42,299 nt of DNA from Verrucomicrobiota bacterium (lineage in GTDB: Bacteria > Verrucomicrobiota > Verrucomicrobiia > Limisphaerales > UBA9464): NCBI GenBank assembly GCA_947471985.1, contig CANIZL010000057.1:1-42299 (forward strand). Direction: 5' to 3'. Shown here piece after piece: positions 1 through 42,299 of the stretch (position 1 is the stretch's first letter; each line of letters starts with the position of its first letter). The notes beneath the pieces are model-generated. The model saw only the letters and a program-made list of their open reading frames with translations. It was not told where the DNA came from and ran no database searches. The translations under genes and the position numbers were made by a program.

Positions 1-1419
1 CCCGGCCGCAGCGAGGGGATTTTCGCGGAGTGGAACTGGGACGGCCAGGTCCTGACCCTCCGGAACTGTCGTTACGGCCACTTCGCCCTGTACTACCATG
101 CGACCCCGGAGCGGATCATCGTCTCCACCTCCCTGCAAACCCTCCTGGAGCAGGGGGCTCCCGCCGATTTGAACGACGCAGCGATCGCCTTCTTCCTGCG
201 CCGCGGCTCGTACGTGGGCGAAGACTCACCCTTTCAGGCGATCCGCCAATTGCCCGCGAACTCCCGGGGTGAATGGCGACCGGGTCGCGGCCTGCAAATC
301 CACCGCGGATCGCTGACCTACCGCCGTCAAAACCTGACGCGCGAAGCGGCGATGGACGGCTTCAGCACCCTCTTCAAAGCCGGTGTCCGCCGACGCGCCC
401 CGCGCGGCGACGCCGCTGTACCCCTCAGCGGCGGGCGGGATTCCCGCCACATCCTCCTGGCGCTCTGCAACGAAGGTTACCCGTTGAAGTCGGTGCTGAC
501 GATGCGTCATTTCCCACCGCTGGCGGACGAGGATGCGCGGGTTGCGGCGCTCCTGACGGAAGCGCTGGGGATACCCCACACCGTGCTGGACCACGCCCCC
601 TCGGCTGTGGAACTGGAACTGCGCAAGAATCCCATCATGAACTTTGCCACGGATTGGAGCGCCTGGTTTGTGGCCGCACTGGATCAATTGCGCGGCCGCG
701 TCACGGAATTTTATAGCGGTTACGGCGGCGACGCCGTAACCCGGGGCAGCCTGCTCAATCTGGAGCGCGCGGAGATCTGGCGAAACGGTGACATGGGCAA
801 GCTGGCGACCTATATGATGACCCAGCGACCGGTGATGGAGGTGGGATTGAAGGAAACCCTGGGCTCTGCGGCTTACGAACGCTTCCACTTTGATCTGGCG
901 CGGGAGCGGCTGATCGAGGAATTGCAGCAGCATGTGGAACAGCCGAATCCGGACTTTTTCTTCACCTTCCACAACGCACTAAAAATGAGGGTCGCGCCGA
1001 AACTGTTCCCGATGTGCTCGGAAGTGGCCCACATCTATGCCCCGTTTCTGGACTATGAAGTCTTCGATCTGCTCGCCTCCCTGCCCGCGGAAATGAATTT
1101 GGATATAACCTTCCACACCGAGGCCATTCACCGCGCTTTTCCCAAGTACCAGGACGTTCCTTTCGTCAACCCCAAGGCCGGGCTTCGCATTGATCCTGCG
1201 TTTTTCCGAAGATACGCCCGCGAGACGACCCACTTTGTCCTCCAGCGGCAGGCCTCGGAAATTTACGATATTTCCAAGGTAACCGAACGACTCAGCGGCT
1301 GCCGGGTCTCGGGTGACGGCCGATTGCTGCAGTGGCTGAATCCTTCCAGGATCCTCTGCCTGCTCCAGCTGGAGGACACCGTCGCCGCAGCCAAATCTCT
1401 CTCGAACAAAGCCTCGTGA
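1..1419 (+). CDS. Asparagine synthase-like amidotransferase (5' partial)
   Basis: The reading frame is open from the first base, so the start lies outside the window. The first ~85 codons resemble the end of a class II glutamine amidotransferase (Ntn) domain. The synthase domain follows, with a PP-loop ATP-binding motif VPLSGGRDSRH near nt 421-453 and a second loop YSGYGGDAV near nt 712-738. Family members amidate carboxylates using ATP and glutamine or ammonia. Homologues inside glycan clusters often modify sugars or peptides rather than make asparagine. The gene is followed on the same strand by other glycan genes. Whether the N-terminal catalytic Cys is present cannot be seen. An internal TTG at 169 is in frame but sits inside the domain and is not the true start. 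Confidence 0.8.
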   Translation, partial: PGRSEGIFAEWNWDGQVLTLRNCRYGHFALYYHATPERIIVSTSLQTLLEQGAPADLNDAAIAFFLRRGSYVGEDSPFQAIRQLPANSRGEWRPGRGLQIHRGSLTYRRQNLTREAAMDGFSTLFKAGVRRRAPRGDAAVPLSGGRDSRHILLALCNEGYPLKSVLTMRHFPPLADEDARVAALLTEALGIPHTVLDHAPSAVELELRKNPIMNFATDWSAWFVAALDQLRGRVTEFYSGYGGDAVTRGSLLNLERAEIWRNGDMGKLATYMMTQRPVMEVGLKETLGSAAYERFHFDLARERLIEELQQHVEQPNPDFFFTFHNALKMRVAPKLFPMCSEVAHIYAPFLDYEVFDLLASLPAEMNLDITFHTEAIHRAFPKYQDVPFVNPKAGLRIDPAFFRRYARETTHFVLQRQASEIYDISKVTERLSGCRVSGDGRLLQWLNPSRILCLLQLEDTVAAAKSLSNKAS

Positions 1420-1445
1420 TATCCTCGACGACAGAGTCATATCCC

Positions 1446-2435
1446 ATGACGCAGGAGGATTCCTTCCGCGTCACCTTGGATCGGGATGCACGTTCCGAGC
1501 AGATCGTGCAGGAACTGAAGGGTCTCATTCCGGAGGGTGGCAAAATCTTATTGGTGGATGAGCTGCACCTCCCGTGCGAATCATGGACGGCGGCAGGTGC
1601 GATCGTGCGTTTTGATAGCGGCTGGGGCGGTCCGTTTCCCGAGGCCTCCGTGCTCTCCCAGTTGGAACGTTTCCATCGATCCGGGGTGCAATTCGTGGTG
1701 TTCGCCTGGCCGGCACTGTGGTGGTTGCGTCATTACGCGGCGCTCGGAAAGCGCCTCCACGCAATCAGCCAGGATCTCAAAGTGGGCGACGGTTACGCTT
1801 TGTTTGATTTGCGGGCCAAACCGGAAGCTGCTGGCGTCGCCCAATCCACCGAGGCCTCAGGGCGGCAATCGGAAGCTGTCCGTCAAGCCGCTCAACGCGA
1901 GCTGGAGCGGGTCCGTACGCAATTCCAGGAAAAGCTCGCGAGTCTGGAATCATCACACCGTCAGACGCTAACCTTGGCCCGGCAAAATGTCGCCCGGCTG
2001 CAAGAGGAGAATCGCGCGCTTGTCCGCGAGCGAAAACGCTGGGAGGACACCGTGGCCTACGCTCAGTGGCAGCCGCGGATGGCGGCTTTCCTCCACCACC
2101 AACTGCCGCCCACGGCGAATTTGCTGGTGGTGAGTCAAGGGGACACCGCCCTCCTTCATCTGAGCGGCCGGCCCGGCGGGCATTTCCCCCAGATGCCGGA
2201 CGGCGCCCACGCGGGCGCTCCAGCGGACAACGCGGAGGCGATCGCACATCTCGCGGAACTCCGGAAACGGGGATTCACTCACCTCCTCCTGCCCAGTTGG
2301 ACGGATTGGTGGTTTGAGCACTATCAGGAATTCGGTCGACACCTGAATCAGCAGCACCACCTGGTCGGACGGAATTCCGATTTCAGCCTTTATGAATTGT
2401 CGCCCGCCGGGTCCTCCAACCCTGCTGCACTGTAA
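1446..2435 (+). CDS. Internally duplicated glycan-cluster protein with central coiled coil
   Basis: This 329-residue cytosolic protein has no named function that I can assign. Residues ~31-122 and ~222-318 are two copies of one domain. Each runs from a beta strand (GGKILLVDE / ANLLVVSQGD) through a helix to aligned motifs (FVVFAWPALWWLRHY / HLLLPSWTDWWFEHY), then a GKRLH / GRHLN helix and a final strand (YALFDL / FSLYEL). Residues ~140-202 between them are charged and heptad-like, probably a coiled coil. I recall this domain beside glycosyltransferases in many bacterial polysaccharide loci, where it may be a non-catalytic or binding module. The ATG at 1446 was chosen because the upstream in-frame codons overlap the preceding gene. 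It lies 26 nt after that stop. Confidence 0.75.
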   Translation: MTQEDSFRVTLDRDARSEQIVQELKGLIPEGGKILLVDELHLPCESWTAAGAIVRFDSGWGGPFPEASVLSQLERFHRSGVQFVVFAWPALWWLRHYAALGKRLHAISQDLKVGDGYALFDLRAKPEAAGVAQSTEASGRQSEAVRQAAQRELERVRTQFQEKLASLESSHRQTLTLARQNVARLQEENRALVRERKRWEDTVAYAQWQPRMAAFLHHQLPPTANLLVVSQGDTALLHLSGRPGGHFPQMPDGAHAGAPADNAEAIAHLAELRKRGFTHLLLPSWTDWWFEHYQEFGRHLNQQHHLVGRNSDFSLYELSPAGSSNPAAL

Positions 2436-2518
2436 TCGATCCCCCTTCAGGCACGCTGAGCCCAAGTCAGCACCCCACCCCGTTCAAGCCCTTAAACAAG
2501 CGCCCACTCAAACTCGAC

Positions 2519-3550
2519 GTGAACTCATCTTCAACCATCCCCACCACAACCGACGCATCGGTTATTTATGCCACCTATTTCGATGCCAACTACCTGGACC
2601 GGGGATTGGCGCTCTATCAGTCCCTGCAGCGGCACAGTGGATCCTTCGTCCTATGGGTGCTCTGCCTCGACACCGAGACCGAGCAGATTCTCCGGGAATT
2701 GGATCTGCCATTCATGCGCTTGCTGCCCCTCGCGGAATTGGAGCAATTGGATCCACAACTCCTGGCCACCAAGGCAGATCGACTGAAAGTGGAGTATTAC
2801 TGGACCTGCGGTCCGTCATTTCTGCTCCACCTCTACCGGATTCTCCCGAACGCGCAGTTCATCACGTATGTTGATTCGGATATCTATTTCTTTCACCCGC
2901 CGGAACTGCTTCAGCAGAAGCTCGGAGGGAATTCCATTCTCGTCATCGATCACGGCTATATAGACTCTCGGGGAGGCGGGCGATTCAACGTAGGCCTGTT
3001 GATCTTCCGCCGGAACTCCCAGACTCAGGCGTGCCTGACGCGGTGGCGGGACCAGTGCCTCGAATGGTGTTTTGACCGCTTTGAACAGGGTAAACACGGG
3101 GACCAGGGCTACCTGGACGAATGGCCAAATCTCTACGACGTGACCATTCTGGCGCCGAATGCGGCCGGACTGGCGCCGTGGAATATTCTGCAAACGCCGG
3201 TGCGGCTTGACCCGGGCGGCTTGCATACGGACCAGGGGCCACTGTACTTCTATCATTTTGCGCGGATCCGCCGGGTCAATCGCTGGGTCTACGAATTGCA
3301 CGACTACCGATTCCACCGGACCACGCTTTCTCTTGTGGTCCGGCGGCATCTCTATCGACCCTACGCCCTGGCTTTAAGTCGAGCGGAGGCGCAGATCCGG
3401 TCGGTCGGAGGCAAGATCCGCACCGGCTCGGCGCACAATGTCAACACACCCGCCGAAGCCATTCGGAAAAAGCGGGCCGGCGACGTCCCACTGACATCGC
3501 TGGCGCGCTATCAGCGATTCATGTTCGTCATTGGCCCGTGGGCCCTCTGA
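2519..3550 (+). CDS. Nucleotide-sugar glycosyltransferase with DxD motif
   Basis: This 343-residue GT-A-type transferase resembles family 8-like and nucleotide-diphospho-sugar transferase proteins. The N-terminal strand VIYATYFDANYLDRG is the nucleotide-binding start. YVDSDIYFF carries the metal-binding D119-x-D121. GRFNVGLLIFRR is the usual acceptor-side motif, and HGDQGYLDEWP is a typical catalytic segment. It should transfer a sugar from an activated donor to a glycan at the cytoplasmic face. The start is GTG at 2519, with no better codon before the conserved strand and no Shine-Dalgarno. It lies 83 nt after the duplicated protein and is convergent with wecC, with only 53 nt between the stops. 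Donor and acceptor are unknown. Confidence 0.8.
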   Translation: MNSSSTIPTTTDASVIYATYFDANYLDRGLALYQSLQRHSGSFVLWVLCLDTETEQILRELDLPFMRLLPLAELEQLDPQLLATKADRLKVEYYWTCGPSFLLHLYRILPNAQFITYVDSDIYFFHPPELLQQKLGGNSILVIDHGYIDSRGGGRFNVGLLIFRRNSQTQACLTRWRDQCLEWCFDRFEQGKHGDQGYLDEWPNLYDVTILAPNAAGLAPWNILQTPVRLDPGGLHTDQGPLYFYHFARIRRVNRWVYELHDYRFHRTTLSLVVRRHLYRPYALALSRAEAQIRSVGGKIRTGSAHNVNTPAEAIRKKRAGDVPLTSLARYQRFMFVIGPWAL

Positions 3551-3603
3551 AGATTGCCGAGCGCCCCCCCAACCTGGCGGGCTGCCACTTTCCACGAAGG
3601 CGG

Positions 3604-4950
3604 CTACTTGCGAGCTTTGGTGGCCTTGGCTGGCTTGATCGCCGGAACCTTGCTGCCCGCTGCAGGCTTACCTTGCCCATCGCCGATGAGGTGGGTGGTG
3701 AAACCCGCCTTCTCCCATTTCTCGCGATTGAGACAGTTCCGGGTGTCGAAGATCTGCTTGCTCCGAACCAATTCACCGACCGAGCTCGGATCGAGGTATC
3801 GGTACTCGTTGTGATCGGTCAACAGCACGATGAGATCCGCATCGCGGAAGGCGTCCTCGAACGCGGACAATTCGTGATCGAAGTGCTTCACGTGCGGATC
3901 ATAAATCGTCAGCCGCGGCTTGCCCACGCCCTTGCCCAACGCGGAGCCATGCACCAATTGCTCAATGATCTCCACGGAAGGGCTTTCCCGCGTGTCGTCG
4001 ACATTGCCCTTGTAAGCCACGCCCAGAATGGCAATCCGCGGGTTCTTCACCCCTTCCAGAATGGTCTTCATCTTCTGGAGGACGTGATGCGGCATGGCGT
4101 CGTTGCGCCGCCGGGCCAGGGCGATGAGTTTCGCGTCGTCCGGAAAATCCTCCACGATGAACCAGGGATCGACCGAGATGCAGTGCCCCCCGACGCCCGG
4201 TCCGGGGCGGTGGATGTTCACCCGCGGGTGCTTGTTGGCGAGATTGATCACATCCCACACATTCACCCCCAGCTTCTCGCAGATCACCGCCAGCTCGTTG
4301 GCGAGGGCGATGTTGACGTCCCGGTACGTATTCTCGACCAGCTTGGACAATTCCGCCGAAGTGGCATCCGTGCAGAAGATGTTGCCCGTGACAAAACAGC
4401 GGTAGAGGGCAGCGGCCTGCTCGGCGGACTCGCGATTGATGCCGCCGATGATGCGATCATTGGCGATCAACTCCTCCAAAATGCGCCCCGGCAGCACGCG
4501 TTCGGGGCAATGGGCGACGTAAAGATCCTTTTCCACATCCAGTTTGCTCTCCTTGAGGATGGGTAGAATGAGGTCCTTGGTGGTTCCGGCCGGGGAGGTG
4601 GATTCAAGAATGACCAGGTTTCCCTTCCGCAGATGCGGGACGATCGCCCGGGCCGCACTCTCCACGTAGGACATGTCGGCCTTTTTGCCCTGCCGGAAGG
4701 GAGTGGGGACCGCGAGGATGAAGACGTCAGCCTTCACCGGTTTGGTGCTCGCCCGGAGGTTTCCCGAGTGAATCGCGGCCGAAACCACGGTTTTCAATCC
4801 CGGTTCTTCGATGTGAATCTGCCCCCGGTTGATGGTGGCCACGACCGACTCATTGATATCCACCCCCACCACCTTGTTGCCGTGCATGGCGAACATGGAG
4901 GCAGTGGGCAGGCCGATATATCCCAACCCGAGTACACAAATTGTTTTCAA
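3604..4950 (-). CDS. wecC: UDP-N-acetyl-D-mannosaminuronate dehydrogenase
   Basis: This 448-residue UDP-sugar 6-dehydrogenase should oxidise UDP-ManNAc to UDP-ManNAcA with two NAD+. The N-terminal Rossmann motif VLGLGYIGLP is present, as are the central helix ENTYRDVNIALANELA and the catalytic loop GPGVGGHCISVDPWF with Cys257. AYKGNVDDTRESP marks the C-terminal UDP-binding domain. The last ~25 residues are Lys/Ala/Pro-rich and extra to the family. WecC was chosen over UDP-glucose dehydrogenase from the loop sequence and because wecB is divergently encoded next door. The start appears to be TTG, placed just before the Rossmann strand. A plausible promoter lies directly upstream. Confidence 0.9.
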   Translation of the reverse strand: MKTICVLGLGYIGLPTASMFAMHGNKVVGVDINESVVATINRGQIHIEEPGLKTVVSAAIHSGNLRASTKPVKADVFILAVPTPFRQGKKADMSYVESAARAIVPHLRKGNLVILESTSPAGTTKDLILPILKESKLDVEKDLYVAHCPERVLPGRILEELIANDRIIGGINRESAEQAAALYRCFVTGNIFCTDATSAELSKLVENTYRDVNIALANELAVICEKLGVNVWDVINLANKHPRVNIHRPGPGVGGHCISVDPWFIVEDFPDDAKLIALARRRNDAMPHHVLQKMKTILEGVKNPRIAILGVAYKGNVDDTRESPSVEIIEQLVHGSALGKGVGKPRLTIYDPHVKHFDHELSAFEDAFRDADLIVLLTDHNEYRYLDPSSVGELVRSKQIFDTRNCLNREKWEKAGFTTHLIGDGQGKPAAGSKVPAIKPAKATKARK

Positions 4951-5455
4951 AACAGGTAAAGGAAAAATTATTTCAACTCACTCTATAGTCAACCGTCCGT
5001 TGCCACACGACTGCCCGCCGTGAAGTCCGGGTGCAACCTGACCGCGCCGACCGCGGATCCCCGGTCCCACAGCTCTCGTAACGGCCGCAAAGTCGCTCGT
5101 CGAGGGAAGTTCGACAACTGAGTCAAACGGCGAATTTGAACGCGTTCCCGATGAAGTTCCCGGAATAAGTGGTCGCAATTTTCCTCCTAGGAACTGCCCA
5201 TCCGCCGAACTGCGAAACAGCACCCATCGCAGCAGTCGTCGGCAAATCATCAAGAATGCTTTTGAGACCCGGGGGCTCCACTGCTACGTACGGAGTTCAA
5301 TTTTTGAGCATGGAAACAAGGCAAAACCAACGGGAATCGCGAGCCTTCCACCCGCCGGATCGGCTGAACGCCGGCACCGTGAAAGCAGCGACGTTTTCGG
5401 TCCCCACCCGCGTCCACGCGAAACCGGGCTCGATCGGGCCGACCAACTGACTGGC
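4951..5455. other. Intergenic region between divergent wecC and wecB
   Basis: This 505-nt stretch holds no ORF with protein-like character. The short frames crossing it are rich in Arg, Pro and Ser and match no family. Its wecC-proximal end is AT-rich and carries the candidate promoter. A short inverted repeat (TTCCT-CCT-AGGAA) lies near 5182-5194. No convincing wecB promoter or RNA structure was found. Confidence 0.5.
4965..4992 (-). promoter_or_regulatory. Candidate promoter of wecC
   Basis: On the minus strand a TTGACT -35 (4987-4992) is followed after 16 nt by TAATTT (4965-4970) in an AT-rich patch that stands out from its surroundings. The expected transcription start falls only about 8 nt before the TTG start of wecC, which would give a nearly leaderless mRNA. 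This is pattern matching only. Confidence 0.4.
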
Positions 5456-6577
5456 ATGAAACGGCACAAGGTGGTTTCCGTCGTGGGCACCCGGCCCGAG
5501 GGCATCAAGATGGCGCCCGTGGTGCGGGCGTTCACGCAGCGCTCGGACATTTTTGAGCACATCCTGGTTTCCACCGCGCAACATCGGGAGATGCTCGACG
5601 ATGTTTTCCGCATCTTCGGCCTGAAGCCGGATATCGACCTCCAGTTGATGCAGCCCAACCAGCGCCTGGCCCAGTTCGCCGCCCGCTCGCTGGCCCGCTT
5701 GTCCGACCTCTTCGTCGAACTCGCACCGGAGGCCATTCTGGTTCAGGGAGACACCACCACGGTCATGACCGCCGGGCTCGCCGCCTTTTACCAAGGGGTC
5801 AAGGTGGGCCATGTCGAGGCGGGACTCCGCTCCTTTGATCGGCGGAATCCCTTCCCGGAAGAGATCAACCGGCGCATTGCCGGCTGTGTCGCGGATCTGC
5901 ACTTCACCCCCACGACCGGGGCGCGGGACAACCTGCTGCGCGAGGGTGTCGCCCCGGAATCCATCTTTGTAACCGGCAATACGATCGTTGACGCCCTGCG
6001 ATCCATGCCGCTCGACGGGGCCTTCGAATCGGCCGCGTTGAATGCGGTGCCTTTTTCCACCCGCCGCGTCGTGTTGGTGACGGCACATCGCCGGGAAAAC
6101 CACGGCGCACCCCTGGCCGCGGTTTGCGCCGCGCTGAAGATCCTCGCGGAACGGTTCCCCGATCTGGCGATCGTCTACCCCGTTCATCTCAATCCCAATG
6201 TGCAGGTCCCGGTCCGGGAAGCGCTGGGGAATACCCCGGGTATCTGGCTGCTGGATCCGTTGTCCTACACGGATCTCCTGAAGGTGATGAACCAATGCCA
6301 TCTGATCCTCACCGATTCCGGGGGCATTCAGGAGGAGGCGCCGTCGCTGCACAAACCCGTGCTCATCCTGCGGGACGTCACCGAGCGACCGGAGGTCGTG
6401 GAAGCCGGCGCCGGGCGGTTGGTCGGCACCGACACGGACCGGATCGTGAGCGAAGCGTCACGGCTGCTCACGGATCCCGCCGCCTACCTCCAAATGAGCG
6501 CCGCCGCGAATCCATTCGGAGACGGCACGGCGGCCGACTCGATCGTGCGGATCCTGGCCCAATCGCTCGCATCATGA
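5456..6577 (+). CDS. wecB: UDP-N-acetylglucosamine 2-epimerase (non-hydrolysing)
   Basis: This 373-residue enzyme should interconvert UDP-GlcNAc and UDP-ManNAc, the substrate for the neighbouring WecC. It has the GT-B fold of the family. VVSVVGTRPEGIKMAPV is the N-terminal signature, and GDTTTVMTAGLAAFY with VGHVEAGLRS form the active-site region. HRRENHG and SGGIQEEAP are the conserved C-terminal loops. Length is typical. The ATG at 5456 fits the family start exactly. It is divergent from wecC and 100 nt upstream of cysC, so it may lead the following glycan operon. Confidence 0.95.
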   Translation: MKRHKVVSVVGTRPEGIKMAPVVRAFTQRSDIFEHILVSTAQHREMLDDVFRIFGLKPDIDLQLMQPNQRLAQFAARSLARLSDLFVELAPEAILVQGDTTTVMTAGLAAFYQGVKVGHVEAGLRSFDRRNPFPEEINRRIAGCVADLHFTPTTGARDNLLREGVAPESIFVTGNTIVDALRSMPLDGAFESAALNAVPFSTRRVVLVTAHRRENHGAPLAAVCAALKILAERFPDLAIVYPVHLNPNVQVPVREALGNTPGIWLLDPLSYTDLLKVMNQCHLILTDSGGIQEEAPSLHKPVLILRDVTERPEVVEAGAGRLVGTDTDRIVSEASRLLTDPAAYLQMSAAANPFGDGTAADSIVRILAQSLAS

Positions 6578-6677
6578 TTCCGGCCAACGGTTGCGGCGGC
6601 GGCCGGATGTCGCCCAACGGCGACGCTGCGTTCGGCACCCGCCCGTCCGCCCCACCGGTGTCAGATTCCCGATTTCG

Positions 6678-7256
6678 ATGACGCCTGCGCTCGCCGTCTC
6701 CGCCCGCGAACGTCAGAATCGGTACGGCCATCCCGGACTGGTGGTGTGGTTCACGGGATTGAGCGGAGCGGGTAAGACCACGTTGTCCACCCGTCTGGAG
6801 CGTCGCCTCTTCGATAAAGGTCGGCTTGCCTACGCCCTGGATGGCGACGCGGTGCGAGCGGGCCTGTGTCGCGACCTGGGATTCTCCGCCCGCGATCGCC
6901 GGGAAAATGTCCGCCGGGCGGGCGAGGTGGCCGGGCTTCTGGCAGATGCTGGATTCATCGTTTTGGCCGCTTTCATTTCACCGTTCCGCAGCGAACGCGA
7001 AGCCATCCGGTCCGCCCTCCCGCCGGGACGATTCGCCGAGGTGTTTGTGAACGCACCACTGGCCACTTGCGAAGGTCGCGATGTCAAAGGGCTCTATCAA
7101 CGAGCCCGGGCGCAGCAATTGCCCGAGTTCACCGGCATCAGTTCCCCGTACGAAGCTCCCCTGACGCCGGATCTGGAACTCCGAACCGACCAGGAAGGCA
7201 TCGAGGCCTGCCTCGAAAAACTCAACGCGTTAGTCGAAGACCGACTTAAACTCTGA
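6678..7256 (+). CDS. cysC: Adenylylsulfate kinase
   Basis: This 192-residue kinase phosphorylates adenosine 5'-phosphosulfate to PAPS. The P-loop GLSGAGKTT, the APS-binding segment DGDAVRAGLCRDLGFS, ISPFRSERE and the C-terminal FTGISSPYEAP motif are all present. Length matches stand-alone CysC. ATG 6678 was chosen because codons upstream (from 6591) encode a low-complexity segment with no family counterpart. No ATP sulfurylase or cysteine-synthesis gene is nearby. The gene stops 4 nt before a glycosyltransferase gene, so the PAPS may serve a sulfotransferase acting on the glycan, although no sulfotransferase is visible in the window. Confidence 0.92.
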   Translation: MTPALAVSARERQNRYGHPGLVVWFTGLSGAGKTTLSTRLERRLFDKGRLAYALDGDAVRAGLCRDLGFSARDRRENVRRAGEVAGLLADAGFIVLAAFISPFRSEREAIRSALPPGRFAEVFVNAPLATCEGRDVKGLYQRARAQQLPEFTGISSPYEAPLTPDLELRTDQEGIEACLEKLNALVEDRLKL

Positions 7257-7260
7257 AGCC

Positions 7261-8466
7261 ATGAAACCCGTCCTGCTGATCAGTGGTGCGCTGGCCAACA
7301 AGCCATTCAATGGAGGTAACGCCTGGAGCCGGCTGTGTTGGATCCTCGGGTTCCAACGATTGGGATTCCAAGTCTGCTTCGTCGAGCAGATCCGGGCGGA
7401 TTGTTGCGTCGACGCCCACGGCGCACCCGCTGATTTCCTCGCCTCCGCGAACGTGGCGTTTTTTCACTCCGTGACGGCGCACTTCGGCCTCGCCGATTCG
7501 GCGGCGTTGCTCTGCGATGACGGCCGGCAGATCGGGACGTCGCTGGACGAACTCATCGCCCAGGCCCGTCAGGCGGAGATGCTCTTCAATCTCAGCGGCC
7601 ACCTAATCCACCCGGAACTCAAGCCCGGCCCGGCGGGTCGCATCTATTACGATGACGATCCCGGATTCACCCAATTTTGGCACGCTGCCGGGGGCGATGG
7701 CGCGCGGTTGGGCGGACACGAATTCTTTTTCACCCTCGGCGCCAACATCGGCTCCGCCGCTTGCAGCATCCCGACGGGTGGCATCCACTGGCGATCCACG
7801 CGCCCCCCCGTGGCCCTGGAGCAATGGCCCAATTGCGCCGCCGGAGCCTTTGACCGTTTCACCACCGTGGCCAGCTGGCGGGGCGCTTTCGGCACCATTC
7901 AGCACGGTGGCCGAACGTTTGGACAAAAGGCCCACGAGTTCCGCAAATTCATCACCCTGCCCCGCCGCACGGAACGAGCCTTTGAAATCGCCCTGCAAAT
8001 CCATCCCGGCGACCAACGGGACCTGGATGCGCTCCACGCGGCAAACTGGCGGATTGCGGATCCAAACCGCACGTGCGGAACCCCGGATGCCTTCCGCGCT
8101 TATGTCCAGGCCTCCAGCGCCGAGTTCTCTGTCGCTCAGGGAATCTACGTCGACACCCACAGCGGTTGGTTCAGCGATCGGACCGTCCGCTACCTGGCCT
8201 CGGGAAAACCCGTTCTGGTCCAGGATACAGGTTTCAGTCAGCACCTGCCCACCGGTGAAGGACTGTTAACCTTCCGCACCCTGGAGGAAGCAATCCACGG
8301 CGTGGAGCAATTGACGCTGGACTATCCGCGCCACGCGCAGGCAGCGCGGCGGATCGCCGAGGAACACTTCGCCGCCGACCACGTGCTGCGCCGACTGGCG
8401 GCGGATATCGGTTGGAAACTGCCAGCAATGCCACCGTCCACCCCTCGTTCACGAACCTCGCCATGA
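7261..8466 (+). CDS. Glycosyltransferase-like protein, first of tandem pair
   Basis: This 401-residue cytosolic protein has GT-B glycosyltransferase character. The N-terminal strand and Gly-rich loop (LISGALANKPFNGGNAW) resemble a Rossmann acceptor domain. The C-terminal half has SGWFSDRTVRYLASGKPV followed by QDTGFSQHLPTGEGLL, matching the donor-binding half of GT4-type enzymes. Other landmarks are YDDDPGFTQFW and a conserved IHPGD. It shares these landmarks in the same order with the next gene. The stop TGA overlaps the next ATG (ATGA at 8463-8466), so the two are translationally coupled. Donor and acceptor are unknown. Confidence 0.7.
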   Translation: MKPVLLISGALANKPFNGGNAWSRLCWILGFQRLGFQVCFVEQIRADCCVDAHGAPADFLASANVAFFHSVTAHFGLADSAALLCDDGRQIGTSLDELIAQARQAEMLFNLSGHLIHPELKPGPAGRIYYDDDPGFTQFWHAAGGDGARLGGHEFFFTLGANIGSAACSIPTGGIHWRSTRPPVALEQWPNCAAGAFDRFTTVASWRGAFGTIQHGGRTFGQKAHEFRKFITLPRRTERAFEIALQIHPGDQRDLDALHAANWRIADPNRTCGTPDAFRAYVQASSAEFSVAQGIYVDTHSGWFSDRTVRYLASGKPVLVQDTGFSQHLPTGEGLLTFRTLEEAIHGVEQLTLDYPRHAQAARRIAEEHFAADHVLRRLAADIGWKLPAMPPSTPRSRTSP

Positions 8467-9614
8467 CCGTCATCGTCAGTGGAATGATCGCCGCCGACCC
8501 GTATCAGGGCGGGGCCACCTGGGCGGTGCTGCAATACGTGCTCGGCCTGCTACAGCTGGGGCACGACGTCTACTTCATCGAGCCGATCAAGGAAGCGGCG
8601 GTCCGCCCCTCGGCAGCGACGCTCGCAGAATCGGTGAATGCCCGGTATTTTACGGAGGTTGCCACCCAGTTCGGTCTTCTGGGACGCTCCGCCCTGCTCC
8701 AACAGGGCACCCAGCAAACCCACGGACTTTCGTATCCGCAGCTGCAGCAGATCGCGCGCAAGGCCGATGTCCTGCTCAACATTTCCGGCATGCTGGAGGA
8801 TCCGGAACTGCTTTCCTCCATCCCAATCCGTGCGTATCTGGATCTGGATCCCGCGTTCAATCAGCTTTGGAACGCGGTGCAGGGAATCGACATGCGCTTC
8901 GGTGGCCATACGCATCACGTCACCATCGGGCAATCGATCGGCTCGCCGGAGTGCCCGATTCCCACGTGCGGTCGGGATTGGATCAAGACCTGGCAACCGA
9001 TCGTCCTGAAACACTGGCCGGTGGCGCATCAACTCACCCACCCCGCTTTGACCACCATCGCCAACTGGCGGGGCTACGGATCCATCCAGCACGACGGCCT
9101 GCACTACGGTCAAAAGGCCCATTCGCTGCGCCCCCTGCTGGGGCTGCCACGACTGACGCCGGAGAAGCTCCTGCTCGCCTTGTCGATCCACCCCGGGGAG
9201 ACCCGCGATCTGGCGGCTCTGGCGGAGAACGGCTGGGAGTGTGTGGACCCCGCCACGGTGACCGACACTCCGGAACGGTATCAGCAATTCATCCAGGGAT
9301 CCTGGGCGGAATTTGGCGTGGCGAAGAGCGGCTATGTTCACTCGCGCTGTGGTTGGTTCAGTGATCGCAGCGTCTGTTACCTCGCCTCCGGCCGGCCGGT
9401 CCTGGCGCAGGACACCGGTCTCGCGCGCCTCCTGCCGACCGGTGAAGGCCTGCTTTTGTTCGAGTCCCTCGAGGAAGCCGTCGCTGGAATCGCGGAACTG
9501 CGGTGCAATTATCCGGCCCACGCAAAACGTGCACGGGCCATCGCGGAGGATTACTTTGAGTCCGACAAGGTTTTGACGCGCCTGCTCCACAGCCTCGGCG
9601 CCGAGGGCTCATGA
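8463..9614 (+). CDS. Glycosyltransferase-like protein, second of tandem pair
   Basis: This 383-residue paralogue of the preceding gene carries the matching landmarks GGATWAVLQYVLGLLQLGH, LDLDPAFNQLW, IHPGE, CGWFSDRSVCYLASGRPV and QDTGLARLLPTGEGLL. The ATG at 8463 is used because it overlaps the upstream stop and precedes the first Rossmann strand; in-frame codons further up lie inside the preceding gene. Its own stop overlaps the next start (ATGA at 9611-9614). The likely origin is duplication followed by divergence, perhaps to add successive sugars or to form a heterodimer. Confidence 0.7.
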   Translation: MTVIVSGMIAADPYQGGATWAVLQYVLGLLQLGHDVYFIEPIKEAAVRPSAATLAESVNARYFTEVATQFGLLGRSALLQQGTQQTHGLSYPQLQQIARKADVLLNISGMLEDPELLSSIPIRAYLDLDPAFNQLWNAVQGIDMRFGGHTHHVTIGQSIGSPECPIPTCGRDWIKTWQPIVLKHWPVAHQLTHPALTTIANWRGYGSIQHDGLHYGQKAHSLRPLLGLPRLTPEKLLLALSIHPGETRDLAALAENGWECVDPATVTDTPERYQQFIQGSWAEFGVAKSGYVHSRCGWFSDRSVCYLASGRPVLAQDTGLARLLPTGEGLLLFESLEEAVAGIAELRCNYPAHAKRARAIAEDYFESDKVLTRLLHSLGAEGS

Positions 9615-10660
9615 ATTCCAACGCACGACAACGAATTGACTTCGCGCTGCTCCGCCCGGCGTTGGAGGAACTCCTCAACCGGCAGCGGGCGACGCCCGCC
9701 GCGATCACTTCGCTGCGCCGACGGCTTTCCGACTATTCGTCCTCCTACACGATCGAAAACCTGTCGGTGGACCTGACGGATGGCACTCACCTGCAACTGG
9801 TCCTGAAAAACCTGAGTCCGGATTCGGTGCTGCAAACGGCCCGGAAGGTGCGGCCGGGATTCCTGTACCATCCGCGGAATGAGATCCTCACCTATCAACA
9901 AATCCTGACGTCCCGGGAGCTGGGAACCCCGCGCTGCTATGGGACCGTGGAGGACGCCCACCGGGAACAGTATTGGTTGTTTCTGGAGCGGGTGAACGGT
10001 CCGTTGTTGTGGCAGGTGGCCGGGGGCGAGGTGTGGAATGACGCTGCGCGCTGGCTGGCCCGTCTCCACCTCTCCTTCGCGGCCACCGCCCGCTCCAACC
10101 CGGATCCCAACTGGCAACACCTGCTCAAGTACGACGAGGCGTTTTTCCAAGTCTGGCCGGCCCGGGCGGAGGAATTCGTCCGCCAACGCGATCTGGCGGG
10201 CACCCCCGAGAATCGGGCGCGTTTTTCCCGGCTCCTGGCCGGTTATGCGAAAGTGGTCCGGCGACTCCAAGCCCTACCCGCCACCTTCATCCACGGGGAG
10301 TTCTATCCTTCCAATGTGATCGTCCAAAGCGACACCAAACCGCCGCGGATTTGCCCCGTGGATTGGGAGATGGCTGCGATTGGCCCGGGGCTCATGGACG
10401 TGGCCACGCTCACCTCGGGGGATTGGGCAGAGAGCGATCAGTTTGCCATGATCAGCGCCTACCGCGATGCCCTCGCAGCCGAGGGCACCCCGGATTTATC
10501 CCTCCCGGAGATGATCGAGGCGGTGGATTATTGCCGATTGCACCACGCCGTGCAGCTTTTGGGCTGGTCCGCCGACTGGCATCCGCCCGAGCGCCACACC
10601 CAAAATTGGTTTTCCCAGGCGTTGCGTCTATCCGACCGGTTGGGGATCAGTAAAGCATGA
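9611..10660 (+). CDS. APH-fold small-molecule kinase
   Basis: This 349-residue protein belongs to the aminoglycoside phosphotransferase/choline kinase-like fold. Its Brenner-type loop reads FIHGEFYPSNVIV, in which Glu230 stands where most family members have the catalytic Asp. The metal-binding segment is PVDWEMAAIGPGLMDVATL with Asp251. The gene sits between glycosyltransferase genes and a deacetylase gene, coupled to both by ATGA overlaps (9611-9614 and 10657-10660). A sugar, polyol or lipid hydroxyl is therefore a more likely substrate than an antibiotic. The actual substrate cannot be read from sequence. Confidence 0.75.
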   Translation: MNSNARQRIDFALLRPALEELLNRQRATPAAITSLRRRLSDYSSSYTIENLSVDLTDGTHLQLVLKNLSPDSVLQTARKVRPGFLYHPRNEILTYQQILTSRELGTPRCYGTVEDAHREQYWLFLERVNGPLLWQVAGGEVWNDAARWLARLHLSFAATARSNPDPNWQHLLKYDEAFFQVWPARAEEFVRQRDLAGTPENRARFSRLLAGYAKVVRRLQALPATFIHGEFYPSNVIVQSDTKPPRICPVDWEMAAIGPGLMDVATLTSGDWAESDQFAMISAYRDALAAEGTPDLSLPEMIEAVDYCRLHHAVQLLGWSADWHPPERHTQNWFSQALRLSDRLGISKA

Positions 10661-11370
10661 CCGCAATTCGAAACCTGATTGTCAACGCGGACGATTTCGG
10701 GCGCAGCCCCGGAATCAATCGAGGGATCATCCGGGCCTACGAACAGGGCATTCTCACCAGTACCAGCATGATGGTGCGGTGGCCGGCCGCCGTGGAAGCC
10801 GCCGCGTATGCCCGCTTGAACCCTCGCCTCTCGGTCGGCCTGCACCTCGACCTGGCGGAATGGAAGTACACCGAGACGGAGGGATGGAAGCCCATCTATG
10901 AAGTGGTGAACCCCGAGGATCCCGTGGCCATCGCCGCGGAGATCCAACGACAGCTGCAGACCTTCCAGGACCTCATGCAGTGTGAGCCCACGCATTTCGA
11001 TTCCCACCAACACGTCCACAACAGCGAACCCGTTCTGTCGCTCCTGCGGACGGTGGCCCATTCGGCCCGGCGGGTCCTCCGGAGTCATGATCGCCAGGTC
11101 CGCTATTTCGGCGGCTTCTACGGACAGGCCGACAAGAGCGAATCGTATCCCGAATGGGTCTCACCCACGGCCTTGATCGGACTTCTGAAGGAGGCCGGGC
11201 CAGGCTTCACGGAATTCGGCTGTCATCCCGGCGAAGGGGCCGATTTTGATTCGGTGTATTGCCGGGAACGATCCATCGAATGCGACACCCTCTGTGATCC
11301 CTCGGTGCGCGCGGCCATTGCACGGGAGAAAATCACGTTGGTTTCCTTCCGCGACATCTACACCGGTTGA
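10657..11370 (+). CDS. YdjC/ChbG-family carbohydrate deacetylase
   Basis: This 237-residue protein belongs to the YdjC family, which includes ChbG and HpnK and removes N-acetyl groups from sugars using a divalent metal. VNADDFGRSPGINRGI gives the catalytic and metal-binding Asp pair. GLHLDL and HFDSHQHVH supply the metal-binding histidines, and FGCHPGEG is the conserved C-terminal loop. It starts on an ATGA overlap with the kinase gene and ends 3 nt before the large fusion gene. It probably deacetylates an N-acetylhexosamine in the operon's glycan or glycolipid. A role in hopanoid maturation (HpnK) cannot be excluded, but no hopanoid genes are nearby. Confidence 0.88.
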   Translation: MTAIRNLIVNADDFGRSPGINRGIIRAYEQGILTSTSMMVRWPAAVEAAAYARLNPRLSVGLHLDLAEWKYTETEGWKPIYEVVNPEDPVAIAAEIQRQLQTFQDLMQCEPTHFDSHQHVHNSEPVLSLLRTVAHSARRVLRSHDRQVRYFGGFYGQADKSESYPEWVSPTALIGLLKEAGPGFTEFGCHPGEGADFDSVYCRERSIECDTLCDPSVRAAIAREKITLVSFRDIYTG

Positions 11371-11373
11371 TCC

Positions 11374-14300
11374 GTGGTGGACGGCCGGGTTGCCGTCCCC
11401 GCCCCGGCAGTCCCTGCCACCTCGGATTCGCCTGCCCCCGGGGCGGTGTGCTTTGTTGGGCGGGTGTTGAATCTGATCGCACTCATCACCTCAACCGATC
11501 CGGCCGTCCGGAACGGTTCCTTGGAGCAGGCCTGCGGTGGGGCTGACGCGAAGGAATTGCTGGCCGCCGCCACCGGGCTCGATGCCTTTCGGCGGAATGC
11601 CGACAATCTGTATGAGCGCGTGCGGGCGCTGTTTTTTCTGGCGTCCCTGCACCGTTATCAGATTCCCGCCCGCTTGCTGGCCGGGCCGAGCCACCCGCCC
11701 TCCGGGGAGACTCCGGGAACGGCGCACGGTCTCATTCCCTTTCACGCCTTCGAACTGCTGCTCGATCGCCGATTTGAAGAAGCCATCGACGCGCTGCTCG
11801 CCCAGCAGACCACCGAAGGTCCCAGCGACGGCCTCAGCTCGGCCCTGGCCACGGCGTATCACCGGCTGGGCTTTCAAACCCTGGCCGATCAGGTTCGTCG
11901 CAGCGTCCGCACGGTGCGGGGTAACCAATGGATGTTTCGCCTGGGACATCCGGCGGATCAGCCGCTGCGCATTCGCCCGGAACTGTGCACTCCCGGTCCC
12001 CTCGGCACTTACCCGATCCTGCGCGAACAAACCCCAGTGCGCATGGATCTCACCCATTCGGCCTGGTCCGATATTTTCTTCCTGGGGATGGACTACCCGG
12101 AAGGGGCCCGGGTGTTGAATGTTTCGGTGGATCTCGGCGTGCATGGGCGGGATGCCGCCCCGCGTCCGCCGGTCAGCGCCTGGTTGCGAATCATCGAAGA
12201 GCCCGTGCTGCGACTCACCTCGGTGGATCTGGGAGCGACAGCGGATCTGACCAGTCTGGCCGACGTCTTTGATTTTGCGCGGGATTACCTCGGGCTCCTG
12301 AAAGCCGCCGTCATCGCGGCCGGATTGGTGCCGCCGGGCATCGAGGGCTCCGGTCAATCGCTCGCCGATCTGCTGACTCAGTTGGTGGGACGCGGCCGGG
12401 GGCTCGAACTCGTATCCTGCGTCAACGACATTCCCAAGGGTTCCCGGCTCGCCGTGAGCACGAATCTGCTGGGATCGCTCATCAGTGTCTGCATGCGGGC
12501 CACCCGCCAGGCCACCTCATTGACGGGTGAACTGGCGGAAAACGAGCGCCGCTTGGTGCTGGCGCGCGCGCTGCTGGGTGAATGGCTCGGCGGCTCAGGT
12601 GGTGGCTGGCAGGATTCGGGCGGGGTTTGGCCCGGCATCAAACTCATCACGGGCGCCGTCGCCACGGAGGACGATCCTGAATTCGGCATTTCCCGCGGAC
12701 GCCTGCTGCCGGTGCATCACGTCTATTCGCGCGACGAAATTCCGGAATCGAGCCGGCAGGCTCTGATGGATTCCCTGGTGGTGGTGCATGGCGGCATGGC
12801 CCAGAATGTCGGCCCGATCCTGGAAATGGTGACCGAAAAATACCTGCTGCGTTCCGGAGCGGAATGGCGTGGACGTCAGGAAGCCCTGACGGTGCTGGAC
12901 GAAGTCATCGCGGCTTTGAAATCCGGCAACATCCGAGCGCTGGCAGCGGCCACGACGCGGAATTTCCGGCAACCCATCCAGACCATCATTCCCTGGGCCA
13001 GCAATCACTTCACCGAACAGCTCATCGCACGGTGCGAAGCGGAATTCGGCGCGGATTTTTGGGGTTTCTGGATGCTGGGCGGCATGTCCGGCGGCGGCAT
13101 GGGCTTCATCTTTGCCCCGGAACGGAAACTCGAAGCGCAGGCGCGTCTGGCGGAGATTCTGCTATCCACCAAACAGTCGCTGCAGGACGCCCTGCCGTTC
13201 GCCATGAATCCGGTGGTGTTTGACTACGCCATCAACGAACGCGGCACCTTTGCGGACCTGCTGGAAAATGCCGAGGCCTTGATGCCTGTGGGGTACTATG
13301 CCCTCACGGTGCCGCGGTTGGTGAAGCAGGATCGGCAATCCCTGCCCCCGACCCAGCGGGCGGAACTCGATCTGCTCGGCGCGGCCGCCCGCAATCGCCC
13401 CGAATTGCGCGGCCTGGTGCAGACCCTGTTCGACACGCTCCTGCCCCGCGGCCGCAGCGAAGCAGGTGGCGGACCCGGACTCGAAAAACTCCTCGCCGCC
13501 CAAGGGTTCGATCCCACCCAGCATGAGTCCATTCGGACGGATCTCCGCGCGGGGCGGATCGGACTCGCGCAGAACCGTCTGCGGGCGAACTCGGTGATCG
13601 AAGACGTCACCGCCGAAGACGCCCCGGATCTAACGGCGCCCGGCGCGGCGGCGGAATATTCCGCCCGCGGCGCTGCTGCCCTCGCAGCGGGTGAAGTGGC
13701 GGTCATCACCCTCGCGGGCGGTGCGGGTTCCCGTTGGACGGGCGGTGCCGGCACCTGCAAGGCCCTGCATCCCTTCGCCAAACTCAGCGGCCGGCATCGC
13801 ACCTTCCTGGAAGCCCATCTCGCCAAGAGTCGCCGCACCGGAAAAACCTACGGAGCCACCATCCCGCACGTTTTTACCACCAGTTACCTGACGCACGGAC
13901 CGACCGAGGATTTCCTGCGGCACGTGCAGAACTATCAGTATCCCGGACCACTGCACCTTTCCCCCGGACGCAGCGTGGGCCTCCGCCTGGTGCCCACCGA
14001 ACGCGACCTGCGCTTCCAGTGGGAGGAAATGCCGCAGCAACGTCTCGACGAACAGCAGCAAAAGGTGCGGGAAAGTCTGCGGGCCGCCCTCATCGACTGG
14101 GCGCGGAATACCGGCGAGGGCGTGGACTACACCGACAATGTCCCGCTGCAATGCCTGCATCCGGTGGGACACTTCTACGAGGTACCGAACCTCTTTCGCA
14201 ACGGCGTGCTCGCCGCCCTGCTGCGCGAGCGGCCGCAGTTGAAATATCTGCTGCTGCACAACATCGATACCCTCGGCGCCAACCTCGACCCGGCTTTGCT

Positions 14301-14853
14301 GGGCCGGCACATCGCACAGGGTGCGGCCTTCACCTTCGAAGCGATCCACCGCCGCTTGGAGGATCGCGGCGGCGGCCTGGCCCGGGTCAATGGCCGCGCC
14401 CGCGTGGTCGAAGGACTGGCCCTGCCCCGCGAGGCCGACGAATTCCGCCTGAGCTGTTACAACACGCTCAGTACGTGGATGGATCTGGACAAGTTGTTGG
14501 CCGTTTTTGGACTCATCCGGGCCGACATCCTCGCCGCGGATACACCCACTCCCGCCGGGGCCGCCGCCGCCGATCATATCGCCGCCGCCATCCGCAACGT
14601 GGCCACCAAACTGCCCACCTACATCACCCTCAAGGACGTGAAGAAGCGTTGGGGCCACGGGCAGGAAGACGTGTTTCCGGTCGCCCAGTTCGAGAAACTC
14701 TGGGGCGATCTCAGCGCTCTGCCGGAGATCGCCACCCAGTTTGTGGTTGTCCCCCGTTCCCGGGGACAACAGCTCAAGGATCAAGCCCAACTCGACGGCT
14801 GGCTCCGCGACGGCTCCGCCGCCCACGTCGAATCGCTCTGCGCCTGGCAGTAG
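11374..14853 (+). CDS. GHMP-kinase-like / UDP-sugar pyrophosphorylase fusion
   Basis: This 1159-residue two-part protein ends the operon. The N-terminal ~620 residues resemble L-fucokinase/HddA-type GHMP kinases, with [18 protein letters not shown] around Asp414. The usual Gly-rich ATP loop (GxGSS type) is replaced by [11 protein letters not shown] at residues 354-364. From ~775 a UDPGP-type nucleotidyltransferase begins, with [12 protein letters not shown] at 780-791, a Lys (CKALHPF) typical of the family, and [15 protein letters not shown]. It may phosphorylate a sugar and then attach UMP from UTP, as FKP/FKGP fusions do with GTP, but with the domains in reverse order. The start is uncertain: GTG 11374 is listed, and GTG 11464 ([10 protein letters not shown]) may be the real one. 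Confidence 0.7.
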
Positions 14854-14868
14854 TCGGACTCACCGACG

Positions 14869-14895
14869 GCCGGCCCGGCCCCAGTCCGGGCCGGC
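14869..14895. terminator. Bidirectional hairpin terminator
   Basis: A perfect 10-bp inverted repeat (GCCGGCCCGG at 14869-14878, CCGGGCCGGC at 14886-14895) with a 7-nt loop lies between the convergent fusion gene and msrA. There is no long T-run, but position and strength suit a shared terminator. Confidence 0.7.
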
Positions 14896-14907
14896 GCAGC
14901 CTTTCGC

Positions 14908-15537
14908 TTACTCCTTCAATCCCGCCTTGCGCAATTTCGGCGCGATCACTCGCTGGCAGTACGGATTCCGATCCTTGTTCAGCCGGTAATAGTCCTGGTG
15001 ATAGTTTTCCGCCGGATAGAACTGCGTCGCCGCCGTGATCTCCGTCACGATTGCCCGCTCGAATTCCTTCCCCGCGTCCGCCTTCGATTTTTCGGCAATC
15101 GTCCGCTGCGCCGCCGTGTGGAAAAAGATCGCGGAGCGATACTGAGTGCCTTCATCGGCTCCCTGGCGGTTCAACGACGTCGGATCATGGGTATGCCAAA
15201 ACTTCCCCAAGATCACCTCCAAGGTGGTCACCTTGGGATCATAGACCAGTTGCGCCACCTCCGCGTGGCCGGTATCGCCGCGGCAAATCTGTTCGTAGGT
15301 GGGATTCTTGACGCTCCCGCCCATGTAACCCGACGTGACCGATAAAACCCCGGGGATCTGCTCGAACACCGCCTCCGTGCACCAGAAGCATCCGGCGCCC
15401 AGGGTGATGACCTCGGCTCCGGGCGGAATCGGCGGGATCGGCGCCGGCGCTTTGGCGGGCGTGGGGGAAGGATTTTCAGCCATACAAAGATTGAGGAGCA
15501 GGAGCGGTACCAGGGCCAGCAACAGGATTGATTTCAT
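14908..15537 (-). CDS. msrA: Exported peptide-methionine (S)-S-oxide reductase
   Basis: This 209-residue protein repairs methionine-S-sulfoxide in oxidised proteins. The catalytic motif GCFWCTEAVFEQIPGV is intact. GYMGG, HAEVAQLVYDP, THDPTSLNRQGADEGTQYRS and NYHQDYY are all family signatures. The N-terminus MKSILLLALVPLLLLNLCMAE is a signal peptide, so it should act in the periplasm. A Cys is present in that segment, but the residues before it do not make a good lipobox. Start 15537 was chosen to include the signal peptide and exclude 25 upstream non-conserved codons. It follows the secreted repeat-protein gene on the same strand. Confidence 0.93.
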   Translation of the reverse strand: MKSILLLALVPLLLLNLCMAENPSPTPAKAPAPIPPIPPGAEVITLGAGCFWCTEAVFEQIPGVLSVTSGYMGGSVKNPTYEQICRGDTGHAEVAQLVYDPKVTTLEVILGKFWHTHDPTSLNRQGADEGTQYRSAIFFHTAAQRTIAEKSKADAGKEFERAIVTEITAATQFYPAENYHQDYYRLNKDRNPYCQRVIAPKLRKAGLKE

Positions 15538-15612
15538 GACGGGCAGGCAAAACACCGACCACAGCCTCCACCGAATGCCGAAGGTGTCAACCCGCACCGC
15601 GAAACCGCCCAC

Positions 15613-17499
15613 TTACTCCGCCCCCGTTAGCGTCAGCCGATAAAAGCGCGGCTCCGGGCCGGTGGAAAAATCACGAATCACCCCGTCGTCCGCATTGAAT
15701 CGCCCGGTCCATAAGGGCTGCCACGACGACAGATCCGCTGACGCCCAGAGGGTTACCGAGCGGCCATAGAGATGCCCCAGGCCGAGGCGAAAACTGCCGT
15801 CCACCACGGTGCGGGCGTCACGGGAAACGATCGCCGGAGCAAAGCGGGCCAGGCTTAAATCGAAGTTATAGCTCCCTTCCCGGGCATCCGCGCTCGCCAC
15901 CGCCAGCGTATACGTCGTTCCAGCCTCTGCCACCCAGCCGACGGACGCTCCGCCCTCGGCTACGGGGCTTAGATCCACCAACGCGGCGCCCCGAAATACC
16001 GCCACTCGCGGACTGAAATCCCCGGTGCTCACCAACCATCGCGCCTCGCCGGATTCCGGGGCGATCCACGTCCACCAGGTGGAATGGCCCAAACCCGCCG
16101 GCTCCCCCGGTTCGGCGCCGGCACCCGTGGTGTAGCCGGAGCCAGCAACAATGGATCCCACCAACGGTTGACGTCCGGACCAGGAATCATTGGGCGGCGT
16201 TACGATCAGCAGGTGAAACTCCTGCGCCCCCATGGCGCGCCGATCGCTGGCGAGCTGAATCGAGTACTCGACTCCGGCCTCGACGCGAAAGGAGAAATTC
16301 GTCCCCCGCCCCAACATCTGCAGGGCCGTTAATGAATCCCCGGTGAACACGGAGAACACCGGCTGAAAAGCAGGCGCGGGATCGACTTCCACCCACTGGG
16401 CACAATCCAAAATCCTGAATCCCGTTGCGCCATTCCGGATGACGCTCACACCCGTTACCGAAACGCCGACGGAACCCCACGGGCTGCCGGCACCGGGGAC
16501 ACTGTTCGTGGGCATCAACCAAAGTTCCCGGCCGGCCGCGATGCCCTCCGGCCAATCGTAGCGGGCCGGCGGGAGATTACTTTGAACCGTCACCGCCTGT
16601 GGCGCCGCAGGTGCCGAGAGCGCCTGCGTCGACAACGTCGCCAGCCCCGACTGCGGAGCGATCCAGCGATACCAAACGGTCCGTTGATTGGGATTCGGCT
16701 CACCCATTTCTGATCGTGCGGCAAATGTAGTCCCAAGTCCCGTGAACGCCGAACCCGTCAGGGATTTCCGGCGGGCAAACCCGTCCTCCGCCGGCACCGG
16801 GATGAAATAGGCCACCACGTTCAATTCGGCGCCCGGCGGCACCCCGACCTCCACACCGGACAGATCGCCCAAGTCTTCATTGGCGACCGCATAATCCGCG
16901 GCGATCTGGAGCACCTGCCCAGCTTCCACGTCCACCGTCACAAAACGCTGCAGACGCCAACCGTTCGACCCGACCAGACCCAAACTGCACGCCCGGGTGA
17001 TCGCCGTCGTGTTTTGCGCCTGCGACGACAAATGCTCCACCTCGGTTCCGGCAAAAACCGCCAGCGCCGCGTGCGGATTGGGGCCGGCATCCAGAACGTA
17101 CGTACCCTGATCGGGCGCCACCCACGTCCACCACCGGGGCCGGCCCACAGAAAGCGGAGAGACCATCGGAGCAACTTCGGGAACAACGCCTGAATCCACC
17201 GTCCCGTGGAGAATGGCCGGCGATTGGTTCACCAGCGTCCGCTGCAAAAATGTCTCTCCCCCCGGCACCGCGGGCCACGAATTCCCGATCGGCCCGGTCC
17301 CCCATACCGCCGAAGTATCCACGTAGCCCGACAGTGTGGTGCTGGTGAGGTCGGTATTGACGGGGTGCTCATCGGCGACCGCACGCCCCACGCAACCAAG
17401 GCCCAGCAGCCCGGCGGCCGCTCGGACGACCAAGCCCGACCGAACCGCAGCTCTTGATCGTTGGATGAATCGCACAGGAGAAGGGTATTGAAGGACCAT
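15613..17499 (-). CDS. Large secreted protein with PPC-like repeats
   Basis: This ~628-residue exported protein has no enzymatic motif that I recognise. It has a hydrophobic export segment (AAAGLLGLGCVGRAVA). Three repeats follow, each centred on an aromatic motif: RWWTWVAPDQG, TVWYRWIAPQSG and STWWTWIAPESG. Each is followed by strands ending in a VF(A/R/T)G type motif. Such pre-peptidase C-terminal-like domains are common in verrucomicrobial surface proteins. The C-terminus (SADLSSWQPLW then RFYRLTLTGAE) resembles a module I know from secreted proteins of that phylum. The start is uncertain. ATG 17499 is preferred because a hairpin (17514-17531) separates it from yajQ, but an in-frame ATG at 17535 also exists. 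Confidence 0.65.
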   Translation of the reverse strand: MVLQYPSPVRFIQRSRAAVRSGLVVRAAAGLLGLGCVGRAVADEHPVNTDLTSTTLSGYVDTSAVWGTGPIGNSWPAVPGGETFLQRTLVNQSPAILHGTVDSGVVPEVAPMVSPLSVGRPRWWTWVAPDQGTYVLDAGPNPHAALAVFAGTEVEHLSSQAQNTTAITRACSLGLVGSNGWRLQRFVTVDVEAGQVLQIAADYAVANEDLGDLSGVEVGVPPGAELNVVAYFIPVPAEDGFARRKSLTGSAFTGLGTTFAARSEMGEPNPNQRTVWYRWIAPQSGLATLSTQALSAPAAPQAVTVQSNLPPARYDWPEGIAAGRELWLMPTNSVPGAGSPWGSVGVSVTGVSVIRNGATGFRILDCAQWVEVDPAPAFQPVFSVFTGDSLTALQMLGRGTNFSFRVEAGVEYSIQLASDRRAMGAQEFHLLIVTPPNDSWSGRQPLVGSIVAGSGYTTGAGAEPGEPAGLGHSTWWTWIAPESGEARWLVSTGDFSPRVAVFRGAALVDLSPVAEGGASVGWVAEAGTTYTLAVASADAREGSYNFDLSLARFAPAIVSRDARTVVDGSFRLGLGHLYGRSVTLWASADLSSWQPLWTGRFNADDGVIRDFSTGPEPRFYRLTLTGAE

Positions 17500-17513
17500 C
17501 GGCCGCCAAGGAC

Positions 17514-17531
17514 ACCGGGCGATGGCCCGGT
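17514..17531 (-). terminator. Hairpin between yajQ and the secreted repeat-protein gene
   Basis: A perfect 7-bp inverted repeat (ACCGGGC / GCCCGGT) with a 4-nt loop lies 18 nt past the yajQ stop on the minus strand. There is no T-run, so it may be a weak terminator or an mRNA processing site. Confidence 0.35.
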
Positions 17532-17549
17532 CCATGGCCGTCCGCTGGT

Positions 17550-18035
17550 TCAGTCCCGGAAGTTGGTAAAACTGAGTGCGGTGGGAAACTCCTCGTCCCG
17601 CAGCGCCTGCATGACGGTTTGCAGATCGTCCCGGTTCTTCCCCGTGACCCGGAGTTCATCGCCCTGAATGGCGGCGGTCACCTTCACACCCAGGCCGCGG
17701 ATGAACCCGCTAATTTCCTTGGCTACTGCGCCTTCGATTCCCTGCTTGATCTTGATCACCTGCCGCGCGTGGCCGAGCGGCGAGAGCTCGGCCTCGCCCT
17801 GATCCACATTCTTCAGGGAGATGCCCCGCTTGCTCAAACGGCCCACCACGATCTCCACCAGCGTCTTGATCCGGAAGGCGTCAGTGGCTTTGAGCTTGAT
17901 CTCATTTTTCTCGAGCACGATCTCGGCGCCCGCTCCTTTGAGATCAAAGCGGTTCAGCAATTCCTTCTGCGCCTGATGGACGGCGTTCTCGACTTCCATC
18001 GAATTCACCTTGGACACAACGTCGAAACTTGGCAT
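17550..18035 (-). CDS. yajQ: YajQ-family nucleotide-binding protein
   Basis: This 161-residue protein is full length for the family. It begins at the conserved MPSFDVVSKVNSMEV and includes NRFDLKG, VGRLSKRGI and the C-terminal RDDLQTVMQALRDEEFP. Family members bind nucleotides, and some (Xanthomonas, Pseudomonas) bind cyclic di-GMP and alter transcription. The cytosolic role here is unknown. Start 18035 was chosen from the conserved N-terminus; a frame extending to 18134 adds only Gly/Arg-rich codons. It is divergent from the JetD-like gene across 125 nt. Confidence 0.93.
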   Translation of the reverse strand: MPSFDVVSKVNSMEVENAVHQAQKELLNRFDLKGAGAEIVLEKNEIKLKATDAFRIKTLVEIVVGRLSKRGISLKNVDQGEAELSPLGHARQVIKIKQGIEGAVAKEISGFIRGLGVKVTAAIQGDELRVTGKNRDDLQTVMQALRDEEFPTALSFTNFRD

Positions 18036-18044
18036 GCCGCTAGG

Positions 18045-18082
18045 AAAGCGGATGAAAGCGGTGTTTTGAAGCCAAAAAGCGG
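18045..18082. promoter_or_regulatory. Phased AAAGCGG direct repeats
   Basis: Three copies of AAAGCGG start at 18045, 18055 and 18076, in the yajQ/JetD-like divergent intergenic region. The spacings of 10 and 21 bp equal one and two helical turns, as in many operator arrays. No known regulator is assigned. Confidence 0.3.
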
Positions 18083-18160
18083 TAAAAACCCGGCGCCCGC
18101 CCGCCCCGCCCCCACTTCCTCCGTGCCCCACCACGAACCATCGACGACCCTTTCGACGCG

Positions 18161-19267
18161 ATGAATCTCCTGCAGGTACCGATTGCGGTCGAACTCTTCC
18201 GCCAGTGGCGCACGGCCCGCGGCGAACGGGAGACCGCCGCCCGCCGGCCGTTTTCGCGCCGCTGGGAAGAGCTGCTCGAGGCGACGGGGATCGATTCTGC
18301 CAGCGACCGCCGCGACGCGGAACACGATGCCCGGGAACTGGCGACGGCGGGTTGGATTACGCTGAAGTCCGTTCCCCTCCGCCCGCAACTGCTCGAACGC
18401 ATCGCGATCCCGCTGGAACAGGAAACCGGCTGGTGCCGGGCGTTTGGCTATGTCGCCCCCACGGATGACACCGCTCGGCTCCTGCGGGAATTCGCCTGGG
18501 AACCCGCCCTCGCTTTTCTCACCACTGCCCGGGTGACTTTGCCGCTGGCCGATTTGCAGGCCTTGAATGCCTGGCTGGCCCGCCCTGCCCCCGCAATCGT
18601 GCCCGTGCCGATCAAGGAACGGTCGCTGGAAATTTTTGGCGACGAGAAGCGGCTCGATGGCTTGCTCAACTCCAGTTTGTTTGATGCGGGCCGACTGACC
18701 ACCGCGGCGCTGGGCTGCTTTCTGGCGTCCGAACCCCTGGGCTGGAAGCGGGGGCCGGCCACCGCCGTCGGGCAACCCGTGCTGATCCTGGAAAATGCGG
18801 CCACCTGGCACAGCTACGACCAATGGAACCAGGTTCACGGGCATTTCAGCGCAGTGGTCTACGGCGGCGGAAACCGGTTTCGGGATTCCGTGACCTTCCT
18901 TTCGGAAATCTTCCGCGAACTCGGCGGGCCGCGGCGGATCCTGTACTTCGGCGATCTGGATCCCGCCGGCCTGCGCATCCCGCGCTTGGCCAATCACCGG
19001 GCGGTGGCCGCAGGGCTGCCCCCGGTGGAACCACATCTCTGGAGTTACCGCCAGTTGTGGACCTTCCAGCCAACGCTTCCGCCACCCACCGAGGTGAACT
19101 CCGAGCCGATGACGCTGGAAGCCGCGGACCTGGCCTGGCTGGGAAAATTCGCGGAAACAGTTCACCCGTGGCTGAGCGCCGGCCGCCGACTGGCCCAGGA
19201 GCACATCGGCTGGACCCATCTGCAGCGGACCCACGCCACGCCGGCGGAAATCCTTCCGTCCGGCTAG
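18161..19267 (+). CDS. Stand-alone JetD-like (DUF2220) Toprim protein
   Basis: This 368-residue protein resembles the Wadjet defence nuclease subunit JetD. The N-terminal ~75 residues are helical and basic (FSRRWEELLE), suggesting a winged-helix DNA-binding part. The C-terminal half has the Toprim-like core: VLILENAATW with Glu211, then YFGDLDPAGLRI with Asp265 and Asp267, which would bind the catalytic metal as in topoisomerase VI A subunits. In Wadjet, JetD cleaves DNA recognised by the JetABC condensin. No jetA, jetB or jetC is in the window; the neighbours are yajQ and fabG, housekeeping genes. It may be a defence remnant, a solo nuclease, or part of a system with partners elsewhere. Confidence 0.75.
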   Translation: MNLLQVPIAVELFRQWRTARGERETAARRPFSRRWEELLEATGIDSASDRRDAEHDARELATAGWITLKSVPLRPQLLERIAIPLEQETGWCRAFGYVAPTDDTARLLREFAWEPALAFLTTARVTLPLADLQALNAWLARPAPAIVPVPIKERSLEIFGDEKRLDGLLNSSLFDAGRLTTAALGCFLASEPLGWKRGPATAVGQPVLILENAATWHSYDQWNQVHGHFSAVVYGGGNRFRDSVTFLSEIFRELGGPRRILYFGDLDPAGLRIPRLANHRAVAAGLPPVEPHLWSYRQLWTFQPTLPPPTEVNSEPMTLEAADLAWLGKFAETVHPWLSAGRRLAQEHIGWTHLQRTHATPAEILPSG

Positions 19268-19297
19268 AAAAAGAAACGGGGGCCGGCCAGACCAGCC

Positions 19298-20041
19298 CTA
19301 CATCACCATCCCACCGTCGACGGTCAGCACCTGACCCGTCACGTACCGGCCGCCCGGACCAGCGAGGTACAAGGCCGCGTGCGCGATGTCCTCCGCCTGA
19401 CCGAGATCGCCGAGCGGGATCTGCTTCAGGATCGCCTCCTTGACCTTGTCATCCAGCACCGCGGTCATGTCCGTGGCAATGAAACCGGGGGCGATGGCGT
19501 TGCAGGTGACCCCGCGGGAGCCGAATTCCTTGGCCACGCTCTTGGTGAAGCCAATCAGGCCCGCCTTGCTGGCCGCGTAGTTGGCCTGGCCGGCATTGCC
19601 GATGAGGCCGATGACGCTGGCGACATTGATAATGCGGCCCGTGCGCTGCTTGAGGAAGGAACGGGTAAACGCCTTGGTGAACAGGAAGGCGCCCCGGAGA
19701 TTCGTGTTGAGAACCACATCCCAATCGGCCTCGCTCATGCGCATGAGCAAACCGTCTCGGGTGACGCCAGCGTTGTTCACGAGCACGTCCACGCGGCCGG
19801 CCTCGGCCAAAATCTTTTCGGCGGCGGCAGTGACACTCGCGGAGTCGCTGACGTCGACCGCCAGCGCCCAGGCCCGGCGACCCAACGCGCGGACTTCCGC
19901 CGCCACTTTCTCGGAGTTCTCGACCGTGCGACTCACACACACGACATCGGCGCCCGCAGCCGCGAACTTGAGGGCGATCGCCCGACCGATTCCCCGGCCG
20001 GCGCCGGTAACAACCGCAATTTGATTGGCAATGGAATCCAT
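19298..20041 (-). CDS. fabG: 3-oxoacyl-[acyl-carrier-protein] reductase
   Basis: This 247-residue short-chain dehydrogenase has the features expected of FabG, the NADPH-dependent reductase of fatty acid elongation. TGAGRGIGRAIA is the cofactor loop and NNAG is present. Ser in NVASVIG, YAASK and NxK-type residues form the catalytic set. PGFIATDM and the C-terminal GQVLTVDGGMVM are typical. Start 20041 was chosen because the family begins a few residues before VAVVTGAG and the 35 upstream codons look random. It lies downstream of a metallophosphoesterase gene and is convergent with the JetD-like gene. Other SDR substrates remain possible because the rest of the fab cluster is absent. Confidence 0.88.
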   Translation of the reverse strand: MDSIANQIAVVTGAGRGIGRAIALKFAAAGADVVCVSRTVENSEKVAAEVRALGRRAWALAVDVSDSASVTAAAEKILAEAGRVDVLVNNAGVTRDGLLMRMSEADWDVVLNTNLRGAFLFTKAFTRSFLKQRTGRIINVASVIGLIGNAGQANYAASKAGLIGFTKSVAKEFGSRGVTCNAIAPGFIATDMTAVLDDKVKEAILKQIPLGDLGQAEDIAHAALYLAGPGGRYVTGQVLTVDGGMVM

Positions 20042-20180
20042 GAAGAAGTGATTAGGATTGCCCGGAGTCGGACTGTCAAAACCATCCGACGGAGCTGCCG
20101 GTACCAAAAAACGGGCGACCCAGGCCGGTGGAAGCCGAGGCCCCATCCGATTCGAGCCATGCCTGCCGCTGTCTCCAGCC

Positions 20181-21176
20181 TCAGGGCCAAGGCAGACGGT
20201 GCCGGGTAAAGCGATCCGCCTTGCGCTCGGCGCCCAGGTCCGCCGTCAACCAACCGCCGTCCTTGAGCAATTGCAATCCCGGGGGTGAAGGACACAACTG
20301 AACGCGGAACTCGCGCCAGCACCGCGCCCGACGCAGGGCGGTCGTATACCGCCGGGCGGTGGTGCCCAGCCAGGTGATCCGCGGGCATCCTGCCAGGCAC
20401 CGCGCGGTGCCCAGGATCAGCGGCGAATGCAGATGCCCGATCAGGGTGGCGGCCAACTGCGGGAGCCGGCGGCGCACCGCGGGAAGTTCATGCAAATACG
20501 CCAGGGCACTGGGATCGTGGCAGCACAGGGCAATGCGCTGATCCGCCCGCACCCGGTCGAACGCACCGGAAATCTCCTGCTGATGAGCTTCGTGTTGGGC
20601 CTGCCACCAGGCGTGCTCCGGGAGGGGCGTTTCCGGAGCAAACATCGGCCAAGCGGCCAGCGTGGAGGTAATGCCGATGAACACCAGTCCCTCGCCACCT
20701 TCCTGCACCCAGAAGCGCTTTAGGCCCAATTCCTGTTCGCACCGTTCCAAACTGCGCTGTCGCACCCCACCGGCACCGCCGAACAGACTCATTTTGCCCA
20801 GATCATGATCACCGATCGTCGTCAATAAACGGTCCCCGTACGCGGCCCGCAGCCGCCCCAGACATTCGGTGCTGCTCGCCAGGGCCGCGTCATCGCTCAC
20901 GCCGACAAAGGCGGTGTCGAGGGTAAAATCCCCGTTGGCCAGCACCCAATCGGCCGGACCAGCCTGATCGAGGATGGACGCCAAGCGATGGTTGTGTCCG
21001 TGCGGCACGGCCAGCCAGATCCACCGTCGCCACAGGCGCGCCACCAACCGCAGCACCGGATTGCCGACCACCCGGGATTCGTGCCCGGCCCGGGCCTGTT
21101 CCGCCGGTCCCGCCCAATGGACGTCGCTCAAAACCAACAGTCGCACGAGCCAGCGTGCCGGCCCGTCGCCCCGCAT
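20181..21176 (-). CDS. Calcineurin-like metallophosphoesterase
   Basis: This ~331-residue protein carries the metallophosphatase motifs in order: LSDVHW, NGDF, GDHD (in place of the usual GNHD), CCHDP and GHLHS. These bind two metals and hydrolyse phosphomonoesters or diesters. The substrate is unknown. ATG 21176 is preferred because it gives a short N-terminus before the first strand; a GTG at 21227 is also in frame. The gene is divergent from the DUF47-pit phosphate transport genes and shares a 134-nt upstream region with a Pho-box-like sequence, which suggests phosphate scavenging. Confidence 0.8.
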   Translation of the reverse strand: MRGDGPARWLVRLLVLSDVHWAGPAEQARAGHESRVVGNPVLRLVARLWRRWIWLAVPHGHNHRLASILDQAGPADWVLANGDFTLDTAFVGVSDDAALASSTECLGRLRAAYGDRLLTTIGDHDLGKMSLFGGAGGVRQRSLERCEQELGLKRFWVQEGGEGLVFIGITSTLAAWPMFAPETPLPEHAWWQAQHEAHQQEISGAFDRVRADQRIALCCHDPSALAYLHELPAVRRRLPQLAATLIGHLHSPLILGTARCLAGCPRITWLGTTARRYTTALRRARCWREFRVQLCPSPPGLQLLKDGGWLTADLGAERKADRFTRHRLPWP

Positions 21177-21233
21177 GACAAGGCGTCTTGAGGCCTTTTT
21201 TAGAAAACAATGCCCTCCGGCACTCACCCTTTT

Positions 21234-21266
21234 CTGTTACGAAATTGTAACACAACTGTGACATTC
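21234..21266 (+). promoter_or_regulatory. Pho-box-like triple direct repeat
   Basis: Three consecutive 11-bp units occur: CTGTTAC-gaaa, TTGTAAC-acaa, CTGTGAC-attc. The spacing and the 7+4 layout match PhoB boxes (CTGTCAT units with AT-rich 4-bp spacers). The site lies 44 nt before the DUF47-pit operon and 57 nt before the divergent phosphoesterase. The segment also contains an inverted repeat (GTTAC-6 nt-GTAAC), so a palindrome-binding regulator is the alternative. Confidence 0.55.
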
Positions 21267-21310
21267 AGTTCGTGCGTTCCGGCGGGCCGGGACTTACCCA
21301 GTGGCATCGC

Positions 21311-21940
21311 ATGTCTTTTTCTCTACAACGTCTTGTCGGTGGGGGTGGGATCTTCTTCGACCTCCTGGATCAAAGTGCGGAAGAAGCCCGCGCCAGCGTT
21401 CAATTGCTGGTCAAGCTCCTGAGCGCTCCGGGCGCGGGCTCGCTCGACGATTTCGCCCTGCTGCGCAAGAAGGACAAAAAGATCACCGAGGAACTGAGTC
21501 AGCGCCTGACCACGACCTTTTCCACACCCTTGGAACGGGAGGATATCGAGGCCGTTTCGAACGCCCTCTACAAGATCCCCAAGACTCTGGAGAAGTTTGG
21601 TGAACGCCTCCTGATCTCGCCCGATCGCGTCCGGCGCACGGATTTCAGCCGGCAGGCCCAGCTGTTGGAAAAGGCGACTGACACGGTGGTCCTCATGGTT
21701 CGCGAATTACGCGGCGGCACCCGGCTGGAAACGGTTAAGGAACAGAACGATCAACTGCAGTATCTCGAAGGCGAGGCGGACAAGCTCATGGTCGAACTGC
21801 TACGCCAGCTCTATACCGGAGAAAAGGACGCGGCCAGCGTCATCGCCCTGAAGGATCTTTACGATCTCCTTGAAAAGGTGATCGACCGCTGCCGGGACCT
21901 GGGGAACATCGTGTTCCACATTGTGCTCAAGAACTCTTAA
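21311..21940 (+). CDS. DUF47 / PhoU-like phosphate transport accessory protein
   Basis: This 209-residue all-helical cytosolic protein belongs to the DUF47 family related to PhoU. Landmarks include FFDLLDQSAEEA near the start, LEREDIEAVSNALYKIPKTL in the middle and LKDLYDLLEKVIDRCRDLGN at the end, with metal-binding type Glu/Asp clusters. Such proteins are encoded next to Pit transporters and are thought to control them. It lies 32 nt upstream of pit. ATG 21311 is chosen over 21272 because the extra codons are non-helical. Confidence 0.88.
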   Translation: MSFSLQRLVGGGGIFFDLLDQSAEEARASVQLLVKLLSAPGAGSLDDFALLRKKDKKITEELSQRLTTTFSTPLEREDIEAVSNALYKIPKTLEKFGERLLISPDRVRRTDFSRQAQLLEKATDTVVLMVRELRGGTRLETVKEQNDQLQYLEGEADKLMVELLRQLYTGEKDAASVIALKDLYDLLEKVIDRCRDLGNIVFHIVLKNS

Positions 21941-21972
21941 GGCGCCTCCCCGGCACCGTTTCCTGACACCCC

Positions 21973-23067
21973 ATGACGCTCCTTTTTGCGGTCATCCTCG
22001 TGGCCTTGGTGTTTGAGTACATCAACGGATTCCACGACACGGCGAACTCCATCGCCACCGTGGTCTCCACCAAGGTGCTGACCCCGCGTCTGGCAATCCT
22101 GCTCGCCGCCATCACGAACCTGCTGGGAGCGGTCATCGGGGCTGCCGTGGCGAAGACCATCTCGTCGGGACTGGTCGATGCCAAGTTTGTCACCACCACC
22201 ACCATCATCTGCGCCTTGCTGGGCGGCATCGTGTGGAACCTGATCACCTGGTGGTACGGCCTGCCCTCCAGTTCAAGCCACGCCTTGGTGGGCGGTTTGG
22301 TGGGATCCACGCTGGCCAGCGCAGACGGCAATTGGAGCGCCATTCTTTGGATCAAGGCCAAGGAGGGTGCGCCGTGGTACAAGTACGAGGGATTGGTTCC
22401 CAAGGTCTTTGTTCCCATGGTGATCTCCCCCGTGTTGGGTTTCTTCGTCGGCATGTTGGTGATGACCTTCCTGTATTTTCTCGTGCGCAAATGGCGCCCT
22501 CGCGTGGTCAGCCTGATCTTTGGTAAGTTGCAGCTGGTCAGTGCCGGTTACATGGGCCTCAGCCATGGACAAAACGACGCCCAGAAGACGATGGGCATCA
22601 TTGCACTAGCCCTGGCCGCCGCTGCCAAGGCCGGCACGTTGGAGGCCGCGCCGGAATGGCTGGGATTTCTCAAACACCCCTTCACCCTCGGCGCCGACGG
22701 CAAAGAAAACGTCGCCCTGTGGATCAAGATCACCTGCGCGATCGTCATGGCCGCCGGTACGGCGGCCGGCGGGTGGAAGATCATCAAAACCATGGGCCAC
22801 AAGATGGTGAAACTGCAGCCGATCCATGGTTTCGCCGCCGAAACCACCGGCGCCACCGTACTCGCCGTGGCTGCCCACTTCGGCATGCCGGTCTCCACCA
22901 CGCATGCGATCACCACGAGCATCATGGGCGTGGGTTGTGCCAAGCGATTCAACGCCCTCAACCTGAGCGTCGTCCAGCGAATCCTGGTGGCCTGGGTGCT
23001 AACGTTGCCCATCACCGCAGCCATGGGTTACCTGCTCGTCCGGGCCGTTAAGGCTTTCGGCGGTTGA
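21973..23067 (+). CDS. pit: Inorganic phosphate transporter, PiT family
   Basis: This 364-residue inner-membrane transporter has the duplicated PiT signatures. The first is EYINGFHDTANSIATVVST at the N-terminus and the second is GLSHGQNDAQKTMGII in the middle, each lying in a half of several hydrophobic helices. GLPSSSSHALVGGLVGS and MPVSTTHAITTSIMGVG are the matching second motifs. It imports phosphate, probably as a metal-phosphate complex or with cations. It forms an operon with the DUF47 gene, with a Pho-box-like site upstream and a hairpin terminator over its stop codon. Confidence 0.95.
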   Translation: MTLLFAVILVALVFEYINGFHDTANSIATVVSTKVLTPRLAILLAAITNLLGAVIGAAVAKTISSGLVDAKFVTTTTIICALLGGIVWNLITWWYGLPSSSSHALVGGLVGSTLASADGNWSAILWIKAKEGAPWYKYEGLVPKVFVPMVISPVLGFFVGMLVMTFLYFLVRKWRPRVVSLIFGKLQLVSAGYMGLSHGQNDAQKTMGIIALALAAAAKAGTLEAAPEWLGFLKHPFTLGADGKENVALWIKITCAIVMAAGTAAGGWKIIKTMGHKMVKLQPIHGFAAETTGATVLAVAAHFGMPVSTTHAITTSIMGVGCAKRFNALNLSVVQRILVAWVLTLPITAAMGYLLVRAVKAFGG

Positions 23068-23084
23068 TCCGCCGCCCGGTTTTT
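23058..23084 (+). terminator. Terminator of the DUF47-pit operon
   Basis: Arms CGGCGG (23058-23063) and CCGCCG (23069-23074) enclose a 5-nt loop that contains part of the pit stop codon. A T5 run follows at 23080-23084. Confidence 0.55.
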
Positions 23085-23122
23085 CCGCGGAGTCAGGCCC
23101 ACAATTCCTTTTCGAGACCGGG

Positions 23123-23145
23123 GCGGGTTTCCTACGGTAACCCGC
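23123..23145 (+). promoter_or_regulatory. Hairpin abutting the serS start codon
   Basis: A 7-bp inverted repeat GCGGGTT (23123-23129) / AACCCGC (23139-23145) ends exactly one base before the serS ATG. Folded in the mRNA it would occupy the ribosome-binding region. Confidence 0.35.
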
Positions 23146-24447
23146 ATGCTTGATATCAAGTTGCTGCGCGATCGCGCCGACTTCGTCGGTGAACGTCTGG
23201 CCACCCGGCACGCCGGGGATGAAGCCAAGGTGACCGAGATCCTCGCACACGACACCCGTTGGCGCGACGCGATCGCGGAGTCCCAGCAGCTCAAGGCCCG
23301 TCGCAACAGCGCGTCGAAGGAGATCGGCGCTCTCATGGGCCAAAAGAAGACCGCCGAAGCCGAAGCCAAAAAAGTCGAGGTCCGGGCCACGGGGGATCGG
23401 ATCGCCGAGCTCGACCAGGTATCCGCCGAAGCCGAAGCCGCCCGGGATGCGCTGTTGCTGACCGTCCCCAATCTGCCCCACGCCTCCGTGGCGCTGGGTC
23501 GCGAGGCCGCGGACAACCCGGAAATCCGCACCCACGGTGCGAAGTTCGACTACGCCTTCAAGCCCCGGAATCACATTGAGCTGTGCGAACAGCTCAAGCT
23601 CGTGGACTTCGCGCGCGGCACGAAACTGAGCGGCAGCGGATTCCTCCTCTACACCGGCTGGGGCGCCCGCCTCGAGCGTGCGCTCATCAATTTCCTGCTC
23701 GATCTCCACACCAGCGAACACGGCTACACGGAAGTCGCCCCGCCGTACATCATCGGCGAGCATTGCATGGTGGGCGTCGGACAGTTCCCGAAGTTCAAGG
23801 ATCAGGCCTACGCGGTGCAGGAAGGCCTGGATGGCTCCACGCTCGGCAAACTGTATCTCGTCCCGACGGCCGAAGCCCCGGTGGCCAACATTCATCGGGA
23901 GGAAATCCTCGCCGCCGAACAACTGCCGGTGCGCTATGTGGCTTACTCCCCGTGCTTCCGCGCCGAGGCGGGTGCTGCCGGACTGGGCACGCGCGGCATG
24001 ATCCGCGTGCATCAGTTCGACAAAGTGGAGCTGATCAAACTTGTGGAGCCCGAACAAGGCTATGCCGAACTCGAAGCCATGGTGGGCAATGCCGAAAAGG
24101 TGCTGCAACTTCTCGGCCTGCACTACCGCGTGATCAATCTGTGCACCGGCGACATGGGCTTCGCCTCGGCGAAAACTTATGACATCGAAGTCTGGGCGCC
24201 GGGTCAGGGACAGTATCTGGAAGTCTCCAGCTGCTCGAATTGCGAGGATTACCAGGCCCGGCGAATGAGTCTGCGCTACAAGACCGCCACCGGGGAAAAC
24301 CGTTTCCCACACATCCTCAATGGTTCCGGCACGGCGTTGGCGCGCTTGTTTGTGGCCCTCGTGGAGACCCACCAGCAGGCCGACGGCAGCGTCCTGATCC
24401 CGGAGCCGCTGCGCCCCTACCTGCGCACAGACCGGCTCACCGCCTAG
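23146..24447 (+). CDS. serS: Seryl-tRNA synthetase
   Basis: This 433-residue class II synthetase attaches serine to tRNA-Ser. The N-terminal MLDIKLLRDR and the following ~100 residues form the tRNA-binding coiled-coil arm. The core contains YTEVAPPYI (motif 1 region), CFRAEAGAAGLGTRGMIRVHQFDKVEL (motif 2, spanning several strands) and LNGSGTALARLFVALVE (motif 3). Length is normal. The start is firm because it matches the family N-terminus exactly. It ends 4 nt before lpxI, so the two are probably cotranscribed. Confidence 0.97.
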   Translation: MLDIKLLRDRADFVGERLATRHAGDEAKVTEILAHDTRWRDAIAESQQLKARRNSASKEIGALMGQKKTAEAEAKKVEVRATGDRIAELDQVSAEAEAARDALLLTVPNLPHASVALGREAADNPEIRTHGAKFDYAFKPRNHIELCEQLKLVDFARGTKLSGSGFLLYTGWGARLERALINFLLDLHTSEHGYTEVAPPYIIGEHCMVGVGQFPKFKDQAYAVQEGLDGSTLGKLYLVPTAEAPVANIHREEILAAEQLPVRYVAYSPCFRAEAGAAGLGTRGMIRVHQFDKVELIKLVEPEQGYAELEAMVGNAEKVLQLLGLHYRVINLCTGDMGFASAKTYDIEVWAPGQGQYLEVSSCSNCEDYQARRMSLRYKTATGENRFPHILNGSGTALARLFVALVETHQQADGSVLIPEPLRPYLRTDRLTA

Positions 24448-24451
24448 GTCC

Positions 24452-25255
24452 ATGACGCCGTTGGGACTGATCGCCGGCAACCGTTCGCTGCCGTTTCTCT
24501 TCGCCCGGGAGGCCCGGGCGCGGGGGCAGCGAGTGGTGGCCGTGGGGTTCACCAACGAGACCGATCCCGCCCTCGCCCGCGAAGTCGATGAACTGGTGTG
24601 GCTGCGCGTCGGCCAACTCGGCGCCCTGATCAAGGCCTTCTCGGAACGGGGCGTGAAGCAGTGCGTCATGCTCGGGCAGATCGCCCCCAAAAACCTCTTC
24701 GATGTCCGGCCCGATCTCCGCGCGATGGGCCTGCTCTTTCGCCTGAAAGAAAAGAATGCCCACACCATCTTCGGTGCGATCGGGACGGAACTGGCCAAGG
24801 ACGGTGTGGAATTAATTCCGGCCATCCCCTGGCTCCAAGCCTGGATACCCGGCGCGGGCTTTCACGCGGGTCCGCAACTCACCGAAACCCAGCAATCCGA
24901 TCTCACCTTTGGCGGGCGGATCGCCAAGGAGGTGTCCCGCCTGGAGATTGGACAGACCGTCGTGGTTAAGGACGGCACCGTCCTCGCCGTGGAGGGTTTC
25001 GAGGGCACCGACGCCTGCCTGGAACGGGGCGGCAAGCTGGCCGGCAAGAACGGTGGCGCGGTGGCGGTGAAGGTGGCCAAGCCGAATCACGACCTGCGCT
25101 TCGACCTGCCCTGCATGGGCACCCGGACACTGGAAATTGCGGCGGCGGCGGGGATCAAGGTACTGGGGTTTGAGGCGGACCGGACGATCCTGCTGGATCG
25201 CCCGACCCTGGAGGCCGACGCCAGGCGCAGCAACGTGGCGCTGGCGAGCATTTAG
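24452..25255 (+). CDS. lpxI: UDP-2,3-diacylglucosamine pyrophosphatase LpxI
   Basis: This 267-residue enzyme cleaves UDP-2,3-diacylglucosamine to lipid X and UMP in lipid A synthesis, replacing LpxH in many bacteria. GLIAGNRSLPFLFAREAR is the N-terminal signature. LGQIAPKNLF, VVVKDGTVLAVEGFEGTD and the C-terminal LPCMGTRTLEIAAAAGIKVL segment are also characteristic. It follows serS after 4 nt. Its presence implies an LPS-containing outer membrane. Confidence 0.93.
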   Translation: MTPLGLIAGNRSLPFLFAREARARGQRVVAVGFTNETDPALAREVDELVWLRVGQLGALIKAFSERGVKQCVMLGQIAPKNLFDVRPDLRAMGLLFRLKEKNAHTIFGAIGTELAKDGVELIPAIPWLQAWIPGAGFHAGPQLTETQQSDLTFGGRIAKEVSRLEIGQTVVVKDGTVLAVEGFEGTDACLERGGKLAGKNGGAVAVKVAKPNHDLRFDLPCMGTRTLEIAAAAGIKVLGFEADRTILLDRPTLEADARRSNVALASI

Positions 25256-25329
25256 TGAGCGCGGGCTCCCGGCCGCACTACCGAAGGCCCACCGGCAGCC
25301 CACCCTTCAAACACCGGGAGGCGCACACG

Positions 25330-25356
25330 AAAAGGGCGACCCCGAAAGGTCGCCCT
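25330..25356 (-). terminator. Terminator of the sigma factor gene
   Basis: A perfect 9-bp stem (AGGGCGACC / GGTCGCCCT, 25333-25341 and 25348-25356) with a 6-nt loop is followed on the minus strand by TTTT. It lies between convergent lpxI and the sigma gene and may serve both. Confidence 0.75.
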
Positions 25357-25385
25357 GACACCCACTTGGCAGTGTGCCGCCTGCT

Positions 25386-26975
25386 TCAGATCGGCAATCC
25401 CGCGGCCATCCGGGCTTCCCGGCTGCGCAGACGATCCCGCAGCTTCTTCAACGCCGCGGCCTCCAGCTGACGGATACGTTCCCGGGTGAGGCCGAAGTCG
25501 GCACCGATGTTTTCCAGGGTCTCGGGTTCGCCACCATCCAGGGCGAAGCGCCGGCGCAGAATCATCTGTTCGCGACCATTCAAGGTCATGACGAGTTCGC
25601 GCACCAGCTCGGCGTCGGTCTCTTCCTGCACGCCCGACCACGGCATCACCGCGTTATCGTCCGCGATGACATCCGCCACCCGGCTCGAATCCGCATCGCT
25701 GCCCAGCGGGGCGTCCAACGACGTGGCACCAATCGCGGCGGCTTCCTTCCAGCGTTTGATGTCCTCGACTTCGCACGCCAGTTCGGCCGCCAGCTCGGCG
25801 TCCGTCGGCAACCGGCCCAATTCGGCTTCCAACCGCGCCTCGGCCTTCTTCATCCGGGCGAGTTCCTGCACCACGTGAATGGGCAGACGGATCGACTTGG
25901 ATTGGTTCGAGAGAGCGCGCTTGATGGACTGTTTGATCCACCAGGCCGCGTAGGTCGAAAGTTTGGCCCCCTTGGTGGGGTCAAACCGTTCAACCGCGCG
26001 CATCAGGCCAATGTTGCCCTCGTTGATGAGATCGAGCAGGGGCAGACCGAAGTCTTCGTATTCGCGGGCGATCTTCACGACGAGGCGAAGGTTCGCCTTG
26101 ATCATGTGCTCGCGCGCCGAGTCGTCGCCCGCCTGGATGCGCTTGGCGAGCTGAACCTCCTGATCGGGCGTCAGCAGCGGCGTGGCCACCGCGTCGCGCA
26201 TGTAGAGGCGCAAGGACGTGTGTTCATCCCACGGACCGCGCTCGAGCTTCTCCGGGGCGGCGGGAAGCACCGGATCGGGTTTGGCGATGACCTTCTCCAG
26301 CGCCTTGGCCTCGGCGGCCGACATCTTGGAAAACTCCTGATCCATCCCGTCGCCGATCGAGGGCTTGGGCTTCAATTCCTGGGAGCCGGCCTTGCCGAGC
26401 TCATTCGCGGAAATCGCCGAATCCTCGTCCAGCGTCGGTTCAACCTCGGGTTTGCGGGACTCCTTGGCGACGGCCACCGGGGCCTTGTCCTTCTTCGCGG
26501 CGGCCCGATTGGCACCTTCGGACTTCGCCGGCTTTTCCGAAGGGGCCTTGGCGGCGGGTTTGGCCGGAGCCTTGGCGGCGGACTTGGCTGAAGCAGGTTT
26601 GGCCGGCGCCGGTTTGGCCGACGCCTTGGGCGTCGGCACGCTCTTGGCCTTGGGCGCCGGGGTCACCAAGCTCACGGCACGGCTGCCCGTACCGGTCGGC
26701 GTCAGCGTTTCGCGAGCACCGACACCACCGGCGCTGGCGGGTTTTGCGGTTGCCTTGGCCGCCGGCTTGACCACGGGAGCCACTTTGCGCTGCACCGCGG
26801 GCTTTTCGTCCCGCGGGCCGGCGGACGCTGCGGGGGCTGCCGGGGCCTTGGCGGACTTCGTCGGCTTAGCGGTTTTCGCCGGCACCGCCACCGGGGCTTT
26901 GCGCGTCGGCACTTCCGACACGGCCTTCCCTGCGACTTTGCCCTTTTCCAATGCTTTCACAGCCTTTGTTTTCAT
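25386..26975 (-). CDS. rpoD: Primary-type sigma-70 factor with Lys/Ala/Pro-rich N-terminal tail
   Basis: This 529-residue RpoD/SigA-type factor directs RNA polymerase to housekeeping promoters. Region 1.2 starts near residue 252 (SLRLYMRDAVATPLLTPDQE). Region 2 contains DLINEGNIGLMRAVERFDP and YAAWWIKQSIKRAL, and region 4 ends with LTRERIRQLEAAALKKLRD. Residues ~1-175 are low-complexity, dominated by Lys, Ala and Pro in short AKPA/AKAP units like histone H1 tails, in place of the usual acidic region 1.1. ATG 26975 (MKTKAVKALEKG) is favoured over an in-frame upstream codon at 27008. No second rpoD is visible, so the primary role is inferred from sequence. Confidence 0.88.
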   Translation of the reverse strand: MKTKAVKALEKGKVAGKAVSEVPTRKAPVAVPAKTAKPTKSAKAPAAPAASAGPRDEKPAVQRKVAPVVKPAAKATAKPASAGGVGARETLTPTGTGSRAVSLVTPAPKAKSVPTPKASAKPAPAKPASAKSAAKAPAKPAAKAPSEKPAKSEGANRAAAKKDKAPVAVAKESRKPEVEPTLDEDSAISANELGKAGSQELKPKPSIGDGMDQEFSKMSAAEAKALEKVIAKPDPVLPAAPEKLERGPWDEHTSLRLYMRDAVATPLLTPDQEVQLAKRIQAGDDSAREHMIKANLRLVVKIAREYEDFGLPLLDLINEGNIGLMRAVERFDPTKGAKLSTYAAWWIKQSIKRALSNQSKSIRLPIHVVQELARMKKAEARLEAELGRLPTDAELAAELACEVEDIKRWKEAAAIGATSLDAPLGSDADSSRVADVIADDNAVMPWSGVQEETDAELVRELVMTLNGREQMILRRRFALDGGEPETLENIGADFGLTRERIRQLEAAALKKLRDRLRSREARMAAGLPI

Positions 26976-27032
26976 TTCAATTTTTAAAAAACTCAACCAA
27001 TGAACCACCGACCCAACACCGGTACCGTACCT

Positions 27033-27054
27033 CGGCTGATGACTTCACCAGCCG
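27033..27054. promoter_or_regulatory. Inverted repeat in the sigma factor leader
   Basis: Arms CGGCTG (27033-27038) and CAGCCG (27049-27054) enclose a 10-nt loop about 60 nt upstream of the sigma factor start. It could be a leader hairpin or an operator. Confidence 0.25.
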
Positions 27055-27180
27055 ACGGAGACCCACCATAGACACAATTTCGAACCAAAATGCAACCCCT
27101 ACTTTCATTAAGTACATCGACGGCCTCCGGTGAGACGCGCGAAAAAATTGGGGATTCAGACCGATTTGGCCTCCCCGCCA

Positions 27181-27198
27181 TGACCACCCGGGTGGTCA
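27181..27198. promoter_or_regulatory. Perfect 18-bp palindrome upstream of dinB
   Basis: TGACCACCC is followed directly by its reverse complement GGGTGGTCA, with no spacer. It lies in the 346-nt region between the divergent sigma factor and dinB genes. A dimeric regulator site is likely, but the regulator is unknown. Confidence 0.45.
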
Positions 27199-27235
27199 CG
27201 AGCCGCGCATGCTGCCCAAATTCACCCATTCTGTA

Positions 27236-27254
27236 TGTCAGGGAAAACCTGACA
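27236..27254. promoter_or_regulatory. TGTCAGG-N5-CCTGACA inverted repeat before dinB
   Basis: Perfect 7-bp arms (27236-27242, 27248-27254) with a 5-nt AT-rich spacer lie 67 nt before the dinB start, in promoter position. The shape suits a LexA-type or other dimeric repressor, but the half-site is not a LexA motif I can name with confidence. Confidence 0.4.
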
Positions 27255-27321
27255 CAAGCCGAATCCCCGGTGTCGCGCTGGAGAGATTTGGCAAAGTGAC
27301 CCCAGCCAACACACTCGCCCG

Positions 27322-28398
27322 GTGCCGCGCGTGATTCTGCATGTCGACATGGACGCGTTCTTCGCGTCCGTGGAGCAACGGGATCGTCCGGAACTCCGGG
27401 GCCAGCCCGTGATCGTCGGTTCGCCCCCGGATCGGCGTGGCGTGGTTTCCGCGGCCAGTTATGAAGCCCGCAAGTTCGGTGTGCGCTCCGCCATGCCCAG
27501 CCGCACCGCCGGACGTCTGTGTCCGCACGGAGTCTTCCTGCGCCCCCGCATGGATGCCTACCGTGACGAGTCCCGGGCGGTCATGGCCCTACTCGCCGCC
27601 ACCGGCCCGCACGTGCAGCCGGTCAGCGTGGACGAGGCGTATCTCGACTGGTCGGCCGACCACCCCGGTACCGATCCGGAGGCCGCCCTGTTGCAGGCCG
27701 TACCCCGGGCCCGCGCCCTGCAGACCCGGATCCACCGCGAACGCGGCCTCACCGCCAGCATCGGCATCGCCAGCAACAAGCTGCTCGCCAAACTGGGATC
27801 CGACTTCAACAAACCGAACGGATTGACTTTGATCCCGGATCGGGATCGGGCGGCTTTTCTGCGCCCCCTCCCCGTGCGTGCCCTGCACGGCGTCGGCGCC
27901 GTGACCGAGCAGGTGCTCGTCGCGGCCGGACTGCGGACCATCGGCGATCTCCAGGATCACCCCGGGGATCTCCGGGCTCTGGTCGGTTCGTGGGGACCAA
28001 CACTGCGACAGTTTGCCCACGGCGAGGATGATCGCGCCCTGGAATACGGGGACGACATCAAAAGCATCAGCTCCGAAAACACCTTTGGAACGGATACCGA
28101 GGATCGGCCCCTGTTGCGGGCCTGCCTGCGCGAACAGGCGGAGGAAATCGCCGGCAAACTGGCGCGGCGATCGCTCGTCGCCCGTACCGTTCAGGTGAAG
28201 GTGCGTTACAGCGATTTCACGACGCTCACTCGGCAGTTTTCCCGGGACGAACCGGTGACGGAAGCCCGGGAGATCTACCGGCTCGCGTGCTGGTTGTTGG
28301 CGCGGGACAAGTTGGTGCACCGGCCCCTGCGACTGCTGGGCATGGGGGTGTCGGGGCTTCAGGAGCAGAAAATCCGCCAATTGATTCTGCCGTGGTAA
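27322..28398 (+). CDS. dinB: DNA polymerase IV (Y family)
   Basis: This 358-residue translesion polymerase has HVDMDAFFASVEQRD with the first metal-binding Asp, the VVSAASYEARKFGVRSAMP nucleotide-contacting segment and SVDEAYLD with the second catalytic Asp-Glu pair. TASIGIASNKLLAKLGSD and the helix-hairpin-helix RALHGVGAVTEQVL follow, then the little-finger domain. It copies past DNA damage at low fidelity. The start is GTG 27322, directly before the first strand. No beta-clamp motif was identified confidently at the C-terminus (LQEQKIRQLILPW). Two palindromes upstream suggest damage-type or other regulation. Confidence 0.95.
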   Translation: MPRVILHVDMDAFFASVEQRDRPELRGQPVIVGSPPDRRGVVSAASYEARKFGVRSAMPSRTAGRLCPHGVFLRPRMDAYRDESRAVMALLAATGPHVQPVSVDEAYLDWSADHPGTDPEAALLQAVPRARALQTRIHRERGLTASIGIASNKLLAKLGSDFNKPNGLTLIPDRDRAAFLRPLPVRALHGVGAVTEQVLVAAGLRTIGDLQDHPGDLRALVGSWGPTLRQFAHGEDDRALEYGDDIKSISSENTFGTDTEDRPLLRACLREQAEEIAGKLARRSLVARTVQVKVRYSDFTTLTRQFSRDEPVTEAREIYRLACWLLARDKLVHRPLRLLGMGVSGLQEQKIRQLILPW

Positions 28399-28435
28399 CG
28401 CACGGAAACATCGGTCGCCCCTGCCTGGCGTCGGC

Positions 28436-29743
28436 TCATTTCCGCGAATAAAGGCCCCGCCGCCCCGCCACCGCAAAGGCCGCAGCACAGCCGACCAGGA
28501 GCGCCGGCCCCGCCGCCCCGCCGAACAATTCCAGCCCCATCACCGCGCACGCAACCGGGGTCCGACTCGCCGCCCCAAATACGGCCACCATTCCGACCGC
28601 CACACCCACACCCAGCGGCAGGCCCAATGCCAGAGTGACCGCATTGCCCAACGCCGCGCCCACAAAAAGCAAAGGGGTCACTTCGCCCCCCTTGAAGCCC
28701 GACGCCAGCGTGACGGCGGTCAGCAATAATTTCCAAGCCCAGCTCCACCGGGTCACGCCCCCCGGAACAAAGGCCCGCACCAGACTGGGTTCCGTGGCTA
28801 CCGGATGCGTGACGCCCAAGCCCAAATAGGCATCCGTACCCAGCAGAAAACTCAGGACCAGAATCACCGCCGACCCGAGGATCGGACGGACCCACACCGC
28901 CGGCACCCACTGCAACAGCACCCGGGCCAGTATCTCGCCCAGCGCCACGTAAACGCGCGCCGCCGAACCCGCCGCGAGTCCCACCACCAACGCCGTCGCC
29001 CACATCGTCGTCCACGACCCCAACTCAGGTGGTGGATAAACCGTATGCCGAATGCCCCAGGCGAGACACACCCAATGCCCGATCCATCCCGCCGAAATCA
29101 CCAGCGGCGCCCAGACTACACGGGAAACATCATCCAGCGGAGCGGACTTGGACGCGGGGCGAAAATGATCCCAGAAGCTGTTGAACAATTGAAATTCCAG
29201 AGCAAAGACCGCCCCAGCCCACGGCGTGCCAAACACGCTTCCGAAACCGGCCGCCACACCCACCAATAACAATCGGCGCCGCACCCAACCGGAACCCTTC
29301 GAGCCGACGGCGGCAACGCCCGCGGCGATACCAGCCCCCATCTGCACCGCCGTACCCTCACGCCCAGCGGAACCACCGCCCAGATGCGTCAACAGCGTGG
29401 CCCCCAGCACCGCCGGTCCCAATCGGGCCGGTACCGGCTCCGTGCCCCCGCGCAATTCTTCCACGACCCAGTGACTGCCCCGTTCCGTGCCGGCACCCCA
29501 CCGGCGATACGCCAGCACCAAAACCACTCCAATCAACGGGAGCCCCGCCAGGCAGGCCGGGTGCGCCCAGCGCCAGAGGGTGATACCCTCCAACGCCCAC
29601 AAAAAAAACGCACTGGCGCTACCGGTCGCCACCGCCACCACCAAAGCCAGCCCGCCAAGACGCCACACGCCCCGGCCGGCGAAGGAGGAGGAATCAGCCC
29701 GAATCACGCCCGCCACGATGCCGCGTGGGTGTGTCCATCGCAC
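28436..29743 (-). CDS. CLC-family anion channel/antiporter (GREGT type)
   Basis: This ~435-residue membrane protein has many hydrophobic helices. The CLC gating loop reads GGGSAGREGTAVQMG (GREGT at ~127-131), with the conserved gating Glu but Thr where chloride CLCs have Pro. GFKGGEVTPLLFVGAALGN is the second ion-path motif. I associate the GREGT variant with CLC-F fluoride/proton antiporters, but this is not certain and no fluoride riboswitch was found upstream. The start is uncertain. GTG 29743 is chosen because the open frame to 29893 would overlap the divergent nucleotidyltransferase gene. It is convergent with dinB, 37 nt apart. Confidence 0.8.
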   Translation of the reverse strand: MRWTHPRGIVAGVIRADSSSFAGRGVWRLGGLALVVAVATGSASAFFLWALEGITLWRWAHPACLAGLPLIGVVLVLAYRRWGAGTERGSHWVVEELRGGTEPVPARLGPAVLGATLLTHLGGGSAGREGTAVQMGAGIAAGVAAVGSKGSGWVRRRLLLVGVAAGFGSVFGTPWAGAVFALEFQLFNSFWDHFRPASKSAPLDDVSRVVWAPLVISAGWIGHWVCLAWGIRHTVYPPPELGSWTTMWATALVVGLAAGSAARVYVALGEILARVLLQWVPAVWVRPILGSAVILVLSFLLGTDAYLGLGVTHPVATEPSLVRAFVPGGVTRWSWAWKLLLTAVTLASGFKGGEVTPLLFVGAALGNAVTLALGLPLGVGVAVGMVAVFGAASRTPVACAVMGLELFGGAAGPALLVGCAAAFAVAGRRGLYSRK

Positions 29744-29867
29744 GTTGGAATTTAATAAGCCCCGCCCACAGCCGTATCCGCGCTCCGCCGGGCCGGGCCG
29801 ATCTCCTTTCAAAAGGATTCGGAGGCTTGTTTGCCACCCGTTCCATGTGCGAGGCTGAGTCGGTCGG

Positions 29868-30725
29868 ATGAAAATTCGTAAAGCCCTCATCACGGCCGCG
29901 GGCCGAGATCAACGCACGTTGCCGCTGCAAACGCTGGTGGATCGCGATGGCGTTTCCAAGACCGCCTTGAGCATCATCATCGAGGAAGCCCTTGCTGCCG
30001 GCATGGAGGAGATCGGGGTGGTCATCCAACCCGGAGACCAGGCCGCCTACGCCAGCGCCGCCGGCGGCCACGCCCGCCAGCTCCGCTTCATTGAACAAAC
30101 CAATCCCCGCGGCTACGGCCACGCGGTGGTGTGTGGTCGCGAATTCACCGCCGGCGAACCGTTTCTCCTGCTGGTCGGCGACCATGTCTACGTCAGCGCC
30201 GAATCACGGGGCTGCGCCCGCCAGTTGGTGGAGCTCGCCGCCCGGGAGGCCTGCGCCGTCAGTGCCGTGCAACCCACCCACGAAAGCAAACTGCCGTATT
30301 TCGGTGCGGTCGGCGGACGCCGCCTGGCGGCCACTTCGGGACTTTATGAAATCACCGACGTGCTGGAAAAGCCCACGCCCACCGAGGCCGAACAACGGGT
30401 GATCGTCCCGGGACTGCGCGCCGGGCACTACCTGTGTTTCTTCGGCATGCACGTGCTCACGCCCACGGTGATGTCCCTGCTCGCCGACATGGTGGCGGGG
30501 ACCGACCCGGTGCACCTCAGCGCCGCACTGGCCCGATTGGCCCGGAAAGAACGTTATCTGGCCTACGAGATCGCCGGCCGGCGCTACGACATCGGGGCCA
30601 AGTACGGACTGCTCACCGCCCAACTCGCCCTCGGCCTCAGCGGGCATGATCGGGACGAAATCCTCGGCGGCCTGGTGGAACTTCTCGCCCAGCGCAAAAT
30701 GAGTTCCCCTACCCCTTCACGTTGA
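29868..30725 (+). CDS. GalU-like nucleotidyltransferase with altered signature
   Basis: This 285-residue protein is built like UTP-glucose-1-phosphate uridylyltransferase. It starts [20 protein letters not shown], has LVGDHVYVS at the metal-binding Asp, [14 protein letters not shown] as in GalU, and ends with [10 protein letters not shown]. The classical nucleotide loop (GxGTRxLP...K) reads [19 protein letters not shown] here, so the GTR and the catalytic-type Lys region differ. It may still make UDP-sugars, or it may be a regulatory or specialised homologue. Its 3' end overlaps the convergent dehydrogenase gene by 17 nt. The ATG at 29868 fits the first beta strand. Confidence 0.75.
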
Positions 30726-31746
30726 TCAGCGTTTTTACGGCGCGATTGCCCGAGGTCATCGCCCGGAACAAGGCCGGCAGCTCGCTCAACCCGTTGAGAC
30801 CATCCACGAAATCCGCGGCCCGGATTGTCCCGGCCTCGATGTGTTGCAGGGCCCGCCGGATCGTCCGCGGCGTGTGGTGAAAGGAGGCCAGCAACGTCAG
30901 CGCCGAATAGTGCAGGAGTGTGGTATCCAGCGTGACCGTGGTGCCGCTGGGGCAGCCACCGAACAGATTGACCCGTCCGCCTTTGCGAACCAACTGCACG
31001 GCCGCCTCCCAGACGGCCGGCTGGCCGACGCATTCGATCACCACGTCGTACGACAGGGCACTCGCGCTGCTTTCACGCACGGCCGCGACGAGGTCATCGC
31101 GTCCACCGACATCCACGATCGCCGTGGCCCCAAGGCGCCACGCCTTCTTGAGCCGCAAATCGCCGCGTCCCGCCACCGTTACATCGCAATGTGCGGCCCG
31201 GGCGAGCGCCACGAACATCAGGCCGATCGGACCGGCACCCAGGACCAGCACCCGTTCGCGGGGTTGCAGCGCCAGATCCTGCACACCCTGCACCACGCAG
31301 GCCAGCGGCTCCGTCAGGGCGGCGTCGGCAAAATCCGTGCTCGCCCGGATGCGCAGCAAATTCTTCTCCACCACCCGCGCCGGAATCACGATGGATTCCG
31401 CGTAGGCGCCGTTGAGAAACAGCAGGTCATCGCAGAGCTGCTCCTGCCCCCGCTGACACGACGGGCATTCGCCACAGGGCGCGGAGTTGGCTGCCACCAC
31501 GCGTTCGCCCACCTTCCAGCCCGTCGCTTCCGCAGTGACTTCGCTGATCGTGCCCGCGAATTCGTGACCAAAGGTGCACGGGGGTTTGAGCATGCGGGCG
31601 TGATACCCCCGCTTGTACACCTTGAGATCCGTGCCGCAGGTCAACGCGGCGCGAATCTCCACCCGAACTTCCCCGGCGGTGAGCGCCCGTTCCGGCACGC
31701 TTTCCAGTCGAATATCTTCTTTTCCGTACAATACTGCGGCACGCAT
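30709..31746 (-). CDS. Zinc-dependent medium-chain alcohol dehydrogenase
   Basis: This 345-residue NAD(P)-dependent dehydrogenase resembles threonine and sorbitol dehydrogenases. Catalytic zinc ligands are in ALTCGTDLK and FGHEFAG. The structural zinc site is [17 protein letters not shown], with four cysteines. [17 protein letters not shown] is the Rossmann loop, and [15 protein letters not shown] follows. The substrate is probably a polyol, sugar alcohol or threonine-like compound and cannot be fixed from sequence. Start 31746 ([15 protein letters not shown]) matches the family; 29 codons upstream in frame do not. It is divergent from dedA across 108 nt. Confidence 0.87.
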
Positions 31747-31854
31747 GGAAGAGGTGAATAGCGGACGAAAGGCAGCGTTGGGAAGTTCGAGTTGCCCCCT
31801 CCGATGCATCTCTCCTCGCCCGGTCCGCCGCATCTGTCACCGTACCCGTCCGGC

Positions 31855-32499
31855 ATGGATACCCTGAAAAGTCTGCTCGATCTGTTTCTGCATCTGCAGG
31901 ATCACCTGAAGTCCTTCACCGCCCAAAACGGCCCCTTGGTCTATGCCCTCTTGTTCGGGGTCATCTTCGCCGAGACCGGGCTTGTGGTGACTCCCTTCCT
32001 GCCGGGCGATTCCTTGCTGTTTGCCGTCGGGGCGGTGGCGGCAATTCCCGATTCCGGCCTCAACGCCGGTCTCGCGGCCGGCGTGATCCTGGCCGCGGCG
32101 TTTCTGGGCGATAACGTCAATTACTGGGTGGGGAAACTCCTGGGCCGAAGGTTGGCCGCCCGATACCCGCGCTTGATCAAACCCGAGCACCTCGCCCGGA
32201 CGGAGGCATTTTTCACCAAATACGGCGGCAAAACGATCATCCTGGCCCGATTCGTCCCCATTGTCCGCACGTTCACCCCGTTCGTCGCCGGCATGGGGGC
32301 GATGGATTATCCGCGCTTTCTGTTCAACAGCGTGGTCGCCTCCTTGTTGTGGGTGGGCCTGTTGGTCCCGTGCGGCTGGTACTTCGGCGGCATTCCCATC
32401 GTCAAAAAGCACTTCGAACTCGTGGTGATCGGCATCGTCTTTGTCAGCATTCTGCCGATGGTGGTCGAATACTGGAAGGCGCGAAAAAAGAGCACCTGA
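31855..32499 (+). CDS. DedA-family membrane protein
   Basis: This 214-residue inner-membrane protein of the DedA/SNARE-associated family is related to polyprenyl-phosphate and lipid flippases. Signatures include FAETGLVVTPFLPGDSLLF, FLGDNVNYWVGKLLGRR and YGGKTIILARFVPIVRTFTP with its conserved arginines. About four to five hydrophobic segments are visible, and the C-terminus is basic. ATG 31855 is chosen because upstream in-frame codons are Pro/His/Ser-rich. Recycling of undecaprenyl phosphate would fit the glycan genes elsewhere in the window, but that is inference. Confidence 0.9.
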   Translation: MDTLKSLLDLFLHLQDHLKSFTAQNGPLVYALLFGVIFAETGLVVTPFLPGDSLLFAVGAVAAIPDSGLNAGLAAGVILAAAFLGDNVNYWVGKLLGRRLAARYPRLIKPEHLARTEAFFTKYGGKTIILARFVPIVRTFTPFVAGMGAMDYPRFLFNSVVASLLWVGLLVPCGWYFGGIPIVKKHFELVVIGIVFVSILPMVVEYWKARKKST

Positions 32500-32600
32500 G
32501 GACACTCTGCGCTGACCGGTGCGGGCGCCGCGACTGCCCGCAACCGGCCGCACCGGATCTCGTTTCGACCAACCCGTCCGGGCCGGCCGGGCCCCAGCGC

Positions 32601-33047
32601 CTACATCCCCATCCGGGTCAATTCCTTGTCCAGGGCCAGCTGGAACTCCTGCAGATCCTCGCGGGACGGGCGATAGCCCGGTTCCTCCGCCACCAGCCCC
32701 GGCCGGCCGTACTGGTCAACATACCAGACCGCCTTCTTGCCGTCGCTGAAGGTCACTTTGCCACTGACCGCCATGCCGGGTTTCGTCACGGCATCGACGC
32801 TGACCGCCAATTTTCCGGGTACCAGGGGCGACTCCGGGACGGCTTCCACCGGCGGAGCCGGCAGCACAGGTGCGGGCTCCGGATCCTTGGGCACCACCTT
32901 CAGATCATCCACCAAAAAGCGCACCTCCATGTAGGTCATCTTCAAGCCGAACTCCGCTTCCACCCGCTTTTGGAACTCGGACAACTTCATCCCGTCTTCA
33001 ATCCACTGCCGGGCCTGCTGCCGCTGTGCATCCGTCAATAATGTCAT
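32601..33047 (-). CDS. Conserved hypothetical protein with two-part layout
   Basis: I do not know a function for this 148-residue protein. Residues ~1-50 look like a helix-turn-helix (LSEFQKRVEAEFGLKMTYME, then VRFLVDDL). A Pro/Ala/Val-rich linker covers ~52-78. The C-terminal part has beta-strand character (GMAVSGKVTFSDGKKAVWYV) and ends with a helix (YRPSREDLQEFQLALDKEL). There is no signal peptide or membrane segment. The layout suggests a DNA- or protein-binding head joined to a small beta domain. It is divergent from the small secreted protein gene. Confidence 0.7.
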   Translation of the reverse strand: MTLLTDAQRQQARQWIEDGMKLSEFQKRVEAEFGLKMTYMEVRFLVDDLKVVPKDPEPAPVLPAPPVEAVPESPLVPGKLAVSVDAVTKPGMAVSGKVTFSDGKKAVWYVDQYGRPGLVAEEPGYRPSREDLQEFQLALDKELTRMGM

Positions 33048-33231
33048 GCGCGCACCCTAGCCCGCCGCCGACCGATTCACAATGAAGACGCGCAGGAGCG
33101 GTCCGGGCAGACGCCCAAAATTCCAAGCGCCGTTCGACCGCGAGCCCGATGTCCCGTTCAATCATTCAGTGGCTCTTGAACCGTACACCCACCGTAACCT
33201 TTTGTTTTCCGTGGCGTCTTCCCCTCCAGTT

Positions 33232-33248
33232 CCAGGCATACCGCCTGG
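33232..33248. promoter_or_regulatory. CCAGGC-N5-GCCTGG inverted repeat
   Basis: Perfect 6-bp arms with a 5-nt spacer lie 21 nt before the start of the small secreted protein. It is either a leader hairpin or an operator. Confidence 0.25.
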
Positions 33249-33269
33249 TCGACAAACCAAAAAGATATC

Positions 33270-33623
33270 ATGAAGAACTTGTTTCGCTGGATGACCGTGG
33301 CGGCCCTGATGGGCGGCGGATTCCTCTTTGCCGCGGAGGACACCACGACCCCCAAGGACGGTAAGGACGCCAAGGTGGAAAAGGCTGAGGCCCCGAAACG
33401 CGGACCGGCCGATGAAAACCTGACCCCGGAGCAGCGCGAAGCGCGCCGCAAGGAGATGGCCGCCAAACGCGCGGCCAAGCTGAAGGAGCTCAAGGAAAAG
33501 AAGGCCGCCGGCACCCTCACCGAGAAGGAGCAGAAGATGCTCGATCGCCTGGAAAAGAGCCGCCGCCCCGGCGGTCCGGGCAAGCCCCCGGCCGGTGAAA
33601 AGAAGACGGAACCGACCAAATAA
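33270..33623 (+). CDS. Small secreted Lys/Glu-rich protein
   Basis: This 117-residue protein begins with a clear signal peptide (MKNLFRWMTVAALMGGGFLFAAE). The mature part is highly charged and helical, containing LTPEQREARRKEMAAKRAAKL and LTEKEQKMLDRLEK, and ends in a Pro/Gly/Lys tail. The LTPEQR-type motif recalls Spy/CpxP-like periplasmic chaperones, and a similar motif is found in the protein at 34780-35250. Function is not assigned. A strong terminator follows directly. The upstream Shine-Dalgarno is weak or absent. Confidence 0.75.
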   Translation: MKNLFRWMTVAALMGGGFLFAAEDTTTPKDGKDAKVEKAEAPKRGPADENLTPEQREARRKEMAAKRAAKLKELKEKKAAGTLTEKEQKMLDRLEKSRRPGGPGKPPAGEKKTEPTK

Positions 33624-33640
33624 ACCCGTCTTCCCGCACA

Positions 33641-33670
33641 AAACCGGTGTCTTTCCACACCGGTTTTTTT
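33641..33670 (+). terminator. Strong rho-independent terminator
   Basis: A perfect 10-bp stem (AAACCGGTGT 33641-33650, ACACCGGTTT 33657-33666) with a 6-nt loop runs into seven T (33664-33670). It ends the small secreted protein gene. The ATG of the ECF sigma gene follows on the very next base. Confidence 0.9.
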
Positions 33671-34402
33671 ATGTCTCCATCGCCGGCATCCCCCACCACC
33701 TGTCCACCGCCACCGCGGTGCGATCCGCGTGATTCCGCGGGTCCCGACCAGGCTGGCCCACCGAAGGATCCCGCGCCACCCGCCATTCCGGTCGTCCCCG
33801 CGGACGCGCCGGCGGAGGCGTCGGTGCGGGCCGCTCTCGACGCGGCGGCGGTGGCGGCCGTACGCGCCGGGGATACGGCCCGATTCGAGGAACTGGTGAA
33901 TCGGCACTCCCCTCGACTTTTCGGGCTCGCCCGCAAATACACCCGCCGGGAAGCCGACGTGGCCGATCTGGTTCAGGACGTATTCCTGCGGGCGTATCGG
34001 CGGCTCGACTCCTGGCGCGGCGACGCTCCGTGGGAGCATTGGCTCACCCGCCTGACCCTCAACTGTTGCTATGATTACCTCCGCTCCCAACGTCGACGCA
34101 GCGAAGACAGCCTCGCCGATCTGACCGACGACGAAGGGGCCTGGCTCGAACGGCACGGGAGCTCCACCGAAGCCGAATCGAACCACGCTGCCGCCGCCCG
34201 CACGCTGGTGGAAAAGGTCCTGCAGCAACTCTCTCCCGCCAGCCGGATGGTCATCGAATTGCTCGAATTGGAAGACCGCAGCGTGAAAGAGGTCAGCGCC
34301 CTCACCGGCTGGAGCGGGCCGCTGGTCAAGGTCCGGGCCTTTCGTGCGCGCGCCGAATTGCGTCGATTGATCGGGCAGCTCGACACCCGCAGATTCCTGT
34401 AA
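33671..34402 (+). CDS. ECF-type RNA polymerase sigma factor
   Basis: This 243-residue extracytoplasmic-function sigma factor has region 2 from FEELVNRHSPRLFGLARKYT through ADLVQDVFLRAYRRLDSWRG. Region 4 includes LSPASRMVIELLELEDRSVKEVSALTGWS and VKVRAFRARAELRR. The first ~60 residues are Pro/Ala-rich and outside the family. ATG 33671 directly follows the T-run of a terminator, so its mRNA would lack a leader unless transcription reads through. A start further downstream is possible. The next two genes, a small membrane protein and a Spy-like protein, look like its anti-sigma and sensor partners. Confidence 0.88.
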   Translation: MSPSPASPTTCPPPPRCDPRDSAGPDQAGPPKDPAPPAIPVVPADAPAEASVRAALDAAAVAAVRAGDTARFEELVNRHSPRLFGLARKYTRREADVADLVQDVFLRAYRRLDSWRGDAPWEHWLTRLTLNCCYDYLRSQRRRSEDSLADLTDDEGAWLERHGSSTEAESNHAAAARTLVEKVLQQLSPASRMVIELLELEDRSVKEVSALTGWSGPLVKVRAFRARAELRRLIGQLDTRRFL

Positions 34403-34438
34403 CCCCGTCCCCGTGAACTCCGTCCTCCCACTGAACTT

Positions 34439-34783
34439 ATGAAAGCACCCCTCCCTTCACCGGAGGCCGCGCGCCGGGCGGCATTGACCGCCCGCCTCCT
34501 CGCGGCGGCGCGGGCGCGCCCCCTCGATGAACGGGTGCCGGCCGGCTTTGCCCAGCGGGTGAACCGACAACTCACGGCGCCGCCGCCGCCGGACGCGTGG
34601 CAAATCTGGGTCCGGGGTTTCCGACAAGCCCTCATCCCCGCGATGGCCTGTTTGGCTGTGGTCGCCTGGTTGCAACCGCGCGCTCCGCACAGCCCCACCC
34701 ACGACGCCGATACGGAGGCCGAGGCCGCGGAAATCAGCCTCTGGGACGCACTCGATGCCTCCACAGGAGAACTCGAACTATGA
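34439..34783 (+). CDS. Small single-span membrane protein, putative anti-sigma factor
   Basis: This 114-residue protein has a basic cytosolic N-terminus of ~60 residues, one hydrophobic segment (ALIPAMACLAVVAWL) and a short acidic outer tail (DADTEAEAAEISLWDALD). It lies 36 nt after the ECF sigma gene. Its stop overlaps the next start (ATGA, 34780-34783). The position and topology suit an anti-sigma factor that holds the ECF sigma at the membrane. No zinc-finger anti-sigma motif is present, so the role is inferred from context. Confidence 0.65.
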   Translation: MKAPLPSPEAARRAALTARLLAAARARPLDERVPAGFAQRVNRQLTAPPPPDAWQIWVRGFRQALIPAMACLAVVAWLQPRAPHSPTHDADTEAEAAEISLWDALDASTGELEL

Positions 34784-35250
34784 TTTTCAAGGTAGTGCTC
34801 GCCGCAGGATTGTTGTTTGGTACCGGCGTACTAACGGGCCTGGGGGTCGGACGCCTCGCTCAAACGGAACGTGAACGCCCATCGATCCGCGAGACCCCCG
34901 TCCCGGCGCCCGCGGTGCCCACTGAACGGGCGATTCGCAGCAACCGAACCAATACCTGGCGCCTGCCCGTGCTCCGGCCTCCGGGCGCCGGCCGCCTGGA
35001 ACAATTCAAACGCGCCTTGGGGGATCTCGATCTGGAGTCCACCCAGCGGGAGCGGATTGAAAAACATTTCCGGGAAAGTCAGGAGCGTCTCAAGTCGCTG
35101 CTGAAACCGGTCCAGCCGGAAGCCCTGCGGGAACTCCGCACCCTCCGGCAGCAAATCCTCGCCGAACTCTCCCCCGAGCAGCGCGCTCAATTCGAGCGGC
35201 AAAATGCGGAGCGCAGCAATCGTCCGCACGTCCCCGAGCGGCGGGATTGA
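34780..35250 (+). CDS. Membrane-anchored Spy/CpxP-like periplasmic protein
   Basis: This 156-residue protein starts with a hydrophobic anchor or signal (VVLAAGLLFGTGVLTGLGVG), then a Pro-rich linker and a helical domain. Repeated motifs LESTQRERIEKHFRESQERL and LSPEQRAQFERQN resemble the LTxxQ helices of Spy, CpxP and ZraP, which sense or protect against envelope stress. It is translationally coupled to the putative anti-sigma gene. The three genes together look like an envelope-stress signalling unit. The start ATG 34780 is fixed by the overlap. Confidence 0.7.
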   Translation: MIFKVVLAAGLLFGTGVLTGLGVGRLAQTERERPSIRETPVPAPAVPTERAIRSNRTNTWRLPVLRPPGAGRLEQFKRALGDLDLESTQRERIEKHFRESQERLKSLLKPVQPEALRELRTLRQQILAELSPEQRAQFERQNAERSNRPHVPERRD

Positions 35251-35278
35251 TCCCCGCCGCGGGGCCATCCCCAGCCAC

Positions 35279-35306
35279 AAAAAAGCCGCACCCGGAGGAT
35301 GCGGCC
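35279..35306 (-). terminator. Terminator of the sucCD operon
   Basis: On the minus strand a 9-bp stem (one G-U pair, 35298-35306 with 35286-35294) and 3-nt loop are followed by seven T (35285 down to 35279). It lies 26 nt past the sucD stop. Confidence 0.88.
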
Positions 35307-35331
35307 AAGGTTCGCCCAAAGCGTTCCCGTT

Positions 35332-36225
35332 TTACTTCATCATCTTCAGCAGGGTATCCGCCATCTCGCTGGGCGTCGCCGCCACACCGATGCCGGCCGC
35401 ACGGAAAGCCTCAAACTTGGCCGCGGCCGTGCCCTTGCCACCGGAGACGATCGCTCCGGCGTGGCCCATGCGGCGTCCCGGAGGCGCCGTTGCCCCGGCG
35501 ATGAACCCGGCGACCGGTTTGGTGCCGTGCTTCGCGATCCACTCCGCCGCCTCTTCTTCCGCGGCGCCGCCGATCTCACCGATCATGATGATGCCGTGGG
35601 TTTCCGGATCCGCCATGAACAGCTTGATGACGTCCAGGTGCGACGTGCCATTGACCGGATCCCCGCCGATGCCAACGCAGGTGGATTGCCCCACGCCGCG
35701 GCTGGTCAGTTGGAACACCGCCTCATAGGTCAGCGTGCCCGAGCGGGAGACGACGCCGATGTTGCCCTTCTTGTGGATGTAACCCGGCGCGATGCCGATG
35801 CGGCAACCGCCGTGCGAATCCTTGCCCGTGCCCGGGGTGACAATGCCCGGACAATTGGGACCGATCAGGCGGGTGGACCGACCTTCCATGGCGCGCTTGA
35901 CGCGAACCATGTCGATGACCGGAATGCCTTCGGTTATGGCGACGACGAGTTCCACCCCGGCGTCGACGGCTTCCAGAATGGCATCGGCCGCAAACGGAGG
36001 CGGCACAAACACCGCGCTGGCGGTGGCTCCGGTCTGCTTCACCGCCTCGGCGACGGTGTCGAAAATCGGCACCTTGTTTTCAAAAAGCTGCCCGCCCTTG
36101 CCCGGCGTGACGCCGGCAACGATCTGGCTCCCGTAGGCGAGGGACAACTGGGCATGCCGGGCGCCGAAGCTCCCCGTAATGCCCTGCACCAAGACCTTGG
36201 TATCGGCTTTGACTAGGATAGACAT
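35332..36225 (-). CDS. sucD: Succinate-CoA ligase, alpha subunit
   Basis: This 297-residue subunit forms succinyl-CoA synthetase with SucC in the TCA cycle. It has the CoA-binding start [47 protein letters not shown] and the phosphohistidine loop [18 protein letters not shown]. Length is normal. It follows sucC after 30 nt and ends at a strong terminator. The ATG start at 36225 fits the family. Confidence 0.97.
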
Positions 36226-36255
36226 AAAATGATGGAATGAATTGCGCGCGGGCGA

Positions 36256-37461
36256 TCAGGCCTGGACGGATTTGACCACCTTGAGGGCGGCGTCGGCCAT
36301 GGTATCGCCGCTGATGATGGTGAGGCCGGAGCTGGCCAGGGTGGCTTTGCCGGCCGCGACGTTGTTGCCTTCCAATCGGACCACGAGGGGGAGTTTCAAG
36401 CCCGTCTCCCGGACCGCTTCCACAATGCCGGTGGCGATGACATTGCAATCCATGATGCCGCCGAAGATGTTCACGAAGATCGCCTTCACGTTCGGATCGC
36501 TCAGAATGATCTTGAACGCAGCGCTGACCTGATCCTTCGAAGCGCCACCCCCGACGTCCAGGAAGTTCGCCGGCATGCCGCCGTAGTGCTGGATGATGTC
36601 CATCGTGGACATCGCCAGTCCGGCGCCATTGACCAGACACGCGATGGAGCCGTCGAGCTTGATGTAGTTGAGCGCGAATTTGCTCGCCTCGATCTCCAGC
36701 GGGCTCTCCTCGGCGAGATCGCGCATTTCGAGGATGTCCTTGTGCCGGTAGAGGGCGTTGTCATCCAGACCAATCTTCGCGTCGACGCAGGTGATGGATT
36801 CCTTCCCGTCGGGCGTTTCCACGATGGCCAGGGGGTTGATCTCCACCATGGAGGCGTCGCATTCCCACCAGGTCTTGTAGACCCCGAGAATGAGCTTCAC
36901 CGCGGCGTTGAAAACGTCGCCCTTCAGACCGAGACCCGCGGCGATCTTGCGCGCCTGGAACGGCTGGATACCCACGGCAGGATCCACCCATTCCTTGAGA
37001 ATCTTGTCCGGATGCTTTTCAGCGACCTCCTCGATGTCCATGCCGCCCTCGGTGCTGGCCATGAGCAACGGACGGGAGTTGGCGCGGTCGAGCAGGACGG
37101 CGAGGTAGAATTCGCGTTTAATCTTTTCCGCGGCGGCGACCAGAATCGTCTGCACCACGCGGCCATCGGGACCGGTCTGCTTGGTGACGAGCGTCTTGCC
37201 GAGCATGTTCTCGGCGAAGTTCACCGCGTCTTCGAGGGTTTTGGCGAGCTTTACGCCGCCCTGAAAACCGTGGGTGAAGGTGCCCTTGCCGCGACCACCG
37301 GCATGGATCTGGGACTTGATGACGATGAGCTTATGGCCCGCGGCGAACAGTTTCTCGGCGCTGGCCCGGGCCTCGGCGACGGTCTTGCAGGCTTCACCGG
37401 AGGGCACGGCGACGCCGTACTGCCGCAGCAGTTGTTTGGCTTGGTATTCGTGGATGTTCAT
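36256..37461 (-). CDS. sucC: Succinate-CoA ligase [ADP-forming], beta subunit
   Basis: This 401-residue ATP-grasp subunit starts [32 protein letters not shown] is the nucleotide-binding segment, and [13 protein letters not shown] and [20 protein letters not shown] are the conserved C-terminal loops. With SucD it converts succinyl-CoA and ADP plus phosphate to succinate, CoA and ATP. Nucleotide preference is inferred from overall similarity. It heads the sucC-sucD operon, downstream of the citrate synthase gene on the same strand. Confidence 0.97.
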
Positions 37462-37513
37462 GGGAAATGGAGGAGGAGATAACCAGTCAGGGAAGAGGCG
37501 GCGCCGCCATCAA

Positions 37514-37552
37514 CGAAGCCCGCCGACCGGAAGGTCGGCCGGCCGGGCTTCG
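37514..37552 (-). terminator. Terminator-like hairpin after the citrate synthase gene
   Basis: An outer 9-bp stem (37514-37522 with 37544-37552) and an inner 6-bp stem (CCGACC/GGTCGG) with a 4-nt loop form one long hairpin with a 5-nt bulge. There is no T-run. It may reduce readthrough into sucC. Confidence 0.5.
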
Positions 37553-37593
37553 CGGAAATGGCCATGGGGATTGATCCCGAAACGCGCTACGGA

Positions 37594-38748
37594 TCAACCG
37601 CGTTGCCCGATCGGGACAACCTTCAGGCCCACCTGGCCGGTGTAGACGGATTGCGGACGGATGAGGCGATTGTCCGCGAGTTGCTCGAGCACATGCGCCG
37701 TCCAACCACTGGTCCGCGCGATCGCGAAAATCGGCGTGAAGAGATCCGTCGGAATACCCAGGCTGTAATAAACCGTGGCGCTGTAGAAATCGACGTTCGC
37801 GTGAAGCCCCTTTTCCTTGAGCATCAGCTCGGCGATGCGCTCGGACATTTGGATCCACTTGGGCTCGCCCAACTTGGAGGAGAGCAACTGCGCCATGCGC
37901 TTGAGGTGCGGCGCCCGGGGATCCAACACCTTGTAAACGCGGTGGCCGATGCCCATGATCTTCCGCTTCTGCGCCAGACACTCGTGAACAAAACCGTCCA
38001 CCTTGTCCAAGGAGCCGATTTCCTTGAGCATCTTGATCACGCCTTCGTTGGCGCCGCCGTGCAGCGGACCCTTGAGGGTGCCGATCGCCGTCGTGATCGC
38101 GGAATACATGTCGCTCAAGGTGGCAATCGTCACCCGGGCGCTGAAGGTCGAGGCATTCATGCCATGGTCGGCGTGCAACACGTAGCACATGTCCATGGTG
38201 CTTTCCTTTTCGGCGGAAGGACGGACCCCGTCCACCATCCACAGGAAATTCGCCGCCTCACCCAGGTGCGGATCGGGCGCCACCAGGGAGAGCCCCTGAC
38301 GGGACCGGTGAAAGTAGGCCATGATCACCGGGATCTGCGCGATCAGGCGCAACGCCTTGCGCCGTTGAGCGTCCATCGTGTCGTCATCCGCCGTGGTGTC
38401 ATAGCAACCGAGGGCCGAAACACCCGTGCGCAGCGCGTGCATGGGGGGACAGTCCTTGGGCAGCTTGGTGACGATATCAATCACCCCTTTGGGCAGGTCC
38501 CGAAAACCCACCAGAGTGGCCTTCATGTCGGCGAGTTCGCGAGCATTGGGCAGATGATTGTGATGCAGGAGATGAACCACCTCCTCGTAGGTCACCCTGC
38601 CGGCCAGTTCATTGATGTCGTAACCGCAATAGATCAACTGGCCGACGTCGCCGCGGACATCGCTGAGGCGGGTGTTGGCGGCGATGACACCCTCAAGTCC
38701 CTTGGACGGGGAGGTCGCCACGGCAGGAGCATTGGCAGGAGTACTCAT
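37594..38748 (-). CDS. Citrate synthase
   Basis: This 384-residue enzyme condenses oxaloacetate and acetyl-CoA. The catalytic His segments are LHADHGMNAST and GIGHRVYK, and DFYSATVYYSLGIP holds the catalytic Asp. GPLHGGANEGVIKML is also typical. The short length fits the dimeric, non-NADH-regulated type also found in methylcitrate synthases, so some propionyl-CoA activity is possible. ATG 38748 is preferred over an in-frame TTG at 38754. With sucC and sucD it forms a TCA cluster. Confidence 0.93.
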   Translation of the reverse strand: MSTPANAPAVATSPSKGLEGVIAANTRLSDVRGDVGQLIYCGYDINELAGRVTYEEVVHLLHHNHLPNARELADMKATLVGFRDLPKGVIDIVTKLPKDCPPMHALRTGVSALGCYDTTADDDTMDAQRRKALRLIAQIPVIMAYFHRSRQGLSLVAPDPHLGEAANFLWMVDGVRPSAEKESTMDMCYVLHADHGMNASTFSARVTIATLSDMYSAITTAIGTLKGPLHGGANEGVIKMLKEIGSLDKVDGFVHECLAQKRKIMGIGHRVYKVLDPRAPHLKRMAQLLSSKLGEPKWIQMSERIAELMLKEKGLHANVDFYSATVYYSLGIPTDLFTPIFAIARTSGWTAHVLEQLADNRLIRPQSVYTGQVGLKVVPIGQRG

Positions 38749-39054
38749 GTACAAAAAGATTCAGTCACCAAAAGACCACCCATACTGACCGCTGGAAGTC
38801 GTTTGGCAACGATGAGCGCATGCCGCAGTGACACTTGGCGGGTGATTCGCCACAAATTCGGACACCCAGGCCGCCCTCAACCATCAAAAACCCTCCACTA
38901 CACCGGCCCGCACACCGGCCGGTCGGCGTTTTGGAACTTGTCCCACCGGCCCAACGTGCCTAGGGTCCCTCAGATTCGTCAGTCTGAGTGAATGTCCGGG
39001 TGCCCGCCGCGTCTGGTTTGGACTCGTGACCGTCGGTGATAAACTATTGAAGTT
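38749..39054. other. Divergent intergenic region, citrate synthase / tatA
   Basis: This 306-nt stretch has no gene. An inverted repeat CTCAGA-N8-TCTGAG lies at 38969-38988 and could be an operator. A candidate tatA promoter lies at its right end. No citrate synthase promoter was recognised. Confidence 0.4.
39018..39045 (+). promoter_or_regulatory. Candidate tatA promoter
   Basis: TTGGAC (39018-39023), a 16-nt spacer and TAAACT (39040-39045) lie just before the tatA ATG at 39055. The expected start of transcription would leave almost no leader. Weak match to the consensus. Confidence 0.3.
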
Positions 39055-39300
39055 ATGAATGCGTCTTTGCTCGCCATGTTGGGTTCGACCGAGATGATCG
39101 TGATCGCGATCGTCGTGCTGGTCCTTTTCGGTGCCAAAAAAGTGCCGGAATTGATGAAAGGGGTTGGCACCGGGATCAAGGAATTCAAGCGCGCCAGCCG
39201 GGATGTTCAGGATGAGATCCAACGTTCCGTGGACGAGCCCGCGACGCCGCCGGTCCGCAAGCCCACCGACACCGTTTCGCAGGGCAGCTTGAAGGGTTGA
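39055..39300 (+). CDS. tatA: Twin-arginine translocase subunit TatA/E
   Basis: This 81-residue protein has the TatA plan: a short hydrophobic helix ([12 protein letters not shown]), the hinge FGAKKVPEL, an amphipathic helix ([15 protein letters not shown]) and a charged tail. It forms the oligomeric pore for folded proteins. The Tat system exports cofactor-containing proteins across the inner membrane. tatC follows on the same strand after a terminator-like hairpin. There is no separate tatB in the window, so TatA may serve both roles. Confidence 0.93.
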
Positions 39301-39348
39301 AGCGTCCAGTCGACGGACACGGATCTTTCCGGTGACACTTTCCTGTAG

Positions 39349-39386
39349 CGGCGGTCCTTCAAAGTGGGGACCGCCGTCTGCTTTTT
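39349..39386 (+). terminator. Terminator-like hairpin between tatA and tatC
   Basis: A perfect 9-bp stem (CGGCGGTCC 39349-39357, GGACCGCCG 39368-39376) with a 10-nt loop is followed by T5 (39382-39386). It may stop most tatA transcripts and let a fraction read into tatC. Confidence 0.7.
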
Positions 39387-39444
39387 GTCCCGGAGCTCCG
39401 GCCGCGCCCGCCCCATCCCTGTGACCCCCATCTGATCCCGCCGC

Positions 39445-40557
39445 ATGCCTGACGAACCCTTGCCGCCCCATCCCGACGATTCCAACGAGAGAATCGAGCC
39501 GAAGTACGAGCAACCGCCCGAGCAGCCGGCGGAGCCCCTAGAGGTGGAGGTGTATCGTCCGGATCCCAGCACGGCCGCGGAAGAGGAGGAAGAGGAAACG
39601 GGCGGAGGACCGGTCAAAACGTTCCTCGAACACCTCGAGGACCTTCGCTGGACCATCGTTAAATGCGCCATCACGATCGCCCTTGGGGTGATCATCTGCC
39701 TCAGTGCGGGCAAGCAGATCGTCGCGCTGATCGAGTGGCCGCTGAAACAGGCCAAAAAGATGCGGACCGATCCCGATCCGCGGGTGGTGATTACGATCGG
39801 CACCAATTTCTTCGTCCAAAGCTTTCTGCGGGACTTCCCTCTCGCCGGCGCGCCCACCAATCAGGATTCCTTCCTGCGTCTGACCCCCATTACCATCGGC
39901 AATCAGACTTTCCTGGGGCTGGTGACCGACACCAATCCCCCGGCGGCCGCGACGGACAACATGCGGTTGGACGTCAAAGTGTACTCACCCGGCGGAGCGT
40001 TTGTGATTGCGATGCAGATCGCGATTTTCGGCGGCCTCATGCTGACGGCGCCCTTTGTGCTGTACTTCCTCGGACAATTCATCCTGCCGGCGATGCATAT
40101 GCATGAGAAGAAGTTCCTGTACCGCATCTCGGGTTTTGCCACCGTGTTGTTCTTTATGGGGATCGCGTTCTGCTACTTCGTGATGCTCCCCATCACGTTC
40201 AGCACGACCACCGTGTTTTCCAATTGGCTGGGATTTGCCGCCGATGAATGGAAGGCGGACGATTACATCAGTTTCACCTGCTGGTTCCTGCTCGGCATGG
40301 GCATCAGCTTCCAGCTGCCGCTGGTCCTGCTGACGTTGGTCAAGATCGGACTCCTCACCTCCCGTCAGCTCAATCAATTCCGGATGTACTGGGTGGTGGC
40401 GGGCCTGGTGATCGCCGGATTTGTCACCCCCGACGGCAATCCGCTGACGATGCTACTGATGTTCCTCCCACTGCACGTGCTCTATGAAATCAGCGTGATC
40501 ATCGCCTGGTTCTGGGGTCGCCAGGAACGGGCGAAGGAAAAATCCATGGAAATCTAA
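39445..40557 (+). CDS. tatC: Twin-arginine translocase subunit TatC with enlarged first periplasmic loop
   Basis: This 370-residue protein binds twin-arginine signal peptides. The conserved N-terminal motif FLEHLEDLRWTI is at ~60-71. TM1 is ~72-90 and TM2 ~184-205, and further helices follow to the C-terminus. Two features are unusual. An acidic Pro/Glu-rich N-terminal extension of ~55 residues precedes the motif. The loop between TM1 and TM2 is ~80 residues, against about 20 in E. coli TatC. The core after the loop (FVLYFLGQFILPAMHMHEKK, FVTPDGNPLTMLLMFLPLHV) is normal. ATG 39445 gives the full acidic extension; no start lies between it and the HLEDLR motif. Confidence 0.93.
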   Translation: MPDEPLPPHPDDSNERIEPKYEQPPEQPAEPLEVEVYRPDPSTAAEEEEEETGGGPVKTFLEHLEDLRWTIVKCAITIALGVIICLSAGKQIVALIEWPLKQAKKMRTDPDPRVVITIGTNFFVQSFLRDFPLAGAPTNQDSFLRLTPITIGNQTFLGLVTDTNPPAAATDNMRLDVKVYSPGGAFVIAMQIAIFGGLMLTAPFVLYFLGQFILPAMHMHEKKFLYRISGFATVLFFMGIAFCYFVMLPITFSTTTVFSNWLGFAADEWKADDYISFTCWFLLGMGISFQLPLVLLTLVKIGLLTSRQLNQFRMYWVVAGLVIAGFVTPDGNPLTMLLMFLPLHVLYEISVIIAWFWGRQERAKEKSMEI

Positions 40558-40569
40558 TCGGGGCGCGCC

Positions 40570-40595
40570 CCCGTTGGATCCATCGATCCAACGGG
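40570..40595. terminator. Strong hairpin between convergent tatC and response regulator
   Basis: An 11-bp perfect stem (CCCGTTGGATC 40570-40580, GATCCAACGGG 40585-40595) with a 4-nt loop lies 12 nt past tatC. Flanking GCGCGCCC and GGGCGCGC (40563-40570 and 40613-40620) could form an outer stem. There is no T-run. Confidence 0.6.
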
Positions 40596-40681
40596 AGGGC
40601 CCGGTCGAGCGCGGGCGCGCGGAATCGTTGAGCGGAGGGGAACTGAACGAAGCGAGTCGACGAACGGGCGCTTTTCGCGCC

Positions 40682-41488
40682 TTACTCCGAGACCGGAGAC
40701 GAAGGCGTGGGAGACGGCGAGCCGGCGGGTGAGCCGCTTTGGACGAATTGAAAAGCGGCCCGCATGAGTGCAGGGGCGCTGGTCAGATTCAGCTTTTCCT
40801 TGATGCGGGCCCGATAGGTTTCAATGGTCTTCACGTCGAGCTTCAGCTGCTCGGCGATCTGCTTGGTTTCAAAACCCTGCCCGATCGATTCAAACACCTG
40901 CAATTCGCGGTCGCTCAAGGCATCGAGCGCGGAACCGGCGGCGGGCTTCTTCCGCGCCCCCACCTTGTTCATCAAGGCACGCGTCACCATTTCCGGGCTC
41001 AGATAGACCTCCCCCTGCAGTACCTTGCGCACGGCCTCGGTCACCTGTTCCGGCCGCGCTGTCTTACGCAAATACCCCAGGGCTCCGGCTTCCAGCACGC
41101 GGGACGCATACAACTGCTCCTCATGGGCCGAAAAAACCAGCACCTTCAGTTTCGGCGCCACCGCGAGAAGGTCGCGCACCAAGCCGAAACCGTGACTCTC
41201 ATTCAGGGTCAGATCGACAATCACCACGTCCGGTTTCAACTCGGGAATCTCAGCGAGCGCCTTCCGGGAATCGGCACTCCACCCACAAAGCGTCATCTTC
41301 AACTGCTTCTCCAAGTGCTGCGACAAAAAGGCGCGAACGACCGGATGATCGTCCACCACATAGAGCCGAAGCCCCTCGACACCAAGCTCTTCCGGGGAAG
41401 GAGATCCGGTCGCAGAGGAGGTTCCGGGACTGGGATGTACCGGTCGATAGCGAGCCGGGGCTTTAGAGCGGCCTTTCAATGAATCCAT
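40682..41488 (-). CDS. NarL/FixJ-type response regulator
   Basis: This 268-residue two-domain regulator has a receiver domain with LYVVDDHPVVRAF, the phosphoacceptor Asp in VVIVDLTLNESHGF and the conserved Lys in YLRKTARPEQV. The LuxR-type HTH is LSDRELQVFESIGQGFETKQ followed by LDVKTIETYRARIKEKL. The first ~37 residues are basic and Ser/Pro-rich and the C-terminus ends in a Ser/Pro tail, both outside the family. No histidine kinase is adjacent, so it is an orphan in this window. The target genes are unknown. ATG 41488 is the only good start. Confidence 0.9.
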   Translation of the reverse strand: MDSLKGRSKAPARYRPVHPSPGTSSATGSPSPEELGVEGLRLYVVDDHPVVRAFLSQHLEKQLKMTLCGWSADSRKALAEIPELKPDVVIVDLTLNESHGFGLVRDLLAVAPKLKVLVFSAHEEQLYASRVLEAGALGYLRKTARPEQVTEAVRKVLQGEVYLSPEMVTRALMNKVGARKKPAAGSALDALSDRELQVFESIGQGFETKQIAEQLKLDVKTIETYRARIKEKLNLTSAPALMRAAFQFVQSGSPAGSPSPTPSSPVSE

Positions 41489-41811
41489 GACAATTTGCTG
41501 CGTGAGGTTAGGCGACCGCCCGTCTTGTAGTCTTTATCCTGACGAATGGAAAGGCGCAATTAAACGGTAAGGCCGGCAAAAAGCGCCCTTCTGCCTATCG
41601 CGGTGTGGCCAGCCCCCTCGCCGCCCCGCGCATCGTCACAAGTTTTAGCACCGCAGGCTACGCTGCTCGCCATAGTTTGCAACTAAAGAATTCACGTAAC
41701 GCCACCAACTAATCCTCACCAATAGAATGGGTCTTCCCGGATAGCGCCGGGGCCGGAATCAGCGATGGTGAAACCACGGCTCAGGATAAATTTGGATTTA
41801 GCTGGGCTGTA
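41489..41811. other. Non-coding stretch upstream of the response regulator gene
   Basis: This 323-nt stretch has no ORF with protein-like character and lower GC than the rest. No clear promoter for the response regulator or RNA gene was recognised. Confidence 0.4.
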
Positions 41812-41881
41812 ATGGCGGTCATCGTTCCGGGTAAGGAGCTTAGTCCACTTGGGTGGACTGGGTTGGGACGGTGACCGCCAT
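41812..41881. repeat. 70-nt strongly base-paired element
   Basis: An outer 17-bp stem (41812-41828 with 41865-41881, two G-U pairs) encloses an asymmetric internal loop (13 and 5 nt) and an inner perfect 7-bp stem AGTCCAC/GTGGACT with a TTGG loop (41842-41859). No T-run follows. It could be a structured RNA, a REP-like or MITE-like palindrome, or a protein-binding site. Confidence 0.6.
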
Positions 41882-41983
41882 ATCATTGCCCACGGGATCC
41901 CCGAAACCCGATGGGGTGCGCTGCCGAGTTTTGGGTGGAGGTCAAGGTGTCGGGTTCCGGCGATTAGCTGGCAGCGAATTCAG

Positions 41984-42103
41984 GACGCTGGCGCGACTTC
42001 TCACGCGGCGGGTGAAGGCCGCAAGGTTTTGGACTGCGGAAGTCCTCTGCCGCTTTGGAGATCAGACGTGCGAGCCGCACGGGCGTCGAAATTTACCGCG
42101 GGC
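41984..42103 (+). repeat. About 120-bp direct repeat, copy 1
   Basis: From GACGCTGGCGCGACTTCT to ACCGCGGGC this segment is nearly identical to 42181-42299: one substitution plus one substitution or indel site near the GGCGGG run. It contains small palindromes such as GTGCG-AGC-CGCAC. Short frames crossing it are artefacts of the repeat. Confidence 0.85.
42031..42059 (+). repeat. 29-bp inverted repeat arm (left)
   Basis: This segment, starting GGACTGCGGAAGTCC, matches the reverse complement of 42150-42178 at about 26 of 29 positions. It lies inside repeat copy 1. Confidence 0.7.
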
Positions 42104-42149
42104 CGGGGTTGCAGTTTTTGGGTGCACCGTGTGGCCATCCACACCGCAT

Positions 42150-42178
42150 TCCAAAGCGGTAGGGGACTACCGCAGTCC
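42150..42178 (-). repeat. 29-bp inverted repeat arm (right)
   Basis: This arm lies in the 77-nt spacer between the two direct repeats, in opposite orientation to the arms inside them. It ends 2 nt before copy 2 begins. Confidence 0.7.
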
Positions 42179-42180
42179 AC

Positions 42181-42299
42181 GACGCTGGCGCGACTTCTGA
42201 CGCGGCGGGGAAGGCCGCAAGGTTTTGGACTGCGGAAGTCCTCTGCCGCTTTGGAGATCAGACGTGCGAGCCGCACGGGCGTCGAAATTTACCGCGGGC
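42181..42299 (+). repeat. About 120-bp direct repeat, copy 2 (runs to window end)
   Basis: This copy begins GACGCTGGCGCGACTTCT and matches copy 1 up to the last base of the window, with a start-to-start period of 197 bp. Because the sequence ends inside the repeat, more copies may follow. Confidence 0.85.

What the first reader, a model, noticed from the sequence alone, without database searches (positions are those of the whole stretch)
18161..19267. Solo JetD/DUF2220 Toprim protein without JetABC
The C-terminal half carries the JetD-type Toprim residues (Glu211 in LILENAATW, Asp265/Asp267 in GDLDPAG) and the N-terminal part looks DNA-binding. In Wadjet systems this subunit is the nuclease and is encoded with three condensin-like genes. 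Here it is alone between yajQ and fabG. A solo form implies either a new activity or a system split across the genome.
Basis: partly seen in the sequence, partly recalled or inferred. Interest (0 to 1): 0.6.

Follow-up and report, generated by a model that had tools for sequence, protein, structure and literature searches.

The report
Wadjet nuclease gene split from operon
The gene encodes the DNA-cutting part of a known bacterial anti-plasmid machine (Wadjet); in this genome it lies away from the machine's other three genes, which are present elsewhere, and it appears to be built by joining the front of one Wadjet subtype to the cutting part of another.

Summary
ORF 18161-19267 (368 aa) is a full-length JetD with the Toprim acids E211, D265 and D267. 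It stands alone between yajQ and fabG and is the only JetD_C match in the 6.38-Mb genome.

"Without JetABC" is wrong for the genome. A jetA-jetB-jetC operon lies on two other contigs that share an exact 38-bp overlap inside jetC. After jetC comes a beta-CASP gene, not jetD. In 320 genomes of the order, 27 carry this JetC type. In 25 of them a JetD match follows within 220 bp; one is cut by a contig end; only this genome has jetD elsewhere. The best reading is a Wadjet system whose nuclease gene has been relocated and works in trans, not a new solo activity.

The less expected result: JetD of this clade looks like a chimera. Residues 1-112 match type I JetD (7 of 7 sequences; 0 of 58 type III), and the Toprim part matches type III (58 of 58; 0 of 7). 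JetA, JetB and JetC are type I. So the clade is a mixed Wadjet: a type I motor with a type I-fronted, type III-cored nuclease. Function is inferred; nothing was assayed.

The parts
18161..19267 (+). jetD, 368 aa, nuclease subunit of a Wadjet (JetABCD/MksBEFG) system, encoded apart from jetABC
   Evidence: Pfam JetD_C 40.1 bits; PADLOC JetD3 207.8 bits; 60 to 45% identical to JetD of the 21 jetABCD loci compared
18161..18496 (+). N-terminal winged-helix-like module (residues 1-112), type I JetD-like, probable JetABC-docking or DNA-binding part (role inferred)
   Evidence: HMM of this part hits 7 of 7 type I JetD and 0 of 58 type III; hhalign 97.7% to type I, 11% to type III; fold
18497..19264 (+). 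linker and Toprim nuclease module (residues 113-368), type III JetD-like
   Evidence: HMM hits 58 of 58 type III JetD and 0 of 7 type I (the type III set was found with the whole window protein); hhalign 100% to type III, 28% to type I; PADLOC JetD3 over residues 109-359
18791..18793 (+). E211, metal-binding acid; aligns with MksG E236
   Evidence: invariant; alignment to 8b7f (the residue numbering of MksG was matched by the 43-residue spacing of E236 and D279); the E236A effect is from PMC10123090 (passages)
18953..18961 (+). D265-L-D267, Toprim DxD; D265 aligns with MksG D279
   Evidence: invariant; the D279A effect is from PMC10123090 (passages)
19196..19201 (+). Q346-E347, invariant C-terminal QE
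   Evidence: invariant in 34 of 34 rows and 41 of 41 rows
18036..18160 (.). 125-bp divergent intergenic region between yajQ and jetD; no recognisable jetC remnant
   Evidence: sequence; blastn-short and tblastn found no significant jetC match
17550..18035 (-). yajQ, flanking housekeeping gene, not part of the system
19298..20146 (-). fabG (ORF as listed, true start probably inside), flanking housekeeping gene, not part of the system

Best explanation
This is the JetD nuclease of a Wadjet anti-plasmid system whose gene has moved away from its jetABC operon. SHOWN: a full-length JetD with intact catalytic residues; one jetABC operon of the subtype that elsewhere carries this JetD; no other JetD_C match in the genome; a junction after jetC where jetD is normally found but is absent. 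INFERRED: JetA, JetB and JetC form the loop-extruding SMC motor, load on circular DNA and reel it in. When extrusion of a small circle is complete, they open and activate the JetD dimer, whose Toprim acids E211, D265 and D267 hold the metal ion, and JetD cuts the DNA. JetD is made from its own transcription unit and joins the motor in trans, probably through its type I-like N-terminal module. The cutting module is of type III descent, so the protein is best read as a type I/type III chimera, a property of the whole clade and older than the relocation.
For: JetD identity: (MksG 8b7f ranks first, Z 11.1, and PaJetD 7til has Z 9.3; both rows have an overall rmsd near 20, as if the domains were arranged differently). 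jetABC in the genome: JetA 74% over 446 aa, JetC 71% and 87% in two pieces against the intact operon of G029; PADLOC types JetA1, JetB1, JetC1; the contigs overlap by 38 bp and give an unbroken 1132-aa JetC. One JetD_C match in the genome. Of 27 genomes with this JetC type in 320, 25 have a JetD match 7-220 bp after it. JetD divergence is about what its JetC divergence predicts: mean residual -2.8 points, within the -5.9 to +3.6 range of the 21 other rows (one of these is a duplicate record, one has a partial JetC). dN/dS is at most about 0.32 against the 8 intact-operon relatives compared, where dS is finite; dS is near saturation, so these are rough. JetB keeps the clade's N-terminal WPxF motif in 21 of 21 rows, whose role is unknown. 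Chimera.
Against: Pairing in trans is not tested; only co-occurrence and co-divergence support it. The JetD branch of this genome is rather long (0.69 against a median of 0.37 in the JetD tree; 0.26 against 0.25 in the JetC tree), although G071 and G141, which keep the operon, show similar ratios; the deep forks of both 20-row trees are open, so congruence cannot be shown. pN/pS of its pairs with the 8 intact-operon relatives is 0.40-0.52, slightly above the 0.27-0.47 of the pairs among those relatives that were computed. JetABC can live without JetD (MksBEF, PMC10586767, passages). The genome is a 180-contig assembly, so genomic distance is unknown; expression and a promoter for jetD were not shown.
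Confidence: 0.73

Rival explanations
1. Relic: jetABC now works as a nuclease-free, MksBEF-like chromosome organiser, and jetD is a displaced leftover on its way to decay.
For: Three displaced JetDs of relatives are damaged: G004 lost about 100 N-terminal residues, L018 shows no match to the first 46 or so, L019 has an in-frame stop and shows no match to the first 48 or so. MksBEF of P. aeruginosa is thought to have arisen by loss of JetD (PMC10586767, passages). JetD branch somewhat long and pN/pS slightly raised.
Against: This copy is full length, has every invariant residue, codon-position GC like its neighbours (69.6, 51.4, 78.5%) and rough dN/dS well below 1.
Confidence: 0.14
2. Assembly or binning error: jetD really follows jetC.
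For: The genome is in 180 contigs, and the contig break falls inside jetC.
Against: It would need three false joins: both sides of a 1.1-kb jetD inside a 42-kb contig, and the jetC to beta-CASP junction. jetD lies more than 18 kb from either contig end. No read data were available to check.
Confidence: 0.07
3. JetABC has exchanged effectors: the beta-CASP metallo-hydrolase gene 52 bp after jetC took JetD's place, and JetD is free for another role.
For: Co-directional, 52 bp after the jetC stop; Pfam Beta-Casp 122.4 bits, RMMBL, Lactamase_B.
Against: No relative of this gene at E 1e-8 in 127 other loci, many with only a few kb of flank; the architecture is that of the beta-CASP/RMMBL RNase family (recalled); no sign of fusion or overlap.
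Confidence: 0.04
4. Truly solo JetD with a new activity independent of any SMC motor.
For: Solo position; MksG and JetD cut DNA alone at high concentration (PMC10586767, PMC10123090, passages).
Against: jetABC of the matching subtype is in the genome; no conserved solo form or context was found in what was searched.
Confidence: 0.02

Closest known systems
Wadjet type I JetABCD / MksBEFG (E. coli GF4-3, P. aeruginosa PA14, C. glutamicum)
   Same: JetA, JetB and JetC of this genome score as JetA1, JetB1 and JetC1; the JetD N-terminal module is type I-like; Toprim acids match MksG E236 and D279.
   Different: jetD is not in the operon; its Toprim module is not of type I descent (0 of 7 family type I JetDs hit; PADLOC JetD1 profiles hit only weakly, best 26.7 bits over residues 205-275).
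Wadjet type III JetD (JetD3), such as L184 (G255:C50) in the same order
   Same: Toprim module: JetD3 profile at 207.8 bits over residues 109-359; 55-57% identical over about residues 107-355 to the JetDs of G255:C50 and L020/G104:C186.
   Different: The N-terminal 110 residues do not match type III (0 of 58); no JetC3 match in the genome (without a positive control).
Mixed jetABCD operons of the same order (G088, G029, G071 and others)
   Same: Same JetABC subtype and same chimeric JetD, 60-45% identical.
   Different: There jetD follows jetC within 220 bp; here it is on another contig.
Topoisomerase VI A / Spo11
   Same: Toprim fold (2zbk, 1d3y, 9o0g, Z 8.9-9.6 over 161-169 residues).
   Different: No invariant Tyr in residues 1-112 of the family alignment.

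Membership tests
JetD (Wadjet nuclease) | JetD_C / DUF2220-type Toprim domain above the curated cut-off | tested here: met
   40.1 bits against 22; PADLOC JetD3 E 6.9e-62
JetD (Wadjet nuclease) | Toprim metal-binding acids | tested here: met
   E211, D265, D267 invariant in 34 sequences; E211 and D265 aligned with MksG E236 and D279
JetD (Wadjet nuclease) | N-terminal winged-helix/CAP domain plus C-terminal Toprim | tested here: met
   model pLDDT 91.7; residues 1-99 align with winged-helix chains (Z up to 8.3) and about 192-368 with Toprim; MksG Z 11.1, PaJetD Z 9.3
JetD (Wadjet nuclease) | encoded next to jetABC | tested here: not met
   no significant jetA, jetB or jetC match in the 42-kb window
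JetD (Wadjet nuclease) | jetABC of the matching subtype in the same genome | tested here: met
JetD (Wadjet nuclease) | JetABC-dependent cleavage of circular DNA | not testable with these tools
   needs biochemistry
Wadjet type I | JetA1, JetB1, JetC1 profiles | tested here: met
   47.9, 33.1 and 340.4 bits (JetC by its larger piece)
Wadjet type I | JetD1 over the whole nuclease | tested here: not met
   N-terminal module met, Toprim module not (0 of 7; hhalign 28%); weak JetD1 profile hits to the Toprim region only
Wadjet type III | JetD3 over the whole nuclease | tested here: not met
   Toprim module met (58 of 58), N-terminal module not (0 of 58)
Wadjet type III | JetC3 in the genome | tested here: inconclusive
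   no match, but that search had no positive control
Topoisomerase VI A / Spo11 | catalytic tyrosine in the CAP domain | tested here: not met
   no invariant Tyr in residues 1-112

The most novel reading that the evidence does not exclude
A Verrucomicrobiota-centred Wadjet lineage is mixed: a type I SMC motor drives a nuclease made by grafting a type I N-terminal module onto a type III Toprim core. Docking and cutting modules of JetD are then separable and exchangeable. In this genome the nuclease gene has also left the operon, so the machine is assembled from two loci and the nuclease may be regulated separately.
Probability: 0.6. Interest if true: 0.55.

Novelty: new variant of a known kind. 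Interest (0 to 1): 0.42.

Why it matters
How JetABC switches JetD on is not fully understood. A natural domain exchange whose N-terminal part follows the motor type while the cutting part does not points to the N-terminal module as the docking part and makes a direct swap experiment possible. The split locus is also a caution for operon-based defence finders: judged by genes side by side, this genome would show a type I Wadjet lacking JetD and a stray JetD3 (inference; no such tool was run on the genome).

Tried and rejected
Conserved solo family: not supported. Of the four JetD matches in the order that first looked solo with 49% identity or more (G004, G282, G255:C50, G104:C186), G255:C50 is a type III Wadjet (JetA3 and JetC3 by profile, L184) and G104:C186 (L020 by its coordinates) has a 1466-aa ORF upstream in the same layout, not typed by profile. 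The other two lack N-terminal residues. Six weaker, C-terminal-only matches (31-36% identity: G278, G097:C29, G252, G268, G314, G147) were not examined.

Conserved yajQ-jetD-fabG context: rejected (0 of 29 loci; one 31% SDR in L134 is another gene).

jetC remnant upstream of jetD, or jetD remnant downstream of jetC: none found.

Mobile element near jetD: no transposase or integrase recognised by eye among the window ORFs listed; not searched with profiles, and the jetABC contigs were not examined for it.

Foldseek alone ranked topoisomerase VI first and did not show JetD among the 50 rows printed; the second look put MksG and PaJetD at ranks 1 and 4. phmmer of the single sequence against the PDB found nothing; the profile found MksG (E 0.0065), PaJetD 7til (0.037) and JetD(E248A) 8q72 (0.31; E. 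coli by recall), all weak.

NCBIfam: no match. JetC/JetD tree congruence: not resolved. An apparent JetC-JetD fusion in L069 is probably a frameshift.

Literature: the listings showed no title or abstract start that described a split or type I/III mixed Wadjet (one search returned no paper). I read passages of PMC10586767, PMC10123090 and PMC12647877 only. Subscription papers are mostly not in the library.

Full report
WHAT IS THERE. The ORF at 18161-19267 (+) encodes 368 aa. Pfam JetD_C matches at 40.1 bits against a cut-off of 22, and PADLOC JetD3 (PDLC00594) matches residues 109-359 at 207.8 bits. NCBIfam has no match. By profile alignment E211 and D265 fall on MksG E236 and D279 (a weak hit, E 0.0065), whose alanine mutants have drastically impaired nuclease activity (PMC10123090, passages). 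[quoted passage not shown] in the second-look comparison MksG ranks first (Z 11.1), followed by topoisomerase VI A (Z 9.6 and 9.3) and P. aeruginosa JetD (Z 9.3). The MksG and JetD rows have an overall rmsd near 20, as expected if the two domains are arranged differently. Foldseek itself did not show JetD among its 50 printed rows.

THE GENOME HAS JETABC. Against the window's own genome (6,384,696 bases, 180 contigs, 96% complete), JetA of a relative (G029) matches C56:39944-41287 at 74%, and JetC matches C56:42121-42615 (87%) and C165:3007-5940 (71%). The end of C56 and the reversed start of C165 share an exact 38-bp overlap inside jetC; read across it, JetC is 1132 aa without a break. jetB lies between jetA and jetC. 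PADLOC types them JetA1 (47.9 bits), JetB1 (33.1) and JetC1 (340.4 for the larger JetC piece). Fifty-two bases after the jetC stop begins a beta-CASP metallo-hydrolase gene, not jetD. JetD_C rings once in the genome, at the window. JetC3 did not ring (no positive control).

IS THE SPLIT USUAL? In 25 a JetD match follows 7-220 bp downstream on the same strand. In G139 the contig ends inside jetC. The window's genome is the only one with its jetD elsewhere (counted). Two points on that count: G292 is included through a jetC fragment on C11 (its other JetC is 35% identical, with its own JetD); and one of the 25, G140, has a JetD frame with two TGA codons. Eight of these nine records bear Verrucomicrobiota names; L015 is labelled only 'bacterium'. 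The split thus looks like one event in one lineage and not a conserved architecture. yajQ rings in 47 of 50 family genomes; of the 29 relatives' loci fetched (about 1.5 kb each side, some less), none has this fabG or a jetD beside it. The flanks are ordinary chromosomal genes, and I recognised no transposase or integrase among the listed window ORFs (by eye).

WHY I THINK THE TWO LOCI STILL WORK TOGETHER. (a) The JetABC subtype is the one that carries this JetD subtype elsewhere. (c) dN against 8 intact-operon relatives is 0.35-0.44 with dS 1.3 or more or saturated, so purifying selection has acted, at least over most of the history. (d) All invariant residues and the N-terminal domain are kept, whereas three displaced JetDs of relatives are damaged: G004 lacks the first 100 residues or so, L018 the first 46 or so, and L019 has an in-frame stop and lacks the first 48 or so. 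Against: the JetD branch is long (0.69, median 0.37), though G071 and G141, which keep the operon, have similar JetD-to-JetC ratios, and the deep forks of both trees (20 rows each; G087 and x14 left out) are open. pN/pS of this genome's pairs with the 8 relatives is 0.40-0.52, slightly above the 0.27-0.47 of the computed pairs among those relatives. Pairing in trans stays an inference.

A CHIMERIC NUCLEASE. The whole clade, not only this genome, shows a sharp change of affinity near residue 110. A profile of residues 1-112 from ten members hits 7 of 7 type I JetDs from the same family (E 8e-12 to 2.5e-4) and 0 of 58 type III JetDs at E<1e-3. A profile of residues 108-368 hits 58 of 58 type III and 0 of 7 type I. 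The type III set was collected with the whole window protein (59 loci, L077 gave no ORF), so its 58 of 58 on the Toprim side is expected by construction; the 0 of 58 on the N-terminal side is not. The 31 type III rows of alignment A2 were checked with PADLOC: all 41 members of A2, hybrids included, match JetD3; the other type III sequences were not typed one by one. Of 9 type I family loci held, two (L105, L107) gave no JetD ORF by my rule and were left out; G023 and G031, truncated, were not fetched. Profile-profile comparison (10 hybrid, 7 type I, 49 type III sequences) agrees: N-terminal module 97.7% to type I and 11% to type III; Toprim module 100% to type III and 28% to type I. Type III Wadjets exist in the same order (L184: JetA3 253.6 bits, JetC3 516.2 bits, JetD3 256.1 bits; the ORF in the JetB place matched no profile), and the JetD Toprim part of that locus and of L020 is 55-57% identical to the window's, so a local donor is plausible. 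Since JetA, JetB and JetC are type I, the N-terminal module follows the motor and the Toprim module does not. The simplest reading is that the N-terminal module fits JetD to the motor. Fast divergence of one module could imitate a graft, but would not explain positive similarity of each part to a different type. The direction and date of the exchange were not tested.

MECHANISM. From published work (PMC10586767, PMC12647877, passages): JetABC extrudes DNA as a dimer of dimers; on a small circle extrusion completes, and JetD, otherwise autoinhibited, is activated and cuts. JetD alone cuts only at artificially high concentration. I propose the same here, with JetD supplied from a second locus. 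A separate promoter in the 125-bp yajQ-jetD gap is possible but not shown.

NOVELTY. JetD, Wadjet and MksBEF without nuclease are known. The listings showed no description of a split Wadjet or of a type I/III mixed Wadjet; I read passages of three papers only. I rate it a new variant of a known kind.

Noticed in passing
G000:C165 (L087:1554-2948, - strand): A beta-CASP/RMMBL metallo-hydrolase gene starts 52 bp after the jetC stop, where jetD is expected; no relative of it at E 1e-8 in 127 other loci, many with short flanks.
   Followed up: partly
L180:7384-8436 (G140:C154): jetC is unbroken but the adjacent jetD frame holds two TGA codons: possible step towards a nuclease-free complex.
   Followed up: no
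L011:5881-6693 (G292:C11 by coordinates): A single ORF joins the start of jetA to the last 200 codons or so of jetC, followed by an unbroken jetD: an internal deletion of the motor genes that spared the nuclease gene.
   Followed up: partly
L184:548-8281 (G255:C50) and L020 (match 6979-7707): Type III Wadjet (L184, by profile) and a locus of the same layout (L020, not typed) in the same order, whose JetD Toprim part is 55-57% identical to the window's; likely relatives of the donor of that module.
   Followed up: partly
L069:5303-10789: A 1828-aa ORF spans a JetC-size region and JetD3; the middle reads like an out-of-frame stretch, so a frameshift is likelier than a fusion.
   Followed up: partly
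window 18005-19234 (- strand): A 409-aa antisense ORF lies opposite jetD with coding-like GC at third positions, probably an effect of high GC; no supporting evidence was sought.
   Followed up: no
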